Origin: Bacteroidota bacterium
GTDB lineage: Bacteria; Bacteroidota; Ignavibacteria; Tepidaquicellales; Tepidaquicellaceae
Direction of reading: 5' to 3'
Assembly: GCA_018266835.1 (NCBI GenBank)
Contig: JAFDZP010000002.1
Location: 1,339,302-1,403,301, forward strand
DNA length: 64,000 nt
In this document: positions 1 through 64,000 of the stretch, piece by piece
Layout: each line of letters begins with the position of its first letter
Position numbering within the stretch: position 1 is the stretch's first letter
Program-made: the position numbers and the translations under genes
The notes under the pieces: model-generated
Told to the model about the DNA's origin: nothing
The model's input: the letters and a program-made list of their open reading frames with translations, nothing else
Database searches by the model: none

Positions 1-1
1 A

Positions 2-730
2 ACAAATAAAATCTGGTGCGGAGATGTAGGTAACAATGTTGCTGAAGAAATTGACATCATCGAAAGCAGCATTAACTACGGATGGAAAATAATGGAAGGG
101 TTTGAATGTTTTGACCCTGCGCAAAATTGTGATACAACGGGACTGAGAAAACCGGTATTGCAATATCTTCATTCGGAAGGTGAGGCAAGCTCAATCATAG
201 GAGGATTTATTTACAGAGGCAGCAAGCTTCCGCAGCTATACGGAAAATATATTTTCAGTGATTTTGTTTCGGGAGAGATATGGAAATTAAATTATGACGG
301 AGTAACTCCCGCAACAAAAACTCTGCTCTGGAATACAAACTTTTCAGTTTCAAATATCGGACAAGATAAAAACAACGAGCTTTATTTCTGCAATTATACA
401 AGCGGAAAAATTTATCAGCTGGTTGATACAACCGTCGGGATAAATCTTAACAGCAATATAATCCCTGAATCGACTCAGCTTTTTCAGAATTATCCTAATC
501 CCTTTAATCCCGTTACAAAAATAAATTTTGCTTTAGCAAAAAATTCGTTTGTGAAATTATCGGTTTATGATTTACGGGGAAAAGAAGTTCAGAATCTTAT
601 CAGTGAAAACATTTCTGCCGGAGATTATTCTTATTCATTCAATGGAATGAACTTAACCTCCGGAATTTATTTTTACAGATTGGAAACCGAAGGAAGGAGT
701 TTTACGAAGAGAATGGTATTGGTGAAGTAG
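2..730 (+). CDS. PQQ-dependent sugar dehydrogenase-like beta-propeller, C-terminal part, T9SS-exported (5' truncated)
   Basis: The reading frame is open from base 2, so the gene starts left of the window and the first in-window ATG (92) is internal. The visible part matches the last blades of glucose/sorbosone dehydrogenase-type propellers: GDVG-x5-EEID, NYGW-x3-EGF and a GGFIYRG segment. It aligns blade for blade with the complete paralogue at 11365-12834. The end is a T9SS C-terminal signal (NYPNPFNP, then SGIYFY, basic tail). It is probably a secreted or surface enzyme or carbohydrate-binding propeller. Whether it binds PQQ or calcium cannot be judged from this fragment. The fold and export signal are clear, the catalytic activity is inferred. 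Confidence 0.85.
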   Translation, partial: TNKIWCGDVGNNVAEEIDIIESSINYGWKIMEGFECFDPAQNCDTTGLRKPVLQYLHSEGEASSIIGGFIYRGSKLPQLYGKYIFSDFVSGEIWKLNYDGVTPATKTLLWNTNFSVSNIGQDKNNELYFCNYTSGKIYQLVDTTVGINLNSNIIPESTQLFQNYPNPFNPVTKINFALAKNSFVKLSVYDLRGKEVQNLISENISAGDYSYSFNGMNLTSGIYFYRLETEGRSFTKRMVLVK

Positions 731-831
731 GAAATTTATGATTTTACAAATATTATGTTAGTTTCTGACTAACTGTTAGTCTCTCCTCCAACTATTTTTA
801 CAAACTTCCGTAAGATAACATAGGGCTTATT

Positions 832-2094
832 ATGAAAGAAGTAAAAGAAGTTGTAATTGTAGGCGCAGGATTCGGAGGTTTGCAGGCTGTAAAAAAACTT
901 GCAAAACACAATGAACTGAATATAACACTTATTGACCGCGCCAATCACCACCTTTTCCAGCCGCTGCTTTACCAGGTAGCAACTGCCGTTTTATCTCCCG
1001 CAGATATAGCAATTCCATCAAGATCATTAATCGACGGTTACGAAAACGTTACAGTAATAATGTCTAACGTAACGCACATTGATAAAGAGAAACGCATTAT
1101 CTTTTTCAATGACCGCGCACTTAAGTATGACTATCTCATTCTTGCAATGGGAGCGAAGACAAGTTACTTCGGGCACAATGACTGGGAAAAATATACAGTC
1201 GGATTAAAAAATCTTACTGATGCGCTGAAGGTAAGAAAAAAAATTCTCTTCTCGTTTGAAGATGCAGAGAACTATCCCGAGAACGCCGAGAAGCTTTTGA
1301 AATATATTATTATCGGCGGCGGACCTACGGGTGTAGAGCTCGCCGGCTCGATTGCTGAACTCTCTCACAACATCATAAAAAAAGATTTCAGAAAAATTGA
1401 TACATCGAAAGCGGAAGTCACTCTGATAGAAGGCGGACCTCGGCTGCTTGCATCGTTCGATGCGGGTCTCTCTGAATATGCCAGAAAAAGTCTTGAAGAG
1501 CGCGGAGTGAAAGTTTATCTGAATACACGTGTAAATAATATAGAAGAAGGAAAAGTTTTTACCGAAGGCAAAGAGTTTGATGCAGGCACAATCATCTGGG
1601 CTGCAGGTGTAGAGGCAGTGCCATTTACAAAAACGCTTGGAGTGCCGATTGACAGAGCAGGAAGAGTAATTGTAAATCAGTATTGCTCGCTTGATGAATA
1701 TCCTGAAATTTTTGTTATAGGTGATATGGCTGCTTATACTCAGGCAGGTCATCTTCTTCCGGGAGTATCTCCCGTTGCAATGCAGCAGGGAAGATACGTT
1801 GCCAAGACAATTGTTAACGATATAAATAAAAAAGAAAGAAAACCATTTCATTACATTGATAAAGGTTCGATGGCAACTATAGGAAGAAAGGATGCTGTTG
1901 CTGAAATTGGCAAGCTGCGATATAAAGGATTTTTCGGATGGCTCTCATGGCTTGGGCTGCACATATTTTATCTTGTAGGATTTAAAAATAAAATATCTAT
2001 TCTGCTTACGTGGATGTGGAGCTACCTTACATTCGGCGCAGGGGCACGTGTAATACAATCTCCGATAGATGTAAAAGATAATGAAGTATATTGA
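832..2094 (+). CDS. ndh: Type II NADH:quinone oxidoreductase (NDH-2)
   Basis: Single-subunit, non-proton-pumping FAD enzyme that passes electrons from NADH to quinone at the inner face of the cytoplasmic membrane. The 420 residues have the usual length. An N-terminal FAD dinucleotide fold is present (GAGFGG, residues 11-16), followed by the family block HLFQPLLYQVAT (40-51), a second NADH-binding fold (GGGPTGVEL, 162-170), the FAD-contacting GDMAA (297-301) and the quinone-site AMQQG (316-320). The C-terminal tail (about 365-400) is hydrophobic and amphipathic, as in membrane-attached NDH-2. The gene stands alone. With the cbb3 oxidase at 15-24 kb it would give a simple NADH-quinone entry to respiration. 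Confidence 0.93.
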   Translation: MKEVKEVVIVGAGFGGLQAVKKLAKHNELNITLIDRANHHLFQPLLYQVATAVLSPADIAIPSRSLIDGYENVTVIMSNVTHIDKEKRIIFFNDRALKYDYLILAMGAKTSYFGHNDWEKYTVGLKNLTDALKVRKKILFSFEDAENYPENAEKLLKYIIIGGGPTGVELAGSIAELSHNIIKKDFRKIDTSKAEVTLIEGGPRLLASFDAGLSEYARKSLEERGVKVYLNTRVNNIEEGKVFTEGKEFDAGTIIWAAGVEAVPFTKTLGVPIDRAGRVIVNQYCSLDEYPEIFVIGDMAAYTQAGHLLPGVSPVAMQQGRYVAKTIVNDINKKERKPFHYIDKGSMATIGRKDAVAEIGKLRYKGFFGWLSWLGLHIFYLVGFKNKISILLTWMWSYLTFGAGARVIQSPIDVKDNEVY

Positions 2095-2120
2095 TAAGTA
2101 TATCAGCAAGTAAAAAGATT

Positions 2121-2148
2121 CCCTTAACCCCGGCGAAAGGGTTAAGGG
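2121..2148. terminator. Perfect 10-bp hairpin between convergent genes
   Basis: CCCTTAACCC (2121-2130) pairs exactly with GGGTTAAGGG (2139-2148) around an 8-base loop. It lies between the 3' ends of ndh and the convergent gene at 2160-2459. No long T run follows on either strand, so it is either a weak bidirectional terminator or one of the GC-rich palindromic repeats seen elsewhere in the window (4351, 5681, 17830). Confidence 0.5.
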
Positions 2149-2159
2149 CATAGGAGAAA

Positions 2160-2459
2160 TTAGATGGCTGGGTGAATTTGTTTTTTTATGTCTTTTATAA
2201 GCTGAGTTCTGTTTCCGCTGTTATTTTCATAGCGGACAAGATATTTCAGGTTTTTTACATTACTCTTTTTCAGAAAATTTCTCTTCTTTTCTGTTTTAAA
2301 CACTTCTTTAACGTTGGAAGTATCGCCTGCATTTAAAACTCTAAAAGGAGTCATTCCGAATGCATCACAAACTACCAGATACACACCCGGTTTACTTTCC
2401 AATTCATCAAAATTTAAAAATGGACCTTGAAATTTTTTGTTTAGAATAATTGGTTCCAT
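2160..2459 (-). CDS. Small protein with a GIY-YIG-like N-terminal region
   Basis: A 99-residue protein of unknown function. The segment KPGVYLVVCD (about residues 23-32), followed by LNAGDTSNVKE (about 43-53), has the spacing of the first two strands of a GIY-YIG fold (GVY, then a Y/L-x-G-D/E-[ST] turn). The canonical YVG is replaced by NAGD and the catalytic Arg/Glu pattern is not obvious. It may be a degenerate or non-nuclease member. The ATG start is the first of the frame and no partner gene is co-directional. The 294 bp upstream are very AT-rich and hold no recognisable gene. Confidence 0.6.
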   Translation of the reverse strand: MEPIILNKKFQGPFLNFDELESKPGVYLVVCDAFGMTPFRVLNAGDTSNVKEVFKTEKKRNFLKKSNVKNLKYLVRYENNSGNRTQLIKDIKKQIHPAI

Positions 2460-2753
2460 AGCTTTTTATTTTAATTTACCTCGTTGATACAAATTGCTAA
2501 AAAAATCTTATACACAAAAAGAAATTTTTTCGAGAAAATTGTTTGAGTATTTGACGAAGAATTAAAAAAAACATGTAAAAAACAGAGATTTCAATAAATA
2601 TTTCAACTTTTTTAAAAAAAGAAATTTTTACTAAAATTGTATTATATGATTTATTATTTTAGTGTTAATTAATGTATGAATAAGGGAGAAATTAAATGTT
2701 TGATAATAAACAAGATAATTTTTAAATTTCATTAGCTTTTTCCCTTAACGGCT

Positions 2754-4232
2754 ATGAAAAATTACCGGGCTTATTCATTAATATCAGTTTTTACACCTGA
2801 TGAACTTAATCTTTTCGAAAGTTTTCTGAAAAGCCCGTACCTTAATACACGCCAGAAACCACTGCAGCTTTTCCAGATAATCTCAAAAAACATTTCAAAA
2901 TCGGAAACTCCTTTAACAAAGCAAAAAGTGTTTGAGATTCTCTATAAGGATAAGAAGTTCAATTCTAATACTTTCAATGATTTAATGTCGCAGCTTCACA
3001 AGCTTGTGGAAGATTTTTTATACATTAACGGCATAAGGAACGATAAACGGAAAAAAGAAATATTTCTTCTAAAAAAATATCTTCAGAACGGATATCATTT
3101 TCATTTTGAAAATAAACATAAGCAGCTTGAAAAGCTTTCGGAGAGTGATAAAATTTTTGAACCTTCCTTTTTTCAGGACCTTGTACAGATAGCTACCACT
3201 GATCTAACCTTTTTTTTCTTCCACAATACTTTCAAAAAAGTTGATGATTTTTTTGAAGTTCAAAAAAAGCTTATGAATATAACAGTGCAGAGAACTACAG
3301 GGTATATGATGGAGCTGGCAACGGAGTATCTCAACACTGTTGCAATGAACACCTCTTTGGATAAAAAGATAGAAAACGACTACAAAAAAATAATACGGCA
3401 CATTTTTAATTCTAACCTGATGGAGCCGCTAAAATCCTACAGCAAGTACAACCACATTATTGATATATACGGAAAAATGATAAAAGCCTATATGCATCCC
3501 GATAATTATAATCACTATTTTAAGTATAAGGCAGCTTTACAAAAAAACAAAAGTAAATTAACCTTTATTGAAATACTGGACCACTACGGGAAGTTAGTTG
3601 TCTTTTGCACGTTACGCATAAACCTGAATAAGTACGATGAGAAAATGCGTGAGGAGCTTAAGCAGCTGACACTGGAAATAATACAGGATAAATATTATAA
3701 AAGACCCGATATTAATCTTTTCCCTTTTAACATGTACAGAATTTTTTTGAATAATCTTTTTACGCTAAAAGACGAACAATCCATACGGTATATGATAGCA
3801 GAATGTGTCCCTTCTCTCGAAGAAAAGTACCAGCCTTCTTTAAAAAATTTATCAGAGGCTTATAGTTATTTTCTTGAAAAAGATTATCTGAGTGCATTAT
3901 CTCACCTTGAGAAGGTTAATCGTGAATCTTTCCAGATGAATTCGGAAATGAAAACGCTTTATATTAAAATTCATTATTATCTGAAAAATACGGAGCAGAT
4001 TTTAAGTCTCGCGGAAACTCATACAAAGTTTCTGATGGCTAATAAAATTATTCTGAAAGATGCCCGCGCTATGGAACTGGCTTTTTTGAAATCAATACGT
4101 CACATTGTAATTGCAGAAAATCAGGGAAGAAAGAAAAGAATTATGGAAATAAATGAATCACTTCAGAAAAATTTCGACATTACAAACAGAGACTGGCTGC
4201 TGGAAATAACAGAGGAGTATCTGAATAAATAA
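2754..4232 (+). CDS. Conserved hypothetical alpha-helical protein, 492 aa
   Basis: I do not recognise a named family. The protein has no signal peptide or membrane segment and is rich in Lys, Glu, Leu, Tyr and Phe, with a pattern of successive amphipathic helices along its whole length, suggesting a cytoplasmic helical-repeat scaffold. The N-terminus (YSLISVFTPDELNLFESFL, residues 6-24) reads like a helical domain start. The gene is monocistronic, with an intrinsic terminator just downstream (4262-4300). Base composition matches its neighbours, so there is no sign of recent transfer. Function unknown. Confidence 0.75.
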   Translation: MKNYRAYSLISVFTPDELNLFESFLKSPYLNTRQKPLQLFQIISKNISKSETPLTKQKVFEILYKDKKFNSNTFNDLMSQLHKLVEDFLYINGIRNDKRKKEIFLLKKYLQNGYHFHFENKHKQLEKLSESDKIFEPSFFQDLVQIATTDLTFFFFHNTFKKVDDFFEVQKKLMNITVQRTTGYMMELATEYLNTVAMNTSLDKKIENDYKKIIRHIFNSNLMEPLKSYSKYNHIIDIYGKMIKAYMHPDNYNHYFKYKAALQKNKSKLTFIEILDHYGKLVVFCTLRINLNKYDEKMREELKQLTLEIIQDKYYKRPDINLFPFNMYRIFLNNLFTLKDEQSIRYMIAECVPSLEEKYQPSLKNLSEAYSYFLEKDYLSALSHLEKVNRESFQMNSEMKTLYIKIHYYLKNTEQILSLAETHTKFLMANKIILKDARAMELAFLKSIRHIVIAENQGRKKRIMEINESLQKNFDITNRDWLLEITEEYLNK

Positions 4233-4261
4233 AGTGATTAAAAATTTTGCATACAAAAAAT

Positions 4262-4300
4262 CCCGCTGCTCAAAATTCGAACAGCGGGATTTTCTTTTTT
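4262..4300 (+). terminator. Intrinsic terminator after the 492-aa gene
   Basis: CCCGCTG (4262-4268) pairs with CAGCGGG (4282-4288), followed by a T-rich run (4290-4300). It lies 30 bases after the stop codon of the gene ending at 4232. Confidence 0.8.
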
Positions 4301-4350
4301 CATCTTTATAACGGAGGTGAATTATTACAACTTGTTCCGCTCCTTTTTTC

Positions 4351-4407
4351 TTAGTCCCAAACCCCTGTTTGGGACTAAGAGCTTTCCCAAACAAGGGTTT
4401 GGGAAAG
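4351..4407. repeat. Two adjacent perfect palindromes (REP-like)
   Basis: TTAGTCCCAAAC (4351-4362) pairs with 4367-4378. Directly after it, CTTTCCCAAAC (4382-4392) pairs with 4397-4407. The two hairpins share a CCCAAAC/GTTTGGG core and lie in the convergent gap between the genes ending at 4232 and 4421. They may act as a terminator for the leftward gene, but the tandem layout resembles a dispersed palindromic repeat unit. Confidence 0.65.
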
Positions 4408-4420
4408 AGAATATCTTTTT

Positions 4421-5662
4421 TTATTTTACAAGAAGCATTTTATTTGTAATTACACTGCCTGAAGTTCTTAACGAATAATAATAAACTCCCGAAGATAAAT
4501 TCGCTGCATTGAACTTCACACTATAAGAACCCGTTCCCATTTTTTCATTTACTAAATTCGCAACTTCTCTTCCCTGCATATCATAAACTTTCAATGATAC
4601 AAAATCCGATTTTGAAATATCAAACTTAATATTTGTTTCCGGGTTAAACGGATTCGGATAATTCTGATACAAATTAAAATGCACCGGCTCGCCAAGATTG
4701 TTAATTCCTGTCGGAGTATATTGCGTAACGGGTTCGCTGATAGTTACATGTCCGCCGCCGGGACCTGTATTGCCTGCTGTAACAACTCCGTAATATGTGC
4801 TGCCTATTAAGTATGGATACTCAGGATTTCCAAGCGAATCAATTGTTAAGTAGTAAGCATAAATTCCAGAAGGGTATTCGGGTGTGACTGAAAATCTTCC
4901 GTTGTGAACATCAAGGTCGCCGCCTGTGTATGGTTCCCAGTCCTCATAAAAACATCCCAGTGGATATGTTGAGTTGATTGCAGGTCCGTATTGTGCAGCT
5001 GTTAAAACTGTTCCGTCAGGTAATGTTGTTCTTGTTGTTATGTTTCTTTTTCTGTAACCGCTTTTCATTCTGCGTATTCCGCCTGTGCCGTTTACATTTG
5101 AGTAAGCATATGAACCGTAGATTGGGTAACCGTCAAACATATATCCTACTAATGGTGAGTGCTGGCTTGAGTTGCCCGAGTAAAGTCTTGTCATGTTTAT
5201 ATGATAATGATATGCACCGCCGGGTGCAGGGTGTCCGCCCGATGTATCGAATCCTGTGCCTTCAAAGTAATATGCGTTTCTGTGCCAGATGTTTAAATTG
5301 TTATAGGACATTGCGTCACCTGCATTGAATGCAACTACTCCGTTTTTGAATACTCCGATCTGTCCGCCGCCAACAGTTGTAAGTGTGCCTGTATTTGGAA
5401 CCGGGAATCTTGTAATTTTAAATGACCAGCTTTGATTGGTCGGTACATTAGGATTCATTGCCCAGGGACCGATTGTATAAGACGGTATTCCCGAGGCTTT
5501 CACATAAACATAATTGGCTGAGTAAAAAACCTGCTGCACATCTGCAGGAAGATTGTTGTAGCCGACTGCTCCTGTAGTGTTTTGCTTCCATGTTGAAAGC
5601 TCCGGCTGCGGGTAAGCAACTGAAACTATCAGAAATAAAAGAGCTAAAATTGTTTTCTTCAT
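4421..5662 (-). CDS. YHYH-domain secreted protein with T9SS signal
   Basis: A 413-residue protein with an N-terminal signal peptide (about 1-18). A YHYH domain follows: GGAYHYHIN at residues 148-156 carries the name-giving motif, and GYMFDGYPIYG nearby is also typical of the family. The end is a T9SS C-terminal signal beginning with NYPNPFNP near residue 336. YHYH proteins are extracellular and of poorly defined function; histidine-rich motifs suggest metal binding, but that is inference. The upstream region carries palindromes at 5681-5745. It is transcribed alone. Confidence 0.85.
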   Translation of the reverse strand: MKKTILALLFLIVSVAYPQPELSTWKQNTTGAVGYNNLPADVQQVFYSANYVYVKASGIPSYTIGPWAMNPNVPTNQSWSFKITRFPVPNTGTLTTVGGGQIGVFKNGVVAFNAGDAMSYNNLNIWHRNAYYFEGTGFDTSGGHPAPGGAYHYHINMTRLYSGNSSQHSPLVGYMFDGYPIYGSYAYSNVNGTGGIRRMKSGYRKRNITTRTTLPDGTVLTAAQYGPAINSTYPLGCFYEDWEPYTGGDLDVHNGRFSVTPEYPSGIYAYYLTIDSLGNPEYPYLIGSTYYGVVTAGNTGPGGGHVTISEPVTQYTPTGINNLGEPVHFNLYQNYPNPFNPETNIKFDISKSDFVSLKVYDMQGREVANLVNEKMGTGSYSVKFNAANLSSGVYYYSLRTSGSVITNKMLLVK

Positions 5663-5680
5663 AGATTTGGGATTAATGGA

Positions 5681-5745
5681 CTTTCCGCGAAGCGGAAGGT
5701 CCCGGTTCTCATTACGAATCCGCCGCGGCGGACTGCTTCGTAATG
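5681..5745. repeat. GC-rich double hairpin (REP-like)
   Basis: First hairpin: CTTTCCGC (5681-5688) with GCGGAAGG (5692-5699), one mismatch at the base. Second: CATTACGAA (5710-5718) with TTCGTAATG (5737-5745), enclosing the self-complementary CCGCCGCGGCGG (5720-5731). The high GC content stands out from the AT-rich surroundings. It sits between two leftward genes, so it may also terminate transcription from 5781-6194. Confidence 0.6.
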
Positions 5746-5780
5746 TTAGATGATATTTTCATAAAAAACTTGCGTGAAAA

Positions 5781-6194
5781 TTATTGCTTCTTAAAACTTT
5801 CTAAAAACTTCGCATTTTCTTCATTAAGAGTAACAGCTACAAGTTTACTGTTGTATGTATAGGCAATATGTCTCAGCTCGGGTTCTGTATTGAATGCAAA
5901 GCTGTATATAAGCGTGCTGTCTTTATAAAAATTCATAGCGCCTGATGATGCGCAGTAAATATATGGGAACGGCTCTGAGTTCAGCAGTGCCTTCAGCTGC
6001 AGCATCTTGTTCATATCTTTTATAGGAACCGTTTTGATTATCATTTTTGAAGTCGAATCAAAATCCATCTTGAACATAATATTCATGTTGTTCGCCTGCG
6101 AGAGATCGGGAATAGATGCATTCTCTTTTTTACTTCCGCATGAGCAAAAAAATATGGCTATAAATAAGAGATATATTATTTGTTTTATTCTCAT
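5781..6194 (-). CDS. Small lipoprotein of unknown function
   Basis: A 137-residue protein. The N-terminus is a lipoprotein signal: basic MRIKQ, hydrophobic IIYLLFIAIFF, then CSCGS, where Cys17 or Cys19 would be lipidated. The remainder is a small globular domain with no family I recognise. It is divergent from the lipoprotein gene at 6300, with a roughly 105-bp AT-rich promoter region between them. It is likely anchored in the outer or inner membrane facing the periplasm. Confidence 0.75.
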   Translation of the reverse strand: MRIKQIIYLLFIAIFFCSCGSKKENASIPDLSQANNMNIMFKMDFDSTSKMIIKTVPIKDMNKMLQLKALLNSEPFPYIYCASSGAMNFYKDSTLIYSFAFNTEPELRHIAYTYNSKLVAVTLNEENAKFLESFKKQ

Positions 6195-6299
6195 TATATC
6201 TTTAGGCTTAAATCTTTAGACGCAAAAAAGTTGAATTTCTTGTTGTCTCAATTTGAATTAAATTCTATTAATTAAATAAACTATAAAAAGCCCCATTTA

Positions 6300-7061
6300 A
6301 TGAAAAAATTTTACTTATTAATTCTGGCAGCATCGTTTACAATATTTCTTAGTTCATGCGGGAAAAAAGATGACGTAAAACCAACAACCGAAACCAAGAA
6401 AGAAGAACAAACAAAGAATACAACTAAAGAACCCGAAACAAAAAACGAAAAAGCTCCCGAGGCTAACGGACAAAATACAGGTAAGATTGAAATCTTAAAA
6501 TTCGATAAGAAAGATATCCCTTCAGGCGCAAAATACCAGGGTAAAGTTGTCGGCGGCGCACGATGGAAAGATTCTAACGGTGAAAACCTACTTATCATCA
6601 CTGAATCAGAAATTCAGAACTCAAAAACAAAAGACGGTGAAGCTGTTATAACTAAAGACTTGTTCGCTTACAATTATATTATAAAAGCAGGAGAGAGCCC
6701 GATACTCTGGCAGATAAATGATTTTGTAAAGGACTGTCCGCTTGACCTGGCTTTAAATTACAATCCGAACTCATTAACTGTTACAGATATAGATGAGAAC
6801 GCAATTGCAGAAACAACTTTTTTATATAGATTATCCTGCAAGGGCGATGTTAGTCCCGACGATTTAAAGCTCATTATGCATCAGGGAAAAGATAAATATG
6901 CATTAAGAGGCACAACGGAAATAAAATACAAAGCTAACGGCAAAGTTACTAAAGAAGGCGGTGATTATAAAGTCGATGCATCATTTGATAAAGCTCCGAA
7001 AGAATTTCTTGATTACGCAAAGAAACAATGGGAGAAATTTAAAACTCAGGAATTGAATTAA
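6300..7061 (+). CDS. Lipoprotein with charged linker, DUF3298-like region possible
   Basis: A 253-residue protein. The lipoprotein signal ends SSCGKK (Cys20). Residues about 24-60 form a low-complexity Lys/Glu/Thr linker, typical of a tether from the membrane. The C-terminal 190 residues form a globular domain (GARWKDSNGENLLIITESE, about 81-99) with a core that might be beta-rich. I do not recognise the family firmly. It starts 20 bases before the M1 peptidase gene in the same direction, so the two are probably co-transcribed. Confidence 0.72.
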   Translation: MKKFYLLILAASFTIFLSSCGKKDDVKPTTETKKEEQTKNTTKEPETKNEKAPEANGQNTGKIEILKFDKKDIPSGAKYQGKVVGGARWKDSNGENLLIITESEIQNSKTKDGEAVITKDLFAYNYIIKAGESPILWQINDFVKDCPLDLALNYNPNSLTVTDIDENAIAETTFLYRLSCKGDVSPDDLKLIMHQGKDKYALRGTTEIKYKANGKVTKEGGDYKVDASFDKAPKEFLDYAKKQWEKFKTQELN

Positions 7062-7081
7062 ACTGAATTTAATTATTCAAT

Positions 7082-9070
7082 GTGAAAAAAATATTTACAA
7101 TAATATTTTTTGTTTACTCTCTGAGCTTATTTGCGCAAGTAAGTCCGGATAACGGCGTAAATATTTTTCCGCGGATTTCTGATATTGAAAAAAGAAATTT
7201 TCGTTTACATAATAATGATAATGTCTTAGTCGATTATAAAGGCGATACGACCATCAATGTAATTTATTATAAGCTTGATTTAGCTGTGCAAACTGCGCCG
7301 AATTTATTAATTGGAAAAGTTACCATTAATAGCACAGTTGCAAATCCAACTATCAATTCTTTATTTTACGATTTAAGCAATGTTCTCGCCGTTGATTCAA
7401 TTTCATCAACGGCAGGGACTATCAGTTATACACATACCAATGATGTAATTAACATAAATCTTCCCCGAATATTTAATCATAATGAATTAATTTCTGCAAC
7501 TATTTATTATCACGGAGTTCCTGATCCCAGCGGATTCGGAAGTTTCGTATTCAGCACACATAGCGGCACGGATATTATATGGTCGCTAAGTGAGCCCTTC
7601 GGCGCAGCTGACTGGTTTCCCTGTAAAAATGTTCCCTCGGATAAAGCTGACTCCAGCGACGTATGGCTTACCTGCTCTGAAAATTTTACTGCAGTATCCA
7701 ACGGACTATTAAAGCAGACAATAAATAACGGAAACGGAACAAAGACTTTTAAATGGCATAACTCATATCCGATATCCAATTATTTAATTTCTCTTGCCAT
7801 CACAAATTACTCTCAGTACGATTTATACTTTAAATATTCCCCGACGGACTCAATGCCGTTTAATAATTTTATTTATCCTCAGCATCTTGCTACACTAAAA
7901 CCGCAGCTTGATAAAACTATCGGTATGCTCGAATTTTATTCTGCTACTTACGGACTGTATCCTTTCATAAAAGAAAAATACGGACATGCAGAATTCGGAG
8001 AGCTTGGCGGCATGGAACATCAGACTTGTACATCAATGGGATACTGGAGCGATGACATTATTGCTCACGAACTTACTCATCAGTGGTTCGGAGATAAAAT
8101 AACCTGCAAAGACTGGCATCACATCTGGCTTAACGAAGGCTTTGCAACTTACGGAGAAGCCCTATATGAAGAGCACACAAGCGGAAAACTCGGCTACAAC
8201 AGTTTTATGTTAACTACTATGAACAATGCGAAGCTGGCGCAGGGAAGTATTTATGTGCAGAACGTTGAAAGCGTTCCGGAAATTTTCAGCGCTAACAGAA
8301 CATATGCTAAAGGCGGCGCAGTTCTTCACATGCTAAGAAATATCATAGGAGATTCATTATATTTTACAGGAATAAAAAGATATGTTGCAGATACATTACT
8401 CGCTTATAAAAATGCTGTCACTGAAGATTTCCAGAGAAATATGGAAGCAGCGAGCGGACGGAATCTATCCTATTTTTTCAGTGAGTGGATTTACGGTGAG
8501 AATTATCCTCACTACAATGTCAGCATGAATTCATCAGACGCAGGAAACGGATTTTATAATACAACTGTAAAGATAGAGCAGACTGTGAATACTAATCCTG
8601 CTTTCTTTACAATGCCGGTTGATATAAAATTATTTTTTGATGAAGGTGATACAACCTTCACGGTACTAAATAATGCGCAGGTACAGAACTATACATTTGC
8701 CACAAAAAAGAAAACAAGCACTTTTAAAATAGACCCTGACAGAAAAATTTTATGCAGAATAACGGGTGATGAGCCGGTGATTCCTGTAAATTATTCGCTT
8801 TCCCAGAACTATCCGAATCCTTTCAATCCATCCACTACAATTGTATATCAGATTTACAGAACATCTGATGTTCAGCTAACAGTTTATAACATACTCGGAC
8901 AGGAAATAAAAAATTATTCTTTCACAAATCAAAAAGACGGCAAATATAAAATCGTTTTTGATTCCTTCGGTCTATCCTCAGGAACATATTTTTATAAACT
9001 GGTTGCATCAGATATACAATCAGGTGAAGTTTTGTTTACAGATTCCAAAGCTATGCAACTTGTGAAATAA
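7082..9070 (+). CDS. M1-family zinc aminopeptidase with T9SS signal
   Basis: A 662-residue secreted metallopeptidase that removes N-terminal residues from peptides outside the cell. A signal peptide spans about residues 1-18 (GTG start). The M1 hallmarks are present: GGMEH (309-313) for substrate N-terminus binding, and HELTH (329-333) with Glu352 in WLNEGFATY, giving the HExxH-x18-E zinc site. A later Tyr (RTYAKGG region) is the probable transition-state tyrosine. The end is a T9SS signal with NYPNPFNP. The gene abuts the convergent gene at 9071 with no gap. It is probably co-transcribed with the lipoprotein upstream. Confidence 0.93.
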   Translation: MKKIFTIIFFVYSLSLFAQVSPDNGVNIFPRISDIEKRNFRLHNNDNVLVDYKGDTTINVIYYKLDLAVQTAPNLLIGKVTINSTVANPTINSLFYDLSNVLAVDSISSTAGTISYTHTNDVININLPRIFNHNELISATIYYHGVPDPSGFGSFVFSTHSGTDIIWSLSEPFGAADWFPCKNVPSDKADSSDVWLTCSENFTAVSNGLLKQTINNGNGTKTFKWHNSYPISNYLISLAITNYSQYDLYFKYSPTDSMPFNNFIYPQHLATLKPQLDKTIGMLEFYSATYGLYPFIKEKYGHAEFGELGGMEHQTCTSMGYWSDDIIAHELTHQWFGDKITCKDWHHIWLNEGFATYGEALYEEHTSGKLGYNSFMLTTMNNAKLAQGSIYVQNVESVPEIFSANRTYAKGGAVLHMLRNIIGDSLYFTGIKRYVADTLLAYKNAVTEDFQRNMEAASGRNLSYFFSEWIYGENYPHYNVSMNSSDAGNGFYNTTVKIEQTVNTNPAFFTMPVDIKLFFDEGDTTFTVLNNAQVQNYTFATKKKTSTFKIDPDRKILCRITGDEPVIPVNYSLSQNYPNPFNPSTTIVYQIYRTSDVQLTVYNILGQEIKNYSFTNQKDGKYKIVFDSFGLSSGTYFYKLVASDIQSGEVLFTDSKAMQLVK

Positions 9071-9529
9071 TTAATTCACGGCAACATACAAATCACATTC
9101 TGAATCATCGGCATCACCTTTAAATCTTTCATCATATAATTCAAAATCAGGAGCATCGAATTTTTTCTTATTGTCAGGATCTTTAACCCATTTTCCATAA
9201 ACAAAAGCTACCGTCTGCGGGAAGTTTGCAATAGACCCTTTGTGAGTGAAAACTGCATATTTATTATCGGGAATTTCAACAGTATCAAATCCTTCAGGAA
9301 GATTATCGAAATCGCTGACCGCTACTCCGGCTATATAATAAATATTTCCTTCTGCATCCATATCATAGCATACTCCGTATGTTTCATTGGGATTAATTCT
9401 GTTTTGTGGTTCATTCATTCTTGGCACAAATTTATCCCAGAGATTGCCGATATCCGGCTGAGGATTTTTACCGACATATTTTAATCCTGCGACTTTAAAT
9501 CCTTTTTTCTCGGTGAATTTTGGTTCCAT
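9071..9529 (-). CDS. GyrI-like small-molecule-binding domain protein
   Basis: A 152-residue stand-alone effector-binding domain of the AraC/GyrI-like (SOUL-like) fold. Indicators are KGFKVAGLKYVG near the N-terminus, TYGVCYD (about 65-71), YYIAGVAVSD (about 79-88), the PDNKYAVFTHKG strand (about 107-118) and the closing DERFKGD-x5-CDLYVAV segment. No DNA-binding domain is present. Such proteins bind hydrophobic ligands or act as hydrolases for electrophiles; the ligand here is unknown. It lies 12 bp downstream of the ABC ATPase gene, so a shared transcript is likely. Its stop codon touches the stop codon of the M1 peptidase gene. Confidence 0.8.
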   Translation of the reverse strand: MEPKFTEKKGFKVAGLKYVGKNPQPDIGNLWDKFVPRMNEPQNRINPNETYGVCYDMDAEGNIYYIAGVAVSDFDNLPEGFDTVEIPDNKYAVFTHKGSIANFPQTVAFVYGKWVKDPDNKKKFDAPDFELYDERFKGDADDSECDLYVAVN

Positions 9530-9541
9530 GGCTTTAAATTT

Positions 9542-10234
9542 TTAATTTTGGATTATTTGTTTTATTGTTTCTATTTTGCTCTGAAGCTTTTTATCTATTA
9601 TGGAGCTTTGGATTAAATTGTATTCATCAGGATAAAATATTTTCTCAATCTTTTTGTCGTTCAAGTATTGTATTTCATCACAAATTCCCGTGAGGGTTTC
9701 AAGTATGTGCGAAGTTAAAATAACAATTTTTCCTTTTTCTTTTAATTGCTTTATTACGTTGTTGAGCACCTGATTCGTTTCCATATCAAGATTATTGAAC
9801 GGCTCGTCTAATAACAGCAGAGGGCGCTCAAGCCCGAAAACTCCCATAGCGGCAAGTTTCTTTTTCATTCCCGAAGAATACGTTTCTATAAGTTCATCCA
9901 ATGGAAGTTCAAAAATACTGTTCCATTTTTCAATATCGAAATTAGAATGTTTCCATTTTATAATATTCAGATATTCCTTTGCCGTTATCTTTGAGTAAAA
10001 ATAATTTGCTGTTTCAAGATATCCGATATCGCTCAGCTTTATTTCTCTCCCTGTAAATTCTATTGTACCGGCATCAAGCGGAATAATTCCGCATATTGCT
10101 TTTATTAAAGTAGTCTTACCCGAGCCATTCAATCCCATTAATCCATATATCTTTCCTTCCTGTGCATCGAAGGAAAAATTTTCAAGAACAGTGTGTTCGC
10201 CGTATTTTACATTTATATCTGAAATTTTTAACAT
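9542..10234 (-). CDS. ABC transporter ATP-binding protein
   Basis: A 230-residue ATPase subunit that couples ATP hydrolysis to a membrane partner. Walker A is GLNGSGKTT (34-42), the signature is YSSGMKKKL (119-127, the degenerate SSGM type common in exporters of the CcmA/NatA class), Walker B is LLLLDEP (139-145) and the H-loop His is 176. The Q-loop is replaced by a Tyr-rich stretch (GYLETANYFYSKIT, 71-84). No permease is encoded next to it on this strand; the divergent membrane protein at 10279 is the natural candidate partner. Substrate unknown. Confidence 0.88.
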   Translation of the reverse strand: MLKISDINVKYGEHTVLENFSFDAQEGKIYGLMGLNGSGKTTLIKAICGIIPLDAGTIEFTGREIKLSDIGYLETANYFYSKITAKEYLNIIKWKHSNFDIEKWNSIFELPLDELIETYSSGMKKKLAAMGVFGLERPLLLLDEPFNNLDMETNQVLNNVIKQLKEKGKIVILTSHILETLTGICDEIQYLNDKKIEKIFYPDEYNLIQSSIIDKKLQSKIETIKQIIQN

Positions 10235-10278
10235 GTATCTAAATTAATTCTTTTCGTATAATATATATAGAATAAAAA

Positions 10279-11253
10279 ATGAGAACTGAATTTTACATAC
10301 TGAAACTGCGGATACTCTCAGCTTTACGATGGATAGCAGAGCTGGGTTTCATAAGGATTATTTTTATTATAGTTCTTGCTGCTGCAGGCTTCAAAATGTT
10401 TTTAGATATTAATAATTCCCCTACGGGAATAGCTGCAACAATATTTCTGAATGCAAGTGTTATTTATTCCGTTCACTTCTCAAGAAAAGATGAATTTTTT
10501 CTTTCCTCTCTGGATATAAATAAAAAACTTCTTTTTGTATTCGAATATCTTTTATACTCACTACCATTCTTGGTTTTAATTTTAATCTCAAATTATTTTT
10601 ACATATGTGTTTATGTATTTGTATTACTTGCAATAATTGCAAACACAAAGAGCGGAAATAAAATTAAGATAAATTTTTCATCGGGGAAATCTTTATTCCC
10701 GCCTTATGCTTTTGAGTGGATTTCAGGATTACGCACAAACATAATTCCTATTTTTATTATTTATTTACTTGGAATAGTTTTCTGCTTTCAGATAGCCGGC
10801 GGAGTTCTTGCAATAATTTTGCTTACATTTATCTTCTCTTCCTTCTTTATTGAAAATGAGCCGCTGATGTATATCGAAGCATATAAAATACATGAGAAAA
10901 AATTTCTAAGAGCTAAAATTTTACAATCGGCAAAAATATTTCTGATAGTTATATCTCCAATTGCTTTGCTTCACTTAATATTCTTTTATGAACGATGGTA
11001 TTTAATAACAGGTGTAATTTTCATCTGTCTTATTATAATTGTTTCATCAGTGCTCACAAAGTATGCTTTTTATTCAGAAGATATTGCAAGTTCAAAGATG
11101 AATTACATAATCAACGGAGTTGTGATGTTCTCATTTGTCTCTGCTTTTTATATGACGGGTCCCTTTCTTTTCCCTCTCCCTTTTATAATGATAATTTATT
11201 TATATAAAAAAGCCTCACAAAACCTTCAAAATATACGGTTTTTAGCATATTAA
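10279..11253 (+). CDS. Polytopic membrane protein, probable ABC permease partner
   Basis: A 324-residue protein with roughly seven to eight hydrophobic segments (for example near residues 28-50, 56-70, 88-110, 155-185, 220-240, 243-262 and 275-305) and a basic C-terminus. No known permease signature is visible. It begins 45 bp from the divergent ABC ATPase gene, so a shared promoter region and joint function are plausible. Gene order and topology suggest an integral component of an ABC-2-like exporter, but this is inference from context. Confidence 0.65.
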   Translation: MRTEFYILKLRILSALRWIAELGFIRIIFIIVLAAAGFKMFLDINNSPTGIAATIFLNASVIYSVHFSRKDEFFLSSLDINKKLLFVFEYLLYSLPFLVLILISNYFYICVYVFVLLAIIANTKSGNKIKINFSSGKSLFPPYAFEWISGLRTNIIPIFIIYLLGIVFCFQIAGGVLAIILLTFIFSSFFIENEPLMYIEAYKIHEKKFLRAKILQSAKIFLIVISPIALLHLIFFYERWYLITGVIFICLIIIVSSVLTKYAFYSEDIASSKMNYIINGVVMFSFVSAFYMTGPFLFPLPFIMIIYLYKKASQNLQNIRFLAY

Positions 11254-11364
11254 AATGTATGCAGGAGCAATTATGTGTATTTATTTGTTGGTTTTAATAG
11301 ATTACATTAGTGGTCAATTAAATAAAACTTTTTTATAAAAAAACTATATCCCTAAAAAACTAAA

Positions 11365-12834
11365 ATGAAAACGAAATATTTTTTACTGATTCTTTTGCTT
11401 GCATGCATAGGGGGCAGCAATGTAAAAGCTCAGTATGTTTTACAGGATGCGTTTCCGACTCTCAGCTATAACTCTATAACTGAATGTCAGACAGCGCCTG
11501 ATGCTGCAAACAGATTGTTTGTCGTCAGCCAGAAAGGAATTATTTATGTTTTAAACATGAATACTAATCCTCCGACTCAAAAAACTTTTCTTGATATTTC
11601 CAGCAGAGTTTCACCTTCCTCTTCCGGAAGTGAAGTTGGATTGCTCGGACTTGCATTTCACCCAAGCTATGTAACAAACAGATATTTCTATGTTGATTTC
11701 ACCAATACTCCTTCAGGCGGTTCACTTACATCTTATATTGCAAGATACGAAGTAAGTCCGACAAATCCTGACTCAGCATTAAGAAGCACTGAAACAATAT
11801 TTTTAACACAGACTCAGCCATACTCAAATCATAACGGCGGAAAAGTCGCTTTCGGTCCTGACGGATATTTATATATTGCATTCGGTGACGGCGGTTCTGG
11901 CGGTGATCCAAATGGAAACGGTCAGAATAAAAGTGTCTTGCTCGGAAAAATTCTCAGAATAGATGTTAACTCAGCATCCGGCGGAAATCAATATTCAATT
12001 CCTCCGACCAATCCTTTCTTCGGAAGTACTCAATTCAAACAGGAAATATTTTCTTATGGAATGAGAAATCCATGGAGATTTGCCTTTGACGTTCCGACAG
12101 GAAGATTATACTGCGCAGATGTTGGTCAGAGCGCAAGAGAAGAAGTTGACTTAATCGTCAGCGGTGGGAATTACGGATGGAATGTAATGGAAGGATTTAT
12201 ATGTTATAGTCCTTCATCGGGATGTGATACATCGGGAAAAATAAAACCGATAATTGATTTCACAAGAACAGATGCCGGCTCAATCACAGGCGGATACGTT
12301 GTAAGAAGCAGTCCGCAATTACCATTGCTTGAAGGACAATATCTTGTAGGCGATTATGTAACAAAAAAATTATTTGCAATTAATTATACAGGTGTAGGAA
12401 CTCCTTCTGCAACTTCCACTTTACTTCTTACTTCAACAACTGCTATTTCTACTTTCGGTGTTGATAAGAGTAAAAACATTTATGCCTGCACTTATGCTAC
12501 TGCAGGTAAACTTATGAAGCTTGTAGATACAAGAGTTGCAGTTACAAATTACAGCTCAGAGACACCTGACCAGTATTATTTGCTTCAGAACTATCCGAAT
12601 CCATTCAACCCGACAACTAAAATTACTTTTGCAATTCCTCAGGCAGGAAATGCAAGCTTAGTTATCTATGATAATATGGGCAGAATAGTTGAAACTCTTG
12701 TTAATAATGAAAACTTAAATACAGGTTTCTATACAAGGGAGTTCAATGCATCAAATTTATCAAGCGGAGTTTATTATTATAAATTCACAACAAGCGGCTT
12801 CAGCGATACAAAGAAAATGCTTTTAGTGAAATAA
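11365..12834 (+). CDS. PQQ-dependent sugar dehydrogenase-like propeller with T9SS signal
   Basis: A 489-residue secreted protein. The signal peptide ends near AQY (about residue 22). A six-bladed glucose/sorbosone dehydrogenase domain follows (about 25-390). Diagnostic stretches are EVGLLGLAFHP (about 91-101), NHNGGKVAFGPDGYLYIAFGDGG (about 155-177, containing the catalytic-type His), GMRNPWRFAFD (about 232-242), CADVGQ-x3-EEVD and NYGW-x3-EG. A T9SS signal with NYPNPFNP near residue 410 ends the protein. Enzymes of this family oxidise aldose sugars with PQQ as cofactor; several exported members have lost activity. It is paralogous to the truncated gene at the left edge. A strong bidirectional terminator follows. 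Confidence 0.88.
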   Translation: MKTKYFLLILLLACIGGSNVKAQYVLQDAFPTLSYNSITECQTAPDAANRLFVVSQKGIIYVLNMNTNPPTQKTFLDISSRVSPSSSGSEVGLLGLAFHPSYVTNRYFYVDFTNTPSGGSLTSYIARYEVSPTNPDSALRSTETIFLTQTQPYSNHNGGKVAFGPDGYLYIAFGDGGSGGDPNGNGQNKSVLLGKILRIDVNSASGGNQYSIPPTNPFFGSTQFKQEIFSYGMRNPWRFAFDVPTGRLYCADVGQSAREEVDLIVSGGNYGWNVMEGFICYSPSSGCDTSGKIKPIIDFTRTDAGSITGGYVVRSSPQLPLLEGQYLVGDYVTKKLFAINYTGVGTPSATSTLLLTSTTAISTFGVDKSKNIYACTYATAGKLMKLVDTRVAVTNYSSETPDQYYLLQNYPNPFNPTTKITFAIPQAGNASLVIYDNMGRIVETLVNNENLNTGFYTREFNASNLSSGVYYYKFTTSGFSDTKKMLLVK

Positions 12835-12860
12835 ACTTTTCTAAAATAGTTTTTAAAAAG

Positions 12861-12895
12861 AAAACCCTTTGTGAGATTTCCTCGCAAAGGGTTTT
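12861..12895. terminator. Bidirectional intrinsic terminator
   Basis: AAAACCCTTTGTGAG (12861-12875) pairs with CTCGCAAAGGGTTTT (12881-12895) with one mismatch, giving an A-tract/T-tract on each side. It serves the convergent genes ending at 12834 and 12927. Confidence 0.88.
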
Positions 12896-12926
12896 TTGTT
12901 TCGCCGGGTTTATAATTTAAAAATTT

Positions 12927-15086
12927 CTATTTTATTAAAATCATTTTTTTAGTTTCTTTTATACCATCGGTCAGAAGCATATAGAAATAAACTCCCGCTG
13001 CATAGCGAGATGCATTCCAGCTGACTTCATGAACTCCCGCAGTTAAATTTTCATCAAGCAACGTTTCAAGTTTCCTTCCAAGAATATCGAAGATAATTAT
13101 CTTCACAGGAATATTATTTTGATTTCCATTCTGCGGCAAATCGAATTTAATTTTTGTTGAAGGGTTAAATGGGTTTGGGTAATTTTGGTAGAGTGAAAAT
13201 GATTTCGCAACGGATTCATTTGTATTAATAAACGTTGATGCGCCTCCATCTGTGGTTTTGGCAATCATACCGTAATCACCAACTGCATAACCTGTTTCTG
13301 CATTCAGAAAATTCATTCCATATACATGACTATCAGGAGCTTTAATTTGAAACCAGCTATCTCCCGCATCAGTAGTTTTATACATATACTCCAAGCCGTC
13401 ATACACATATCCGGTTTTTGAATTTGGAAATCTGAGAGGACCGTGCATTTGATTAGATGATGTATTAAGGTAATGGGGCATCCAAGTAACACCACTATTT
13501 GTTGATTTCCAGATTGCAGGTATTTCACCAAATCCTGAAGCATCGAGAGATTTTCCCGAGACAACAATTGTATCTCTGCTTAAAAATTTTACATCCCATG
13601 CGCGGTAAATTATGCTTTCAGGAATAGTATCAAAGGTAGCTCCGCCGTTTGTAGTTTTTCTCAACTTCCATTCTCCCCCTACATAACCTGTATTTTCATC
13701 TATAAAATTTACATTCCAGTTCTGGCTTCCAATTGAGTAGTTTATATACCAGTTTAAGCCTCCGTTAGTTGTTTTGAAAAATGCATTATATTTGCAGACA
13801 CCGAATCCGGTGTTTTCATTAATAAATTGCATTGCTGTTATCTGATGAAAACCGGGATTGCTTACGCTCCAGTTAAGTCCGTCATTAGTTGTTTTATACA
13901 TCAGGTCATTAAAAAAGTCACCTGCATACCAGGTATTTCCTCCCGCGTAAGCCATTGCTCCGAAATATGTTGCAGTACTGCCTACCATATATTTTGTCCA
14001 ATTCGTTCCTGCATTAGTAGTCTTATAAATATTGGGCGACCAGCCCATTGCAAAGCCTGTATTATTATTTTTGAAAATTACATCATCTAATTCATCTGAA
14101 GTAAATGAGCTGTTATTGTTCATCCAGGTCGTACCATTATCTGTTGTTCTTAAGTTTAATCCAAAAGTTCCGATACAAAATCCTGTACTTTGATTTATAA
14201 AGTATACTTGTGTTGGTTGTGGAGCATAGAAACCTATTGTGCTGTTTCTGATTTTAGAGATTGTCCAGTTAGCACCTGAGTTTGTTGTTCTACCTAAAAT
14301 TGTATCGTTTGCAAGAAAGTAACCAGTATTTGCGTTTGAGAATTTTAAATCAATCAGGCTGTACTTTACTGTATCCTGCCAGTTTATGCCGCCATTAGTT
14401 GTTCTTAATAATCCTGTATTAGAACAAATAAAACCCAGATTCTCATTTAAAAACATTACGCGGTAAAGCGAAAGCTTCAGTGTATTAGGGATTGAATCCC
14501 AGGTAATACCGGAGTTTGTAGTTTTTAATATCTTCGAATGTTCGCTGGGATTCTGCCATGGGTAACCGACAGCAAAACCCACGTTTGATGAAACAAAACT
14601 TAAGTCATTCAGACTAATATTTGATTCAGAATAAGTTTCATTCCAGCTTACTCCGCCATCTGTTGTTCTATAAATTTTACCTATGTAATTTTCAAATTTA
14701 AGAGCATAACCAACACTTTCAGAAATAAATTTAATTTTGGTGTAGTATAAATAAAGTTGAGAGACAAAATTCCAGTTCTTTCCTCCGTTTGTTGTTTTTA
14801 ATAATCTTCCCGATGTCATATACGCATACCCTTTAGAACTATCTGCCATTGATAAATTTTTTACAGATAAATCACTGTTGCTGAAATTATACTCTATCCA
14901 ATTCAAGCCGCCGTTGTAGGTCCTGAATATTGAATTTGTACTGCGGCATATTCCCGAGCTTTCTGTGAACATAGTTAAATCAAACATACTTGCGGCAGTT
15001 GGTGTGGGATTCAGATAAACCCATCCCTCCTGCGCAAAAATTGAGGGCGGTAATATAATAAAGAATACAATTAGTAATTTTCTCAT
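12927..15086 (-). CDS. Ycf48/BNR-type beta-propeller secreted protein with T9SS signal
   Basis: A 719-residue protein with a signal peptide (cut near FAQ, about residue 19). About twelve repeats of 40-50 residues follow, each with a KTTNGGxxW-type turn and a FxxxxxGFxxG strand (for example LLKTTNGGKNW, IYRTTDGGVSW, LRTTNGGINW). These build one or two Ycf48-like (photosystem II assembly factor HCF136-like) propellers. The T9SS C-terminal signal follows (NYPNPFNP, then AAGVYFYML). No catalytic residues are recognisable; proteins of this type are usually surface binding or adhesive propellers. It is separate from, but related in design to, the cluster at 40.9-51.3 kb. Confidence 0.87.
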   Translation of the reverse strand: MRKLLIVFFIILPPSIFAQEGWVYLNPTPTAASMFDLTMFTESSGICRSTNSIFRTYNGGLNWIEYNFSNSDLSVKNLSMADSSKGYAYMTSGRLLKTTNGGKNWNFVSQLYLYYTKIKFISESVGYALKFENYIGKIYRTTDGGVSWNETYSESNISLNDLSFVSSNVGFAVGYPWQNPSEHSKILKTTNSGITWDSIPNTLKLSLYRVMFLNENLGFICSNTGLLRTTNGGINWQDTVKYSLIDLKFSNANTGYFLANDTILGRTTNSGANWTISKIRNSTIGFYAPQPTQVYFINQSTGFCIGTFGLNLRTTDNGTTWMNNNSSFTSDELDDVIFKNNNTGFAMGWSPNIYKTTNAGTNWTKYMVGSTATYFGAMAYAGGNTWYAGDFFNDLMYKTTNDGLNWSVSNPGFHQITAMQFINENTGFGVCKYNAFFKTTNGGLNWYINYSIGSQNWNVNFIDENTGYVGGEWKLRKTTNGGATFDTIPESIIYRAWDVKFLSRDTIVVSGKSLDASGFGEIPAIWKSTNSGVTWMPHYLNTSSNQMHGPLRFPNSKTGYVYDGLEYMYKTTDAGDSWFQIKAPDSHVYGMNFLNAETGYAVGDYGMIAKTTDGGASTFINTNESVAKSFSLYQNYPNPFNPSTKIKFDLPQNGNQNNIPVKIIIFDILGRKLETLLDENLTAGVHEVSWNASRYAAGVYFYMLLTDGIKETKKMILIK

Positions 15087-15210
15087 TTTAAAATCTTATA
15101 CAAACAATCTATGGATTTATTGCATTCAAACAAAAGATTTTTTTTAAGGAATATTAGAAAATTAAAGAGTTGATAATTAGAGTTTTATGGTGAGTTTTAG
15201 CAAAAAGAAA

Positions 15211-15921
15211 TTAATGGCAGATAACCTGTTCGGTTATTTTTTGTAACGGTTCAAGTTTTGGGCTGAGATATGGAATACCGAGATTCAATCCGCGAAGGAT
15301 AAAAATTAATGCGAAGAGCAGTGCAATAGCGGGTGAGAGTTTATTTATTTTTCTTCTGATGTTAACGCTTACAAAATTTTTCGACATTGAAATACCAAGC
15401 ATCATAGGAAGTGTTCCTATTCCGAAAAAAGCCATGAAGAGCGCACCACCAGCTGGGGTTCTCAGCGCAACGGCGCCCGTCAAGGCTATATAAACAAATC
15501 CGCACGGAAGAAATCCGTTCAGAACTCCGATTCCAAACAGCGAAGCTTTGGAATTTTTTGAATAAAATTTAGCAAAAATGTTCTTAAAAACAGATAGTTT
15601 ACTTTTCCCGCTTTCTATGATAAAAACATTTTTGCTTTTATTAATATAGGGTCTTATAAGATAAAAAATTATTACAATACCAATGGCTACTGAGATTATC
15701 TGCTGAAATCCTGCCATGAAGATTCTTTCACCGAAGAATCCGAATATCGTTCCGAAAAAAGTATAAGTTACAACTCTTCCGATATTGTAAGAAAATCTTT
15801 CAAGAAGAAAATTCAATTTGGTTTTATTAGAGGATGGCAGGGATAAAGCTATAGGTCCGCACATCACTGCGCAGTGAAAGCTGCCTAAAAGTCCCAGTAA
15901 AAATCCCGCTAATACTTCCAT
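15211..15921 (-). CDS. SafE/DsbD-like membrane protein of the cbb3 oxidase locus
   Basis: A 236-residue protein with about six transmembrane helices. The start GSFHCAVMCGPIALSLP (about 13-29) carries Cys17 and Cys21, and a second motif GFLPCGFVYIALTGA lies in the middle. Both are typical of the sulfite-exporter TauE/SafE-related family that sits at the end of cco clusters and is thought to act in copper or haem handling for oxidase assembly. It starts one base after the fixH stop codon, so translation is probably coupled. It is the last gene of the leftward cco series. The precise substrate is unknown. Confidence 0.85.
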   Translation of the reverse strand: MEVLAGFLLGLLGSFHCAVMCGPIALSLPSSNKTKLNFLLERFSYNIGRVVTYTFFGTIFGFFGERIFMAGFQQIISVAIGIVIIFYLIRPYINKSKNVFIIESGKSKLSVFKNIFAKFYSKNSKASLFGIGVLNGFLPCGFVYIALTGAVALRTPAGGALFMAFFGIGTLPMMLGISMSKNFVSVNIRRKINKLSPAIALLFALIFILRGLNLGIPYLSPKLEPLQKITEQVICH

Positions 15922-15922
15922 C

Positions 15923-16366
15923 TTAGTTTATAAAAATATCTGATTGAGTGAAATACTCTTTATCGTTTACTTTCCACAATACTTCTACTTTCCAGTTTCC
16001 TTTATCTAATTTATCAGTTGGAATAATTTGTAAACCGTTTTCATCTTTGTTTATATCAACACTGAAATCTTTTTTCTTATCCATGGCTCTGTAGAAACTT
16101 ATCTTTCCTGTTATGTTATCCTTCGAGAAAATGCCGGGGAATTTTATTTTTATCGAATTGGAGGTATTATCAAAAATTATTTTTTCTGTCAGAGAATTAG
16201 TACGGTTAATCATATCAATTCTATCCTGATATTTCAATTCTCTTTCATAATAATTTTCGGAGACGAGGTCTATATTTTTTGTCATTGAAATGCCGACCAT
16301 TGTGCCGATTCCTATGGCAAAAACGACAAATGAAATTATTATTTTTATTCCCCAGCTTATTTTCAT
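15923..16366 (-). CDS. fixH: FixH/CcoH family cbb3 oxidase assembly protein
   Basis: A 147-residue protein. One N-terminal transmembrane helix (about residues 7-27) is followed by a periplasmic domain with the family hallmarks: NYYERELKYQDRID (about 38-51) just after the helix, and a beta-rich C-terminal region. CcoH/FixH is required for stable assembly of cbb3 oxidase. It is located between ccoG and the SafE-like gene, 16 bp from ccoG, as in many Bacteroidota. Confidence 0.88.
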   Translation of the reverse strand: MKISWGIKIIISFVVFAIGIGTMVGISMTKNIDLVSENYYERELKYQDRIDMINRTNSLTEKIIFDNTSNSIKIKFPGIFSKDNITGKISFYRAMDKKKDFSVDINKDENGLQIIPTDKLDKGNWKVEVLWKVNDKEYFTQSDIFIN

Positions 16367-16382
16367 AATTGTAATTTAAAAA

Positions 16383-17801
16383 TTATTTATTATTTGTTAC
16401 CGGTCCGTTGAATGAAGACTCAAGCTCATTCAGCAATTTATCCCCTGCAAAAACCTGAATTGTAAAAGGCGTATTCATCATTTTTATTTTATCCCGAGAT
16501 ATATACACAATAAACTTTCCTTCTATTATTCCTGCCGGAGCAAGATTAAAATCGTTTCCTATCATTTTTACTTCGCCGTCAATTCCTTTTAACTTCAGGG
16601 TAATCGGTGTTTCTTTAAGAGTTTTATTCGCTAAGTTAATATTATACAAATTTGTAATTCTTCCGTCAGGCTGCTCCTGGAATAAAAGTCCGGGGGTTCT
16701 TAATATCGTTGCATCAATTTCTTTTCTGTTTGAAAAAAGTACAACCTGCAGTGCTATCAATACCAGCAGTACTATTGAATATCCTATTTCTCTCGGAGTA
16801 ACTTTGAATTTTTTTCCTGTTTCTATACCTACAGCTGAATCGTATCTTATCAATCCTTTTGGCTTTCCGATTCTTTCCATCACATGGTTACATGAGTCTA
16901 TACATGCAGTGCAGTTCACACATTCCAGCTGCGTACCGTTTCTAATATCAATTCCTGTCGGGCATACATCAACACACATCTTACAATCGATGCAATCGCC
17001 TGAATTTCTTTCTTCGTTCTTTCTTATTTTGCCTCTGGGTTCGCCGCGCTTATAATCGTATGCAATAACTATAGAATGTTTATCAAGCAATACACCCTGT
17101 AATCTGCCATAAGGGCAAACATAAATGCAGGCATACTCTCTGAAATATGCAAACACAAAATAAAATGCGCTTGAGAACAATAAAATTAAAAATAATCCCG
17201 TCAAATGATTTTTGGGGTCATCTCTTATTATGTGGAACAATTCATCCGTACCAATTATATACGCCAAAAAAGTGTTTCCTATAACAAAAGATAAGGCATA
17301 GAATATTCCCCACTTGGAGAATTTCTTTACTATCTTGCTTCCGGTCCACGGGTCGGAGTTTAATTTTCTTTGCTTTCCTGCATCACCTTCAATCCAGTAC
17401 TCAATTTTCCTGAAAACCATTTCAAGAAAAACAGTTTGCGGACATGCCCATCCGCAGAATAATCTTCCGAATATTACTGTGAAGAGTATTACAAAAACTA
17501 TAATTGAAATCATTGCAAGCCCGAACAGGTAAAAATCCTGCGGTACAAATGCAAAGCCGAATAAGATAAATTTTCTTTCAACAAAGTTGAAAAGAAATAA
17601 AGGGTGTCCGTCGTATTTTATTAATGGGGTTCCAAACAGGATTGCAAGCAGAAGAACGCTGAACCAAGTTCTTAAATTGTATAACTTACCGTTTGGCTTG
17701 CGAGGGTGAATCCATTTTCGTTTACCTTCTTTACTTACTATAGAAATTTTATCTCTGTATATCTGTTTAGTCTCGTTATCTTCTGTCATTTGATACATCA
17801 T
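16383..17801 (-). CDS. ccoG: Cytochrome c oxidase accessory protein CcoG (FixG)
   Basis: A 472-residue membrane iron-sulfur protein, proposed to reduce Cu(II) during copper delivery to cbb3 oxidase. Visible features are an N-terminal segment rich in basic residues, transmembrane helices near 46-62, 90-115, 165-185, 200-220 and 340-358, the FCGWACPQTVFLE motif (about 115-127) and a twin ferredoxin domain with two cysteine sets (CIDCKMCVDVCP about 269-280, CVNCTACIDSCNH about 294-306). The C-terminal part is an Ig-like periplasmic domain. Length and order match the family. It is preceded by a GC-rich palindrome at 17830-17897, which may separate it partly from ccoP. Confidence 0.94.
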   Translation of the reverse strand: MMYQMTEDNETKQIYRDKISIVSKEGKRKWIHPRKPNGKLYNLRTWFSVLLLAILFGTPLIKYDGHPLFLFNFVERKFILFGFAFVPQDFYLFGLAMISIIVFVILFTVIFGRLFCGWACPQTVFLEMVFRKIEYWIEGDAGKQRKLNSDPWTGSKIVKKFSKWGIFYALSFVIGNTFLAYIIGTDELFHIIRDDPKNHLTGLFLILLFSSAFYFVFAYFREYACIYVCPYGRLQGVLLDKHSIVIAYDYKRGEPRGKIRKNEERNSGDCIDCKMCVDVCPTGIDIRNGTQLECVNCTACIDSCNHVMERIGKPKGLIRYDSAVGIETGKKFKVTPREIGYSIVLLVLIALQVVLFSNRKEIDATILRTPGLLFQEQPDGRITNLYNINLANKTLKETPITLKLKGIDGEVKMIGNDFNLAPAGIIEGKFIVYISRDKIKMMNTPFTIQVFAGDKLLNELESSFNGPVTNNK

Positions 17802-17829
17802 AATTTTTTGCCCCTTTTAAAAAAATTAA

Positions 17830-17897
17830 CCACGCTATACCTCCCCACATCGCGCCGAGGCGCGAAGGGGCTTGGGCTAGGGGAAGTTATAACGTGG
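17830..17897. repeat. GC-rich nested palindrome between ccoP and ccoG
   Basis: Outer arms CCACG (17830-17834) and CGTGG (17893-17897) enclose CCCC/GGGG arms (17843-17846, 17867-17870) and an inner CGCGCC (17851-17856) / GGCGCG (17859-17864) hairpin. The GC content is far above the surroundings. It could attenuate the transcript before ccoG, or be an intergenic repetitive element. Confidence 0.6.
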
Positions 17898-17912
17898 CGT
17901 AGTTCATAAGAT

Positions 17913-18794
17913 CTATTTTTTAATTTGTGTTGAGTCAGTTTTCACTGAATCAATTTTAACTGCTGTGCTATCGGTATAAATTGTTCCTTCAGGCTGTTTT
18001 CCGTTTGCGGGATTTGTACCCTTCAGCGATAAAACATAATTCGCTACTGCCTGAATCTGTTTCGGGTTCAGCTGGTTCTGCCAGCTAATCATACCCTTAA
18101 TCGGAACACCATATTTCACAGTTTTAAATACATTTACAATACCGCCGCCGTGAATCCAGTAATCATCCGTCAGGTTAGGACCGATAAGTCCGCCGCCTGC
18201 AGGTCCGTGGCATACTGTACAGTTAGTTGTAAAAATTGTTTTTCCTTCGTTAAGTGTTGCATCATCTTTCATAAGCTTCACTGTGTTCTCATTTATAAAT
18301 GCTCCTGTTCGTATCAGTTCATCTCTCTGCATTGCAGCAACTTTCATTTCATCATTATATTCTTCTGCTGAAAGTCCGCTCATTTTAAAAACGTGATAGT
18401 TCAGCATGTATAAGAATGCAATCACTATTGTTCCGTAGAATAAAATATTGAACCATGGCGGAATAGTGTTATCCAGTTCGCGAATTCCATCGAACTCGTG
18501 GTCCATCATAATGTCTTTTTCTTTTTCAATCGGTACTGAACGTGTAAGCATTTGTCTCAATGAAGCCCATGCTTTTGCACGCTTCGGAGCTCCCACTGTT
18601 ATTCCCTCTATATTGCCGAAGTAAATCACCATGAAGAGCATGAATGCAATTCCGATTAGTGTGCCTGCAGCAATGTAGTTCTGGTCTAATGCCGGTCCGG
18701 TTGCAGTTGGTGTAGTTGTTGCTGTCTGTGCAAAAGCTGACACCGAAAACATCATCAAGGCAAATACTGTAAATAAAATTGTTTTAAGTTTCAT
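17913..18794 (-). CDS. ccoP: cbb3-type cytochrome c oxidase subunit III (CcoP), mono-haem form
   Basis: A 293-residue membrane cytochrome c subunit that relays electrons to CcoNO. The N-terminus has a hydrophobic segment ending FAQ and a second helix near 38-60. The CcoP family motif of the form HEFDGIRELDNTIPPWF (residues 95-111) comes next, then a transmembrane helix (about 113-133). A single haem-c motif CTVCH (C192, C195, H196) lies in the periplasmic domain. Classical proteobacterial CcoP has two CXXCH motifs; only one is present here. The C-terminal tail is low in complexity (Asp/Ser/Lys). The gene lies 19 bp downstream of ccoQ. Confidence 0.92.
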   Translation of the reverse strand: MKLKTILFTVFALMMFSVSAFAQTATTTPTATGPALDQNYIAAGTLIGIAFMLFMVIYFGNIEGITVGAPKRAKAWASLRQMLTRSVPIEKEKDIMMDHEFDGIRELDNTIPPWFNILFYGTIVIAFLYMLNYHVFKMSGLSAEEYNDEMKVAAMQRDELIRTGAFINENTVKLMKDDATLNEGKTIFTTNCTVCHGPAGGGLIGPNLTDDYWIHGGGIVNVFKTVKYGVPIKGMISWQNQLNPKQIQAVANYVLSLKGTNPANGKQPEGTIYTDSTAVKIDSVKTDSTQIKK

Positions 18795-18813
18795 TTTTAT
18801 ATTTCTTCAAAAT

Positions 18814-18972
18814 TTATTTTTCAAATGGAATTTCACTCATCTTTTCTAAATATTTCTTATCCGCTTTCAGAACCCAGACCGTTAATCCCAAAAAGAACAG
18901 GAAGAAAATCACCAGGGAAAATATAGGGTAGATTGCTATTCCTTCTATTGATGTTAAAATATTGTCAAACAT
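18814..18972 (-). CDS. ccoQ: cbb3 oxidase small subunit CcoQ
   Basis: A 52-residue protein too short for an ordinary length cutoff. Reading on the minus strand from ATG at 18972, it starts MFDNILTSIEGIAIYP, has one transmembrane helix (about 16-35, FSLVIFFLFFLGLTVWVL) and ends in a charged tail with KADKKYLEKMSEIPF. Size, topology and position between ccoNO and ccoP match CcoQ, which stabilises the oxidase complex. It is 24 bp after ccoNO and 19 bp before ccoP. Confidence 0.88.
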   Translation of the reverse strand: MFDNILTSIEGIAIYPIFSLVIFFLFFLGLTVWVLKADKKYLEKMSEIPFEK

Positions 18973-18996
18973 ATTTTATAATTAAAATTTTCTGAT

Positions 18997-21117
18997 TTAT
19001 TTTACTGTTGTTGTATCGCCTTTAATATCTGTTCCCATTCTTTGGAGATACGCAATAAGAGCAATAATTTCTTTGTTGCTTTGTGCCGGCGCTCCGTTCT
19101 TTTGCAAGTCCGCTGCTAATTCTTCTGCCTGTTTGGTTAAATCCTGCAGCGCCTGTTTTTCATATCCCGGTGCATAAGGAACACCCAGTGTCCTCATTGC
19201 ATTTATCTTGCTCTCTAAAGTAGAGTTATCAAGATTTTGCTTCAGCAGCCAGTCATAGTTCGGCATAATAGAACCCGGCGAAACGTTACGCGGATTTTCC
19301 ATATGATTATAGTGCCATAGGTTCGGATATTTCTTTCCTATTCTCATTAAGTCGGGACCAATTCTCTTCGAACCCCACTGGAAAGGATGGTCATAAACGA
19401 ACTCTCCTGCTTTTGAATATTCACCGTATCTTTCTGTTTCAGATCTGAATGGCCTTATCATTTGTGAGTGGCATGTGTAACATCCTTCTCTTACATAAAT
19501 ATCTCTGCCTTGTAATTCTAACGGAGTGTATGGTTTTACACTCGGTATAGTAGGGATATTAGCTTTTATCATGAACGTCGGAATCATTTCAATTGCACCG
19601 CCGATTATTATAGCAATAGTAGCAAGAAGTGCAAATTTTCCGGGACGTGTTTCAAGCCATCTGTGCTTAGTCGATTTATCAACGTAATCTTTTTCAAGAG
19701 CCGGTGCTTCAGCAGGTTCATTTGCTTCAAGTACTCCGGACTTTGCAGTCTTTATAAGATTGACTACCATTACTACCACACCCGTAAGATATAATGCTCC
19801 GCCAAATGCTCTTATCATATACATCGGGATAATCTGAATAACTGTTTCTAAGAAGTTTGGATACTGAAGAATGCCTAATGGAGTGAACTGTTTCCACATC
19901 AATGACTGTGTTATCCCTGCCCAATAAAGTGAAGCGGCATAAAATACAATTCCGAGTGTGCCAACCCAGAAGTGGAAGGCAGCCATTTTTTTAGAATATA
20001 AACTTGTTTTGTAAATCCTTGGAATAAGCCAGTATAAAATTCCGAATGTTAAAAATCCGTTCCATCCTAATGCGCCGATGTGTACGTGAGCAACGATCCA
20101 ATCTGTAAAGTGAGCAATTGCATTAACATTTTTTAATGAAAGCATAGGTCCTTCAAACGTAGCCATACCATAGCATGTAACTGCAACGACCATAAATTTC
20201 AGAGTAACATCGTCTCTTACTTTATCCCATGCGCCTCGTAATGTCAAAAGTCCGTTAATCATACCACCCCACGACGGGGCAATAAGCATAATTGAAAATA
20301 CTACTCCGAGCGATTGCGCCCAGTCAGGCAGCGCAGAATATAATAAGTGATGCGGACCTGCCCATATGTAAATAAAAATTAAAGACCAGAAGTGAACGAT
20401 AGAAAGCTTATAAGAATAAACCGGACGACCTGCCATTTTTGGAAGGAAGTAATACATCATACCCAGATAAGGAGTTGTTAAAAAGAATGCTACTGCATTA
20501 TGACCATACCACCACTGAACTAACGCATCCTGAACACCTGCGTAAACAGGATAACTTTTGAAAAATGATACCGGTATTTCAACAGAGTTTACTATATGGA
20601 GAACAGCGACTGTTACAACTGTTGCAATATAAAACCAAACTGCTACATAGATATGTTTTTCTCTTCTTTTGAATATCGTTCCGAACATGTTAATAGCGAA
20701 CACAACCCACACAAGAGCAATCATTATATCGATAGGCCATTCAAGCTCAGCATATTCTTTGCCGGATGTAAGACCCAAGGGTAATGTAATTGCAGCTAAA
20801 ACTATAATCAGCTGCCATCCCCAGAAATGAATTCTGCTCAGCAAATCACTGAACATTCTTGCCTTACAAACTCTCTGCAAAGAGTAATAAAGACCCATAA
20901 ATATTGCATTACCCACAAAAGCAAAAATTACCGCGTTTGTATGCAAAGGTCTTATTCTTCCGAAAGTTGTATATTGTGTGCCTAAATTGTGAACAGGGGC
21001 AAATAGCTGAAGCGCAGCCAGTAGCCCTACTAACATTCCAACGACTCCAAATACAATAGACGCAATCGCAAAATCCCTCACTATCTTATTATCATAACTG
21101 AATTTTTCAACAGTCAT
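18997..21117 (-). CDS. ccoNO: Fused cbb3 cytochrome c oxidase subunits I and II (CcoNO)
   Basis: A 706-residue catalytic core that reduces O2 to water and pumps protons. Residues 1 to about 475 are the 12-helix subunit I (CcoN), with the haem and CuB histidines in the motifs PLHTNAVIF, YGHNAVAF, GPHHLLY and HVHIGALGWNGF. After a linker and another transmembrane helix (about 495-515), the CcoO part begins, with CYTCH (C546, C549, H550) and the axial Met in the PGSIMPNYDWLL segment. Separate genes are usual in Proteobacteria; the fusion is a known arrangement in Bacteroidota. An AAGGAGA-type ribosome-binding site precedes the start. Confidence 0.96.
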   Translation of the reverse strand: MTVEKFSYDNKIVRDFAIASIVFGVVGMLVGLLAALQLFAPVHNLGTQYTTFGRIRPLHTNAVIFAFVGNAIFMGLYYSLQRVCKARMFSDLLSRIHFWGWQLIIVLAAITLPLGLTSGKEYAELEWPIDIMIALVWVVFAINMFGTIFKRREKHIYVAVWFYIATVVTVAVLHIVNSVEIPVSFFKSYPVYAGVQDALVQWWYGHNAVAFFLTTPYLGMMYYFLPKMAGRPVYSYKLSIVHFWSLIFIYIWAGPHHLLYSALPDWAQSLGVVFSIMLIAPSWGGMINGLLTLRGAWDKVRDDVTLKFMVVAVTCYGMATFEGPMLSLKNVNAIAHFTDWIVAHVHIGALGWNGFLTFGILYWLIPRIYKTSLYSKKMAAFHFWVGTLGIVFYAASLYWAGITQSLMWKQFTPLGILQYPNFLETVIQIIPMYMIRAFGGALYLTGVVVMVVNLIKTAKSGVLEANEPAEAPALEKDYVDKSTKHRWLETRPGKFALLATIAIIIGGAIEMIPTFMIKANIPTIPSVKPYTPLELQGRDIYVREGCYTCHSQMIRPFRSETERYGEYSKAGEFVYDHPFQWGSKRIGPDLMRIGKKYPNLWHYNHMENPRNVSPGSIMPNYDWLLKQNLDNSTLESKINAMRTLGVPYAPGYEKQALQDLTKQAEELAADLQKNGAPAQSNKEIIALIAYLQRMGTDIKGDTTTVK

Positions 21118-21138
21118 TATTATTTTTCTCCTTGGTTA

Positions 21139-21525
21139 TTATATATTATTTAAAACTTTTTTTAACCGCTCACCAATTTCATAGGCAAGGACTTTTAGCT
21201 TTATGTTATCGATACCTGCCATTGTTTCCAGCGGATTAATTACTGAAACTTCTGTGACGCCGTCTTCCTGTTCCTGCACAATAAGATTACATGGAAGAAG
21301 CGTTCCGATTTTATCTTCCAGTAAAATTGCTTTATGAGCAAAACAAGGATTACAAGCTCCGAAGATTTTATAATTTCTGAAGTCCACGTCAATTTTTTTC
21401 TTGAATGTATCTTTCACGTCAATTTCAGAAATTATTCCAAACCCCTCTTCGGTGAGGGCTGATGTCATTTTATTTATGGCATCATCAAAATTAAGATTGG
21501 TTTTTCTGGTTAAATAGTAGTTCAT
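21139..21525 (-). CDS. DUF302 domain protein in the cbb3 operon
   Basis: A 128-residue protein of the DUF302 family. Diagnostic features are the opening YYLTRKTNLNFDDAINKM, the central FGACNPCFAHKAIL (about 54-67) and LLPCNLIVQE (about 77-86). DUF302 proteins are small alpha/beta domains of unknown function, often found near metal or sulfur metabolism genes. The start overlaps the ccoS stop by four bases (ATGA), so translational coupling is expected, and ccoNO follows 21 bp later. The conserved cysteines may bind a metal, but that is inference. Confidence 0.88.
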   Translation of the reverse strand: MNYYLTRKTNLNFDDAINKMTSALTEEGFGIISEIDVKDTFKKKIDVDFRNYKIFGACNPCFAHKAILLEDKIGTLLPCNLIVQEQEDGVTEVSVINPLETMAGIDNIKLKVLAYEIGERLKKVLNNI

Positions 21526-21692
21526 AATTTTTTATTTTCTGTTTCGCTTTGAATATTTTCGTCAAATAATATTCTTACAGACGGAGTATATCTGTCATCG
21601 TACTGTCCCGATTTTACTGCCCACATGAAGGCAAACAAAAAGGTTATTGCTACTGTAATACTCGCTCCTATAAGAATAAACATCACATCCAT
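21522..21692 (-). CDS. ccoS: cbb3 oxidase assembly protein CcoS
   Basis: A 56-residue protein read leftward from ATG at 21692. One N-terminal transmembrane helix (about 3-24) is followed by the CcoS hallmark of Trp-Ala-Val-Lys-Ser-Gly-Gln-Tyr-Asp-Asp (residues 24-33), then a polar tail. CcoS is needed to insert haem and copper into subunit I. The gene is 15 bp downstream of ccoI and overlaps the DUF302 gene by ATGA. It was identified by translating the gap between the larger genes. Confidence 0.9.
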   Translation of the reverse strand: MDVMFILIGASITVAITFLFAFMWAVKSGQYDDRYTPSVRILFDENIQSETENKKL

Positions 21693-21707
21693 TGTTGTAT
21701 ATTTTGC

Positions 21708-24116
21708 TTAAATTAATTTTTGTCTCTTTGCAAAAAAATCTGTCAGAAATATTGCAAAGAGAACTACTGAAATTGAACTGACCGGCATTAATATTGCCGC
21801 TACTATTGGTGATAACGCTCCTTGTACAGCATAGTAAAGACCTACGAAATTATAAAGCATAGAGAATGCAAAACTTGCTTTAATTACATTCATCGTAGTC
21901 TTTGAAAATATTAAATATTTATTAAGCTCTCTGAATTTTTCAGAGCTAAGTATGGCATCGCATGAAGGGGAAAAACATGTTACGCTTTCTGTCACGGCAA
22001 TCCCTGCATCGCTTTGCTTTAATGCGCCGGCATCATTTAAGCCGTCGCCTATCATTAATACTTTTTTGTTTTTATCCTGAAGAGTTTGTATATAGCTGAG
22101 TTTATCTTCGGGTTTCTGGTAAAATTTCATATCTGCCTGCGTGCCGAATATCTCCTGTAAGTTTTGTCTCTCGTTATCATTATCACCTGATAAAAGTGAA
22201 AGCTCTTTATCTTCTTTTAATTCATTAACAAGCTCGCTTAATCCTTTTCTGAAGTAATTCAGAATTAAAAAATATCCTTTAAGTTTTCCGTTCTTGCTTA
22301 CATAAACTTTCGAAGCTTTGTTTTCAGCATCTTCTTTGCTATCGCCTGCCATTACAAATTCAAGCATCCCTATTTTATATTCATTCTCTCCTACAATTCC
22401 TTTAATTCCTTTACCGGGAAATTCTTTATAATTGGCGATTGCAAATTCACCGTCACATTTTATCGAGCCATAAATTTTCTGGCTGAGAGGATGAGTTGAA
22501 TTTTTAACAAGAGATTTTATTTCGGAAAGTTCGTAATTGCTTAAGAGACTTCCGTAATAATTTAATTCAGCATTTTTTACCTGTGTAATTGTTCCTGTCT
22601 TATCAAATACAATCGAATCAATTTGTGAAAGTTTTTCAATCACGCCGGTATTTTTGAGATAAAATTTATTTTTACCGAAAATCCTCATTGAGTTTGAAAG
22701 CGCGAATGGCCCGGCCAGGGCTAACGCGCAGGGGCAAGCTATTACCAAAACGGCTGTGAAAACGTTCACAGCTATTTTTACATCTTTATTTAACCAAAAG
22801 GCCCCTGCGGTTAATGCTACAGCTATAGTTATATATGTAAAATATTTTGCTATTACATCATTTAATTTTGTTTTTATTACATCGGTCTTTTTAAATGCAT
22901 CGTTGTTCCATAACTGAGTAAGATAGCTCTGAGAAACGTCTCTTACTACTTCAAGCTCGAGAACATCTCCTTCCTGCCGTCCCCCTGCATAAACTATTTC
23001 GCCAAATACTTTTTCGATTGGGGTCGATTCACCTGTTACAAAACTATAATCTATCTTGGCGTTACCTTTGAATAAAATGGAATCGGCAGGAATAAGCTCA
23101 CCGTTTCTTATAACGATACGGTCTCCCTTTTGCAGCTTATTTATAGGAGTTGTAGTCTCGTTCTTATCTTTTAAAATTGTGACTGATATCGGAAAATATG
23201 ATTTATAATTTCTTTCGAAGTTCAAAAAGTCAAATGTCTTTGTCTGAATTAATTTTCCTATTAGTAAAAAGAAAATTAAACCTGTCAGCGAATCAAAATA
23301 TCCTGCGCCGAAACCTGAAATAACTTCGAATACACTTCTGAAAAATATTACCGCTATACCCAATGAAATCGGGACATCAAGATTAATATATTTTTGTTTG
23401 AGCCCTATGAAAGCAGATTTGAAGTAATCTGATGCGCAGTAAAAAAATACGGGGACGGATAGTAAGATATTTAGATATCCGAATAAATGTTTGTAGTACA
23501 TATCTAGATTTCCCAATGAAAGATACTCGGGAAAACTGAACAGCATAATGTTTCCAAAACAGAAGCCGGCAATTCCGATTTTATAATATAGTTTTTTTAA
23601 TACTTTCGGTTTGTCATTTTCAGCTAAATCATCAATATTTATCGCCGGCTCATAACCAATACTGTATAAAAGTTCTGCTATTTTCCTTAAGGAAGTTTCA
23701 CCTGTTTTATAGGTAATAAAAACTTTCTTTTGAGTGAAATCTGTTTTAGAATTTACAACTGCGTGATCTATCTTGTAGAGGTGCTCTAAAAGATAAATAC
23801 AGGATGAACAATGGATTGAGGGGATGTAGAATGTAACTTTTGTAATTTCGTCGTTTGAGAATTCAATTATCTGTTTTTGAATTTCTGCTTCATCAAGATA
23901 GTTGAATTTTATGCCTGAACCGGATTCTTTTAAATTTATTCCGGGGTGATTTTCTAATGTATAATAACTGCAGAGATTGCTCTGGAATAATAATTCATAA
24001 ACTGCCTTGCAGCCGGCGCAGCAGAAACTCTTATCATCGTATAAAATTTCATCGATGCATTCGTCTCCGCAGTGGTAGCAGATGTGTTTAGTTAATATGT
24101 CCGGTTGTTGTGGCAT
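21708..24116 (-). CDS. ccoI: Copper-translocating P-type ATPase CcoI (FixI)
   Basis: An 802-residue P1B ATPase that moves copper across the membrane for cbb3 assembly. An N-terminal Cys-rich metal-binding region (C13, C16, C20, C32, C33, C36) is followed by a heavy-metal-associated domain with CSSC (103-106). Eight transmembrane helices carry the CPC motif (461-463), and the phosphorylation site is DKTGT (Asp505). The nucleotide-binding GDGxND-type motif reads GDGLNDAGAL near 700. It is the first structural gene of the leftward cco run. A perfect FNR-type palindrome sits about 67-93 bp upstream of its start, so regulation by the adjacent Crp/Fnr protein is likely. Confidence 0.94.
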   Translation of the reverse strand: MPQQPDILTKHICYHCGDECIDEILYDDKSFCCAGCKAVYELLFQSNLCSYYTLENHPGINLKESGSGIKFNYLDEAEIQKQIIEFSNDEITKVTFYIPSIHCSSCIYLLEHLYKIDHAVVNSKTDFTQKKVFITYKTGETSLRKIAELLYSIGYEPAINIDDLAENDKPKVLKKLYYKIGIAGFCFGNIMLFSFPEYLSLGNLDMYYKHLFGYLNILLSVPVFFYCASDYFKSAFIGLKQKYINLDVPISLGIAVIFFRSVFEVISGFGAGYFDSLTGLIFFLLIGKLIQTKTFDFLNFERNYKSYFPISVTILKDKNETTTPINKLQKGDRIVIRNGELIPADSILFKGNAKIDYSFVTGESTPIEKVFGEIVYAGGRQEGDVLELEVVRDVSQSYLTQLWNNDAFKKTDVIKTKLNDVIAKYFTYITIAVALTAGAFWLNKDVKIAVNVFTAVLVIACPCALALAGPFALSNSMRIFGKNKFYLKNTGVIEKLSQIDSIVFDKTGTITQVKNAELNYYGSLLSNYELSEIKSLVKNSTHPLSQKIYGSIKCDGEFAIANYKEFPGKGIKGIVGENEYKIGMLEFVMAGDSKEDAENKASKVYVSKNGKLKGYFLILNYFRKGLSELVNELKEDKELSLLSGDNDNERQNLQEIFGTQADMKFYQKPEDKLSYIQTLQDKNKKVLMIGDGLNDAGALKQSDAGIAVTESVTCFSPSCDAILSSEKFRELNKYLIFSKTTMNVIKASFAFSMLYNFVGLYYAVQGALSPIVAAILMPVSSISVVLFAIFLTDFFAKRQKLI

Positions 24117-24182
24117 TGAATAAATTTTTCATTACAAAAATAGAAAGATTTACCCGCCTGCCAAATGATATCAGTCAGATTT

Positions 24183-24204
24183 AAATATGATATACATCAT
24201 ATTT
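24183..24204. promoter_or_regulatory. Putative FNR-type operator upstream of ccoI
   Basis: Perfect dyad AAATATGAT (24183-24191), centre ATAC, ATCATATTT (24196-24204). The core TGAT-N4-ATCA equals the FNR-family consensus TTGAT-N4-ATCAA at all inner positions. It lies between the small secreted protein gene and ccoI, and the gene for an FNR-like regulator is about 560 bp upstream. Its position suggests control of the cco genes by oxygen. A second site was not found upstream of the regulator itself. Confidence 0.72.
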
Positions 24205-24272
24205 TTAAATTGATGTTTTTTAGGTTGTTAAGGTGTAAAATGGGTGGTGAGGGGAAAATTTTTGGTATAAAA

Positions 24273-24770
24273 TTACTTCATATCGAAGCTGAGTTTTACC
24301 AATGCGCTGTTCTCTACCATGGAATTTCTGTTGCCTGTCATTGTGCCTGCTGCTCTGAAATTCACAAAGTCTCCTGTGCCTGCAGTTACATAAGTGTTTG
24401 CCTGAAACAAAGGATTTCCGCCGTTCGGACCTGAACCTTGTGCAATACCCTGAGCCTGAACAGTAAATGATGAGCCGTTATTGAATGTGAAAACGTAATA
24501 GTCGGTGAAAGTACCGTTGCCATCAACATAATCATATATAAAATATGATTTTACGGGAACGGATAAGCTGTCATTGAAAAGCGCTACTCCGGTTCCGATA
24601 GCTGTTCCGAGTCTGTGATTGGGAATATCGGGAATTTCAATGAAGCTGCTTTGCGTGATCTGATATTTTAAAGAAAACTTGAGATTAAGTACCTGGTAGT
24701 TGTTTTGTTGTGAGTATGAATTTGAAATAAAAATAAATAAAAAAACAGTAAGTATATATTTAAGTATAAT
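24273..24770 (-). CDS. Small secreted beta-barrel-like protein, apparent ATT start
   Basis: An open frame of 165 codons with no ATG, GTG or TTG upstream of a signal-peptide-like start. The frame opens after a TAG just inside the regulator gene, and the first plausible codon is ATT at 24770, followed by a hydrophobic stretch of Leu, Phe and Ile ending SNSYSQQ (a good export signal). The mature part is Gly/Thr/Phe-rich (GTGVALFND, GTFTDYYVFTFNN, VTAGTGDFVNFRAAGTMTG), the strand-rich pattern of allene-oxide-cyclase/dirigent-like barrels. Similar length and coding-type composition argue that it is real. It overlaps the regulator stop by 11 bases. Function unknown; the family is a tentative suggestion. 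Confidence 0.72.
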   Translation of the reverse strand: MILKYILTVFLFIFISNSYSQQNNYQVLNLKFSLKYQITQSSFIEIPDIPNHRLGTAIGTGVALFNDSLSVPVKSYFIYDYVDGNGTFTDYYVFTFNNGSSFTVQAQGIAQGSGPNGGNPLFQANTYVTAGTGDFVNFRAAGTMTGNRNSMVENSALVKLSFDMK

Positions 24771-25476
24771 GCTCTTCTATTCCCCCTATCTCTCTGAGTT
24801 TATTTTCATTTAATATTCTTATTTTCTTTCCGTCAAGCTCGATGAGTTTTTCGTTTTTGAAATCGGAAAGAGTTCTTATAACTGTTTCAGTTGTAGTTCC
24901 TACAATGTTTGCAATATCTTCTCGCGGTAGCACAATTTCAATTTTACTCTCATCCTGTTCTTTGCCTTTGAAAGTATCCTTAAGATAAAATAAAGTCTCT
25001 GCTAATCTTTCTCTCACGCTTTTTTGTGAAAGCGATTGAATCTTCTCCATAGCAATTCCGAGCTCTTTGCATAAGCTCACCATCATCTGTTTGGAGATGT
25101 AAGAATTCTTCTGAAGCATAGTTAAGAAATCTTCTTTTCTTATTAAACATACGACAGTATCTTCAAGAGCAGTTGCGGAATTTGCATAACCTTCTTCAGC
25201 AATAATTGCTCTGTATCCAAGGAAGTCACCGGGAATACCAAAGCCGGTTATTTGCTCTTTGCCGTCTTTGCCTGTTCTGTATAATTTTACTTTGCCTTTA
25301 TTGATGCAGTATAAACCGGGAGGAGTGTTTCCCTCGTAAAAAATTGTCTGGCCTTTTTTGAAGTGGTTACAGATCTTATTGCAGTTAATAACTTCTAAAT
25401 CATCCTCAAATGAAAAGTTCATTAAAGAATCAGCTTTTGCGTCACAGTCTTCACAGTCTATTTTCTTTACTATCAT
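24760..25476 (-). CDS. Crp/Fnr-family transcriptional regulator, FNR-like
   Basis: A 238-residue regulator with an N-terminal cyclic-nucleotide-binding-type barrel and C-terminal winged helix (about 165-225). Strong FNR-like stretches are KKGQTIFYEG (about 40-49), EQITGFGIPGDFLGYRAI (about 74-91) and ALEDTVVCLI (103-112), where Cys110 aligns with FNR Cys122. The recognition helix reads GTTTETVIRTL, keeping the Glu and Arg that contact TGA half sites in Crp/FNR proteins. Cysteines C8, C11, C32 and C36 are present near the N-terminus, though their spacing differs from E. coli FNR, so iron-sulfur binding is uncertain. It is upstream of the cco genes and probably controls them. Confidence 0.9.
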   Translation of the reverse strand: MIVKKIDCEDCDAKADSLMNFSFEDDLEVINCNKICNHFKKGQTIFYEGNTPPGLYCINKGKVKLYRTGKDGKEQITGFGIPGDFLGYRAIIAEEGYANSATALEDTVVCLIRKEDFLTMLQKNSYISKQMMVSLCKELGIAMEKIQSLSQKSVRERLAETLFYLKDTFKGKEQDESKIEIVLPREDIANIVGTTTETVIRTLSDFKNEKLIELDGKKIRILNENKLREIGGIEEHYT

Positions 25477-25535
25477 ATTAATAAATTAACTTATAGAGAT
25501 TAAACTTTCCAATTATTAATTAATACTATTTTTGC

Positions 25536-27239
25536 TTATTGTGCAGCGGAATTTATAAGCTCTTTTGCGCTTGTAATTCCTGAATCGGTTACTTTATCGC
25601 CGCTGAGTAACTTTGCAATTTCCAGTACTTTCTCTTCTCCGGATAACTGTTTTATTTCGGCAATAGTTTCCTTATTTAAATCCTTCTTACTCACAAAATA
25701 ATGAGAATCGCTCTGAGATGCAATTTGCGGAAGGTGAGTAATTGAAATAATCTGATGCGATTTTGAGAGCTTTTTGAGTACTTTTCCCACTTTATCGGCA
25801 GTTTTTCCACTGATTCCAGCATCAATTTCATCAAAAACGAGAATTTCTATTTCATCGGAATCCGATAAAACTGACTTAATTGCAAGCATTACGCGTGAAA
25901 TTTCCCCGCCTGAAGCTGATTTTTTCAACGGTGAAAAATCCGAACCTTTATTCGTTTTTATGAAAAACTCGATATCGTCAAATCCTGTTGAAGCGAGCAA
26001 AACATTATTCTCCGAAAATAAACTTTCTTCGGAAGTTTTATATATTTCAAAATTAACTTTAAACTCTGCTGATTCCAGTCCTACTTCTTTTAAAATACCC
26101 GTTACATTTTTTTCAAGCTCTTTTGATTTCTTTTTTCTTATATCTGAAATTTCTTTAGCTATCTTATAAACATTTTTTCTTTTCTCCGATATTTTTTTCT
26201 CAGCCTGTTCTGTTTCATAATCAAAATTTTCAGCTATATTTAATTCTTTAGCAACTTCTTTCGCCTTTTCTATAATTTCATTTACAGAAAGTCTGTATTT
26301 CTTTTTTAAAAAATTAAGGCTGCCTAGACGCTCTCTTATCTGCTCAATTCTTTCTGCATCAAAATTTATATTTTCATTGTATGATATTAACGACGTTGAA
26401 ACTTCCTGAACGTTTACAAGACTCTCTTCAAGGATTTTTATATTCTCTTCAAGTGAGTTGTCAAACTTTAAAATCTTTTTTAATTCCTTTATTGATGAAG
26501 AAAGCTCTTTTATAACATTTAAATCAGATTCATATAAATGGTCTATAGATGAATTTAACGCAGTGGAAATCTCCTCAGAGTTTTCCATTTTATTAAGTTC
26601 AGTATGCAGCTCCTCATCTTCATTTTCAACAGGATTTATATCATTTATTTCTTTCAGCTGAAATTCCAGAAACTCTTTTCTTTCAGCTAATTCATCTTTT
26701 TTGCTGATCAGATTTTCGTAGTCTTTAATACTATCTTTTAGTTCTCCGTAGCTGATTCTATATTTTTCAAGCAGCCCTTCATTTTTTATATACTGGTCAA
26801 GAATACCTATGTGAGTTTCTTTATTTAATAAAGACTGATGTTCGTTTTGCGAGTGAATATCTATTATAATATTACCCAGGTCCTTTAAATCAGAAATATT
26901 TACCGGAACATCGTTTATAAAATTCCTGCTAATCCCCTTTTTTAGCAAGTCCCTGCGGATAATTATATATCCGTTCTCGTTCTCTATTTCAAGGCTTTTT
27001 AATAATGCTTTAACTTTTTTATTATCCTTAAAATCAAAGTATCCTTCAATAATCATTTTATCGGAATCTTTTCTGATAAGAGAATAATCTGCCCGCTCAC
27101 CGAGTATCATTCCGAGCGCATCGAGGATTATTGATTTACCTGCTCCCGTTTCTCCTGTTAATATATTAAGACCGGATGAAAAATTAATTTCAGCCTCTTT
27201 TATTATCAGATAATTTTTTATAAAAAGTTTTTCTATCAT
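25536..27239 (-). CDS. recN: DNA repair protein RecN
   Basis: A 567-residue SMC-like ATPase for double-strand break repair. The N-terminal Walker A is GETGAGKS (about 29-36), followed by ILDALGMILGERAD, which is characteristic of RecN. A long coiled coil with a central turn covers about 155-365. The C-terminal ABC-type signature KSASGGEISRVMLAIKS and Walker B EILVFDEIDAGISG are typical, and HLPQIASQSD is the conserved end motif. It is followed leftward by the Crp/Fnr gene, 60 bp away, and is divergently spaced from nothing on its right except dnaA (same strand). Confidence 0.95.
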   Translation of the reverse strand: MIEKLFIKNYLIIKEAEINFSSGLNILTGETGAGKSIILDALGMILGERADYSLIRKDSDKMIIEGYFDFKDNKKVKALLKSLEIENENGYIIIRRDLLKKGISRNFINDVPVNISDLKDLGNIIIDIHSQNEHQSLLNKETHIGILDQYIKNEGLLEKYRISYGELKDSIKDYENLISKKDELAERKEFLEFQLKEINDINPVENEDEELHTELNKMENSEEISTALNSSIDHLYESDLNVIKELSSSIKELKKILKFDNSLEENIKILEESLVNVQEVSTSLISYNENINFDAERIEQIRERLGSLNFLKKKYRLSVNEIIEKAKEVAKELNIAENFDYETEQAEKKISEKRKNVYKIAKEISDIRKKKSKELEKNVTGILKEVGLESAEFKVNFEIYKTSEESLFSENNVLLASTGFDDIEFFIKTNKGSDFSPLKKSASGGEISRVMLAIKSVLSDSDEIEILVFDEIDAGISGKTADKVGKVLKKLSKSHQIISITHLPQIASQSDSHYFVSKKDLNKETIAEIKQLSGEEKVLEIAKLLSGDKVTDSGITSAKELINSAAQ

Positions 27240-27612
27240 TCAGTAAAGTACAATCAAAAAGTTTTAACAACCGAACACTTATTACATTATATTATTTATT
27301 TAAAAGAAGTAGTAATAGTAGTAATGATGTTAGTATTGTCAGTAAAGTATTAAAATCTATTTTTTGTATCAATTTTAAAAGAAGTAAGTCTAATAAGATT
27401 GTGAGTAAGTACAGGTGTTACAAACATTGTTAACATTCATTTTTTTAAAAAATTTAAAATCATCTTTTATTACTAATAACTATCATCAACTAAAAAATTA
27501 TGAATAAGTTATGAACAATTTTTATCACAAAATGAGAATAAAATAAAAAGAGGATGCAAAATTAATTACATCCTCTAAAATTATTCATTATTAATTATCA
27601 ATTATTAATTGA
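27240..27612. other. AT-rich gap between dnaA and recN, with origin-like boxes
   Basis: 373 bp without a gene. It contains TTGTTAACA (27427-27435), TTATGAATA (27498-27506) and TTATGAACA (27509-27517), close to the DnaA-box consensus TTATNCACA, and low-complexity GTAGTAATAGTAGTAATGATG (around 27308-27328). It could be an outer part of the origin or simply AT-rich spacer that doubles as the recN promoter region. Confidence 0.4.
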
Positions 27613-29127
27613 TCACTGCTGTCTTATTCTTTCTCTCAGTTCATTTATATCGCTGAGAGTTTTGTTGTTAGTCTTGCACTGTTCGGAAATCATGTTATAT
27701 GCATAAAGCACTGTAGCGTGGTCCTTGCCGCCGAAGTTAAGTCCTATCGACTGCAATGTATACGTCGTCAGTTCTTTTGCCAGGAACATAGCTGTCTGCC
27801 TTGCATACGCTACTTCCTTAGTTCTCTTCTTCGATAATATCTGATTCTCTGAAATATTAAAATATGCTGCTGCAGTAGAAATTATGGATTCAATTGTAAT
27901 GTTCTTTACTCTCTTTGCACTGCCAACAACTCTGTGTATAACCTTCTCTGCAATATCTAATGTTATCTCGCCCTTTTTGCTGAATACACTTTCGCTGGTA
28001 ATGCCGACTATACATCCTTCAATCGTTCTTATGCTGTCCTTTACATTTGTTGCAATGTAATGAATCACATCTTCCGGAGCGAACATCTGGTACTCATCAA
28101 GTTTCTTTTTAATGATGGCGACTCTCATTTCCCAGCTTGGCGGCTGAATATCGATTGTAAGTCCCCACTGGAATCTTGATATCAGTCTTTCTTCAATTCC
28201 CTGAATCTGATTTATCGGCTTATCGCTTGAAAAAATAATATGCTTTCCTTCAGAGAAAAGAGAATTAAAAATCTGATACATAAAATCCTGCGTCTTATCT
28301 TTTCCGCTGAGATTTTGTATGTCATCGATTATTAATACATCAAGAGATTTATAAAATGAATCAAGCTGCGAAGGGCTTCCTGCATTCTGAGAAATGCCTG
28401 CGCGGTTCTTGCTGATGCTGTCTATAAATCTGTTTGTGAAGTCAGGTGTAGTTGTGTAGAATATTTTTTTAGTCGGATCTTTTCTTACTATTTCATTTCC
28501 GATTGCATGAATGAGGTGAGTTTTACCTAATCCCACTCCCCCGTAAACAAAGAACGGATTATATGCTTTGCCGGGATTGTTTGTAATTGCGTAAGCAATT
28601 TCAACGGCAAGCTCATTGCTCTCGCCTTTTACAAGATGCTCGAAAGTATATTTTGGATTTAGATTGTGCTCGTACTGTTCACTTTGCTGTACCGGCTGAG
28701 GAATATCGTGCCTGTAAAGATTCTGACGGATATTGTAAACATTATTATCGGGCGCAGGCTCTTCTTTTTTAATTTCCGGAGCTGCTTCCTGAATAGAATT
28801 TTTTATTTCGTACTGAAGTTTGCCGTTTTCGCCAAGCAGTCCGCTTGAGATAATATTTGAGATGAACTTGTTGTATCTTTTTTCAATGATGCCGTAGTAA
28901 TCTTCGCTCGGGACTGTGATAGTCAGTATACTGTTTTCAAAACTTTTCGGTTTTAAAATTGAGAACCACGTTCTTATTTCGTTTTCCGGAATGTTATGTT
29001 TGAGTAAATCTAAAAAATTATTCCAAATCTCTTCGTGTTCAGCTAAAAAATCTTTTCTTGTCTCTGTATTATTCTGTAAATCTTTCTGTTTTTCTTGAAC
29101 TAAAAGTGGGGTAGAGGAAGTATGCAT
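27613..29127 (-). CDS. dnaA: Chromosomal replication initiator DnaA
   Basis: A 504-residue AAA+ initiator that melts the origin. Domain I spans about 30-95 and domain II is a Pro/Glu/Gln linker (about 110-155). Domain III has Walker A GGVGLGKT (196-203), Walker B LIIDDIQ and the arginine-finger region ERLISRFQWG. Domain IV, the DNA-binding region, ends with the signature of conserved AYARQTAMFLAKELT and GGKDHATVLYA. The ATG at 29127 gives an N-terminus slightly longer than usual by about 25 residues; a downstream start is possible. The gene is flanked by candidate origin sequences on its 5' side. Confidence 0.96.
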   Translation of the reverse strand: MHTSSTPLLVQEKQKDLQNNTETRKDFLAEHEEIWNNFLDLLKHNIPENEIRTWFSILKPKSFENSILTITVPSEDYYGIIEKRYNKFISNIISSGLLGENGKLQYEIKNSIQEAAPEIKKEEPAPDNNVYNIRQNLYRHDIPQPVQQSEQYEHNLNPKYTFEHLVKGESNELAVEIAYAITNNPGKAYNPFFVYGGVGLGKTHLIHAIGNEIVRKDPTKKIFYTTTPDFTNRFIDSISKNRAGISQNAGSPSQLDSFYKSLDVLIIDDIQNLSGKDKTQDFMYQIFNSLFSEGKHIIFSSDKPINQIQGIEERLISRFQWGLTIDIQPPSWEMRVAIIKKKLDEYQMFAPEDVIHYIATNVKDSIRTIEGCIVGITSESVFSKKGEITLDIAEKVIHRVVGSAKRVKNITIESIISTAAAYFNISENQILSKKRTKEVAYARQTAMFLAKELTTYTLQSIGLNFGGKDHATVLYAYNMISEQCKTNNKTLSDINELRERIRQQ

Positions 29128-29618
29128 TTAAATCTGTTTTTAAAAAATTATTAACAATTGAAAAATGGTTCAAAAATTACTTTAAGTCCTTTCTCCGGAT
29201 TGCTCTGGAAAATCCCCTAAATCTTAAAAGCTGTGAACAGCCTTTATTCCCTGCAAAGTATTGATTTTAGCAGGTTAAAACAAACAATAAAAAGTTATTA
29301 ACAAACATTGTTAACAATTATATATCCGTAATACTGATTTCAGAAAATGTTTGGTGTGATGAAAAAGTTATTAACAAAGTTCTAACAGAAGAGTGTGTTT
29401 AAATTTTTCATACTAATATTACCAAAACCTTTTTATACTGTCAAGAAAAAATTATAAGTTTTGCAAAATAATTTTTTTCTCCTATGAAACCTCTGCAAAA
29501 TATTTTAAAAATATTTTTTTATAAATGTAAAAATTTTTATTGCTTTCCCTTACAGTCAGCAAAATATAAAAATTAATCAATTCTTTTTAATTTTTACTTT
29601 AAGTAAGTTTGCTAACAT
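29128..29618. other. Candidate chromosomal origin region (oriC)
   Basis: About 490 bp between divergent dnaA and alr, very AT-rich. It holds three exact copies of TTATTAACA (29148-29156, 29295-29303, 29368-29376), all on the plus strand, plus TTGTTAACA (29308-29316) and CTGTGAACAG (29231-29240). These are close variants of the DnaA box. The AT-only tract around 29440-29600 could be the unwinding element. Location next to dnaA, the strand switch at this point, and nearby recN and parS sites favour an origin. Confidence 0.55.
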
Positions 29619-30800
29619 ATGGGTAAGAAAAGCATGCAGGTTTTAATCAATGATTCGTATGCGGAAATTGATTTAAAAGCTCTCAAAAATAACTTCTTTA
29701 TTGTTAAAAAGCTATTTTCAAAAAGCTCTGATAAAAAAAATATTAACAATAAATTCATCTGTTCAATAGTAAAAGCTGATGCTTACGGGCACGGAATGCT
29801 AAGATGCGCCGAAGAGCTCGCTTTGGCAGGAACAGATTTCCTCGGAACTGCCGATTATTCGGAATCTCTTCGACTTTCAGCATATTTAAAGACAAAAAAG
29901 ATAAATACTACAGTTTTTTGCATGGGAACGCTTCCCGTTTCAAAAACATATCTTGAGGTAATTGTAAACGAAAATTACCATTATACAATAGTTGATGTAA
30001 ATGATGCAAAAAGACTGAATTCCGTCGCAAAGTCGTTAAATAAGAAGCTGAATGTTCAGATTCAGGTAGATTCCGGTATGAACAGAGTCGGTTTTCCGAT
30101 AGATACGGCTCATGAAGCAATTGAAGAAATCCTGAAACTGAAAAATTTAGATGTAGTAGGTATTTATTCTCATTTTGCAACAAGTGAAGTTCCCCACCAT
30201 AAATTTGCCGTAAGGCAGGTGAACGCTTTTAAGCATTTTATTTCTGAAGCCGAAGCAAATCTTCATAAGTTTAAATACAAACATATTTCCAATACGGGCG
30301 GAGTGTTTAATTACAACGAAGATATTTTTAATTTAATAAGACCCGGCATTTCTTTGTATGGCTACTATCCCGATGACGAGTATTATGATATCAAAACAGG
30401 TTTAAAGCCCGTTATGAATTTTAAGTCAAAGGTCAGGTTTATTAAGAAAGTCCCGAAAGGCAAGAGCATCTCTTACGGCAGAAGGTATTTTACTGATAAA
30501 GATACTTACATTGCATCAATTCCTGTGGGATACGGAGACGGTTATCCGCGCTCGCTTACAAATAAAGGTGAAGTGATTATCAATAAGAAAAAATATGAAA
30601 TTGTGGGAACGGTTTGTATGGACTGGGTTATGATAGACATCGGACCAGAGCCGGAGGTAAAAATAAACGATGAAGTAATTTTGTTCGGAGCGGAATATCC
30701 CGTTTACGAAGTTGCAAAACACAGCGGTACAATTCCTTACGAAATCACCAGCAACATCACGCAAAGAATTCCGAGAATTTATATTAACAAAAGCAGATAA
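29619..30800 (+). CDS. alr: Alanine racemase
   Basis: A 393-residue PLP enzyme that interconverts L- and D-alanine for peptidoglycan. The PLP lysine is Lys52 in VKADAYGHG (51-59). Further family motifs are VDSGMNRVG, YSHFATSE, HISNTGG, RPGISLYGYYP and PVGYGDGYPR (with the catalytic Tyr in the C-terminal barrel), and CMDWVMIDIG near 330. An internal ATG at codon 6 is an equally possible start. Divergent from dnaA across the candidate origin. The neighbouring downstream gene begins 37 bp later. Confidence 0.96.
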   Translation: MGKKSMQVLINDSYAEIDLKALKNNFFIVKKLFSKSSDKKNINNKFICSIVKADAYGHGMLRCAEELALAGTDFLGTADYSESLRLSAYLKTKKINTTVFCMGTLPVSKTYLEVIVNENYHYTIVDVNDAKRLNSVAKSLNKKLNVQIQVDSGMNRVGFPIDTAHEAIEEILKLKNLDVVGIYSHFATSEVPHHKFAVRQVNAFKHFISEAEANLHKFKYKHISNTGGVFNYNEDIFNLIRPGISLYGYYPDDEYYDIKTGLKPVMNFKSKVRFIKKVPKGKSISYGRRYFTDKDTYIASIPVGYGDGYPRSLTNKGEVIINKKKYEIVGTVCMDWVMIDIGPEPEVKINDEVILFGAEYPVYEVAKHSGTIPYEITSNITQRIPRIYINKSR

Positions 30801-30837
30801 TTTTACTATTTTATAGACGGCTCTTTGTATACGAACA

Positions 30838-32991
30838 ATGAAGAATAAAGAATACCTCAATATCGTTTTTAATAAACTCTACCTTTTACTGAAGTCATAC
30901 GACCTCGCCGCAAAAGATTTACATCTCGTTAATAATACTTTCAAATTCATTTTAAACTCAGATAATATTTTAAGGGACCTGTTCGTGCTTTCATCGGTGA
31001 ACAAGCTCGATGCATTTGTGAACTATGTGCTTTTTATATTAAAGAAAGTTGAAGAGGAAAAAATAAATTATAATAATCTTTCCTATAATATAGATGCCGA
31101 TTCGAAATATCTTGAGAAGGAAATAATAAATTATTTCTCAGTTGAGCCGAAGAAGATAGCAGAGAAGGAAATAAAGAAACCGGAAGTAACAAAGCCGCTC
31201 ACTAAAGATATTGAAGTTGTTGATGAGTATATAGATGAAACAATAGCTGATTTTTATAATAACGCCGATGACGATACAGATAATATTATTACCGATGAGA
31301 ATTTTATTTCGAAAAGAAATAATCTTGAGCTTGTTGAAGTAGAAAGAAACGATGAAGATCTTAATGCAGTATTTAATCTGCCGGAATCAAATTCTATAGA
31401 TGAGTCATTAGTTGAAAATGAAATAGCGGAGACAGTTCAGGAAAATTACACCAATGAAAACGATGTAAATGATTTCAGCAGCTACGATGAAAATATAATT
31501 AACGAAAATGAGTTTAAGTCAGAGGCTGAAAAGTTTACGGAAGAAGTTACGACAGCGGATTATGACTCAAGCGTTATTTCAGAGGAGAAAGAATCGCTTA
31601 CCACAACTGATAATTCTTACTGGGATGTAATAGAAGATGAAGTATTAGAAGAAAAGTCAGATGAAATTTATGACGAAGAAACAGAAGAGATTACCGAGGA
31701 AAAACCTGTTATTGAAAATGTAAATGACAAAACTATCGAAGCCGCTGAACAAAAAACTGAAATAACTGCAGAAGAAAAATTAAGAGAAGAATTAAAAGGC
31801 TCCGGGACAGAAATAGTAACAGAAGAAACAAAAGAAGATTTAACAGAAGAAAAGAAACCTGAGACGAAAGAAATAATTTTAGAAAAGGCAGAATCAAATC
31901 AGGAAGAAATTCTGTTTGATGCTCCCGAGTTAAACGAAAGCGATTTCAAGCAAAGTATTGAATTACCCGACGAACAAATAGCGGCGTCATTAGAGACTGA
32001 AAAAATTGAAGATGAGAAAAAAGAAATAGGTGATTTCTTTGAAGAAAAAATTCCGGATGAAAAAACTGATGAAAAAATAAATGAAAAGATTAAAGAGCAG
32101 AAAGAAGAGAACATTGAGCAGGCGAACGAGGAGTTCATTCAATATGAAAATTACGTACTCCGCACCAACGATGAGCTGAAGTTTGATTTTGAGCGCATGA
32201 TGGAATTCGCTAAGCGGCTGAACAAAAATTACGATGAAAGAAATCTTATAATAAAAGATGTAATAGATAAAACTTCATTCCTTGAAAACTGTTCACGAGA
32301 ATTATCTCTGGAAGTCATTACAAATATCTACGAAACCTTTAAGCTTTCATTCGAGAAAATTTCCGACGGCAAGTATGATTTATCAGAGGAAACTCTTACA
32401 ATATTCATTGACAGTCTTTCGTTAATAGAAAGCTTACTAAAAGGTGATGACTATCTTGCTTATGATTCCTTAATAAAATCTTTGGATAAACTCCGTAAGA
32501 GTTTGCTAAAAGAAAAGAAACAAAAAGTTCAGGCAGAGCAAAAGCAGAACGAAGAAAAATCCGCAGAGAGCCTGCTCTCCAATTTATATCCTGACGAGCA
32601 TAAGTTATTCATAGCAAACAACATAAGAAGAAAAATATCCGATATCGAAAAAATATTTAACTCCCTGAACGACATCGAAAGTAATTATGTTCAAATAGAA
32701 GCGTTGAATATTTTAATATCAAACCTGAACAACTTTAAGGAGCTTGTCGGCTACGCAAACACAATTCAGCTGGCATCTCTTGCAAAAGTTGCTGAAGGCG
32801 GATATATATTAATAAAATATTTACAGAACTACCGCAAAGACCCCACGGAAGAAATCTGGAAGGAAACGTTCAAATACATAATCTATGTAATGCGTCTTCT
32901 CATAATTAATAAGCCAGTCGAAGATCTTGACCTGTTTATTTCTTATCTGAATGAACCAATAAAAATCTATCTCTCTAAAGAAAGCAAATAA
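30838..32991 (+). CDS. Acidic, partly disordered protein of unknown function, 717 aa
   Basis: No family recognised. Three regions are visible. Residues 1 to about 105 are helical and fairly hydrophobic. About 105-440 is a low-complexity, strongly acidic stretch of Glu, Asp, Lys, Thr and Asn without hydrophobic core pattern, probably disordered or a long coil. About 440-717 is a helical domain with regular heptad-like Leu/Ile spacing and long Lys/Glu runs. No signal peptide or membrane helix is seen. It is co-directional with alr (37 bp) and the guanylyltransferase gene (28 bp), so it probably shares their transcript. Its role could be scaffolding, but that is guesswork. Confidence 0.75.
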   Translation: MKNKEYLNIVFNKLYLLLKSYDLAAKDLHLVNNTFKFILNSDNILRDLFVLSSVNKLDAFVNYVLFILKKVEEEKINYNNLSYNIDADSKYLEKEIINYFSVEPKKIAEKEIKKPEVTKPLTKDIEVVDEYIDETIADFYNNADDDTDNIITDENFISKRNNLELVEVERNDEDLNAVFNLPESNSIDESLVENEIAETVQENYTNENDVNDFSSYDENIINENEFKSEAEKFTEEVTTADYDSSVISEEKESLTTTDNSYWDVIEDEVLEEKSDEIYDEETEEITEEKPVIENVNDKTIEAAEQKTEITAEEKLREELKGSGTEIVTEETKEDLTEEKKPETKEIILEKAESNQEEILFDAPELNESDFKQSIELPDEQIAASLETEKIEDEKKEIGDFFEEKIPDEKTDEKINEKIKEQKEENIEQANEEFIQYENYVLRTNDELKFDFERMMEFAKRLNKNYDERNLIIKDVIDKTSFLENCSRELSLEVITNIYETFKLSFEKISDGKYDLSEETLTIFIDSLSLIESLLKGDDYLAYDSLIKSLDKLRKSLLKEKKQKVQAEQKQNEEKSAESLLSNLYPDEHKLFIANNIRRKISDIEKIFNSLNDIESNYVQIEALNILISNLNNFKELVGYANTIQLASLAKVAEGGYILIKYLQNYRKDPTEEIWKETFKYIIYVMRLLIINKPVEDLDLFISYLNEPIKIYLSKESK

Positions 32992-33019
32992 TTTTAAACT
33001 AATTCTTTAAACTCAATAC

Positions 33020-34108
33020 ATGAACAATTACGCTGTTATTATGGCAGGAGGCGCCGGAACAAGATTCTGGCCAAAGGGCACAAGCAAACTGCCAAAACAA
33101 TTTCTAAACGTCTCACACGAAATTGATACGATGGTGCAGCAAACGTATAAACGTCTCACCGAATTCATCCCTGCTCAGAATATTTTCGTAGTTACAAACG
33201 CAGCTCATAAAAATGAAGTCCGCAAGCAGCTTCCGCATTTGCCCGAGCACAATATTATTGCCGAGCCAATAGGAAGAAACACCGCGCCATGCATCGGACT
33301 TGCGAGTTTATTCATTCAGCAGTTCGATCCCAAAGCAAACGTGCTTGTAGTTCCCTCTGACCATTTAATAAAAGATACAAAAGAGTTTAAAAGAATTATG
33401 ACTGCCGGCTTAAAATTTGTAAATGAGCACGGCGGAATTATTACACTGGGAATAACTCCCACACATCCTGAAACAGGTTACGGATATATTCAGTTTAATC
33501 CCGATGAATCTATTGATGAGCCGGACGGTCCCGAAAAAATTTATAAAGTAAAAACTTTTGCTGAGAAACCAAACCTTGAAGTTGCAAAGTCATTTCTTGC
33601 AAGCGGTGACTTTTTATGGAACAGCGGCATGTTCATATTCAGAGCAGATACAATGATGGATGAAATGAAAGTTTCACTGGCAGATGTATATACTTCTTTA
33701 ATGAAGCTTGTTCCTGTGCTTCGTTCCAAAGATTTTGATAAGACACTTGAAATGGTTTACTCGCAGATAAAAAGTATTTCGATTGACTACGGCATCATGG
33801 AAAAATCAGGAAGTGTTTACACTATCAAGAGTGATTTCGGCTGGAATGATGTAGGCTCATGGGATGAAATTTATAATATCTCAGAAAAAGATTCTGAAGG
33901 CAACGTGAAGAAAGGAAGAACAGTTACAATTAATTCTAAAAATAATTTAATTATTAACGACCAGAAAATTGCTGCGTTAATCGGTGTTGAAGATTTGCTT
34001 GTTATAGATACAGATAACGGACTGCTTATCTGTAAACGCGGAGATTCACAGTCAGTAAAGGAAGTTGTTGAGTACTTAAGAAGAAAAAACCTTGACCAAT
34101 TTTTATGA
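33020..34108 (+). CDS. manC: Mannose-1-phosphate guanylyltransferase
   Basis: A 362-residue nucleotidyltransferase making GDP-mannose from mannose-1-phosphate and GTP for glycan synthesis. The N-terminal MAGGAGTRFWP (8-18) is the nucleotide-binding signature, followed by KLPKQFL (22-28). EPIGRNTAPC (about 83-92) and VPSDHLI (about 112-118) are typical, as is the FAEKPN segment (about 177-182) and the NSGMFIFRA block (about 197-205). The bifunctional C-terminal isomerase domain of proteobacterial ManC is absent, matching the short form. Confidence 0.93.
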   Translation: MNNYAVIMAGGAGTRFWPKGTSKLPKQFLNVSHEIDTMVQQTYKRLTEFIPAQNIFVVTNAAHKNEVRKQLPHLPEHNIIAEPIGRNTAPCIGLASLFIQQFDPKANVLVVPSDHLIKDTKEFKRIMTAGLKFVNEHGGIITLGITPTHPETGYGYIQFNPDESIDEPDGPEKIYKVKTFAEKPNLEVAKSFLASGDFLWNSGMFIFRADTMMDEMKVSLADVYTSLMKLVPVLRSKDFDKTLEMVYSQIKSISIDYGIMEKSGSVYTIKSDFGWNDVGSWDEIYNISEKDSEGNVKKGRTVTINSKNNLIINDQKIAALIGVEDLLVIDTDNGLLICKRGDSQSVKEVVEYLRRKNLDQFL

Positions 34109-34177
34109 TGTGATTAAATTTAGTTGTTGATATTACAATTTTATTTCTGCACTTTTTGTGTAAACGAGGAGGGCAAA

Positions 34178-35083
34178 ATGAAACCAATTTTTAAAAACCA
34201 GATAGCTGCTTTATTTGTTATTTGGTTTCTTTTTTTATGTTCGGATTTTTCATTTGCTGCTGATACAGTTTCAGCAAAATATTTTCCATTGGTTGTGGGC
34301 AACTCTTATACATATCGCAATACATTTTATTTCGCTCCTGAAACAAGAACCCGTGCTACGATTACTAAAGATACAATGATAGATGGGAAAAAATATTTTT
34401 ATTGTAAAGGGTTTCCTTTAATCGGCACCGGTTGGGTAAGGTATGATTCTACCAGATCAAATCTTCTTATTCGTTCGGCTTTTACGCCAAGCTGTTCCGG
34501 TTATTCCAATGATAAACTTATTGATAGTCTGGGAATGTCTGCAAATAATTCTATTACTTGCCCTTATGGTTCTTTTCTGTGTACGAGTGTTGGTACGTCT
34601 GTAATTTTCGGGCAAACCAAAGAATCGAAAACTTTTAAGAATGACGGATTAGTTCAAAGATTTTTAACTTATACAAAAGATATTGGCTTATCGGGTGGCT
34701 GTGAAGGTGAGCCCCCACCATGTGAAGCTTTCTACACTTTAATTGGCTGTGTATTAAATGGAACTGTAATGGGCGATACACTTTTAACGGATGTTGTAAA
34801 TACAAACACAACTATACCTGACAAATTTTTCCTCGCCCAAAATTATCCTAATCCTTTTAACCCGGAAACAAACATCTCGTTTTCTGTTCCTGAAAACTCC
34901 TATGTAATAATTAAAGTATATGATGTTTTAGGGAAAGAAATTGAAGAGCTTGTTAGTCAAAACTTTTCTGCAGGAAATTATAATGTAAAATGGAATGCCG
35001 GAAATTTCTCATCCGGAATTTATTATTATAAAATTACTGCCGGAGATTTTTCCTTTACACGCAGAATGATACTTGCCAAATAA
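34178..35083 (+). CDS. Secreted protein of unknown function with T9SS signal
   Basis: The frame is open from 34124, but the ATG at 34178 is preceded by GAGGAGGG and starts a clean signal peptide (hydrophobic WFLFLCSDFSFA), so this start is chosen, giving 301 residues. The middle (about 25-215) is a globular domain, possibly beta-rich, with cysteines, not assigned to a family. The T9SS signal (NYPNPFNP, SGIYYYKI, final AK) ends the protein; its last residues differ from the LVK tail of most relatives. Followed by a hairpin. Confidence 0.85.
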   Translation: MKPIFKNQIAALFVIWFLFLCSDFSFAADTVSAKYFPLVVGNSYTYRNTFYFAPETRTRATITKDTMIDGKKYFYCKGFPLIGTGWVRYDSTRSNLLIRSAFTPSCSGYSNDKLIDSLGMSANNSITCPYGSFLCTSVGTSVIFGQTKESKTFKNDGLVQRFLTYTKDIGLSGGCEGEPPPCEAFYTLIGCVLNGTVMGDTLLTDVVNTNTTIPDKFFLAQNYPNPFNPETNISFSVPENSYVIIKVYDVLGKEIEELVSQNFSAGNYNVKWNAGNFSSGIYYYKITAGDFSFTRRMILAK

Positions 35084-35095
35084 TTCACTTATATT

Positions 35096-35128
35096 ATTGC
35101 AGAGACGTATGTGTTTCGCCTCTGCAAT
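35096..35128 (+). terminator. Hairpin after the 34178-35083 gene
   Basis: ATTGCAGAG (35096-35104) pairs with CTCTGCAAT (35120-35128), with additional G:C-type pairing inside the loop. Only short T runs follow. It may be a terminator or a palindromic repeat related to the one near 57764. Confidence 0.6.
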
Positions 35129-35216
35129 ATTCACTTCTTATTTCATTTTTTCTCAAATTCTTTCCTGTTAATTTTGTGTAGCAGGCAAAATAATTGCCGA
35201 TTAAAAAGGATAGAAT

Positions 35217-35618
35217 ATGAAAATCGATCATTTGGGCATAGCTGTTAAATCTCTGGAACAATCCGTTCCTGTTTTTGAAAAAATATTCGGAGTACACGCT
35301 TCTCCTATGGAACATGTTGCAGACCAAAAAGTAAATGTAAGGAAACTGCATTTAACAAATTGTGATCTTGAACTGCTCGAAGGCACAGCGCCGGATTCTC
35401 CAATTTCAAAATTCATTGAAAAAAAGGGCGAGGGGATTCATCACTGTTCGTTCGGAGTAAATGATATAATTGACAAATTATATCACCTGGATAACGCAGG
35501 AATAAATTTAATTGATAAGACTCCCAAGACGGGAGCGGATGATATGCTTATAGCATTTCTTCACCCGAAATCCACTGCAGGAATCCTGATGGAACTTTCG
35601 CAAAAGAAATCTGCTTAA
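35217..35618 (+). CDS. mce: Methylmalonyl-CoA epimerase
   Basis: A 133-residue vicinal-oxygen-chelate protein with the epimerase pattern: KIDHLGIAVKSLE (metal-ligand His4) at the start, then KVNVRKLHL, ELLEGTAPDSPISKFIEKKGEGIHHCSFGV (ligand His79 or 80) and a closing EL segment with a metal-ligand Glu. It inverts the 2-methyl stereocentre of methylmalonyl-CoA, linking propionyl-CoA to succinyl-CoA. No mutase gene is in the window. Starts 133 bp after the previous gene. Confidence 0.88.
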   Translation: MKIDHLGIAVKSLEQSVPVFEKIFGVHASPMEHVADQKVNVRKLHLTNCDLELLEGTAPDSPISKFIEKKGEGIHHCSFGVNDIIDKLYHLDNAGINLIDKTPKTGADDMLIAFLHPKSTAGILMELSQKKSA

Positions 35619-35684
35619 GAATTATTTAAAAATCTGATTGCGAAATCTTATTGCAGAAAAACTGTTTACAGGTAATACAACCGG

Positions 35685-37592
35685 ATGGAAGAAATAAAAA
35701 TAAATACAGAACTTTCCACTAAACTTGAAAATCTTCCTTCCACACCCGGAGTGTATCAGTTTAAGGATGAAAAAGGTAAGCTGCTATATGTAGGCAAGGC
35801 GAAGATTTTAAAAAACCGTGTCAGGCAATATTTCCAGTCACGTCCGCAGACAGGCCGTCTTTACACAATGATTTCAAAGATCCGTGACGTTGAAATTATA
35901 ACAACCGATACGGAAGTTGAAGCATTGATACTTGAGCTCAATTTAATAAACGAGTTGAAGCCGAGGTATAATGTAAATTTCAAAGACGATAAGTCTTACC
36001 CCTATATTGTAATCACAAACGAACCCTACCCGAGAGTATTTCCGACAAGAAAAAAACGTTCAGACGGCTCAAGATATTTCGGACCGTACACCGATGTGAA
36101 GAATATGCGATTTGCGCTGAAGTCAATCCGTGATATTTTTATGATACGTTCATGCAGTCTGAATTTAACCGATGAAAATATTGCTAAAGGAAAATTCAAA
36201 GTCTGTCTGGATTATCATATAAAGAAATGCGAAGGTCCCTGTGAAGGACTGGTTTCGAGAGAAGATTATAATTTAATGATAGATGAAGTTGCAAAGCTTC
36301 TGAATGGAAAAACATCATCGCTATTAAAAGAGATGAATCAGCGGATGAATTTTTATGCATCTGAAATGCTATTTGAAAAAGCTGCAAAGCTGCGGGATAG
36401 AATAAATGCAGTAGATGTTTATTCATCTAAACAAAAGATGGTAGATGATGAAATTATAGATAAAGATATTTTTGCATTTGAAAGACAGGATAACGACGGC
36501 TGCGGAATGGTTTTAAAAATCAGGGACGGTAAGGTAATAGGCAAGACGCATTTCTATATGAACAACATGCTGGAAAAAAACGATGAAGAGATAATTGAAA
36601 ATTTGCTGATGGAGTATTACAATAAAACTGATTTTGTCCCCGATGAAATTTATTTACAGAACGAACTTGAAAATCCCGATACTGTCAAAGACTGGCTTGA
36701 GAAAAGAAAAGGAAGCAGAGTAGATTTTGTAATTCCGAAAATAGGAGAGAAGTATAAGCTTGTCTTCATGGTGAAAAAGAATGCGAGACTGATGCTTGAT
36801 GAACTGATACTGACAAAGATGAAAAGAGATTTTACTCCGCCATCACTTGATGCATTGAAAAGAGATTTGAAGCTGACGAAACTACCTAGGAGAATCGAAT
36901 GTTATGATATATCACATATACAGGGTACGGATACTGTTGCCTCGATGGTAGTATTTTTTGACGGCAAGCCGAAGAAGTCGGATTACAGGAAGTTCAAAAT
37001 ACAGTCAGTCTCCAATGAAACGGGACAGCCCGATGATTTTCTTTCGATGAGAGAAGTTATATTCAGAAGATTTAAAAGATATGTTGAGCAGGAAGAAAAG
37101 AAAACAAAAGAAAATCCGGAAGAGGAAAAAAATTCTGATGAATCATTTTCAAGCATTCCTGACTTAGTAATAATTGACGGAGGCAAAGGCCAGCTTTCAT
37201 CTGCAGTACAGGTGCTTGATGATTTAGGAATAAAAAATTTGAACATAATAGGATTAGCGAAAAGATTAGAGGAAGTTTTTTTACCGGGAGATACAGATCC
37301 GCAGTCAATTCCGAAAACTTCAAGCGGATTAAAATTGTTACAAAGAGTAAGAGATGAAGCTCACAGGTTTGCGGTAACGTTCCATAAAAGCTTAAGAGAT
37401 AAAAGAACTTTATCATCAGAATTAACATCAATTCCGGGAATAGGAGATAAAGTTGCTAAGAAGTTGTTAACTCAATTCGGCTCAGTTGAAATGATTAAAG
37501 AAAAAATAAACAATGATTTTGAAACATTTGAAAAAACCATAGGGAAGAAGCTAAGTTTTTCGTTAAAAAATTATTTTTTTCCTGTTACGTAA
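35685..37592 (+). CDS. uvrC: Excinuclease ABC subunit C
   Basis: A 635-residue nuclease making both incisions in nucleotide excision repair. Domain order: GIY-YIG (about 15-95, with PGVYQF and LLYVGKAK), UvrB-binding UVR motif (about 210-245, FEKAAKLRDRI), the RNase H-like endonuclease region with CYDISHIQGT and VIIDGGKGQL, and two helix-hairpin-helix motifs at the C-terminus (SIPGIGDKVAKKLL, about 580-595). Length matches the family. Standing between mce and two VOC genes, it probably has its own promoter. Confidence 0.97.
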   Translation: MEEIKINTELSTKLENLPSTPGVYQFKDEKGKLLYVGKAKILKNRVRQYFQSRPQTGRLYTMISKIRDVEIITTDTEVEALILELNLINELKPRYNVNFKDDKSYPYIVITNEPYPRVFPTRKKRSDGSRYFGPYTDVKNMRFALKSIRDIFMIRSCSLNLTDENIAKGKFKVCLDYHIKKCEGPCEGLVSREDYNLMIDEVAKLLNGKTSSLLKEMNQRMNFYASEMLFEKAAKLRDRINAVDVYSSKQKMVDDEIIDKDIFAFERQDNDGCGMVLKIRDGKVIGKTHFYMNNMLEKNDEEIIENLLMEYYNKTDFVPDEIYLQNELENPDTVKDWLEKRKGSRVDFVIPKIGEKYKLVFMVKKNARLMLDELILTKMKRDFTPPSLDALKRDLKLTKLPRRIECYDISHIQGTDTVASMVVFFDGKPKKSDYRKFKIQSVSNETGQPDDFLSMREVIFRRFKRYVEQEEKKTKENPEEEKNSDESFSSIPDLVIIDGGKGQLSSAVQVLDDLGIKNLNIIGLAKRLEEVFLPGDTDPQSIPKTSSGLKLLQRVRDEAHRFAVTFHKSLRDKRTLSSELTSIPGIGDKVAKKLLTQFGSVEMIKEKINNDFETFEKTIGKKLSFSLKNYFFPVT

Positions 37593-37613
37593 AATATATT
37601 CTATTTATATTTT

Positions 37614-38030
37614 TTGATAAAATTCACCAATAAAAATAAAAAAAATTTGAGCAAGAAAACAACATCGGACACAAAAGAAAAAGCAGAAAAGACAGAAAAA
37701 AAAGAAATCAATTTTGAGTTCAGCCCTTACATAGCTCTTCAAGTCAGAGATTTTGACAAGGCTGTAGAGTTCTATAAAAACATTCTCGGTTTCGACTTGA
37801 TAAAGAAGTACCAGAAAGAGGCGCATTTCAAAAAAGGAAAAACAAATTTCTTTGTTGAAAAACAAAAACCGGGCAGAGTAATTTTAGAATTTAAAGTTGC
37901 AGAGTTTGACGAAGCAAAAGAACTGCTTGAAAGTCAGGGCTGCACAATTGTAATGTTGTACAATAAGAAGAGCGCGCTTTTCTTAGACCCTTATGGCGTA
38001 ACATTTCACATCTTCCAGGAACTGGAATAA
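37614..38030 (+). CDS. VOC-family protein (glyoxalase/bleomycin-resistance fold), copy 1
   Basis: A 138-residue protein. The first 35 residues are a Lys/Glu/Thr-rich tail (start here is TTG at 37614; a later start cannot be excluded) and the rest is one VOC half: FSPYIALQVRDFDKAVEFYKNILGF (about 36-60) and a closing FLDPYGVTFHIFQEL. No full metal triad is obvious, so enzymatic activity is uncertain. It is adjacent to and clearly homologous with the next gene; both lie just after uvrC. Confidence 0.8.
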   Translation: MIKFTNKNKKNLSKKTTSDTKEKAEKTEKKEINFEFSPYIALQVRDFDKAVEFYKNILGFDLIKKYQKEAHFKKGKTNFFVEKQKPGRVILEFKVAEFDEAKELLESQGCTIVMLYNKKSALFLDPYGVTFHIFQELE

Positions 38031-38045
38031 AACCACATACCAATA

Positions 38046-38363
38046 ATGAAATTCGAATTCAGCCCTTTTGTAGCAGTTGAAGTTAATGATTATGAAAGGG
38101 CATGTGATTACTATGAGAAAATTCTGGGTATGGAGCTTGTTAAGAAGCATCCGGTTGAATCTCATTTTAAAAGCGGCGAAATGAATTTTTTTGTATCGGG
38201 CACTGAGAAGAAAGAAATTTTTTTCGAGTTCAGAGTTGAAGATGCTGCAGAAGCAAAAAAACTGCTTGAGAAGAACGGATGCAAGGTTACAAATGTTTAC
38301 AGCGAGAAAAGTTTTTTAGTGAGTGACCCCTTCGGTTTAAATTATCACATCTTTCAGGAATAA
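38046..38363 (+). CDS. VOC-family protein, copy 2
   Basis: A 105-residue VOC domain with the same elements as its neighbour: FSPFVAVEVNDYERACDYYEKILGM at the start and VSDPFGLNYHIFQE at the end. It lacks the charged N-terminal tail. The pair probably arose by tandem duplication; spacing of 15 bp suggests a shared transcript. Two half-VOC proteins could dimerise. Function unknown. Confidence 0.82.
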   Translation: MKFEFSPFVAVEVNDYERACDYYEKILGMELVKKHPVESHFKSGEMNFFVSGTEKKEIFFEFRVEDAAEAKKLLEKNGCKVTNVYSEKSFLVSDPFGLNYHIFQE

Positions 38364-38373
38364 CAAGATTAAG

Positions 38374-39153
38374 TCATAATCCGTTTATTACCTGCATCAC
38401 AACATCAAATGCATGCGTAGTTATTTTATCGCTTCCCGAAAATGGATGGTCAAGATCATATATCAAAAATAACAGAAGCGCATTTACCGAGCATAGAGTA
38501 CCGACAAGAGTATAGTGCACTGCTGCGTTTTTCATTCCGAAAAAATAAGTGAAACCTACCGATACAACACCTCCGATTATCAGAACAATCCATATTATAA
38601 TAGGAACATTATTGGTTGCAGCTAAAATTCTTAATCTTCTTAATTCACTCAGTTGATTTAATCTGTCGATTGATTCCTCGTAGAATTTTGAATTCAAAGC
38701 AAACTGCTTATCTACTTTAGCATACAAATCAAAAAGCTTTGTCACAACCTTTGTTGCGCGGAAATCAAATTCACCTGCGGGAAGTTTCTGCCACTCGGCA
38801 TTAACAACGATATCGATATATTCCTTTACGGCATTTTTTATTTCTGTTCCGGATGGTTCAGGGAATTCCTGTGCATTAAAATATAACAGGTAAGTTTGTG
38901 TTGCTTCCATTTCTATATCTCGGGTTGAGGAATCAAATTCAGTCCAGGTTACGAATACTACAAAAGCAATGAGCACGGCATAGAGTAAACCAAAGGCATT
39001 AAAAAAGAATCCCCCGACTTCATGATTATCTTTCAAATAATCTTCGGTATATCTTTTTCTTACAAACTTCAATCCCAGGGTGGAAAGTAATACTGACATT
39101 ATAATTATAAGGGGAACGGCTAGATATAAAGGAAGGTCTAGTAAAAATTTCAT
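38374..39153 (-). CDS. DUF4239 family membrane protein
   Basis: A 259-residue protein when started at ATG 39153 (the frame extends to 39231, but the longer start adds an unusual basic leader). Two transmembrane helices near the N-terminus (FLLDLPLYLAVPLIIIMSVLL, NAFGLLYAVLIAFVVFVTW) are separated by a charged loop containing EVGGFFF. Two more C-terminal helices follow near 185-240 (IIIWIVLIIGGVVSVGFTYFFG, LVGTLCSVNALLLFLIYDLDHPF). This architecture is the bestrophin-like DUF4239 pattern. Role unknown. Confidence 0.85.
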   Translation of the reverse strand: MKFLLDLPLYLAVPLIIIMSVLLSTLGLKFVRKRYTEDYLKDNHEVGGFFFNAFGLLYAVLIAFVVFVTWTEFDSSTRDIEMEATQTYLLYFNAQEFPEPSGTEIKNAVKEYIDIVVNAEWQKLPAGEFDFRATKVVTKLFDLYAKVDKQFALNSKFYEESIDRLNQLSELRRLRILAATNNVPIIIWIVLIIGGVVSVGFTYFFGMKNAAVHYTLVGTLCSVNALLLFLIYDLDHPFSGSDKITTHAFDVVMQVINGL

Positions 39154-39229
39154 GCGTTCGTATTTTTTGAAATATATCAAATTTCTTTTTAAAAATTGGT
39201 GCGTATAAATTCCTATTAATTCAAGGGGC

Positions 39230-39255
39230 AAAACTTACGCCCCCTCGTAAGTTTT
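39230..39255. other. Perfect 10-bp hairpin upstream of the DUF4239 gene
   Basis: AAAACTTACG (39230-39239) pairs with CGTAAGTTTT (39246-39255). It lies in the divergent region between the DUF4239 and nitrilase genes. The same region holds a TATTACC/GGTAATA dyad near 39333-39350. Either may be an operator. Confidence 0.45.
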
Positions 39256-39427
39256 CACGTAAATTTATGATATTACAAATACAATTTTAGTAATGTAAAT
39301 ATGTAAAGCACTTAATACTTGTTACCACCTATTACCACTAATAGGTAATATTTCTTATTAGATATATTCCATGGGTAAAAATACTTAATTTATAATAATA
39401 GCATTTTCTAAATTAATTCTTTTAATT

Positions 39428-40219
39428 ATGAAAATCGGATTCTTTCAGTTTCAGCCCACACAAAACGACGTTAAAGCAAACGCCGAAAAAATTTACGACT
39501 CTCTCATAGATAAAGATTTTGATTTAATAGTTCTGCCGGAGCTTGCCAACTCAGGCTATATGTTTTCAAGCGCAGATGAACTTGACCACGCTTCAGAAAA
39601 TATTCCCAGCGGAGTTTTCTCACAAACCATGCTTGAGCTTGCCAAAAAGAAAAATGCTTATATAGTCTCGGGAATCTGTGAAAAATTTATTTTTGAATAT
39701 TTCAATTCTTCAATTTTATATTGTCCTGACGGTACATATAAAATCTATCGCAAGCTTCATTTGTTTGATTCAGAAAAAAAATGGTTCACTCCCGGTAATA
39801 TGCCGCTTGAGGCATACGAAATTCATCTTACAAAAATTGGAATGATGGTATGCTTCGACTGGATTTTTCCCGAGACTGCGCGAACACTTGCTCTCAAAGG
39901 AGCAAAGATAATCTGTCATCCGTCTAACCTTGTTATGCCTTACTGCCAGCAGGCAATGTTCACAAGAGCTTTAGAAAACCATGTCTTCACAATTACCGCT
40001 AACAGAATCGGCAGCGATAAAGACAGCAGCGGCAATGAATTATTTTTTACGGGTGAGAGTGTTATTGTTTCTCCTAAAGGAGAATATCTTGCAAGGGCAT
40101 CAAAGGATAAAGAGGAATGTATTATAGTAGATATAAATATTTCTGAAGCGGACGATAAAAATATAAACGAAAATAATAACTTATTCGGTGACAGGAGAAT
40201 GGGATTTTATGAGCTGTGA
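39428..40219 (+). CDS. Nitrilase-superfamily carbon-nitrogen hydrolase
   Basis: A 263-residue amidase-type enzyme. The catalytic triad is visible: Glu38 in LPELANSGY, Lys109 in YRKLHLFD and Cys142 in GMMVCFDWIFPE. Its length and the LHLFD signature fit the omega-amidase/aliphatic-amidase branch rather than nitrilases proper. It hydrolyses small amides to carboxylate and ammonia in the cytoplasm; the substrate is not determined. Monocistronic, divergent from the DUF4239 gene. Confidence 0.9.
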   Translation: MKIGFFQFQPTQNDVKANAEKIYDSLIDKDFDLIVLPELANSGYMFSSADELDHASENIPSGVFSQTMLELAKKKNAYIVSGICEKFIFEYFNSSILYCPDGTYKIYRKLHLFDSEKKWFTPGNMPLEAYEIHLTKIGMMVCFDWIFPETARTLALKGAKIICHPSNLVMPYCQQAMFTRALENHVFTITANRIGSDKDSSGNELFFTGESVIVSPKGEYLARASKDKEECIIVDINISEADDKNINENNNLFGDRRMGFYEL

Positions 40220-40224
40220 AATCT

Positions 40225-40353
40225 AATCACTGATTACACTGATTTTCCATGATTGAAATGATTTTGAATCGTTTTAAAATTTAATTGCCTAAAATCATTT
40301 GTACCCATAAATATTTTCTTTAAAATCATTTTACATCTGTGTAATCAATGATT
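40225..40353. repeat. Inverted-repeat-bounded intergenic element, copy 1
   Basis: Left end AATCACTGATTACACTGATT (40225-40244); right end ATCTGTGTAATCAATGATT (40335-40353), reverse-complementary in the core TGATTACAC/GTGTAATCA. The interior is AT-rich with several AAATCATTT-type words. A related element is at 40791-40889. Confidence 0.6.
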
Positions 40354-40360
40354 CTAATTT

Positions 40361-40672
40361 TCATTCCCACTCTTTGCACATTGAATAATAAGTTTTAGAT
40401 TCGCCTGTTATTCTTCCGAAAGATATTATATAGTGAGTGGAATCTTTCAGGTCGTAAAAGACGGGACTTGATTCATCGTAATTTTTGAATACCTCTGATA
40501 AGCTGGACGGGTAACGGTGGTGTTTTTCTTTGAAAGCTTCTATCTGTTCAATATATTTCTCAGCGCTTTTTCTGAACCGGGATTCTTTTGCGGGAAAATC
40601 TATAAAAGAAGCTACCGATAAGAAAAACCAAAATGCAAAAACGATCAGATATATTTCACTTCTTGTAATCAT
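40361..40672 (-). CDS. Small membrane-anchored protein of unknown function
   Basis: The frame is open from 40720; the ATG at 40672 starts the most natural N-terminus (MITRSEIYLIVFAFWFFLSV), giving 103 residues. One transmembrane helix (about 5-22) is followed by a soluble tail containing IEAFKEKHHRYPSSLSEVF, a pattern shared with the C-terminal parts of pseudopilin and secretion-related small proteins. No cysteine or catalytic motif. It lies between two copies of the intergenic repeat. Uncertain family; coding nature fairly likely. Confidence 0.65.
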   Translation of the reverse strand: MITRSEIYLIVFAFWFFLSVASFIDFPAKESRFRKSAEKYIEQIEAFKEKHHRYPSSLSEVFKNYDESSPVFYDLKDSTHYIISFGRITGESKTYYSMCKEWE

Positions 40673-40790
40673 ATCTTCACACATAAAATTAAACTGAACA
40701 CCTTTTAAAAAAGTGCCCAAAGGTTAAAACTTTAATGTGTAATTCCAATCGTATTACAAGGTAGTGAGAAAGAACGCTAATAACAACTTG

Positions 40791-40889
40791 AATCACTGAT
40801 TACACAGATACAGTATCACTCGAATGATAAGTGAACATCTTTTAAATATTAATTATATCCATCATTTCCAATCAGTGTAATCAGCGGTT
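40791..40889. repeat. Inverted-repeat-bounded intergenic element, copy 2
   Basis: Left end AATCACTGATTACACAGAT (40791-40809); right end AATCAGTGTAATCAGCGGTT (40870-40889). The left end is nearly identical to that of the element at 40225. The interior is different and shorter, so only the ends are conserved. Confidence 0.6.
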
Positions 40890-40895
40890 AAAGAT

Positions 40896-43022
40896 TTACT
40901 TTATTAAAACCATCTTCTTTGTCTCTGTAAACCCATCTGTTTTCAGAGTGTAAAAATAAATTCCGCTTGGCAGATTAAATTCTGTTGAATTAAAATCCAT
41001 AGCATAGCTTCCCGCATTTTGTTTTTCGTTAACAAGTGTAGCAACTTCTTTCCCGAGTAAATCATAAACTTTCAGCGATACAAATCCTGAAGATTTTATT
41101 TCGTAATTTATTTTTGTAGTAGGATTGAACGGATTGGGATAATTTTGGTGAAGTAGAAATTGTTCAGGTATTTGTGATGAAATCTGAGAAGCGAATATAC
41201 TACCGCCGGTAGTGGTTTTAATTATTACTCCCCCGGAACCGACGATCCAACCGGTGTTATCATTTACAAAATTAATTGAATTTAATTGAGTTCCCGATAG
41301 ATTACTTACATCAAACCAGGTTTCGCCCGTGTTAGTTGTTTTTATAATTTTTCCATCGTCACCAACGCACCAACCTGTCAATTCGTTTGTGAATTTAATA
41401 TCGTTCAGCCAATCAGAAGAATGAACGGTCCGCCAATTCATACCCCCATTAGTTGATTTCATTATTTTATTGCTAAGTATAAAGCCTGTGGTTGAGTTGA
41501 TAAAGTTAACATGAAAACTCACTTCAGGAATTACAGCAGATGCCCAAGATGCTCCCCCATTATTTGTTATTTGAATTTTAGGGTTTTGATAATTCTCATG
41601 TGAAAGAACCCATCCCGTTGAAGTGTTTTTAAATTGGATATCTGTCAGATAATAACTTCCGGGTGAATTGACTGAAGTCCACGATGCTCCGCCATTTATA
41701 GTGCTTCTTATTCTTCCAATATCATCACAAACCCATCCGGTAGAATTATTTAAAAAAAACAAAGAATTAATTCTTACACCTCCTGATGCAAGAACTTCTG
41801 TCCAGCTCTGTCCAGCATTTGTGGATCTCAATATAAATGAAAAATAAGGAGGTATTCCACCGGGCGAATCAAGTAGATTTAGTAAAATATTTTCCGTAGA
41901 AAGAAATATTATTTTATCTGAATAAGCGGCTGAATATGAACCATACGAACTTTGTATCCAGTCTTCACCTCCAGTGCTGGTTTTTAAAATAAGATTATTC
42001 CATCCAACACAGATACCGGTTAAATCATTAATAAAATTTACACCGGAAAGAGTATTAAAAGCAGAAGTGTTTAAATGCGTTACATTCCAATTAATTCCCA
42101 TATCAGTTGTTTTTAAAACAGAATTACTTTTAGACGAAGCGAACAAAGTTAATGAATCTATTACATAAAGTGATGTGAGGTATAGTGAACTATTGGCATA
42201 ATATGAAATCCAGCTTTCCCCGCTATTTGTAGTTTTAAAAATTTTCCCTTCGCTTCCGCAGGTGTAACCTGTTTTATCATTTAAAAAATACAATGAAGTT
42301 AATACTCCTGCAGGTATATAATTTTGCTGAACAATCCAATTTATCCCCATATTAGTAGTTTTTAAAACCCTTGTTCCTTGCGCGCCCCAGCCCAACGAAT
42401 CATTTATGAAAAACACTTGCCTCATATCACCAATAGTTGATATTGTTTCTATCCATGATACCCCGCCATCAGTTGTTTTGTAGTAATCGTTCGTTCCTGT
42501 AATTATACCTACATTGTCATTAAAAAAATTTATATCTGTCAGAGAACTCGATGTAGATTGTTGTCTTTGCACAAACCAATTTATACCGCCATTTGTTGTT
42601 TTTAAAATAGATAGACCATAACCGCATACAAATCCCGTTTGCGAATTAATAAATTTTATAGAACTTAAATTTGAAGAGAATAAGCTGTTTTGTAATATCC
42701 AATTTTGTCCACCGTTAATGGTTTTCAGAATTTTACCTGAACTTCCTGCAGCCCAACCTGTCAGTTCATTTAAAAAATAAAATTTGTTTACAGAAAATTC
42801 TAAGTTATTATATTGAAGTATCCAGTTTGATCCTTTGTCTATAGTTTTTAAAATTGTTCCGTTGTTACCACCTAACCAACCTGTATTTGAATTTATAAAT
42901 GTTATACAGTTGAAGCTAGAACCGAAAGGATGCGGATTTTGTACAATCCACCCGCTTTGCCCAAATAAATTTCCCGTAGTTAAAAAAAAGACTAAACATA
43001 GAAATAACTTTTGCTTTTTCAT
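40896..43022 (-). CDS. Ycf48-like propeller secreted protein with T9SS signal (cluster gene A)
   Basis: A 708-residue protein. A signal peptide (about 1-21) precedes about thirteen Ycf48/BNR repeats of 40-45 residues with the turn KTTNGGxNW and a GFxxG/GWxxG strand (for example ILKTINGGQNWILQ, VLKTTNMGINW, IIKTTNTGETW). The C-terminal T9SS signal has the shared cassette sequence (see findings): from NYPNPFNP through YDLLGKEVATLVNEKQNAG and SGIYFYTLK. It is the last gene of a five-gene leftward series. Proteins of this build are surface-exposed; ligand unknown. Confidence 0.88.
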   Translation of the reverse strand: MKKQKLFLCLVFFLTTGNLFGQSGWIVQNPHPFGSSFNCITFINSNTGWLGGNNGTILKTIDKGSNWILQYNNLEFSVNKFYFLNELTGWAAGSSGKILKTINGGQNWILQNSLFSSNLSSIKFINSQTGFVCGYGLSILKTTNGGINWFVQRQQSTSSSLTDINFFNDNVGIITGTNDYYKTTDGGVSWIETISTIGDMRQVFFINDSLGWGAQGTRVLKTTNMGINWIVQQNYIPAGVLTSLYFLNDKTGYTCGSEGKIFKTTNSGESWISYYANSSLYLTSLYVIDSLTLFASSKSNSVLKTTDMGINWNVTHLNTSAFNTLSGVNFINDLTGICVGWNNLILKTSTGGEDWIQSSYGSYSAAYSDKIIFLSTENILLNLLDSPGGIPPYFSFILRSTNAGQSWTEVLASGGVRINSLFFLNNSTGWVCDDIGRIRSTINGGASWTSVNSPGSYYLTDIQFKNTSTGWVLSHENYQNPKIQITNNGGASWASAVIPEVSFHVNFINSTTGFILSNKIMKSTNGGMNWRTVHSSDWLNDIKFTNELTGWCVGDDGKIIKTTNTGETWFDVSNLSGTQLNSINFVNDNTGWIVGSGGVIIKTTTGGSIFASQISSQIPEQFLLHQNYPNPFNPTTKINYEIKSSGFVSLKVYDLLGKEVATLVNEKQNAGSYAMDFNSTEFNLPSGIYFYTLKTDGFTETKKMVLIK

Positions 43023-43140
43023 AGCATTGTTATTTTAAATTTGAAGTGTATGAAAATGTAATGAAGAAAAGAAAAAATAGCAACTTAAATAATTAGTGCG
43101 TAAATAATTCGCAAAATTACAGAGAGGGATATATACTAAA

Positions 43141-43179
43141 ATCCCTGATTACATTATCTTCATCAAAGCAATCAGGGAT
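43141..43179 (-). terminator. Terminator-like hairpin after cluster gene B
   Basis: ATCCCTGATT (43141-43150) pairs with AATCAGGGAT (43170-43179). On the minus strand it is followed by TTTTAG. It lies 10 bases beyond the stop of the 43189-45288 gene and shares CTGATTAC with the intergenic repeats near 40.3 and 40.8 kb. Confidence 0.65.
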
Positions 43180-43188
43180 CTTTAAAAT

Positions 43189-45288
43189 TTATTTTATTAA
43201 AACCATCTTCTTTGTATCAACAAACCCATCCGTACTCAATGTATAATAATAAATTCCGCTTGGCAGATTAAATTCTGTTGAATTAAAATCCATAGCATAG
43301 CTTCCCGCATTTTGTTTTTCGTTAACAAGTGTAGCAACTTCTTTCCCGAGTAAATCATAAACTTTCAGCGATACAAATCCTGAAGATTTTATTTCATAAT
43401 TTATTTTCGTTGTAGGATTGAACGGATTGGGGTAGTTTTGGGAGAGGGAAATATTATCGGGTATAATATTCCCTATAGACCGAATAAAGGAAGTTCCTCC
43501 GCTGGTAGATCTGAGAATTATTCCTCCAGTTCCGCATATCCACCCGGTGTTTATATCGATGAAATGAAGACTGTAGAGCTGTTCATGAGTTCCGGTATCA
43601 TATTTTTTCCAGTTAGCTCCTCCGTTTGTAGTTCGTACCAAAGCACCATTATCTCCGCAAGCCCATCCATAATTTTCATTCAGAAAATAAATCGTCCATA
43701 GAGGATCAATTGTAGCTCCATCTTGTGTAAACCAGTTTACTCCCCCGTTAGTAGTCTTATACACACCTCCAAAATATTTTGTAAGCCAGCCAGTAGTTTC
43801 GTTTACAAATGATATTGAATTTATCTGCCTTACTATCCCTCCCGGAGGAACATTATAATGTTCCCAATTAGATCCGCCGTTAGTGGTTTTTAAAATTTCA
43901 GAATTAGCATCACACATAAATCCCGTATTGGAATTTATAAATTGCAGCTGAAACGGACTCAAGCTTCCTGATGAACAAATTGTATCCCAATTAACGCCTC
44001 CGTCAGAAGATTTGTAAATTTTCCCATAATCTGTGCTGAACCAGCCGAGAGATTTATTTATAAAAAAAACAGGACGAATCTCGTCATAGCGGGTAAGGAC
44101 AGATTTAATCCATGTAATTCCGCCGTCTTTTGTTCTCAGGATAAATGAACTATCGCTTATTGAATTATATCCTGCTATCCATCCATTTAATGAGTCAAGA
44201 AAGCACCCACTTTTAAAACTTAAATCTTCGTGAGTGCCGCTGTTCAGCGGGAGCCAGTTCACTCCGCTGTTGGTGGTTTTATAAATATTACCACCTCCGC
44301 CTGCAGCCCACCCTGTAGTATTATTTATAAAATTTATTGAAGCAAGATAATCACCTGTACCATTTGATTTTATCTGCCAGTGTTTTCCCGAATCCGATGT
44401 AAAAATTATTTTACCTCCATAGCCGACTGCCCATCCGACTACTCCGAAAAAATTTATAGAATATAATTCATCATAGATTTGCGTATTCTGCAGTATCCAG
44501 TTTACTCCGCTGTTAGTGGTATGTAATACCATTCCATTTTGACCGCAGATAAATACATTAAGTGAGTCCTGAATGAAAATAGAATTCAGTCTTCCTGTAA
44601 CACCGCTTTGATGCATCTGCCAGGTGCTTCCGAAGTCAGTTGTTTTATAAATTCGTCCGGTATCACCTGAAGCCCACCCTGAGCCGTTCTGCATTAACTT
44701 AACTGAATAAAGTGCTGCGGGATTGCTGAGGACGGTTTGCCAGTTAATTCCACCGTTTGTGGTTTTTCCAATTACGCCAATATAGCTGCAAGCGACTCCG
44801 AGATTTTCATTATTAAAATGGAGAGAAGTAACTGCCGGAACGGATGCACCTGAGAGCCAGTTATTACCTCCGTTAGTTGTTCTGTAAATTCCGTTATCTC
44901 CTATCCATCCTGTGTTTTCATTAGCGAAAAAAATTGTACGGGGAAACTGTGAATAGCTTGGCAGCGAAAGAGGGAACCAGGAATTTCCTGAATCGGTGGT
45001 TTTGTATAATTTTCCGTTATATCCCACAACCCATCCTGTAGATGAATTCAAAAAATATAATGCAGACATGGTTTCATTTATTCCGACAACAAATGGAGTC
45101 CAGTTAATACCTGCGTTAGATGTTTTTAAAACTAATCCGGATTGGCCTGCTGCTAAAAAAGTCTGACTATTAATTATTGCTGAACCGTAGAGGTCTGAAT
45201 TAGTCGGATAGGGTGATTGCTGAATCCATTGAGTGTATCCGAAATTTGAGATACACAATAAAATAATTACTAAAAGAATCTTTTTCAT
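43189..45288 (-). CDS. Ycf48-like propeller secreted protein with T9SS signal (cluster gene B)
   Basis: A 699-residue protein with the same architecture as gene A: signal peptide (about 1-19), about thirteen Ycf48/BNR repeats (VLKTSNAGINW, LYKTTDSGNSW, IYRTTNGGNNW, and similar), then the T9SS signal. Its N-terminal and repeat regions differ clearly from gene A, while the T9SS cassette DNA is identical over 148 bp. It is 166 bp upstream of gene A. Confidence 0.88.
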   Translation of the reverse strand: MKKILLVIILLCISNFGYTQWIQQSPYPTNSDLYGSAIINSQTFLAAGQSGLVLKTSNAGINWTPFVVGINETMSALYFLNSSTGWVVGYNGKLYKTTDSGNSWFPLSLPSYSQFPRTIFFANENTGWIGDNGIYRTTNGGNNWLSGASVPAVTSLHFNNENLGVACSYIGVIGKTTNGGINWQTVLSNPAALYSVKLMQNGSGWASGDTGRIYKTTDFGSTWQMHQSGVTGRLNSIFIQDSLNVFICGQNGMVLHTTNSGVNWILQNTQIYDELYSINFFGVVGWAVGYGGKIIFTSDSGKHWQIKSNGTGDYLASINFINNTTGWAAGGGGNIYKTTNSGVNWLPLNSGTHEDLSFKSGCFLDSLNGWIAGYNSISDSSFILRTKDGGITWIKSVLTRYDEIRPVFFINKSLGWFSTDYGKIYKSSDGGVNWDTICSSGSLSPFQLQFINSNTGFMCDANSEILKTTNGGSNWEHYNVPPGGIVRQINSISFVNETTGWLTKYFGGVYKTTNGGVNWFTQDGATIDPLWTIYFLNENYGWACGDNGALVRTTNGGANWKKYDTGTHEQLYSLHFIDINTGWICGTGGIILRSTSGGTSFIRSIGNIIPDNISLSQNYPNPFNPTTKINYEIKSSGFVSLKVYDLLGKEVATLVNEKQNAGSYAMDFNSTEFNLPSGIYYYTLSTDGFVDTKKMVLIK

Positions 45289-45415
45289 AAGATAAATTTC
45301 TCAAAGCTATTAATTTAACAGGTAAGAACAAAAGATTTTTTAAGCGAAAAACACAGAAAATAAACTGCTGTTAAATATGAAATAAACCCTAAAACTATAG
45401 CCTGTATTATAATTA

Positions 45416-47521
45416 TTATTTCACCAGCACCATCTTTTTTGTCTCAGTAAATCCATCCGTTTTAAGAGTGTAAAAATAAATTCCGCTTGGCAGATTAAAT
45501 TCTGTTGAATTAAAATCCATAGCATAGCTTCCAGCATTTTGTTTTTCGTTAACAAGTGTAGCAACTTCTTTCCCGAGTAAATCATAAACTTTCAGCGATA
45601 CAAATCCTGATGATTTTATTTCGTAGTTTATTTTCGTTGAAGGATTGAACGGGTTTGGATAGTTTTGAAAAAGTGAAAAATTATCTGGAATGTTTGTGCT
45701 TACCTGCTTAACTCCGCTTGTTCCCCCTGTAGTAGTTTTAAACAATACTCCGTTTGTACCCCCAAGCCATCCGGTCATTTCATTAATGAAATAAAGAGAG
45801 TAAAAATTTCTTTTACTTAATATGTTTTCATAATTCCATGTAGTTCCGCCATCAATGGATTTGATTATTTTTCCCTGAACATCGTAACAAAACCCCGTGA
45901 GACTATTAATGAATTTAATTTCAGGCATAAATAATTTTATTCCAAATGAACTTAATTCGATGGTTGTCCAGTTACTCCCTCTATTAGTTGTTTTAAAGAC
46001 CTGATTGGAATTGCAAACCCATCCTGTTTGTGGATTGATAAAGCTTACACTGTTGCTTATCATCAATGGAATGGAAGGTGTAATTGCTTGAAATGAAATT
46101 CCTCCATCAATTGTTATGTAGGTGTTGAATGTTCCTGCCATAAAACCAGTCGACGCATTTAAAAATTGTAACTTTGAAGTTGCATTTTGATATCCTTGAA
46201 ACCAGTTTTCACCTCCATTTGTAGTCTTATATAATACACCGGATGTATTTACCATAGCCCATCCCGTCTGCTGATTTATGAAATATATATAATTGAAATC
46301 CGAGTTTATTCCAAAATTTAGTGTAAGCCAGTTTTGCCCTCCATTTGTTGTTTTATAGAGTGCACCTTGCGGACCTGAAGCCCAGCCGGTATTTACATCT
46401 GCAAAAGATAAACTGTAAATATTTGATGAACCCAGTGGAATGTTTACATTCCAAGTATTCCCTCCATCTGTGGATTTTAAAACTTCGTTAGGATAATTTC
46501 TGGCATATCCTGTTAATGAATTTAAAAACTGAACATTATAAAAAGATTTTGAAGTATTTAAAGAAAAATACGGAATCCAGTTTTCTCCCGCATTAGTTGT
46601 TTTGAAAATTGAGCCAAGCTCTCCTATACAAAACCCTGTACTTGAGTTAATAAAATTTATAAATTTTAAATTTATATTTTCATTATGAATATTTATATAT
46701 TCCCAGTTGCTTCCACTGTTTGTGGTTTTCATCAAATAAGTATTGCCAATAAAAGAAAACGTTCCTACTGCATAGCCTGTTTGGGAATTTATAAATGAGC
46801 TTGAATAGGGAGTTATCCAGTATCCGGCCCCATTACCTAGCTCTGTCCAATTTACTCCGCCATTTGTAGATTTATAAAAATAATATCCGCTCGGTGCCCA
46901 TGCATTTTGATTATCAAGAAAGTTTACATGATTTACAAAACCAATTGGTGTAGGACCGTTTGTCCAAGTCTGGCCCATATCTGTAGTACGAAGTTGTTGA
47001 TTTTGACTAAAAATTACTACAGTGTTATTAGGCAGCTTATTCATGGTTTTCAGATTTGTGCTTCCGGAAAAAAGTAAAGTCCAGTTTAAACCTCCATTTG
47101 TAGTCTTAAGAACGTTTGCAGTATCACCGCAGATCAATCCGTTCATTTCATCCCAGAAAATTACACCATTGAGATCTTGATTGCTGACGCTTGATATTGA
47201 GACCCAGCTATCACCTCCATTTGTTGTTCTCAGTATTTTTCCTTTTGTGCCGACTGCAACTCCTGTTAGCACATTGACAAAGTAAACTGAATTTAAGTTG
47301 TAAGAGCCGTTAATTTCTTTTACGTTCCAATAAGCACCTCCTTCTTCAGTTTTCATAATTAAGCCCGAATTTCCCACAATCCACCCTGTGTAATTATCGA
47401 TAAAGAAAATATCATTGTATTCGCCTCCAATAGGTGATGCATTCGGAGACTGCCATCCGCTTTGCCCGAAAACAATTTGTCCCCAGATAAAAAATAAAGT
47501 AATTATTATAAACTTTTTCAC
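45416..47521 (-). CDS. Ycf48-like propeller secreted protein with T9SS signal (cluster gene C)
   Basis: A 701-residue protein with a signal peptide ending FGQ (about residue 19), Ycf48/BNR repeats (for example LRTTNGGDSW, LMKTTNSGSNW, LYKTTNGGENW) and the T9SS signal cassette, which differs from that of A and B at two positions in the shared 148-bp core. It starts 9 bp after the stop of gene D, so the two are surely co-transcribed. Confidence 0.88.
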   Translation of the reverse strand: MKKFIIITLFFIWGQIVFGQSGWQSPNASPIGGEYNDIFFIDNYTGWIVGNSGLIMKTEEGGAYWNVKEINGSYNLNSVYFVNVLTGVAVGTKGKILRTTNGGDSWVSISSVSNQDLNGVIFWDEMNGLICGDTANVLKTTNGGLNWTLLFSGSTNLKTMNKLPNNTVVIFSQNQQLRTTDMGQTWTNGPTPIGFVNHVNFLDNQNAWAPSGYYFYKSTNGGVNWTELGNGAGYWITPYSSSFINSQTGYAVGTFSFIGNTYLMKTTNSGSNWEYINIHNENINLKFINFINSSTGFCIGELGSIFKTTNAGENWIPYFSLNTSKSFYNVQFLNSLTGYARNYPNEVLKSTDGGNTWNVNIPLGSSNIYSLSFADVNTGWASGPQGALYKTTNGGQNWLTLNFGINSDFNYIYFINQQTGWAMVNTSGVLYKTTNGGENWFQGYQNATSKLQFLNASTGFMAGTFNTYITIDGGISFQAITPSIPLMISNSVSFINPQTGWVCNSNQVFKTTNRGSNWTTIELSSFGIKLFMPEIKFINSLTGFCYDVQGKIIKSIDGGTTWNYENILSKRNFYSLYFINEMTGWLGGTNGVLFKTTTGGTSGVKQVSTNIPDNFSLFQNYPNPFNPSTKINYEIKSSGFVSLKVYDLLGKEVATLVNEKQNAGSYAMDFNSTEFNLPSGIYFYTLKTDGFTETKKMVLVK

Positions 47522-47530
47522 AGTAAAAAT

Positions 47531-49054
47531 TTATTTTATTAAAATCATTTTTCTTGTCTCATTAAACTTCCCTGCATTCAAAGTATAAAAATAAATTCCG
47601 CTTGGCAGATTAAAGTCAGTTGAATTAAAATCTACAGCATAATTTCCTGCATTTTGCTTTTCGTTTACTAAAGTCGCAACTTCCTGCCCGAGCAAATCAA
47701 AAACCTTCAGGCTAACGAAATTCGTAATTTTTAATTCGTAATTAATCTTAGTAGTAGGGTTGAATGGGTTTGGGAAATTCTGATATAACTTATATGAAAC
47801 AGTAGAAGATGTGTTCGGAATTTCCGTCAAATATTCTGTCATAGAGGAACCCATCAGGGCAATCCTGCCGTTTACATTTTGCTCCCATACAGCTCTGAAT
47901 TTGTATGAGGGACCGATTATTCCGCTGCTGGGCAGTGTTTCACTTAAATCAACTTTTGAGTTTACGCTTGCATTGCCGATGTATTTTTTTCGGATTGTTG
48001 AACTGTTTTTTGAGCTATCACATTGTCCTATAAGTGTGATAAAGGTTGAATCAGCAGTTTTTGTAACACAGCCGAAACCATTAAAATGAAAATTATTACC
48101 GGCGGCGTTATTTGAAAAAATATATGGAAATATTACTCCTTTGCCGCCTGAATGACTTCCTGCTAAATTATTTGTAAAATTGTAAACGGAGGGGTTTGGA
48201 GCGGAATATGTGCCGCGGCAAGATTGTGTTGATACCCCGTAGTCAAACCCGATGTAATAGCCCCCAAATATGTCTCTGTTGTATCTCGGATTTTTTTGTG
48301 TTTCGGATAAATTTGATTCAAACAATGACTGCCATGTAATATCTGCTGTAGTAATATTAAAATTAAATGCCCTGTAATTCAACTTTGATAATGAAGGAGA
48401 GACTTCTTTTACAAAAGAAAATACATATAAAGTGCTTGCGCTGATAATCAAAGGTGAGGAACAGTTTTCGCTGATGCCGTCTGTAAGATTCTGTTCAGTG
48501 CCTATCCATGTTGAAGTTTCTGATTTATATCTTCTGAGAAACAAATCATTGCCTCTTTTAAAAATCAGAAAAGAAAAATTATATTGTAAAGGTGAAGTGT
48601 TGTTGTTCAGATATGCCGGAGTTGTTTCATCTTCATTTGTGCAGCCGGGGTATATTACAGGCGCTGACCAGCCTGCTCCGTTGTAAGTTGAATAATATAT
48701 ATCCCAGTTACCGTTTTTATTTGATTGCCATACAACCGTATTAATGCTGAATACAGGATTTATATTAAGCTCACCCTGGCTATTTGTTACAGGAACTTCC
48801 TGGCTGTAGCCTGTATAACTTGCTGTTCTGAACATTATATCCGATGAGCTGCCATTATGTCTCTCATAAAATAAATTTGCAGTTGGAGAGCTTAAATATT
48901 CATTTGCGAAAGTTGGATTTTTATAATCATAAGAAGGAGAAGATACTAAGGTATCGGCCTCCATAAAATAAACAGGAGACTGAGCCTTACAGTTATTTAG
49001 AGAGATATAAAGAAAGAGTGTAATAAAAGCAAAGAGAGTAAATGTGTTTTTCAT
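47531..49054 (-). CDS. Secreted protein of different fold with T9SS signal (cluster gene D)
   Basis: A 507-residue protein. The signal peptide ends CKAQ (about residue 25). The body (about 30-415) has no KTTNGG repeats but shows regular Asn/Tyr/Ser/Trp-rich strands with SNKNGNWDIYYSTYNG-like blocks, as in TolB/WD-type propellers that bind polysaccharides or peptides. The T9SS signal follows (NFPNPFNP, YDLLGQEVATLVNEKQNAG variant). Tight spacing to gene C. Function unknown. Confidence 0.85.
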   Translation of the reverse strand: MKNTFTLFAFITLFLYISLNNCKAQSPVYFMEADTLVSSPSYDYKNPTFANEYLSSPTANLFYERHNGSSSDIMFRTASYTGYSQEVPVTNSQGELNINPVFSINTVVWQSNKNGNWDIYYSTYNGAGWSAPVIYPGCTNEDETTPAYLNNNTSPLQYNFSFLIFKRGNDLFLRRYKSETSTWIGTEQNLTDGISENCSSPLIISASTLYVFSFVKEVSPSLSKLNYRAFNFNITTADITWQSLFESNLSETQKNPRYNRDIFGGYYIGFDYGVSTQSCRGTYSAPNPSVYNFTNNLAGSHSGGKGVIFPYIFSNNAAGNNFHFNGFGCVTKTADSTFITLIGQCDSSKNSSTIRKKYIGNASVNSKVDLSETLPSSGIIGPSYKFRAVWEQNVNGRIALMGSSMTEYLTEIPNTSSTVSYKLYQNFPNPFNPTTKINYELKITNFVSLKVFDLLGQEVATLVNEKQNAGNYAVDFNSTDFNLPSGIYFYTLNAGKFNETRKMILIK

Positions 49055-49129
49055 AACCGCTCCTTTGAATTTAATTTTTAAAATTTGTTTTGTTTCCCAA
49101 TATTGTTTATTGAGCAGTTCTAAATTTAA

Positions 49130-51313
49130 TTATTTTACCAAAACCATTTTTCTTGTTTCATTAAACTCCCCCGCGTTCAGAGTATAAAAATAAATTCCGC
49201 TGGTTAAACCATATTTACCTGCATCAAATGAAGCCTCATAAACTCCTGCATTTTGAATTCCATTTATTAGTGTGGCAATTTCTCTTCCGGTAATATCAAA
49301 TACAGAAATCTTTGCAAAAGTTTTTTGGTTCAGCTCATAAGTAAATTTTGTTGACGGATTAAACGGATTCGGATAATTTTGCGAGAGTGAAAAATTCTTC
49401 GGAATCTCAGATGAAATACTTCTAATATCATCTCCCCATCCCTGAACATAAACACCTGAATCTCCGCCGTAAAAGCAGCTGAATCCTCCCCATGCAAGAG
49501 AATATGCGCTTGTATCTTTAACATATTGAGTTGTATTTAATGAACTCCATTCTGGAGAGATAAGGCTTCCGTTAAAGATTAAAATTCCTCTGTAATTATT
49601 ATTACCGGGATATTTTCCGGTGGCAAAAATTACTTCATAAGGTGAGTGCAAAACTCCTTCATTCTTTATTATATCATAATAATTAAGATTATCTGAAGCA
49701 ATGCCGCTGTTTACTTTTACCCAATTATTGCCTTCATTTGTTGAATAGAATACTCCGCTTCCACTTGTACCTGCATAGATTCCGTTCCCCAATCCAATGC
49801 TTAAAATATTAGAGCCCGTCAGACCGTTATTTGCTTCTACCCAACTGCTTCCATTATTGGTAGATTTGTAAACACCGTGGTTATCGGTTCCAAGATAAAT
49901 TGTACCTGAAATTACCTCCAATGTATTGATATGTGCACCTGCAGGATAACCGTTAATCAGAGTTTCCCAGTTTGTGCCTTCGTTAGTTGTTCTGTAAACT
50001 CCGCCGCCGTAAACATAAATTACTCCGTTAGATATTTTTACTCCTGTTACACTCGGAGTTGGTGAACCTAATTGAGTAAAGTTAGTTCCTGAATTTGTAG
50101 ATTTGTATATATTTGAATTTAATAGTATATATAAATTACTTCCTGATAAAGTTAAGTCACTAACAGTTGATGGCAATGTTACCGGCAGCTGTATAAAATT
50201 CCATGAATCTCCTCTTGTTGTTGAGTTGTATAGTTGTCCGTTCGCTATTGCATATATGTTGGGTACGTTAATTTCAAGTTTTGAAACTTTTGAACCTATT
50301 GGGATTCCTTTAATTTCTCGCGACCAGTTTTGTCCAAGGTTTGTAGTTTTCCATAATCCCGGGTATCCTGATGTTGCTATGAATGACCCTTGTAGAGAAT
50401 ATAAATTATTATAATTAATCCCTGAGGAATTTTGCAGTGTAGTATTCCACGTTGCGCCGCCATCAGAAGAAACTGCTATGTAGTTAGATGTTCCTGAAAT
50501 TGTAATATAGTTGAATGTTCCTATGTAAGAGTTGAATTGCGTATTTATTATTGAATGGGGATTTTGCGAGCATACAAATCTGAATGAATCTAAACCATTA
50601 TTTGATTTATATAAACCGTATGTTGGAATTCCCCCCGCATATGACGCGCCCGATGCAAAAACATTTCCGACAGAGTTAATATATATTAAAGAGTAAGTTT
50701 CGTATGAAGGCATTCCTTCTGCTTTTTGCCAGCTTACACCTGCGTTTGTAGAACGGTATAGTCCCCGGTTAACGGAAATATTTGTATAACCTGAAGTGAA
50801 ATACAAAATATTGTTTTCATCTATTTGTAAGTTTATACAATCAGTTTGCGGAGGAACGCCGTTATTTCTTGCGCTCCATGTAGATCCATTATCTGTTGAA
50901 CAGTAAATTCCTTTGCTGGTAGATGCAAAGATGCTTCCGGGGACATTCTTAACAAATCCACTTATCGCAATTGTATCGGGCAGGCCTGAAGTTATTTTTG
51001 ACCAGTTACTTAAATTTGTTTCTCGGTAGATTCCGTTAGCTGTTCCAACTAAGTAAACATTGTTTCCTGCATAAAATAAAATTGATGGAGAATCAGCAAA
51101 ATGACCGCTCTCTATTTTTTCCCAGCTGTAAAACAATCCGTTACTTCTGTATAAGTCATTATTATAAAACATAAAGTAATCACCATTGTAACTGGTAAAT
51201 AAATTATGTAATGGATAAGAAGTATTTGTTCTTGTCCAGGGACCGTAGGAATCAATCTGACAGTAAATAAAATTTGCGCAAAGCAAAATGAGTGTTAATA
51301 TAATCTTTTTCAT
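49130..51313 (-). CDS. BNR/sialidase-like propeller secreted protein with T9SS signal (cluster gene E)
   Basis: A 727-residue protein, first of the leftward series. A signal peptide (about 1-18) precedes repeats of the BNR/Asp-box type (IYCSTDNGSTW, LYRSTNAGVSW, VYKSTNNGSSW, VFYSTNEGNNW) that differ from the KTTNGG form of genes A-C by beginning S-T-x-N/D-x-G. The T9SS signal ends it. BNR repeats occur in sialidases and in surface adhesins; no sialidase catalytic Arg triad is apparent. It starts 75 bp upstream of gene D. Confidence 0.86.
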   Translation of the reverse strand: MKKIILTLILLCANFIYCQIDSYGPWTRTNTSYPLHNLFTSYNGDYFMFYNNDLYRSNGLFYSWEKIESGHFADSPSILFYAGNNVYLVGTANGIYRETNLSNWSKITSGLPDTIAISGFVKNVPGSIFASTSKGIYCSTDNGSTWSARNNGVPPQTDCINLQIDENNILYFTSGYTNISVNRGLYRSTNAGVSWQKAEGMPSYETYSLIYINSVGNVFASGASYAGGIPTYGLYKSNNGLDSFRFVCSQNPHSIINTQFNSYIGTFNYITISGTSNYIAVSSDGGATWNTTLQNSSGINYNNLYSLQGSFIATSGYPGLWKTTNLGQNWSREIKGIPIGSKVSKLEINVPNIYAIANGQLYNSTTRGDSWNFIQLPVTLPSTVSDLTLSGSNLYILLNSNIYKSTNSGTNFTQLGSPTPSVTGVKISNGVIYVYGGGVYRTTNEGTNWETLINGYPAGAHINTLEVISGTIYLGTDNHGVYKSTNNGSSWVEANNGLTGSNILSIGLGNGIYAGTSGSGVFYSTNEGNNWVKVNSGIASDNLNYYDIIKNEGVLHSPYEVIFATGKYPGNNNYRGILIFNGSLISPEWSSLNTTQYVKDTSAYSLAWGGFSCFYGGDSGVYVQGWGDDIRSISSEIPKNFSLSQNYPNPFNPSTKFTYELNQKTFAKISVFDITGREIATLINGIQNAGVYEASFDAGKYGLTSGIYFYTLNAGEFNETRKMVLVK

Positions 51314-51373
51314 AAGGTGAGATGTAAAATTATTTAAATCTTTGATAAAACTTATTCAATCATTAAGATTTTA

Positions 51374-52741
51374 TCAAGATAATTTATAATCCCTGTTCTT
51401 CTCCGGGGCGATTATTCTTTTCCCGGGATATTTTTTTACTGTGTCGTTTCCGAGCGAATTAATTGCATTTTCATCTCCGTGTACAATTATAATGGTATCA
51501 GGGTTTAAATGCTCAATCATTTTTTCCAGCTCTTCTTTTCTTGAGTGAGAAGAAAACCGGAAGTTTCCTATTTCGCATTTTACATCTATCGGACTTTCAA
51601 AACTATTTAAATAAAGCAGCTCATTATATCTGGCGTTCTTAATTAAATAGCCGGGAGTATCAGGGTCGCAGTAGCCGCAAACTGCAATTCCAAAATTTGC
51701 TCTTGGAAGAAATTGTTTTGCAATTGTGTAAGATGCAGTGCGCGGCATCATCATTCCGCTTGTAGCTATAACAATAGAAGGGTGCTTGTAAAAATCCCCT
51801 CTTACAGAATCTCTTCTGCCTAATAGCGTAAAGTCAATTTCCGAAAGTTTAAATCCTTTCTTTACTCTATTAATAGAGTAAATGTAGTCATCATAAACAT
51901 CATTGATTGCTTTGGACATCGGACTGTAATAAACCGGCACGTGCGGAATTATATTCTTCTTCATTAATGTGTGCACACGCATAAGAATCTCCTGTGACTT
52001 CCCAAGCGCAAAAGAAGGGATGAGCACAGAGCCTCCTTTATTAATTATTCTATTAATAAAAGCGCCAAGTCTTTTCTCTTCATCTTTATAATCAGGATAA
52101 TTTTCTGAAGCACAGTTTGTTGCTTCAGTGATGAGAATATCAATTTTATTTTTTGGTAATTCTGCTTTTGGAATGAGAGACTGATTTCTTAAATTAATAT
52201 CTCCCGTGTAAAATATTTTTTTCCCGGCGGCATTAATTAATACAGATGCAGAGCCAAGAATGTGCCCCGCATCAAAGAATTTAAAACTAATTTTTTCGTT
52301 ACCGGAATCATTAAGATGAATTTTCTCCTCGTAATCATAACGTTTCATTATCATAGGGATAATATCAAGTGTTTCTTCTTTATAATTACTTATCATGCTT
52401 TTATCAAATTCCAGTTCAAACTCTTCCCGAAGTATTCTGGTAGTATTGCTCAGCATAACTTCTGCCAGGGAAAGAGTGGCTTTAGTAGAATAAATTTTTG
52501 CATACGGAAAAAATTTTAGAAAATAGGGAAGCGAGCCGATGTGATCTGTATGAGCGTGAGTTATTATCAGATGGTCAATTTTTTCATTTTTTATAGATTC
52601 ATAGTTGGGAAATGCTGAAGAGCCTTTTTTTCTTGGATGCAATCCTGAATCTAATACTATGTTAATCTCGTTTAAACTAAGTAAAAAGGAATTTGCGCCG
52701 ATTTCGTTTCCACCGCCTAGTACATTAAAATTAATCTTCAT
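51374..52741 (-). CDS. Beta-CASP metallo-beta-lactamase-fold RNA-processing nuclease
   Basis: A 455-residue enzyme. The metal site is THAHTDH (61-67), with a second His in GHILGSASV (near residue 158) and Asp in YTGDINLR. The beta-CASP cap domain follows, with the signature ATSGMM near 325 and the closing HGDENAI segment. Members cleave mRNA or tRNA precursors or act as exoribonucleases; this length and the N-terminal fold resemble the bacterial YSH1/RNase-like group. It is monocistronic. Specific substrate unknown. Confidence 0.9.
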   Translation of the reverse strand: MKINFNVLGGGNEIGANSFLLSLNEINIVLDSGLHPRKKGSSAFPNYESIKNEKIDHLIITHAHTDHIGSLPYFLKFFPYAKIYSTKATLSLAEVMLSNTTRILREEFELEFDKSMISNYKEETLDIIPMIMKRYDYEEKIHLNDSGNEKISFKFFDAGHILGSASVLINAAGKKIFYTGDINLRNQSLIPKAELPKNKIDILITEATNCASENYPDYKDEEKRLGAFINRIINKGGSVLIPSFALGKSQEILMRVHTLMKKNIIPHVPVYYSPMSKAINDVYDDYIYSINRVKKGFKLSEIDFTLLGRRDSVRGDFYKHPSIVIATSGMMMPRTASYTIAKQFLPRANFGIAVCGYCDPDTPGYLIKNARYNELLYLNSFESPIDVKCEIGNFRFSSHSRKEELEKMIEHLNPDTIIIVHGDENAINSLGNDTVKKYPGKRIIAPEKNRDYKLS

Positions 52742-53022
52742 TTTGTCAAAATAATTTATTATATAGTATGAATTAAGTCATTTATAGTTCAAGCACTTCT
52801 CAACTATGCAGTACTCTCTAATACTCTTTGGCGGGAGATTAAAATTATCGATAAATTAGGCACAATATCTGCAAATAAATAATTCGTTCTTTGGCATAGG
52901 TGTTGCTCTTATAGTGTTGTAGGAAACTTCTACAATAAATTCTGCAATTTAATTTTGTCTCTTGACTTTGTTTTTTAATATTGCGAATTTTGTTGTACAA
53001 GATATATACTACACTTTCGCGC

Positions 53023-53856
53023 ATGACTGAAAATTTACTTAAGTTAGGATTCACCGAAAAAGAAGCCAAGGTTTTTCTTGTTCTTTTACGGGGAGATTTG
53101 ATGGCAGCATCAGATGTTGCCAAAGAGGCAAATATAAGAAGAACAGATGTCTATGATATCCTAAACCAGTTTGTAAAATTAGGTTATATCAATGAAATAG
53201 ATACGAACCGTATCACAATGTTTCAGATGATTGATCCTAGAATAATCGGTGATAAAGTTCAGGATGACACAATTAGAAAGGCGAATCTACAGGCTCAGAA
53301 CGCAAAATCTGTTTTTGATAATCTTTTTCCACTATATAAATCAAAATTATCTTCAGATCAGGACTTTATTAATATAGAGCTTGTACGAGGACACAACAAA
53401 CACAGAGATGCTAAGTTTGCTGAATATACAAAGCAATCAAAAAATGAAATTCTCTTAATGGTTAAGCTTGAAAACGATGGTATGATTTCAGATGATACGG
53501 ATAAAATGATTAGTTCTTTCATAAAAAAAGGCGGAATATATAAATGTATCTACCAGCCATCAGAATATTTGAAATTCGTCGAGCAAAACAAGCTGGTAAC
53601 TCTATCTTTTAAAGAGTCGTTAGAGATTTTTAAAAAATATGAAAAAAATGGTGAGCAGATAAAGTTTACAACAGAATCAATTTCTAATATCGCAATTTTT
53701 GACAGATATACCGTATATTTTAATATATTTGAACCTGTTTTACCGAAACACAAGCGTTCAGATATAGTAGTAAAAAACAAAGAACTTGCAACATTTTTAG
53801 CTAATACTTTCGAGTTTTATTGGGGGAATTCGAAAAAAATAAATGAATTAATTTAA
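53023..53856 (+). CDS. TrmB-family transcriptional regulator
   Basis: The frame is open from 52981, but the ATG at 53023 begins the natural domain (MTENLLKLGF), giving 277 residues. A winged-helix N-terminus (LGFTEKEAKVFLVLL, DVAKEANIRRTDVYDILNQFVKLGYI, about 8-58) is the TrmB pattern, best known in Archaea as a sugar-responsive regulator. The C-terminal part is an effector-binding region without obvious family. It is followed after 10 bp by a T9SS secreted gene, suggesting an operon. A dyad TTGTAG-N7-CTACAA (52917-52935) lies upstream. Confidence 0.88.
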   Translation: MTENLLKLGFTEKEAKVFLVLLRGDLMAASDVAKEANIRRTDVYDILNQFVKLGYINEIDTNRITMFQMIDPRIIGDKVQDDTIRKANLQAQNAKSVFDNLFPLYKSKLSSDQDFINIELVRGHNKHRDAKFAEYTKQSKNEILLMVKLENDGMISDDTDKMISSFIKKGGIYKCIYQPSEYLKFVEQNKLVTLSFKESLEIFKKYEKNGEQIKFTTESISNIAIFDRYTVYFNIFEPVLPKHKRSDIVVKNKELATFLANTFEFYWGNSKKINELI

Positions 53857-53866
53857 TAATATATTT

Positions 53867-54898
53867 ATGAAAAACCAAATACTTACAAGCAAAGTTTTGA
53901 AGTTCAAGGTGATGTTTCTTATCTTCTCGTTGGTGATGATTATATCAATATTTCATCCCAATACATCCTCGGGCCAAACGACTACACTGAAGGGAACTGT
54001 ATACATTTACACCGCAGAAGATGATACTCTCTCGGTAATTGCCACAAACGGAGTAATTAAGTTTTATTCCATTGATAATCAGGGTAACACGGTGCTTAAA
54101 GCCACTGCGACCTTAGACGCAAGTGGTAATTATGTAGCAACCGTTACAGGAACTCAAGACTTATATGGTGTCATTTTTCCAAATGACATAACAGAAGAAG
54201 ATTATGTAGCATCATATTATCCGGGATGGTTAGATTTTGAAAGTGCTGATGCAATTTCAACTAACGAAGCTGTTAACGGAGTTATTGATTACGACTGGGG
54301 TGCTGTAGGAAAAGAGATTGTAGAAAGACCTTCAGGTGCAGAAACATATTCAGTATCAGGAAAGATAAACGCATTAACACCTTTATCACAGGATTTAATT
54401 CCAATGGTTTATTTAATGAGCGGCGAAAATGTAATTGCCAGCGCACCTGTTGGAACTGACGGAAGATATACTTTAAGCACATTTGCAAAAGGCAATTATG
54501 AAGTATTTACTTCAATCCCTGGATTTGCCAGCCAAACTAAAAATGTAGATTTAGGCACAACCAGAGGCGATATTAACTTTAATCTAGATGTTTACAGGGG
54601 GGAATCTGTTACATCACCGGTAAATTCAATTGCCGATAAGTTCACTTTAAATCAAAATTATCCTAATCCTTTTAACCCAACAACCAACATTAACTTTACA
54701 ATTCCTACAACCGGAATAGTTAAACTGACAGTTTATAACTCACTTGGTAAAGAGGTTTCAAAATTAGTAAACGATTTAATGGAGCCGGGAACTTATGATA
54801 TTCAGTTCAATGCTCAGAACTTAGCAAGCGGAATTTATTATTACACACTACAAGTTGGAAACAATGTAGTAACTAAAAAGATGAACCTCATCAAATAA
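53867..54898 (+). CDS. Secreted protein with carboxypeptidase-regulatory-like domains and T9SS signal
   Basis: A 343-residue protein. The signal peptide is a long hydrophobic stretch (about 14-36); a later Met (about 16) is an alternative start. Two beta-sandwich segments follow: TTLKGTVYIYTAEDDTLSV (about 38-56) and TYSVSGKINALTPLSQ (about 160-175), then GRYTLSTFAKGNYEVFTSIPGF (about 200-221), typical of carboxypeptidase-regulatory-like folds. The T9SS signal ends it. It is 10 bp downstream of the TrmB gene. Adhesion or binding role inferred from architecture. Confidence 0.85.
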   Translation: MKNQILTSKVLKFKVMFLIFSLVMIISIFHPNTSSGQTTTLKGTVYIYTAEDDTLSVIATNGVIKFYSIDNQGNTVLKATATLDASGNYVATVTGTQDLYGVIFPNDITEEDYVASYYPGWLDFESADAISTNEAVNGVIDYDWGAVGKEIVERPSGAETYSVSGKINALTPLSQDLIPMVYLMSGENVIASAPVGTDGRYTLSTFAKGNYEVFTSIPGFASQTKNVDLGTTRGDINFNLDVYRGESVTSPVNSIADKFTLNQNYPNPFNPTTNINFTIPTTGIVKLTVYNSLGKEVSKLVNDLMEPGTYDIQFNAQNLASGIYYYTLQVGNNVVTKKMNLIK

Positions 54899-54926
54899 AG
54901 TTTAAAAAATTGTAGTTCATAGGGGG

Positions 54927-54968
54927 AAGCCGGTGTGAGATTTATCTCGCATCGGCTTTGTTATTTTA
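54927..54968 (+). terminator. Intrinsic terminator after the 53867-54898 gene
   Basis: AAGCCG (54927-54932) pairs with CGGCTT (54953-54958), with an inner TGTGAGA/TCTCGCA stem (54934-54940, 54945-54951), then a T-rich run. Confidence 0.8.
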
Positions 54969-55041
54969 AGGAAGTTGTTTATAGTTTGTTGTTCTGCATT
55001 TTTTCTCTCATCAAAGTTTATTAAATTTGTATTACAGATAA

Positions 55042-55057
55042 TGTTTCACGTGAAACA
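55042..55057. other. parS site 1
   Basis: TGTTTCACGTGAAACA, a perfect 16-bp palindrome that matches the ParB-binding consensus TGTTNCACGTGAAACA at every fixed position. It lies immediately upstream of mnmG. Confidence 0.93.
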
Positions 55058-55067
55058 ACTTGGGTTT

Positions 55068-55083
55068 TGTTTCACGTGAAACA
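55068..55083. other. parS site 2
   Basis: A second identical TGTTTCACGTGAAACA, 26 bp from the first (centre to centre), ending 19 bp before the mnmG start codon. Two sites so close suggest a ParB nucleation centre for chromosome segregation. No parAB genes lie in the window. Confidence 0.93.
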
Positions 55084-55102
55084 TTTCTCATTATAAATAG
55101 AT

Positions 55103-57001
55103 ATGGAAAAATATTTCGACGTATTAGTAGTTGGTGCCGGTCATGCCGGTGTGGAGGCTTCGATAGCGTGTGCCAAAATGGGTCTCACGGTAGGACTTGT
55201 AACGATGGATTTAAATGCCATTGGACGCATGAGCTGCAATCCGGCTATTGGCGGTACTGCAAAAGGACACCTGGTTCGAGAAATAGATGCCCTGGGAGGC
55301 GTTATGGGTGAGCTTGCAGATAAGACAGGTATTCAGTTCAAGATGCTTAACAAGTCCAAAGGACCTGCAGTATGGTCACCCAGATGCCAGTCAGATAAGG
55401 ATTTGTATTCCTTAGCGGCTGCCGAAATGGTGAAGTCGTTTTCCAATATTACGCTTGTTCAGGATACTGTAAAAGAACTGAAAGTAAAGAAATCAGATGG
55501 ATTATACAAATATATAATACAAGGAGTTAAGACTGAGCTGGGTTACGAAATTAACTGTAAAGCAGTGGTCATTACATCCGGAACCTTCCTTAATGCCATT
55601 ATGCATACGGGTACTACACAGATTGAAGGCGGGAGAATAGGAGAAAAGTCTGCTAAGGGTCTCTCCGACAATATGCTGGAAATGGGATTTACCACCGGAC
55701 GCCTTAAAACAGGAACGCCTCCGCGATTAGATATTAACACAATAGATTTTTCCAAAACGGAAATTCAAGGCGGAGATGCTTTTCCAAAGCCATTTTCATT
55801 CAGAACGAAACCCCTCGATTTTCCGGCACAGCCTCAAATTGATTGCTTCCTTACATATACAAATGAACATACTCATGAAATCCTGAGAACGGGCTTTGAG
55901 GATTCGCCGATGTTTACCGGCAGAATAAAAGGAGTAGGACCAAGGTACTGTCCTTCGATAGAAGATAAGATTTCCAGGTTTTCTGAGAAGCCAAGGCATC
56001 AAATCTTTTTAGAGCCGGAGACATTGAACAGCGAAACGATTTACATGAACGGGTTCTCTACAAGCCTTCCAATTGATGTCCAGGAAAAGGCAGCGAGAAC
56101 AATTGTTGGATTGGAAGATGTAAAGATAGTTAAAAAAGGGTACGCCGTTGAATACGACTTTTTCCCGACATATCAAACAAACCTGACCTTAGAAACTAAG
56201 TTGGTTGCAGGTCTTTATGTTGCCGGGCAAATAAACGGAACATCAGGTTATGAAGAAGCTGCAGCTCAGGGATTGATGGCAGGCATAAATGCTGCTCTTA
56301 AAATCCAAAAGAAAGAACCATTCATTCTTAAAAGAAGCGAAGCATACATTGGAGTTTTGATTGACGACTTAATTAATAAATGTCCCGAAGAGCCGTACAG
56401 GATGTTCACATCCTGCGCTGAGTACAGATTAATTCTGAGACAGGATAACGCTGATACAAGATTAATGAAGTACGGTTATGAACTTGGTCTTTTAGATTCT
56501 GAAACCTATTCAGCAATGGAAGCTAAGAAAGGATTAATAAAGGATGTAATAAGTTATTTCTCAACCAATACGCTCACTCCAAAAGATATTAATGAGTTCT
56601 TAAGAGCAAATAATTCATCGGAATTATCGCAAGGTGAATTTATTGCGAATCTTGTGCGAAGAAATGAAATTAAACTCACCAAATTAATTGATAAAACAAT
56701 ACTTAAGGAAAATAATTTGGTTCAGTCTGTTCTTTTAAATCAGGATGCACTTGAGCAGGTTGAAATTGAACTAAAATACAAAGGTTATATTGAAAGACAG
56801 ATAGAACAGGTAAGCAATTTTAATAAGAATGAAGAAATAAAAATCCCTGAAGATTTTAAATACGAAAAGCTCCGTTCGCTTTCTGCGGAAGCGCGTGAAA
56901 AGCTTTCCACAATAAGACCCCATAATCTTGGACAGGCGATGCGAATCGCCGGAGTGCGCCCTTCTGATATCTCTGCTCTCCTTGTTTACATGAGAGGGTA
57001 A
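55103..57001 (+). CDS. mnmG: tRNA uridine-5-carboxymethylaminomethyl modification enzyme MnmG (GidA)
   Basis: A 632-residue FAD enzyme that, with MnmE, modifies the wobble uridine of several tRNAs. The FAD site is GAGHAGVEA (11-19), followed by the family signatures GRMSCNPAIGGTAKGHLVREIDALGG (about 41-66, in shorter overlapping blocks) and LKTGTPPRLD, and a CAEYRL block in the C-terminal part. In many genomes it sits beside rsmG and parAB near the origin; here neither neighbour is in view, but two parS sites precede it. No terminator is obvious after it except the dyad at 57053-57094. Confidence 0.96.
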   Translation: MEKYFDVLVVGAGHAGVEASIACAKMGLTVGLVTMDLNAIGRMSCNPAIGGTAKGHLVREIDALGGVMGELADKTGIQFKMLNKSKGPAVWSPRCQSDKDLYSLAAAEMVKSFSNITLVQDTVKELKVKKSDGLYKYIIQGVKTELGYEINCKAVVITSGTFLNAIMHTGTTQIEGGRIGEKSAKGLSDNMLEMGFTTGRLKTGTPPRLDINTIDFSKTEIQGGDAFPKPFSFRTKPLDFPAQPQIDCFLTYTNEHTHEILRTGFEDSPMFTGRIKGVGPRYCPSIEDKISRFSEKPRHQIFLEPETLNSETIYMNGFSTSLPIDVQEKAARTIVGLEDVKIVKKGYAVEYDFFPTYQTNLTLETKLVAGLYVAGQINGTSGYEEAAAQGLMAGINAALKIQKKEPFILKRSEAYIGVLIDDLINKCPEEPYRMFTSCAEYRLILRQDNADTRLMKYGYELGLLDSETYSAMEAKKGLIKDVISYFSTNTLTPKDINEFLRANNSSELSQGEFIANLVRRNEIKLTKLIDKTILKENNLVQSVLLNQDALEQVEIELKYKGYIERQIEQVSNFNKNEEIKIPEDFKYEKLRSLSAEAREKLSTIRPHNLGQAMRIAGVRPSDISALLVYMRG

Positions 57002-57052
57002 CCATATACTTTATGTAAGAAACGATATATATTTTTATTTTGAGTAATAAGA

Positions 57053-57094
57053 GAATAGTTTTATTTTTGGGGTAACTCAAGAATAAAACTATTC
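57053..57094. promoter_or_regulatory. 13-bp perfect dyad ending at the start codon of a small gene
   Basis: GAATAGTTTTATT (57053-57065) and AATAAAACTATTC (57082-57094) are exact reverse complements, separated by 16 bases. The right arm ends one base before the ATG at 57096. As DNA it could be an operator; as RNA it would fold over the translation start. It may also be the mnmG transcript terminator. Confidence 0.6.
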
Positions 57095-57095
57095 A

Positions 57096-57455
57096 ATGCC
57101 TTCGGATAAAAATATTATTTTCTGTGAATACATAGATTCCAAAAACACTCCAATCAATTCAGCAAAAACTTTTGAGCTTGGTCCTGCCGGAGTTAATATC
57201 AAATTTTTCCTTCCTGAAATACATAAATTATTTACAAACGGAAGTAAGAAATTCATTTACGAAATATTTAAAGTTAATACTGACTTAACGGAAGAATACG
57301 AAGATACCGTCTTCGCCGAAGTACACCCATCAAAAAAAATTCAGGCAGACTTCACCTTTTACAAAACCGGTAAATTCAAAATAAAAATATACGATTCTAA
57401 GAAGCAAAACCTCCTTAATTCTGGTACAATTTTAATAAAAAATCCTTTAATATAA
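57096..57455 (+). CDS. Small protein of unknown function, 119 aa
   Basis: No family recognised. No signal peptide or membrane helix. Predicted beta-rich soluble domain with Lys, Phe and Asn-rich strands (GPAGVNIKFFLPEIHKLF about 30-47, KKFIYEIFKVN about 53-63). The dyad upstream suggests regulation of its start. Coding nature is supported by a continuous frame and normal composition. Confidence 0.65.
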   Translation: MPSDKNIIFCEYIDSKNTPINSAKTFELGPAGVNIKFFLPEIHKLFTNGSKKFIYEIFKVNTDLTEEYEDTVFAEVHPSKKIQADFTFYKTGKFKIKIYDSKKQNLLNSGTILIKNPLI

Positions 57456-57948
57456 GCCTCATATCTCGTTATAGCCAGGCACCACAAAAACTGCAAACAT
57501 AAGCCAAAATCTAAATAAATTACCCTAAATCACCTCCAAAATTTCTTATAATTCTTGTTATAAATGCCATAAAATCTCTTTGAAGAGCGGGGTACAAATT
57601 GAGTAATTTTGTAACCGATAGCGTAAGTAACAAAAATTTATTCAAATGAAATTTTCACACAACTCCCAAACAACAAATAAGCTTTTCCTCAACCTGAAAC
57701 AGGAAGAGGATTCTGCACACAGTAGGGTAGATCTTTTGCCTTACGCTATCAAAAAATGAGATGCGTCTCTGAAATTCAGGGACGTGTTCTCTAATCACAA
57801 AAATTACAAAGTAAAATAGGGGAAACAAAATTGAAATCACAAATTACAATTCAAACAAGTTTATACAGCTGGGTTAAAGAAACCTCAGGCGTAATAGCAG
57901 ATTAATAATTTTTCAAAAAATAATTACAAATTAAATAAACCTTATCCC
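57456..57948. other. Structured leader region upstream of the giant secreted gene
   Basis: About 490 bp without a clear gene. GATAGCGTAAG (57617-57627) and CTTACGCTATC (57740-57750) are a perfect 11-bp inverted repeat that encloses the smaller hairpin CCTCAACCTGAAACAGGAAG-type stem (57687-57709). A further hairpin is at 57764-57784 (CGTCTCTGAA with TTCAGGGACG, one G:U). All could fold in the mRNA leader. A 24-codon frame from a TTG at 57831 was considered a leader peptide but is weak. Confidence 0.5.
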
Positions 57949-60900
57949 ATGATTAAAAAATTTATTATTTCCTTCTTAGTGATAGGATTTTTAGCAACAG
58001 TATATGAAGTAGCGTATGATTACTCCGGGGGTGCTGTTTCATGTACTCAGAAGCCGGGCAGCACCTATGTAGGGTGTTCATGCCACGGTTCACAAAACGC
58101 AGGATTATCAAACAGTATTACTCCCAATACTGATATTCCTGTTGGTACTACTCAAAACATGACTTACACAATTTCTCCGGGAGGTTCAGGTCAGGCAGGA
58201 TTTGACTTAACCGTTCAGGATGGACACGGATTCTTTTTACCGGTAAGCTCAGGTACAACAGTAAGCAGTGTAGAAGCAAATCATTCAACTCCAAAAGCAT
58301 TAAGCGGAGGCTCTGCTTCATGGACAGTTAAATTTGTGCCGACTGCAATTTCACCTGAGACAGTTACATTTTATGCAGCAGGTAAATCTAACAATGTTTC
58401 TCCGCAATGGAACTTTGCTCAGTCAACAGTTAATATCACCGGTACTTTTCCAAACGGAACAGTTGTAGCTCCGCCGAATAATAATTACAACACAACAGAT
58501 AACTTTCCTTTAAATCAAAGCAATGCCTATGACAGATTTGCAACTATCTATCCTCAAAGCTATATCGGCGAAGCCGGAACAATTACAAAGCTTGGATTTT
58601 TTATTGCAAAAGAATCTAACACATTCGGAAATATAAAAATCTATCTTCGCAGCACAGTTCAGCAGACATACAATTTTTTATATACAGTAAACGACAGAAT
58701 AGGATTTGCAACTCTAGTTTACAGCGGAACACCTTATACTTCTTATCAGGCAGGATGGGCAATGATAGACCTTGATACACCTTTCAATTATAACGGAACA
58801 GATAACCTTGAGGTAATAATATTTAATGACAGAGGCGGCGCAGCAACAAGTGATACCAAACAAGTGCTTGCAAAAAACTGGAATCCGGTTAATTTGAGCA
58901 TGTACTGGTCAAATACCAATAACAACAATTTAAACGGAACACAATATTCAATACAGCCAAACATAAGATTATACAAAACATCTCCTCCTCCTGCACCGAC
59001 AAATGTTTCTTTAACGGGAATTACAAAAAGTTCAATGACTGTTAACTGGACTCCATCAGCAGGAAGCACAGACGGATACAGAGTTGTATTTAAACAAGGA
59101 AACACAGCACCTGCAAATGAAACAGACGGCGGATATGCCACTGTTGCTGGCACATCTACATCAAGCTATACCATAACAGGGTTACAGGCAGGAACACAAT
59201 ATACGGCAGCAGTATTTTCAACTGCAGGTACATTCTTTTCACCTACGGCTCCGTCAGGTACATCAACTACAACGGCAATAACAAATCAATATACTTTTAC
59301 AAACGGGCAAAACGCTTCATTAATTTTAGGGCAACCTACAACTGAAACACAAGGCACTGCAAACTATGGCGGACTTTCCGGTTCATCAATGGCAGGTCCT
59401 TCAGGTGTACTGGTAACAGGAATGGATGCAGATAAAAAAGTTTATGTTTGTGATAAAGGAAATAACAGAGTTTTAGTTTTTAATACAACTCCGACTTCAA
59501 ACAATGCTATAGCGGATTATTGTTTAGGGCAGCCGAATTTTACAGATAATACGGCAGGGACCATTGCAAGCAAGCTTAGCGGACCTGCAAACTGCGTGAT
59601 AATAGGAGACAGAATTTTTGTAGCTGATGCTAATAACCATAGAATAATGGTCTGGGAAGGATTGAACTCTTTAGCCAGCGGAGTCTCTGCAAACTATGTT
59701 TTAGGTCAGCCGAATTTCACGTCAGGCAGTGTAAATCATGGATTGGGTTTCAGTAACTGCGATAACAAAAGCCTTTATCTCACCGATGGTTTTGAACAGA
59801 CAAACGGAATGGCAACTGACGGCAGAAAATTAATCGTATGCGACGGATTCAATAACAGAGTTCTTATCTGGAACGATGTAACTTATATTTATAATAATCA
59901 GCCAGCAGATGTTGTAATAGGGCAGACAGATTTTACAACCAGAACTTCTCCGTTTACCGATGCTTCTACAGCAGCAACATTGTATCATCCTACGGGAGTA
60001 GCAGTAACCAAAGACGGAAAGTTAGTTGTATCTTCCACAGAAGAAAACAGAATTTTAATTTATAATACAATCCCTGTTACAAACGGAGCATCTGCAGATG
60101 TTGTACTGGGACAAACTGACTTTACTCACAATCAGGCAAACTATACACCGGATGCAAACGAAACATATCATCCGCTTTCAATTTCATTATCACCAAATTC
60201 AAATAAGCTTGCAGTATCGAGCGACTATGCAGCAAGAGTAACAATCTGGGACGTATTCCCGACAACAAACAATGCGCCTGCAACAAGAGTTCTTAACAGA
60301 GCAAACTTAACTGCAAATACAGCATCAACATTTTCAAATGAGAATGGAGGCAATGCATGCAATATGTATCCTTACAGTGTTTCATGGTCTCCATCGGGAA
60401 GTTTATATGTCGGAGATCTTTTCAGAAATGCAGTATTAAGATTTGACGGTGGAGATACAGCAGCCAGAGGTCCGCAGTCTTTATCCGCAGCAACTTCTAC
60501 AGAATACAAAATTCCTTTATCAATAAACGGAACAAGCTTTACTCAATTTGCAATTGCATATAAGTACGGCTCAACACCTCCGACCGATTTAAATGACCCG
60601 ACAGCAGAAATAATGCATGGAGTTACCGGTACATCTTATGACTTCAGTCCTGTATATGGAAATGCAACATACAGCTTCAGAGTTTATGCAGAGAAAAGTC
60701 CCTCATACGGAGTTTATGAATACTCGGACGGAAGCGCTACAGGAACATTTACATCAGGGGCTCCTGCCAATTGCCAGAATGCTCCGATTGTTACAGGCAA
60801 CGGTACAATATGGAGTGTAGTTCCTTCTATCACAGGTGATACAACATTCCTTGGCGGAAGCTTCACGGGATTTGTTTCAAAAGACGGCGCATCTACTTAC

Positions 60901-62919
60901 AGCCGATTAGGAATGGCAGCTATAGATACAAAGACAGGTAATATGTTAAACTGGACTTGCGATTTAAATGCAGGCGGAACAGTAAAAGGAATCCTTTTAG
61001 ATAAAAAAGGAAACGCTTTGTATCTTGGCGGTGAATTTACAGATGTAAACGGAGTAGCAAAATCACGTCTTGCAAAAATAAATACAGACGGCTCTGTTGT
61101 GACAGGATTCACAACTCCGAATATAAATGCTTCTGTCGGAGACCAGGGCGGAACATGCATGGCTTTAAGCAATACAGGCGATACATTATTCATCGAAGGT
61201 AATTTCAGCGATATCAACGGAAGCGCAAGAAAAAATCTTGCATCAGTTTTATCATCAGACGGAACGTTAACAGATTTCACACCACAGGATTTTTATTTAT
61301 CAGCGGCAACATGCAGATTTATTTTAGTATCGAAAGACGGTAAGTCAGTTTATCTCGGTTCAAACTCATTCGGACTTAATTTTAAATCTGTAAACATTGC
61401 AACAGGTTCAGATGTTGGTGAATTTGATTTTCAGGTAGCAGGCGGACTTGTAGCATGCGGTGTGATTCAGGGAAATTATTTATATCTCGGCGGCGCATTC
61501 ACAGAAATTATGGGAAATACAAATATTCAAAGACTTGCAAAGATTGATATCTCCGGACCTACACCTGTATTAGTAACAACATTCAATAACGGTACAGGAA
61601 ACAGACCGAGCGGCAACGTAAGAAGAATTTTCGCTACCTCAACAGCACTATATCTTACAGGAGAATTTACAAGCATTGGAGGAACAGCAAGAAATAAATA
61701 CGGAGCAGTCAGCACTACTGACGGCGCAGTACAATCATGGGACCCTGCATATCCGGTGGGACAGATTTCACATACGATTGCAAGTACAATTGTGGGAACT
61801 TATGCCTCAGGAAAAATTTACATGGTAGGAACAGGTAACAATAACTTCAATAAATTTACAGCAGTATCATTTACACCTCCTGCAACTAATGTTGACGGTA
61901 CAGCAACATCTACAATAAGTTCAAACTCTACAACAATATTTTCTAACAGCGCAGGTATTATGGCAAAGCTTACAACAGGCGGCTCATCAAATATGGGAAG
62001 CACCAGTGTAATAGTTGCAGGCGCTGGCGGAGATACGGCAACAGTGAACGGATTTGTAGTACTTGAAAGATACTTACAGGTAAATCCAACAACTCAGCCG
62101 GGCTCAAATGTGACTGTACAGTTTTATGTATCAAAATCTGAAATGGATGCTTTTGCAGCATTGAGACCTTCATTCGGAAACGCAGGTAATAATTACTCAG
62201 GCTGCAGAATACACAGAACAAATAATGCAGGAACATACATTGAAACATTTATTCCTTCGATTACTATAGACGGCGAGACAGTAATTATTTCATTCTCTAC
62301 ATCCGGCTTTTCGAAATTCTATATAAATGATACTCCTGTGTTACCTGTTGAACTTTCATCGTTCACATCTGCTGTAAATAAAAATAACGTTGACTTGAAA
62401 TGGTCAACAGTTTCAGAACAAAACAATAAAGGATTTGAAATTGAAAGAAAGAAAAGTGTTGAAGGCGGTGAGTGGCAGACAGTTTCTTTTGTTGAGGGCA
62501 AAGGCACAACCAACCAACAGCAAAACTATACTTATGCTGATAGAAATCTGCAAACAGGCAAATATAATTATAGACTGAAGCAAATAGATTATAACGGCAA
62601 CTATCAGTATTACGAATTGAACGGAACAATTGAAGTCGGTATTCCGAAAGTCTTTGACTTATCACAGAATTACCCGAATCCGTTCAACCCGTCAACAAAA
62701 ATTAATTATCAGCTTCCTAAAGATGCTTATGTAAAGATAAATGTATATGACATGACAGGAAGATTAGTTTATACATTAGTAAACGCGCAGCAAACTGCGG
62801 GATATTATACAGCTGAATTTAATTCGGGTATGATGAGCGGTTTTGCAAGCGGAATATATTTCTACAGAATTGAAGCAGCTGATTTCGTTTCCACAAAACG
62901 AATGGTACTTGTAAAATAA
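57949..62919 (+). CDS. Giant secreted NHL/FN3 protein with choice-of-anchor-V region and T9SS signal
   Basis: A 1656-residue protein. The signal peptide (about 1-22) is followed by a Cys-containing choice-of-anchor-V-like segment with GCSCHGSQ (about 47-54). Then come a beta-sandwich of unknown type (about 170-345), an FN3 domain (about 350-445, TPSAGSTDGYRVVF), and a run of NHL-type propeller blades (about 455-855) with the recurring phrase VLGQPNFT or VIGQTDFT and NNRVLIW. After another FN3-like domain (about 860-960) comes a delta-60-like repeat region (about 970-1300, LYLGGEFTDVNG, LYLTGEFTSIGG), then an Ig-like domain (PVELSSFTSA, about 1465-1555) and the T9SS signal. Probably a surface adhesin or matrix protein. 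Confidence 0.88.
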   Translation: MIKKFIISFLVIGFLATVYEVAYDYSGGAVSCTQKPGSTYVGCSCHGSQNAGLSNSITPNTDIPVGTTQNMTYTISPGGSGQAGFDLTVQDGHGFFLPVSSGTTVSSVEANHSTPKALSGGSASWTVKFVPTAISPETVTFYAAGKSNNVSPQWNFAQSTVNITGTFPNGTVVAPPNNNYNTTDNFPLNQSNAYDRFATIYPQSYIGEAGTITKLGFFIAKESNTFGNIKIYLRSTVQQTYNFLYTVNDRIGFATLVYSGTPYTSYQAGWAMIDLDTPFNYNGTDNLEVIIFNDRGGAATSDTKQVLAKNWNPVNLSMYWSNTNNNNLNGTQYSIQPNIRLYKTSPPPAPTNVSLTGITKSSMTVNWTPSAGSTDGYRVVFKQGNTAPANETDGGYATVAGTSTSSYTITGLQAGTQYTAAVFSTAGTFFSPTAPSGTSTTTAITNQYTFTNGQNASLILGQPTTETQGTANYGGLSGSSMAGPSGVLVTGMDADKKVYVCDKGNNRVLVFNTTPTSNNAIADYCLGQPNFTDNTAGTIASKLSGPANCVIIGDRIFVADANNHRIMVWEGLNSLASGVSANYVLGQPNFTSGSVNHGLGFSNCDNKSLYLTDGFEQTNGMATDGRKLIVCDGFNNRVLIWNDVTYIYNNQPADVVIGQTDFTTRTSPFTDASTAATLYHPTGVAVTKDGKLVVSSTEENRILIYNTIPVTNGASADVVLGQTDFTHNQANYTPDANETYHPLSISLSPNSNKLAVSSDYAARVTIWDVFPTTNNAPATRVLNRANLTANTASTFSNENGGNACNMYPYSVSWSPSGSLYVGDLFRNAVLRFDGGDTAARGPQSLSAATSTEYKIPLSINGTSFTQFAIAYKYGSTPPTDLNDPTAEIMHGVTGTSYDFSPVYGNATYSFRVYAEKSPSYGVYEYSDGSATGTFTSGAPANCQNAPIVTGNGTIWSVVPSITGDTTFLGGSFTGFVSKDGASTYSRLGMAAIDTKTGNMLNWTCDLNAGGTVKGILLDKKGNALYLGGEFTDVNGVAKSRLAKINTDGSVVTGFTTPNINASVGDQGGTCMALSNTGDTLFIEGNFSDINGSARKNLASVLSSDGTLTDFTPQDFYLSAATCRFILVSKDGKSVYLGSNSFGLNFKSVNIATGSDVGEFDFQVAGGLVACGVIQGNYLYLGGAFTEIMGNTNIQRLAKIDISGPTPVLVTTFNNGTGNRPSGNVRRIFATSTALYLTGEFTSIGGTARNKYGAVSTTDGAVQSWDPAYPVGQISHTIASTIVGTYASGKIYMVGTGNNNFNKFTAVSFTPPATNVDGTATSTISSNSTTIFSNSAGIMAKLTTGGSSNMGSTSVIVAGAGGDTATVNGFVVLERYLQVNPTTQPGSNVTVQFYVSKSEMDAFAALRPSFGNAGNNYSGCRIHRTNNAGTYIETFIPSITIDGETVIISFSTSGFSKFYINDTPVLPVELSSFTSAVNKNNVDLKWSTVSEQNNKGFEIERKKSVEGGEWQTVSFVEGKGTTNQQQNYTYADRNLQTGKYNYRLKQIDYNGNYQYYELNGTIEVGIPKVFDLSQNYPNPFNPSTKINYQLPKDAYVKINVYDMTGRLVYTLVNAQQTAGYYTAEFNSGMMSGFASGIYFYRIEAADFVSTKRMVLVK

Positions 62920-62942
62920 AAGTGGGATAACACGGAACAAAT

Positions 62943-62994
62943 ATCCTCTCGGGAATAGTGTCCTCTTCCATAACAGGAAGAGGACTGAGAGGAT
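62943..62994. other. Long hairpin between the two giant secreted genes
   Basis: Inner stem GTCCTCTTCC (62960-62969) with GGAAGAGGAC (62976-62985), and outer stem ATCCTCTC (62943-62950) with GAGAGGAT (62987-62994). No T tract follows on the plus strand. It resembles the CCTC/GAGG hairpin in the leader of the first giant gene. It may be a terminator, a leader structure of the next gene, or both. Confidence 0.6.
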
Positions 62995-63037
62995 GTAAAC
63001 GAAACTTCAAAACAATTTTCTTTTAAAATTACTAACT

Positions 63038-64000
63038 ATGAAAAAAAATATTTTTACATCAATTATATTAAGCTTGTTTGTTTTTGCTTTTATGGCTTTT
63101 GCATCAGGCAGTTTACAAGCGCAGCCGCCGGCGCCGACTGATTTTACTGTAGGTTCTGTGGGAGTCGGAACAGTAACTTTAAACTGGACACCTTCTGCAG
63201 GCGGTACAGATGCATATAGAATCTGCTGGCAGTGGGGAAATACTGTTCCATCGAATCCTTACAGTACGGGTTATCATAATATTACTGATCCTATGCAAAG
63301 CTCATACACTGTTACGGGATTGCAGGCAGGGCAGTTGTTTTCATTTGTTATTTATTCAAGAGCCTCAGGTGTTTACAGTGTAACTGCGCCTAGTTTAACA
63401 GCTACGACATCGCAAGTAAACACAACTACATTTACAAATGAACAGCCATATTCTTTAATTATAGGTCAGCGGATTCCGGAAGGTGATTGTAACTCAAATG
63501 ACGGAGGACTCTCAGGTCACTCTATGGCTTATCCTTATGACGTATTCAGTCTTCCGAGCGCATCAGGAGGAGACGGGAAATTTTTTGTTTGTGATACATA
63601 TAACAACAGAGTTTTAATTTACAATACAATGCCGACTTCAAATAATCAGGATGCAGATGTTGTGTTAGGTCAGGCTAATTTTACATCAAACGGTTCAGGA
63701 GCAAATGCAAATCAACTAAGTCTTCCAAGCGGAGTATGTTCAGACGGAACAAGATTATTTGTTGTTGACCAGGGAAATAACAGAATACTTATTTGGAATA
63801 CAATTCCTACTTCAAACCAGACTCCTGCGGATTTTGTGTTAGGGCAAACAGGATTTGGAGCAGGACACACTGCGCCAAATAACGGCGGCAGAAGCGCCAG
63901 CACATTATATTGCTCTGACGCAATCTACGGGAATGGAATAGCTACTTATGATTTAGGTTATGCAGTTCAGTTAATAGTTTGTGACGGAGCAAATGACAGA
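63038..64000 (+). CDS. Giant secreted NHL/FN3 paralogue, N-terminal part (3' truncated by window end)
   Basis: An open frame from ATG 63038 to the window end, 321 codons without a stop. The signal peptide (MKKNIFTSIILSLFVFAFMA, cut near LQAQ, residue 29) is followed by an FN3 domain (TDFTVGSVGVGTVTLNW, about 34-50; VTGLQAGQLFSFVIYSRA) and NHL blades (NNRVLIYNTMPTSNN, VLGQANFTS, NNRILIWNTIPTSNQ). These match the first half of the 57949 gene, so the two are tandem paralogues, but the choice-of-anchor-V region is missing here. Likely also T9SS exported, although the C-terminus is outside the window. Confidence 0.88.
   Translation, partial: MKKNIFTSIILSLFVFAFMAFASGSLQAQPPAPTDFTVGSVGVGTVTLNWTPSAGGTDAYRICWQWGNTVPSNPYSTGYHNITDPMQSSYTVTGLQAGQLFSFVIYSRASGVYSVTAPSLTATTSQVNTTTFTNEQPYSLIIGQRIPEGDCNSNDGGLSGHSMAYPYDVFSLPSASGGDGKFFVCDTYNNRVLIYNTMPTSNNQDADVVLGQANFTSNGSGANANQLSLPSGVCSDGTRLFVVDQGNNRILIWNTIPTSNQTPADFVLGQTGFGAGHTAPNNGGRSASTLYCSDAIYGNGIATYDLGYAVQLIVCDGANDR

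Follow-up and report, generated by a model that had tools for sequence, protein, structure and literature searches.

A predicted exported barrel protein with a likely ATA start codon, encoded between Fnr-type regulator and ccoI-like genes in a Bacteroidota genome

The space between an Fnr-type regulator gene and a ccoI-like gene in a Bacteroidota bacterium of the family Tepidaquicellaceae raises the question of whether it holds a protein-coding gene that has no ordinary start codon and, if so, where translation of that gene begins. The window, i.e., the whole 64,000-nucleotide stretch of DNA analysed, contains here a minus-strand stop-to-stop frame of 167 codons (24273-24776). The first-pass annotation had read it as a 165-codon gene (24273-24770) for a secreted, strand-rich protein, starting from an ATT that lies 11 bases inside the upstream gene. 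The coordinates and length are as described, and the overlap holds, with the regulator stop codon at 24760-24762. There is indeed no ATG, GTG, or TTG before the export signal. The first such codon in the frame is a TTG located 122 codons in, so gene callers restricted to these three codons would, as had been expected, miss the gene or shorten its product to ~45 residues. The features of the locus are listed in Table 1.

Table 1. Features of the barrel gene and its neighbourhood (window positions)
Feature	Position	Strand	Comment
Exported barrel protein (predicted), coding frame	24273..24767	-	ATA-started, with 164 residues and a stop codon; kept in sister species (L005/L016)
ATA codon, most likely start	24765..24767	-	Aligned with the ATG start of the sister species
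ATT codon, start in the first-pass annotation	24768..24770	-	ATT in the sister species too, directly before its ATG
Putative signal peptide, ILKYILTVFLFIFISNSYS	24711..24767	-	Cleavage placed before QQN by eye; predicted helix 2-18
Mature domain; eight-stranded barrel (predicted), allene-oxide-cyclase/dirigent/DUF3224 type	24276..24710	-	From models of the protein and a homologue
Crp/Fnr-family regulator, upstream gene	24760..25476	-	PF00027, PF13545, PF00325
Heavy-metal P-type ATPase (ccoI-like), downstream gene	21708..24116	-	PF00122, PF00702, PF12156
Fused cbb3 oxidase subunit I/II (ccoNO)	18997..21117	-	PF00115, PF02433; NF011053, 1290 bits
Perfect 7-4-7 palindrome, ATATGAT-N4-ATCATAT	24185..24202	.	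Upstream of the ccoI-like ATG at 24116

The length of the frame is by itself suggestive: 3 of 2000 dinucleotide shuffles of the region 24117-24776 contain a frame of 165 codons or longer in any of the six reading frames. The deciding evidence is conservation. In the sister species (G001), the sole other member of the genus among the 59 genomes searched, the frame is uninterrupted by stops or frameshifts, shares 69% protein identity over 165 aa, and lies in the same order, after the Crp/Fnr-type regulator and before the ccoI-like gene. Differences between the two species at codon positions 1, 2, and 3 number 40, 23, and 89, respectively. Simulated neutral substitution leaves the frame open in 268 of 2000 runs when 10% of the sites are changed and in 6 of 2000 at 31%. 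This frame is a real coding gene that is easily overlooked.

Selection on the gene is uneven along its length. For the whole gene, the NG86 method gives a dN of 0.226 and a dS of 2.27 between the two species; for the mature part, dN is 0.191 and dS is saturated, and for the 20 codons of the signal-peptide part, dN (0.533) is close to dS (0.550). Judged by these rates, the mature part is under strong constraint across the whole species split and the signal part is without constraint. The regulator gene is tighter than the barrel gene, with a dN of 0.079 and 27, 12, and 124 differences by codon position. At mature sites that differ between the two species, the residue of the nearest outgroup homologue (L006) is kept by the window protein at 5 and by the sister protein at 10, which might mean that the window protein has changed slightly more. 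The same comparison with three other outgroups is even (3/3, 5/5, and 3/3). Relatives had been named in the first-pass annotation as the check on the frame, its signal peptide, and its start. The frame is borne out; the signal peptide shows no constraint, and the canonical start of the sister lies one codon away from the proposed position.

More distant homologues are found in two members of the same family (G005, 37% identity, and G016, 28% identity) and elsewhere in the phylum (G334 and G419). A search with the single protein at an E value of 0.01 matches 6 of the 59 genomes, counting the window's own, and two of these matches are judged to be due to chance. In the sampled genomes, again counting the window's own, the family is present in 4 of 44 members of the order and 4 of 395 members of the phylum, i.e., it is rare in the phylum. 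Several weak matches were dropped: one in G050 (E = 0.0012) sits inside a 1031-codon frame, one in G026 (E = 0.0063) has three internal stops, and three others, in the window genome itself (G000), have E values of 0.5-1.7. No relatives of the barrel protein were found in the viral contigs searched, and the viral structure library contains no match to its model at an E value of 0.001 or better.

The genes downstream of the ccoI-like gene encode, in order, a DUF302 protein, the fused CcoNO, and CcoP. The best NCBIfam subfamily for the upstream regulator is Fnr (122.2 bits, below the cut-off of 228). Between the stop codon of the barrel gene and the ccoI-like gene lies a perfect palindrome, ATATGATATACATCATAT, with a core, TGAT-N4-ATCA, that resembles the FNR consensus site. 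The window and sister genomes each contain its pattern at a single location, which is the same spot in both; the reversed control pattern has one location in the former and none in the latter. When two mismatches are allowed, the window contains 5 matches versus 5.08 expected, which is not above chance, so that the evidence for the palindrome consists in its exactness, position, and conservation. In a member of another genus of the same family (G004), the regulator adjoins the ccoI-like gene without a barrel gene, and the gap between them carries a near copy of the palindrome, ATATGACATAAATCATAT. The palindrome may be a binding site of the adjacent Fnr-type regulator. Given its FNR-like core, the ccoI-like gene is probably transcribed from a separate promoter under Fnr control, with the barrel gene on the transcript of the regulator.

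This arrangement has a narrow distribution. Of 30 genomes, 24 contain regulator-like loci, 26 in all, and within flanks of up to 1.5 kb a ccoI-like gene is found in 3 of these loci (those of the window genome, the sister, and G004), of which the first two carry the barrel gene. As only these two loci combine the regulator, the ccoI-like gene, and the barrel gene, its placement seems, within this sample, to be specific to the genus. The barrel gene had been described as lying inside a respiratory oxidase locus, and in this genus that is its position. A functional tie to the oxidase does not follow: in G004, the regulator and the ccoI-like gene are neighbours without this gene, and in G005, the genes around the homologue are unrelated ones. 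On the other side of the regulator, the sister has two additional frames, of 258 and 230 codons (L016 2705-4154), between it and a recN-like gene, named by eye; in the window, the recN-like gene and the regulator are adjacent (25477-25535).

Alignment of the two species places the start. The sister reads TAA ATT ATG CTT AAA and the window reads AGC ATT ATA CTT AAA; in the sister, an in-frame TAA directly precedes the ATT, which is followed by ATG. Because this ATG aligns with ATA, one codon past ATT, the homologous start in the window is ATA, and the proposed ATT start is probably one codon off. ATG and ATA differ by a single base, and the same base is the first of the last regulator codon, which encodes Ala (GCT) in the sister and Thr (ACT) in the window. 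Read from ATA, the frame shares 8 bases with the end of the regulator gene. A frameshift fusion with the regulator was ruled out, since the sister has ATG. The homologue in G005, a more distant relative in which the gene has other neighbours, likewise opens with ATG near the aligned start point, and from these two relatives we infer that ATG was the ancestral state. The window frame has no canonical start compatible with the conserved N terminus; the use of ATA as the start is likely. A non-AUG start is not kept in relatives, as the sole other member of the genus has ATG.

How unusual this is can be seen from a genome-wide control, in which 475 reciprocal pairs of window-genome and sister genes passed the filters and 296 were left after removal of overlapping frames. 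The comparison flagged 63 pairs, inspected closely mainly where the first canonical start lies >15 codons inside the aligned region. Among the 296 pairs, the barrel gene stands out most for its missing start. A canonical start is absent from the window genome and present in the sister in two pairs, the barrel gene and G000:C2:1479446-1480222; the latter, outside the window, has TTA aligned with the sister ATG and no canonical start nearby. Two more such rows resemble antisense shadows, and three start late in both species. In the opposite direction, the sole sister pair is G001:C3:171479-172633, with CTG in the sister versus TTG in the window genome and no other canonical start nearby; the remaining rows in this direction have an ATG farther downstream, are shadow-like, or run into N. 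The infC genes of both species, found by family search (L137 in G000 and L136 in G001), have no ATG, GTG, or TTG before the conserved N-terminal region, and both have ATT at the same aligned codon. An ATT (AUU) start of infC is a classic near-cognate start in other bacteria, e.g., Escherichia coli.

Starts at ATA have been described elsewhere. In the overlapping rsbV/rsbW genes of Listeria monocytogenes, rsbW is still translated after its ATG has become ATA, and the output of rsbW reporters decreases in the order ATG, ATA, ATT (PMC13068326). In Staphylococcus aureus, AUA starts are listed for infC, ccpN, and citZ, with the ccpN and citZ AUA reporters reaching ~10% of the AUG level and ccpN up to 30% in rich medium (PMC13009471). 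In an ancestral reconstruction of 61,358 AUG starts (PMC5622118), there were 363 switches to GUG, 113 to UUG, 2 to CUG, and 1 to AUU, which makes switches from AUG to such near-cognate codons very rare; AUA is absent from the main text of that study.

The best explanation, to which we assign a probability of about 0.6, is that this is a functional gene for an exported barrel protein, the second cistron after the Fnr-type regulator, started at ATA. Built on the computed coding conservation, synteny, ATG/ATA alignment, and predicted fold, it would run as follows. A single substitution converted an ancestral ATG to ATA, and ribosomes that have translated the regulator would go on to translate the barrel protein from this near-cognate codon. 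Because ATG became ATA, output should be low and dependent on coupling to the regulator stop codon just downstream of ATA. The first ~19 residues would be removed on export, and the remainder would fold into a soluble barrel with eight strands, of the allene-oxide-cyclase/dirigent/DUF3224 type. Its most likely role would be to bind a small hydrophobic ligand, either in the periplasm or outside the cell. Against this explanation count the lack of conservation of the start, the unconstrained signal-peptide part, the slight excess of change seen with the nearest outgroup, the fact that a recently lost start would leave the frame intact, and the fact that an erroneous base in a single assembly would give an identical picture. 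A more ambitious version, which we consider rather doubtful, is that the change from ATG to ATA is a fixed, adaptive lowering of barrel protein output in this species, with translation held down both by near-cognate initiation that is sensitive to IF3 and by coupling to the regulator stop codon, the regulator being of the Fnr oxygen type. The protein would then be made in proportion to the regulator and the ribosome state, in a lineage with an ATT-started infC.

A sequencing or assembly error and a recent loss of the start together carry a considerable minority of the probability. An error, or a minority variant, would mean that the species has ATG and that the gene is ordinary. The base is known from one assembly, the sister ATG is one base away, and the published list of switches from AUG has 1 AUU and, in its main text, no AUA (PMC5622118). 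However, G000 is 99% complete in 8 contigs, no frame damage is seen in the barrel gene, and the base gives a legal Ala/Thr change in the regulator; we regard an error as unlikely. Loss of the start, with a gene that is silent or nearly so and on its way to becoming a pseudogene, would fit the lack of any canonical start before the TTG, the weakly constrained signal peptide, and the 5 versus 10 residues shared with the nearest outgroup. The absence of stops and frameshifts, the mature part having been strongly constrained throughout the divergence of the two species, and the ability of ATA to work as a near-cognate start elsewhere (PMC13009471 and PMC13068326) make it quite improbable.

The N terminus of the barrel protein is hydrophobic, with QQN following the putative signal peptide. 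The AlphaFold2 model (three sequences) has eight strands (pLDDT 81.1, pTM 0.74), and both observations support the secreted, strand-rich barrel protein originally proposed. The best Foldseek matches in PDB are 3g7g (E = 6.8e-4) and 3c5o (E = 1.4e-3). VIA-align ranks 2q03 first (Z 14.1, rmsd 2.3, 122 residues aligned) and 3g7g second (Z 13.3, rmsd 3.4, 131 aligned), followed by Diels-Alderases, dirigent proteins, allene oxide cyclases, and the DUF3224 structure 2ooj (Z 10.8, rmsd 2.9, 117 aligned), with a Z of 10.5 for the allene oxide cyclase 2gin and 11.3 for the dirigent protein AtDIR6 (5lal). The model of a 35%-identical homologue from L017 (pLDDT 73.9) also has 2q03 first (Z 14.1, rmsd 2.2, 122 aligned). 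On these predicted models, solved members of the fold are matched over most of the domain.

Sequence searches with the window protein find no family match in Pfam or NCBIfam and no match among PDB sequences; a PDB profile search with six relatives gave short or weak matches, the best to designed trefoils (E = 0.0065), which were dropped. DUF3224 (PF11528) does not match the window protein up to an E value of 10 or any protein in G000, and the best-scoring relative, L006, reaches 13.9 bits where >25 are needed. The literature search found no paper on DUF3224 or on a bacterial allene oxide cyclase barrel. The protein is a predicted eight-stranded barrel, and the models point to the soluble type. 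An integral outer-membrane barrel is very unlikely: L006 has a weak match to OMP_b-brl (PF13505; E = 0.0028, 18.3 bits versus a cut-off of 28.7), the window protein has none, and outer-membrane barrels appear in the structure lists with a Z of up to 10.0 (3dzm) for the window protein and up to 9.7 for the homologue, but soluble barrels come first for both models at 14.1. Outer-membrane barrels usually end in an aromatic residue, whereas the last residue is K in the window protein, N in the sister protein, and Q in the G005 homologue.

The soluble barrels 2q03, 3g7g, 2ooj, 2gin, and 5lal resemble the predicted window protein barrel over nearly the whole mature domain, and Diels-Alderases such as 8of7 belong to the same group, in which Z ranges from 14.1 to about 10. 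Unlike them, the window protein has no sequence family match, is putatively exported, and has no active site identified. Barrels of the allene-oxide-cyclase/dirigent type hold small hydrophobic ligands or substrates; a function for this protein that is inferred from the fold is only a guess.

As for the start, translation from ATT, one codon upstream of ATA, is the least probable alternative: ATT occurs at this place in both species, as it does at the likely start of their infC, but in the sister it is directly followed by ATG, an obvious start, and the Listeria reporter made more protein from ATA than from ATT (PMC13068326).

In the barrel gene, a fold that is already known appears together with a start of a rare type for which there are precedents, and it opens no new kind of system. 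It provides a clear natural case of a conserved, predicted exported protein that would be lost by callers limited to ATG, GTG, and TTG, in which two related species differ by a single base at the start codon, and it extends the allene-oxide-cyclase/dirigent barrel fold by a predicted exported branch that matches no Pfam family. As in the ATG-to-ATA change of Listeria rsbW (PMC13068326), the downstream start overlaps the end of an upstream regulator gene, and one base alters both that start and an upstream residue. However, the Listeria change is a selected mutation in a tested strain, with a 17-base overlap, whereas the one seen here is a difference between species, with an 8-base overlap, read from sequence alone. 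With the AUU-started infC, which by inspection is present in both species of the genus, the barrel gene shares an apparent near-cognate start; the non-AUG start of infC is kept in both species, whereas that of the barrel gene is not.

Follow-up and report, generated by a model that had tools for sequence, protein, structure and literature searches.

Two phenomena that meet at the locus described here are already known, separately: the concerted evolution of a 3' gene segment, and near-identical C-terminal domains (CTDs) in clustered T9SS cargo genes. The former is documented in Helicobacter pylori, where the 3' segments of babA/babB and homA/homB are described as being in concerted evolution by intragenomic gene conversion (PMC2795765, citing Pride and Blaser 2002; PMC4552749). 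The latter is found in Tannerella forsythia, whose KLIKK proteases, T9SS cargo proteins encoded by clustered genes, differ in their catalytic domains and yet have “virtually identical” CTDs (PMC4404884). The authors of that work considered the CTD identity unusual and possibly due to a recently acquired common domain, leaving its origin open, and the parts of the article that deal with these CTDs contain no silent-site or conversion analysis. The gingipain/haemagglutinin genes of P. gingivalis, for their part, undergo domain rearrangement and allelic exchange (PMC5266723). This was the only paper matched when the open-access literature was searched for gene conversion together with the T9SS CTD, and no earlier publication attributing CTD uniformity to conversion was found in that literature.

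The genes studied here resemble the bab and hom genes, as these are presented in the sources cited, in being paralogous surface-protein genes that are homogenised within a genome in their 3' part and diverge elsewhere. The H. pylori genes are few and closely related outer membrane protein genes (about 90% identical for hom), with conversion tied to adhesin variation, whereas here the gene bodies have about 34% identity, what is shared is the T9SS export domain, and many array pairs from several genera are involved. Compared with the KLIKK genes as reported, they belong to another lineage and carry another CTD subtype, and the KLIKK identity is one of protein, extending over the whole CTD and other segments. 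Membership of the KLIKK protease group is ruled out by the propeller repeats of the encoded proteins and by their CTDs, which terminate in MVLIK or MVLVK. With the gingipain system they have in common that T9SS cargo genes exchange modules by recombination (PMC5266723), although in P. gingivalis adhesin and catalytic modules are exchanged between strains, while here it would be the CTD, between neighbours in one genome.

Organisation of the gene array

The window (the whole stretch of 64,000 nucleotides that was analysed) sits on a 1.75-Mb contig; the genome, 4.0 Mb in size, is referred to below as G000. Five genes for secreted proteins, A to E, form one run on the minus strand (40896-51313). 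Gene A (40896..43022, minus strand) encodes a protein of 708 aa with YCF48-like/BNR beta-propeller repeats and a T9SS type A CTD. The same architecture is found in gene B (43189..45288, minus strand; 699 aa) and gene C (45416..47521, minus strand; 701 aa), whose bodies are respectively 34% and 37% identical to that of A. Gene D (47531..49054, minus strand) has a T9SS CTD and a body without clear family assignment; it lies outside the recent conversion proposed below and serves as an internal control. Gene E (49130..51313, minus strand) combines Sortilin-like/BNR repeats with a diverged CTD. The C-terminal T9SS type A sorting domain scores above curated cut-offs in all five genes, with 41.6-48.2 bits for TIGR04183 (cut-off 23) and 30-38 for PF18962 (cut-off 27). 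A search with the CTD alignment matched 80 named loci, mostly from Ignavibacteria MAGs, and at least 150 T9SS CTD matches per genome were obtained in these Ignavibacteria-like bacteria. With the whole protein A as query, a scan of genome_contigs gave no relative.

Extent and boundaries of the identical tract

The CTD coding regions of A and B are identical at 148/148 positions (40955..41102 in A and 43248..43395 in B, both on the minus strand), a tract of 49 full codons (EIKSSGFVSLKVYDLLGKEV...LPSGIY). The homologous tract of C (45475..45622, minus strand) matches that of A at 146/148 positions, and its two differences, which correspond to positions 41091 and 41013 of A, are both synonymous. 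The longest run that either D or E has in common with A is at most 29 bp. Just upstream of the tract, A and B share a further identical block of 20 bp (..NPFNPT; 41119..41138 in A and 43412-43431 in B, minus strand). When the boundaries are mapped, divergence returns at once on both sides of the A/B tract: the identity stops within the coding sequence, and none reaching the gene end or the intergenic DNA was seen in the sequence comparison. The preliminary description, which had reported this exact identity, the two differences in C, and the divergence of both the repeat regions and the last codons including their synonymous sites, is thus borne out in these respects. The 148-bp identity very probably arose by gene conversion, a recent non-reciprocal recombination of the 3' end of one T9SS cargo gene with that of its neighbour.

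It might instead be the body that moved and not the tail, either by swapping of cargo between a shared leader and tail or through an unequal crossover that made the body-tail junctions. Such a transfer could account for the GC content of the B body (39%, vs 34-35% in A and C, with all tails at 32-33%), for the unequal number of genes in the sister genomes, and for the fact that two unrelated genes of a second array in the same genome (C5, genes 479717 and 494140) are 94% alike over the first 36 bases of the coding sequence and 86% alike over the 35 bases preceding it. A swap or crossover, however, predicts identity that runs on to the end of the gene or past it into intergenic DNA, whereas the A/B identity begins inside the CTD, with diverged tail between it and the body, and stops before the last strand. 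Exact matches between the bodies of array genes reach at most 26 bp, the longest lying at the start codon, so that there is no visible trace of a recent body exchange, and we regard this explanation as improbable. That assembly or polishing made one tail a copy of another is very much less credible: short-read polishing can over-correct near-identical repeats, but C keeps its two private differences, the copies are flanked by unique sequence on the 1.75-Mb contig, and four genomes of one family as well as an unrelated MAG contain tracts of this kind.

Silent-site divergence of tract and body

Among the 32.3 synonymous sites of the tract, 0 differ between A and B and 2 between A and C. The A/B bodies differ at 281/389 synonymous sites (pS 0.72, 34% aa identity), and pS is 0.67 in the tail upstream of the tract and 0.53 in the last 19 codons downstream of it. 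Across the three genes, body pS is 0.68-0.74 and protein identity 33-37%. Comparing tract with body by Fisher's exact test gave P values of 3.6e-17 (A/B), 2.7e-12 (A/C) and 2.8e-14 (B/C); with 41 differences among 288 tail sites, a 148-bp run would arise by chance with a probability of 1.8e-13. The saturation of the body silent sites, together with the absence of silent differences in the tract, supports conversion.

A GENECONV-like permutation, the kind of test that had been suggested at the outset, was significant for A/B with all sites of the tail (global P 0.0005) and with third positions over the whole tail (0.0015). When only third positions of the conserved core (after the NPFNP motif) were permuted, the A/B global P was 0.36 and the pairwise value 7.7e-5, or about 0.01 after correction for 136 pairs. 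This loss of global significance is explained by the tract filling most of the pairable region, and the comparison of tract with body (P 3.6e-17) is the stronger evidence.

The preliminary description had held that equal similarity of the upstream repeat regions at synonymous sites would mean plain recent duplication; the divergence of the bodies at those sites shows otherwise. The notion that A, B and C are young tandem duplicates whose bodies diverged fast under selection agrees with their adjacency, common orientation and common architecture, and the sister genome has one gene at the locus, so that the array grew or shrank. It is nevertheless ruled out by the saturated silent sites of the bodies and hardly deserves retention, as fast selection cannot saturate the silent sites of body and flanks and yet leave those of the tract at zero.

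Selection on the DNA itself (through codon use, an overlapping element or RNA structure), which the good conservation of the protein stretch might suggest as the force holding the 148 bp constant, is next to impossible and can be dismissed, as the same stretch differs at about half to two thirds of its silent sites in D (pS 0.48 against A) and in the C5 paralogs of the same genome, and a search of the region against Rfam gave no match. The best matched of the C5 copies are 86-90% identical to A in tract protein, with a pS of 0.52-0.68, and the last 19 codons of A and C show 95% protein identity and yet a pS of 0.79. Nearly the same peptide with diverged silent sites indicates that selection on the protein keeps the domain but not its silent sites, and recent copying must therefore explain the tract.

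Recurrence among neighbouring genes

Further copies, which the preliminary description had recommended searching for, were sought in four genomes from three genera of one family, the criterion being gene pairs with at least 40 identical aligned tail bases, and pairs within 25 kb being counted as near. Identical tail tracts recur, and between neighbours only. For the 130 CTD genes of G000 and a genome of the same genus (G001), 21 same-genome pairs satisfy the criterion, all of them near (21/303 within 25 kb vs 0/4082 more distant same-genome pairs), and there are 0/4000 such pairs between the two genomes. The two other genera gave 7/161 near vs 0/2324 far and 2/118 vs 0/1773. Pooled, this amounts to 30/582 near vs 0/8179 far (P = 2e-36, to be taken only as a guide because the pairs are non-independent). 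Examples include pairs of the C5 array with exact runs of 104, 92 and 77 bp and an adjacent pair in G001 with an identical tail run of 152 bp and bodies 32% identical. Apart from these counts, two adjacent genes of a Stygiobacter MAG have an exact tail run of 116 bp and bodies 22% identical. The tails of the Stygiobacter MAG pair also contain palindromic insertions, common to both genes.

Some of the near pairs, such as C6:271080/272418 in genome G008 and C3:368282/369116 in G000, also resemble each other in their bodies and could simply be young duplicates. Neighbours may in general be younger duplicates, so that baseline similarity may account for some of the distance effect. In an identity-matched comparison, in which the matched identity includes the run itself, the median run was 25 for intra-array pairs vs 17 for inter-array pairs, which speaks against a younger age of neighbours being the whole cause. 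The limit to neighbours favours a local process, and its strictness makes T9SS arrays a natural test bed for the exchange range of short, diverged bacterial repeats.

Structural context and proposed mechanism

An AlphaFold2 model of the CTD (99 residues modelled, pLDDT 86.5) is almost all beta, and its matches in the PDB, with weak E-values of about 0.01-0.04, include the T9SS CTDs 8gl8_D and 8gl6_D (RemA CTD) and 8qb1 (mirolase). The tract corresponds to residues 32-80 of the model. Of the modelled strands it takes in the last part of 27-33, the whole of 37-44, 50-59 and 62-68, and the first part of 78-85, so that as modelled it would run from the end of strand 2 into the beginning of strand 6. 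The first strand and the C-terminal one, which is implicated in export, would lie outside. Both the motif L-beta3-beta4 and the C-terminal motif have been described as relevant for T9SS function (PMC11285876); the loop DLLGKEV, inside the tract, appears to align with the former, and the last strand, with the latter, probably falls outside. What had been called the T9SS signal core does therefore lie inside the CTD, but it is only the middle of that domain and not the whole sorting signal.

Over the 21 pairs, tract coverage is highest in the middle of the CTD and zero in the last eight codons, a profile expected if pairing is confined to the shared domain and the ends are unstable. The tract ends differ among gene pairs, and this, with the identity stopping within the coding sequence, rules out a fixed-end or site-specific (integron-like) cassette. 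Of the conversion or cassette transfer of the export signal that had originally been proposed, conversion between neighbours is upheld, while “cassette” does not suit a tract that leaves out the first and C-terminal strands, and no mobile or site-specific unit is indicated.

Under gene conversion, A, B and C would be old paralogs in which only the CTD coding region of about 290 bp is still similar enough to pair. When one copy is repaired or replicated, the adjacent gene at a distance of a few kb could serve as template, and the middle of the CTD region would be overwritten by the template copy. The tract would end within the CTD since neither the unrelated body upstream nor the unrelated intergenic DNA downstream allows pairing. 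Repeated events of this kind would keep the tails of an array alike (concerted evolution) while the bodies diversify. The copying is probably a non-crossover recombination between misaligned neighbours, for which RecA-type conversion and template switching at the fork could both be responsible, and selection for a good export signal may favour some of the conversion products. Such conversion offers a concrete and testable cause for the unusual uniformity of T9SS export domains among clustered cargo genes, a feature left without explanation in the KLIKK article. Rather tentatively, the observations could also be read jointly, with tandem cargo arrays acting as a recombination platform: continual local conversion would keep the leader and CTD regions, both short, recombinable, so that bodies could be acquired, lost or traded without harm to export. 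The range of a few kb would then suggest that templates are switched at the replication fork, in preference to genome-wide homologous repair.

Comparison with orthologs in the sister genome

None of A, B and C has a one-to-one ortholog at the syntenic locus of G001, so the phylogenetic criterion for conversion, namely that tails were homogenised after the species split, was applied to other gene pairs only. Two quartets were considered, G000 C1:304157/299855 with G001 C2:175573/176920, and G000 C2:459590/461849 with G001 C9:73480/77834. In both, bodies are 49-81% identical between orthologs and 33-38% between paralogs, which places the duplications before the species split. Between the tails of the G001 paralogs, silent-site differences amount to 27% and 18% for the two quartets, vs 36-73% between orthologs, and these paralog tails have thus been homogenised since the split. 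Together with the recurrence between neighbours only, this supports conversion. A similar picture is given by the body orthologs C5_485353 and G1_C36_25962 (80% aa identity), the tails of which are 75% identical in nucleotides, vs 78-81% with their own array paralogs. For all unambiguous orthologs, tandem genes (10/15) and single genes (1/5) differ in the expected direction, although not significantly (P = 0.13). If CTD trees reflect local conversion instead of gene history, CTD type is unfit for inferring the ancestry or orthology of cargo.

The syntenic locus in G001 has the same flanking genes, of the nitrilase (85%) and beta-CASP (79%) families, and holds a single T9SS gene (C3:52210-54366), from which it follows that the size of the array, five genes in the window, has changed since the split. 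The body of this gene has its best match in E (33%), and its tail is 83% identical in nucleotides to those of the C36 array vs 64% to the tail of E.

Organization and composition of T9SS genes

The genome containing the window (G000), its sister from the same genus (G001) and two further genomes (G008 and G021), which are 2.9-4.0 Mb in size, have at least 150 matches each to the T9SS C-terminal domain (CTD), and their secreted repertoire is very large. The second T9SS gene array of G000, C5 (475378-497875, loci L031-L032), comprises 13 T9SS genes, all on one strand and mostly separated by gaps of about 10-35 bp, and is likely a single transcription unit. Its CTD coding regions (tails) are a mosaic of three types, KINYEIKSSGF, RINYELRNTNY and VIRYQLSVAGF, of which the latter two are also found in array C36 of the sister genome. 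Four C5 genes (478415, 479717, 484020 and 494140) have a common leader in the 35 bases upstream of the start codon (69-86% identity), and MRKQK is the N-terminal start in three of them. The bodies of 479717 and 494140 are unrelated, yet their first 36 coding bases are 94% identical. Sequence exchange is possible at the 5' ends of these four genes as well.

In gene B of the window (43189-45288, minus strand), the body has a GC content of 39%, whereas the bodies of its neighbours A and C have 34-35% and the window as a whole has 35%. The tails of all three genes, by contrast, are alike at 32-33%. A different origin is possible for the body of gene B.

Palindromic elements and sRNA match

In Stygiobacter CTD genes, two palindromic sequences, CCCTCCAAAGGAGGGA and GACGCCATATATGGCGTC, are inserted in frame into the CTD coding region (L164:8661 and 10097; L164:8780 and 10216); they are similar to protein-coding palindromic repeats. 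An Rfam SR1 sRNA match in the window (4255-4425, minus strand), barely over the threshold (48 bits against 45), falls within a 3' intergenic stretch with hairpins, among them the TCCCAAAC..GTTTGGGA palindromes, and is probably spurious for this lineage.
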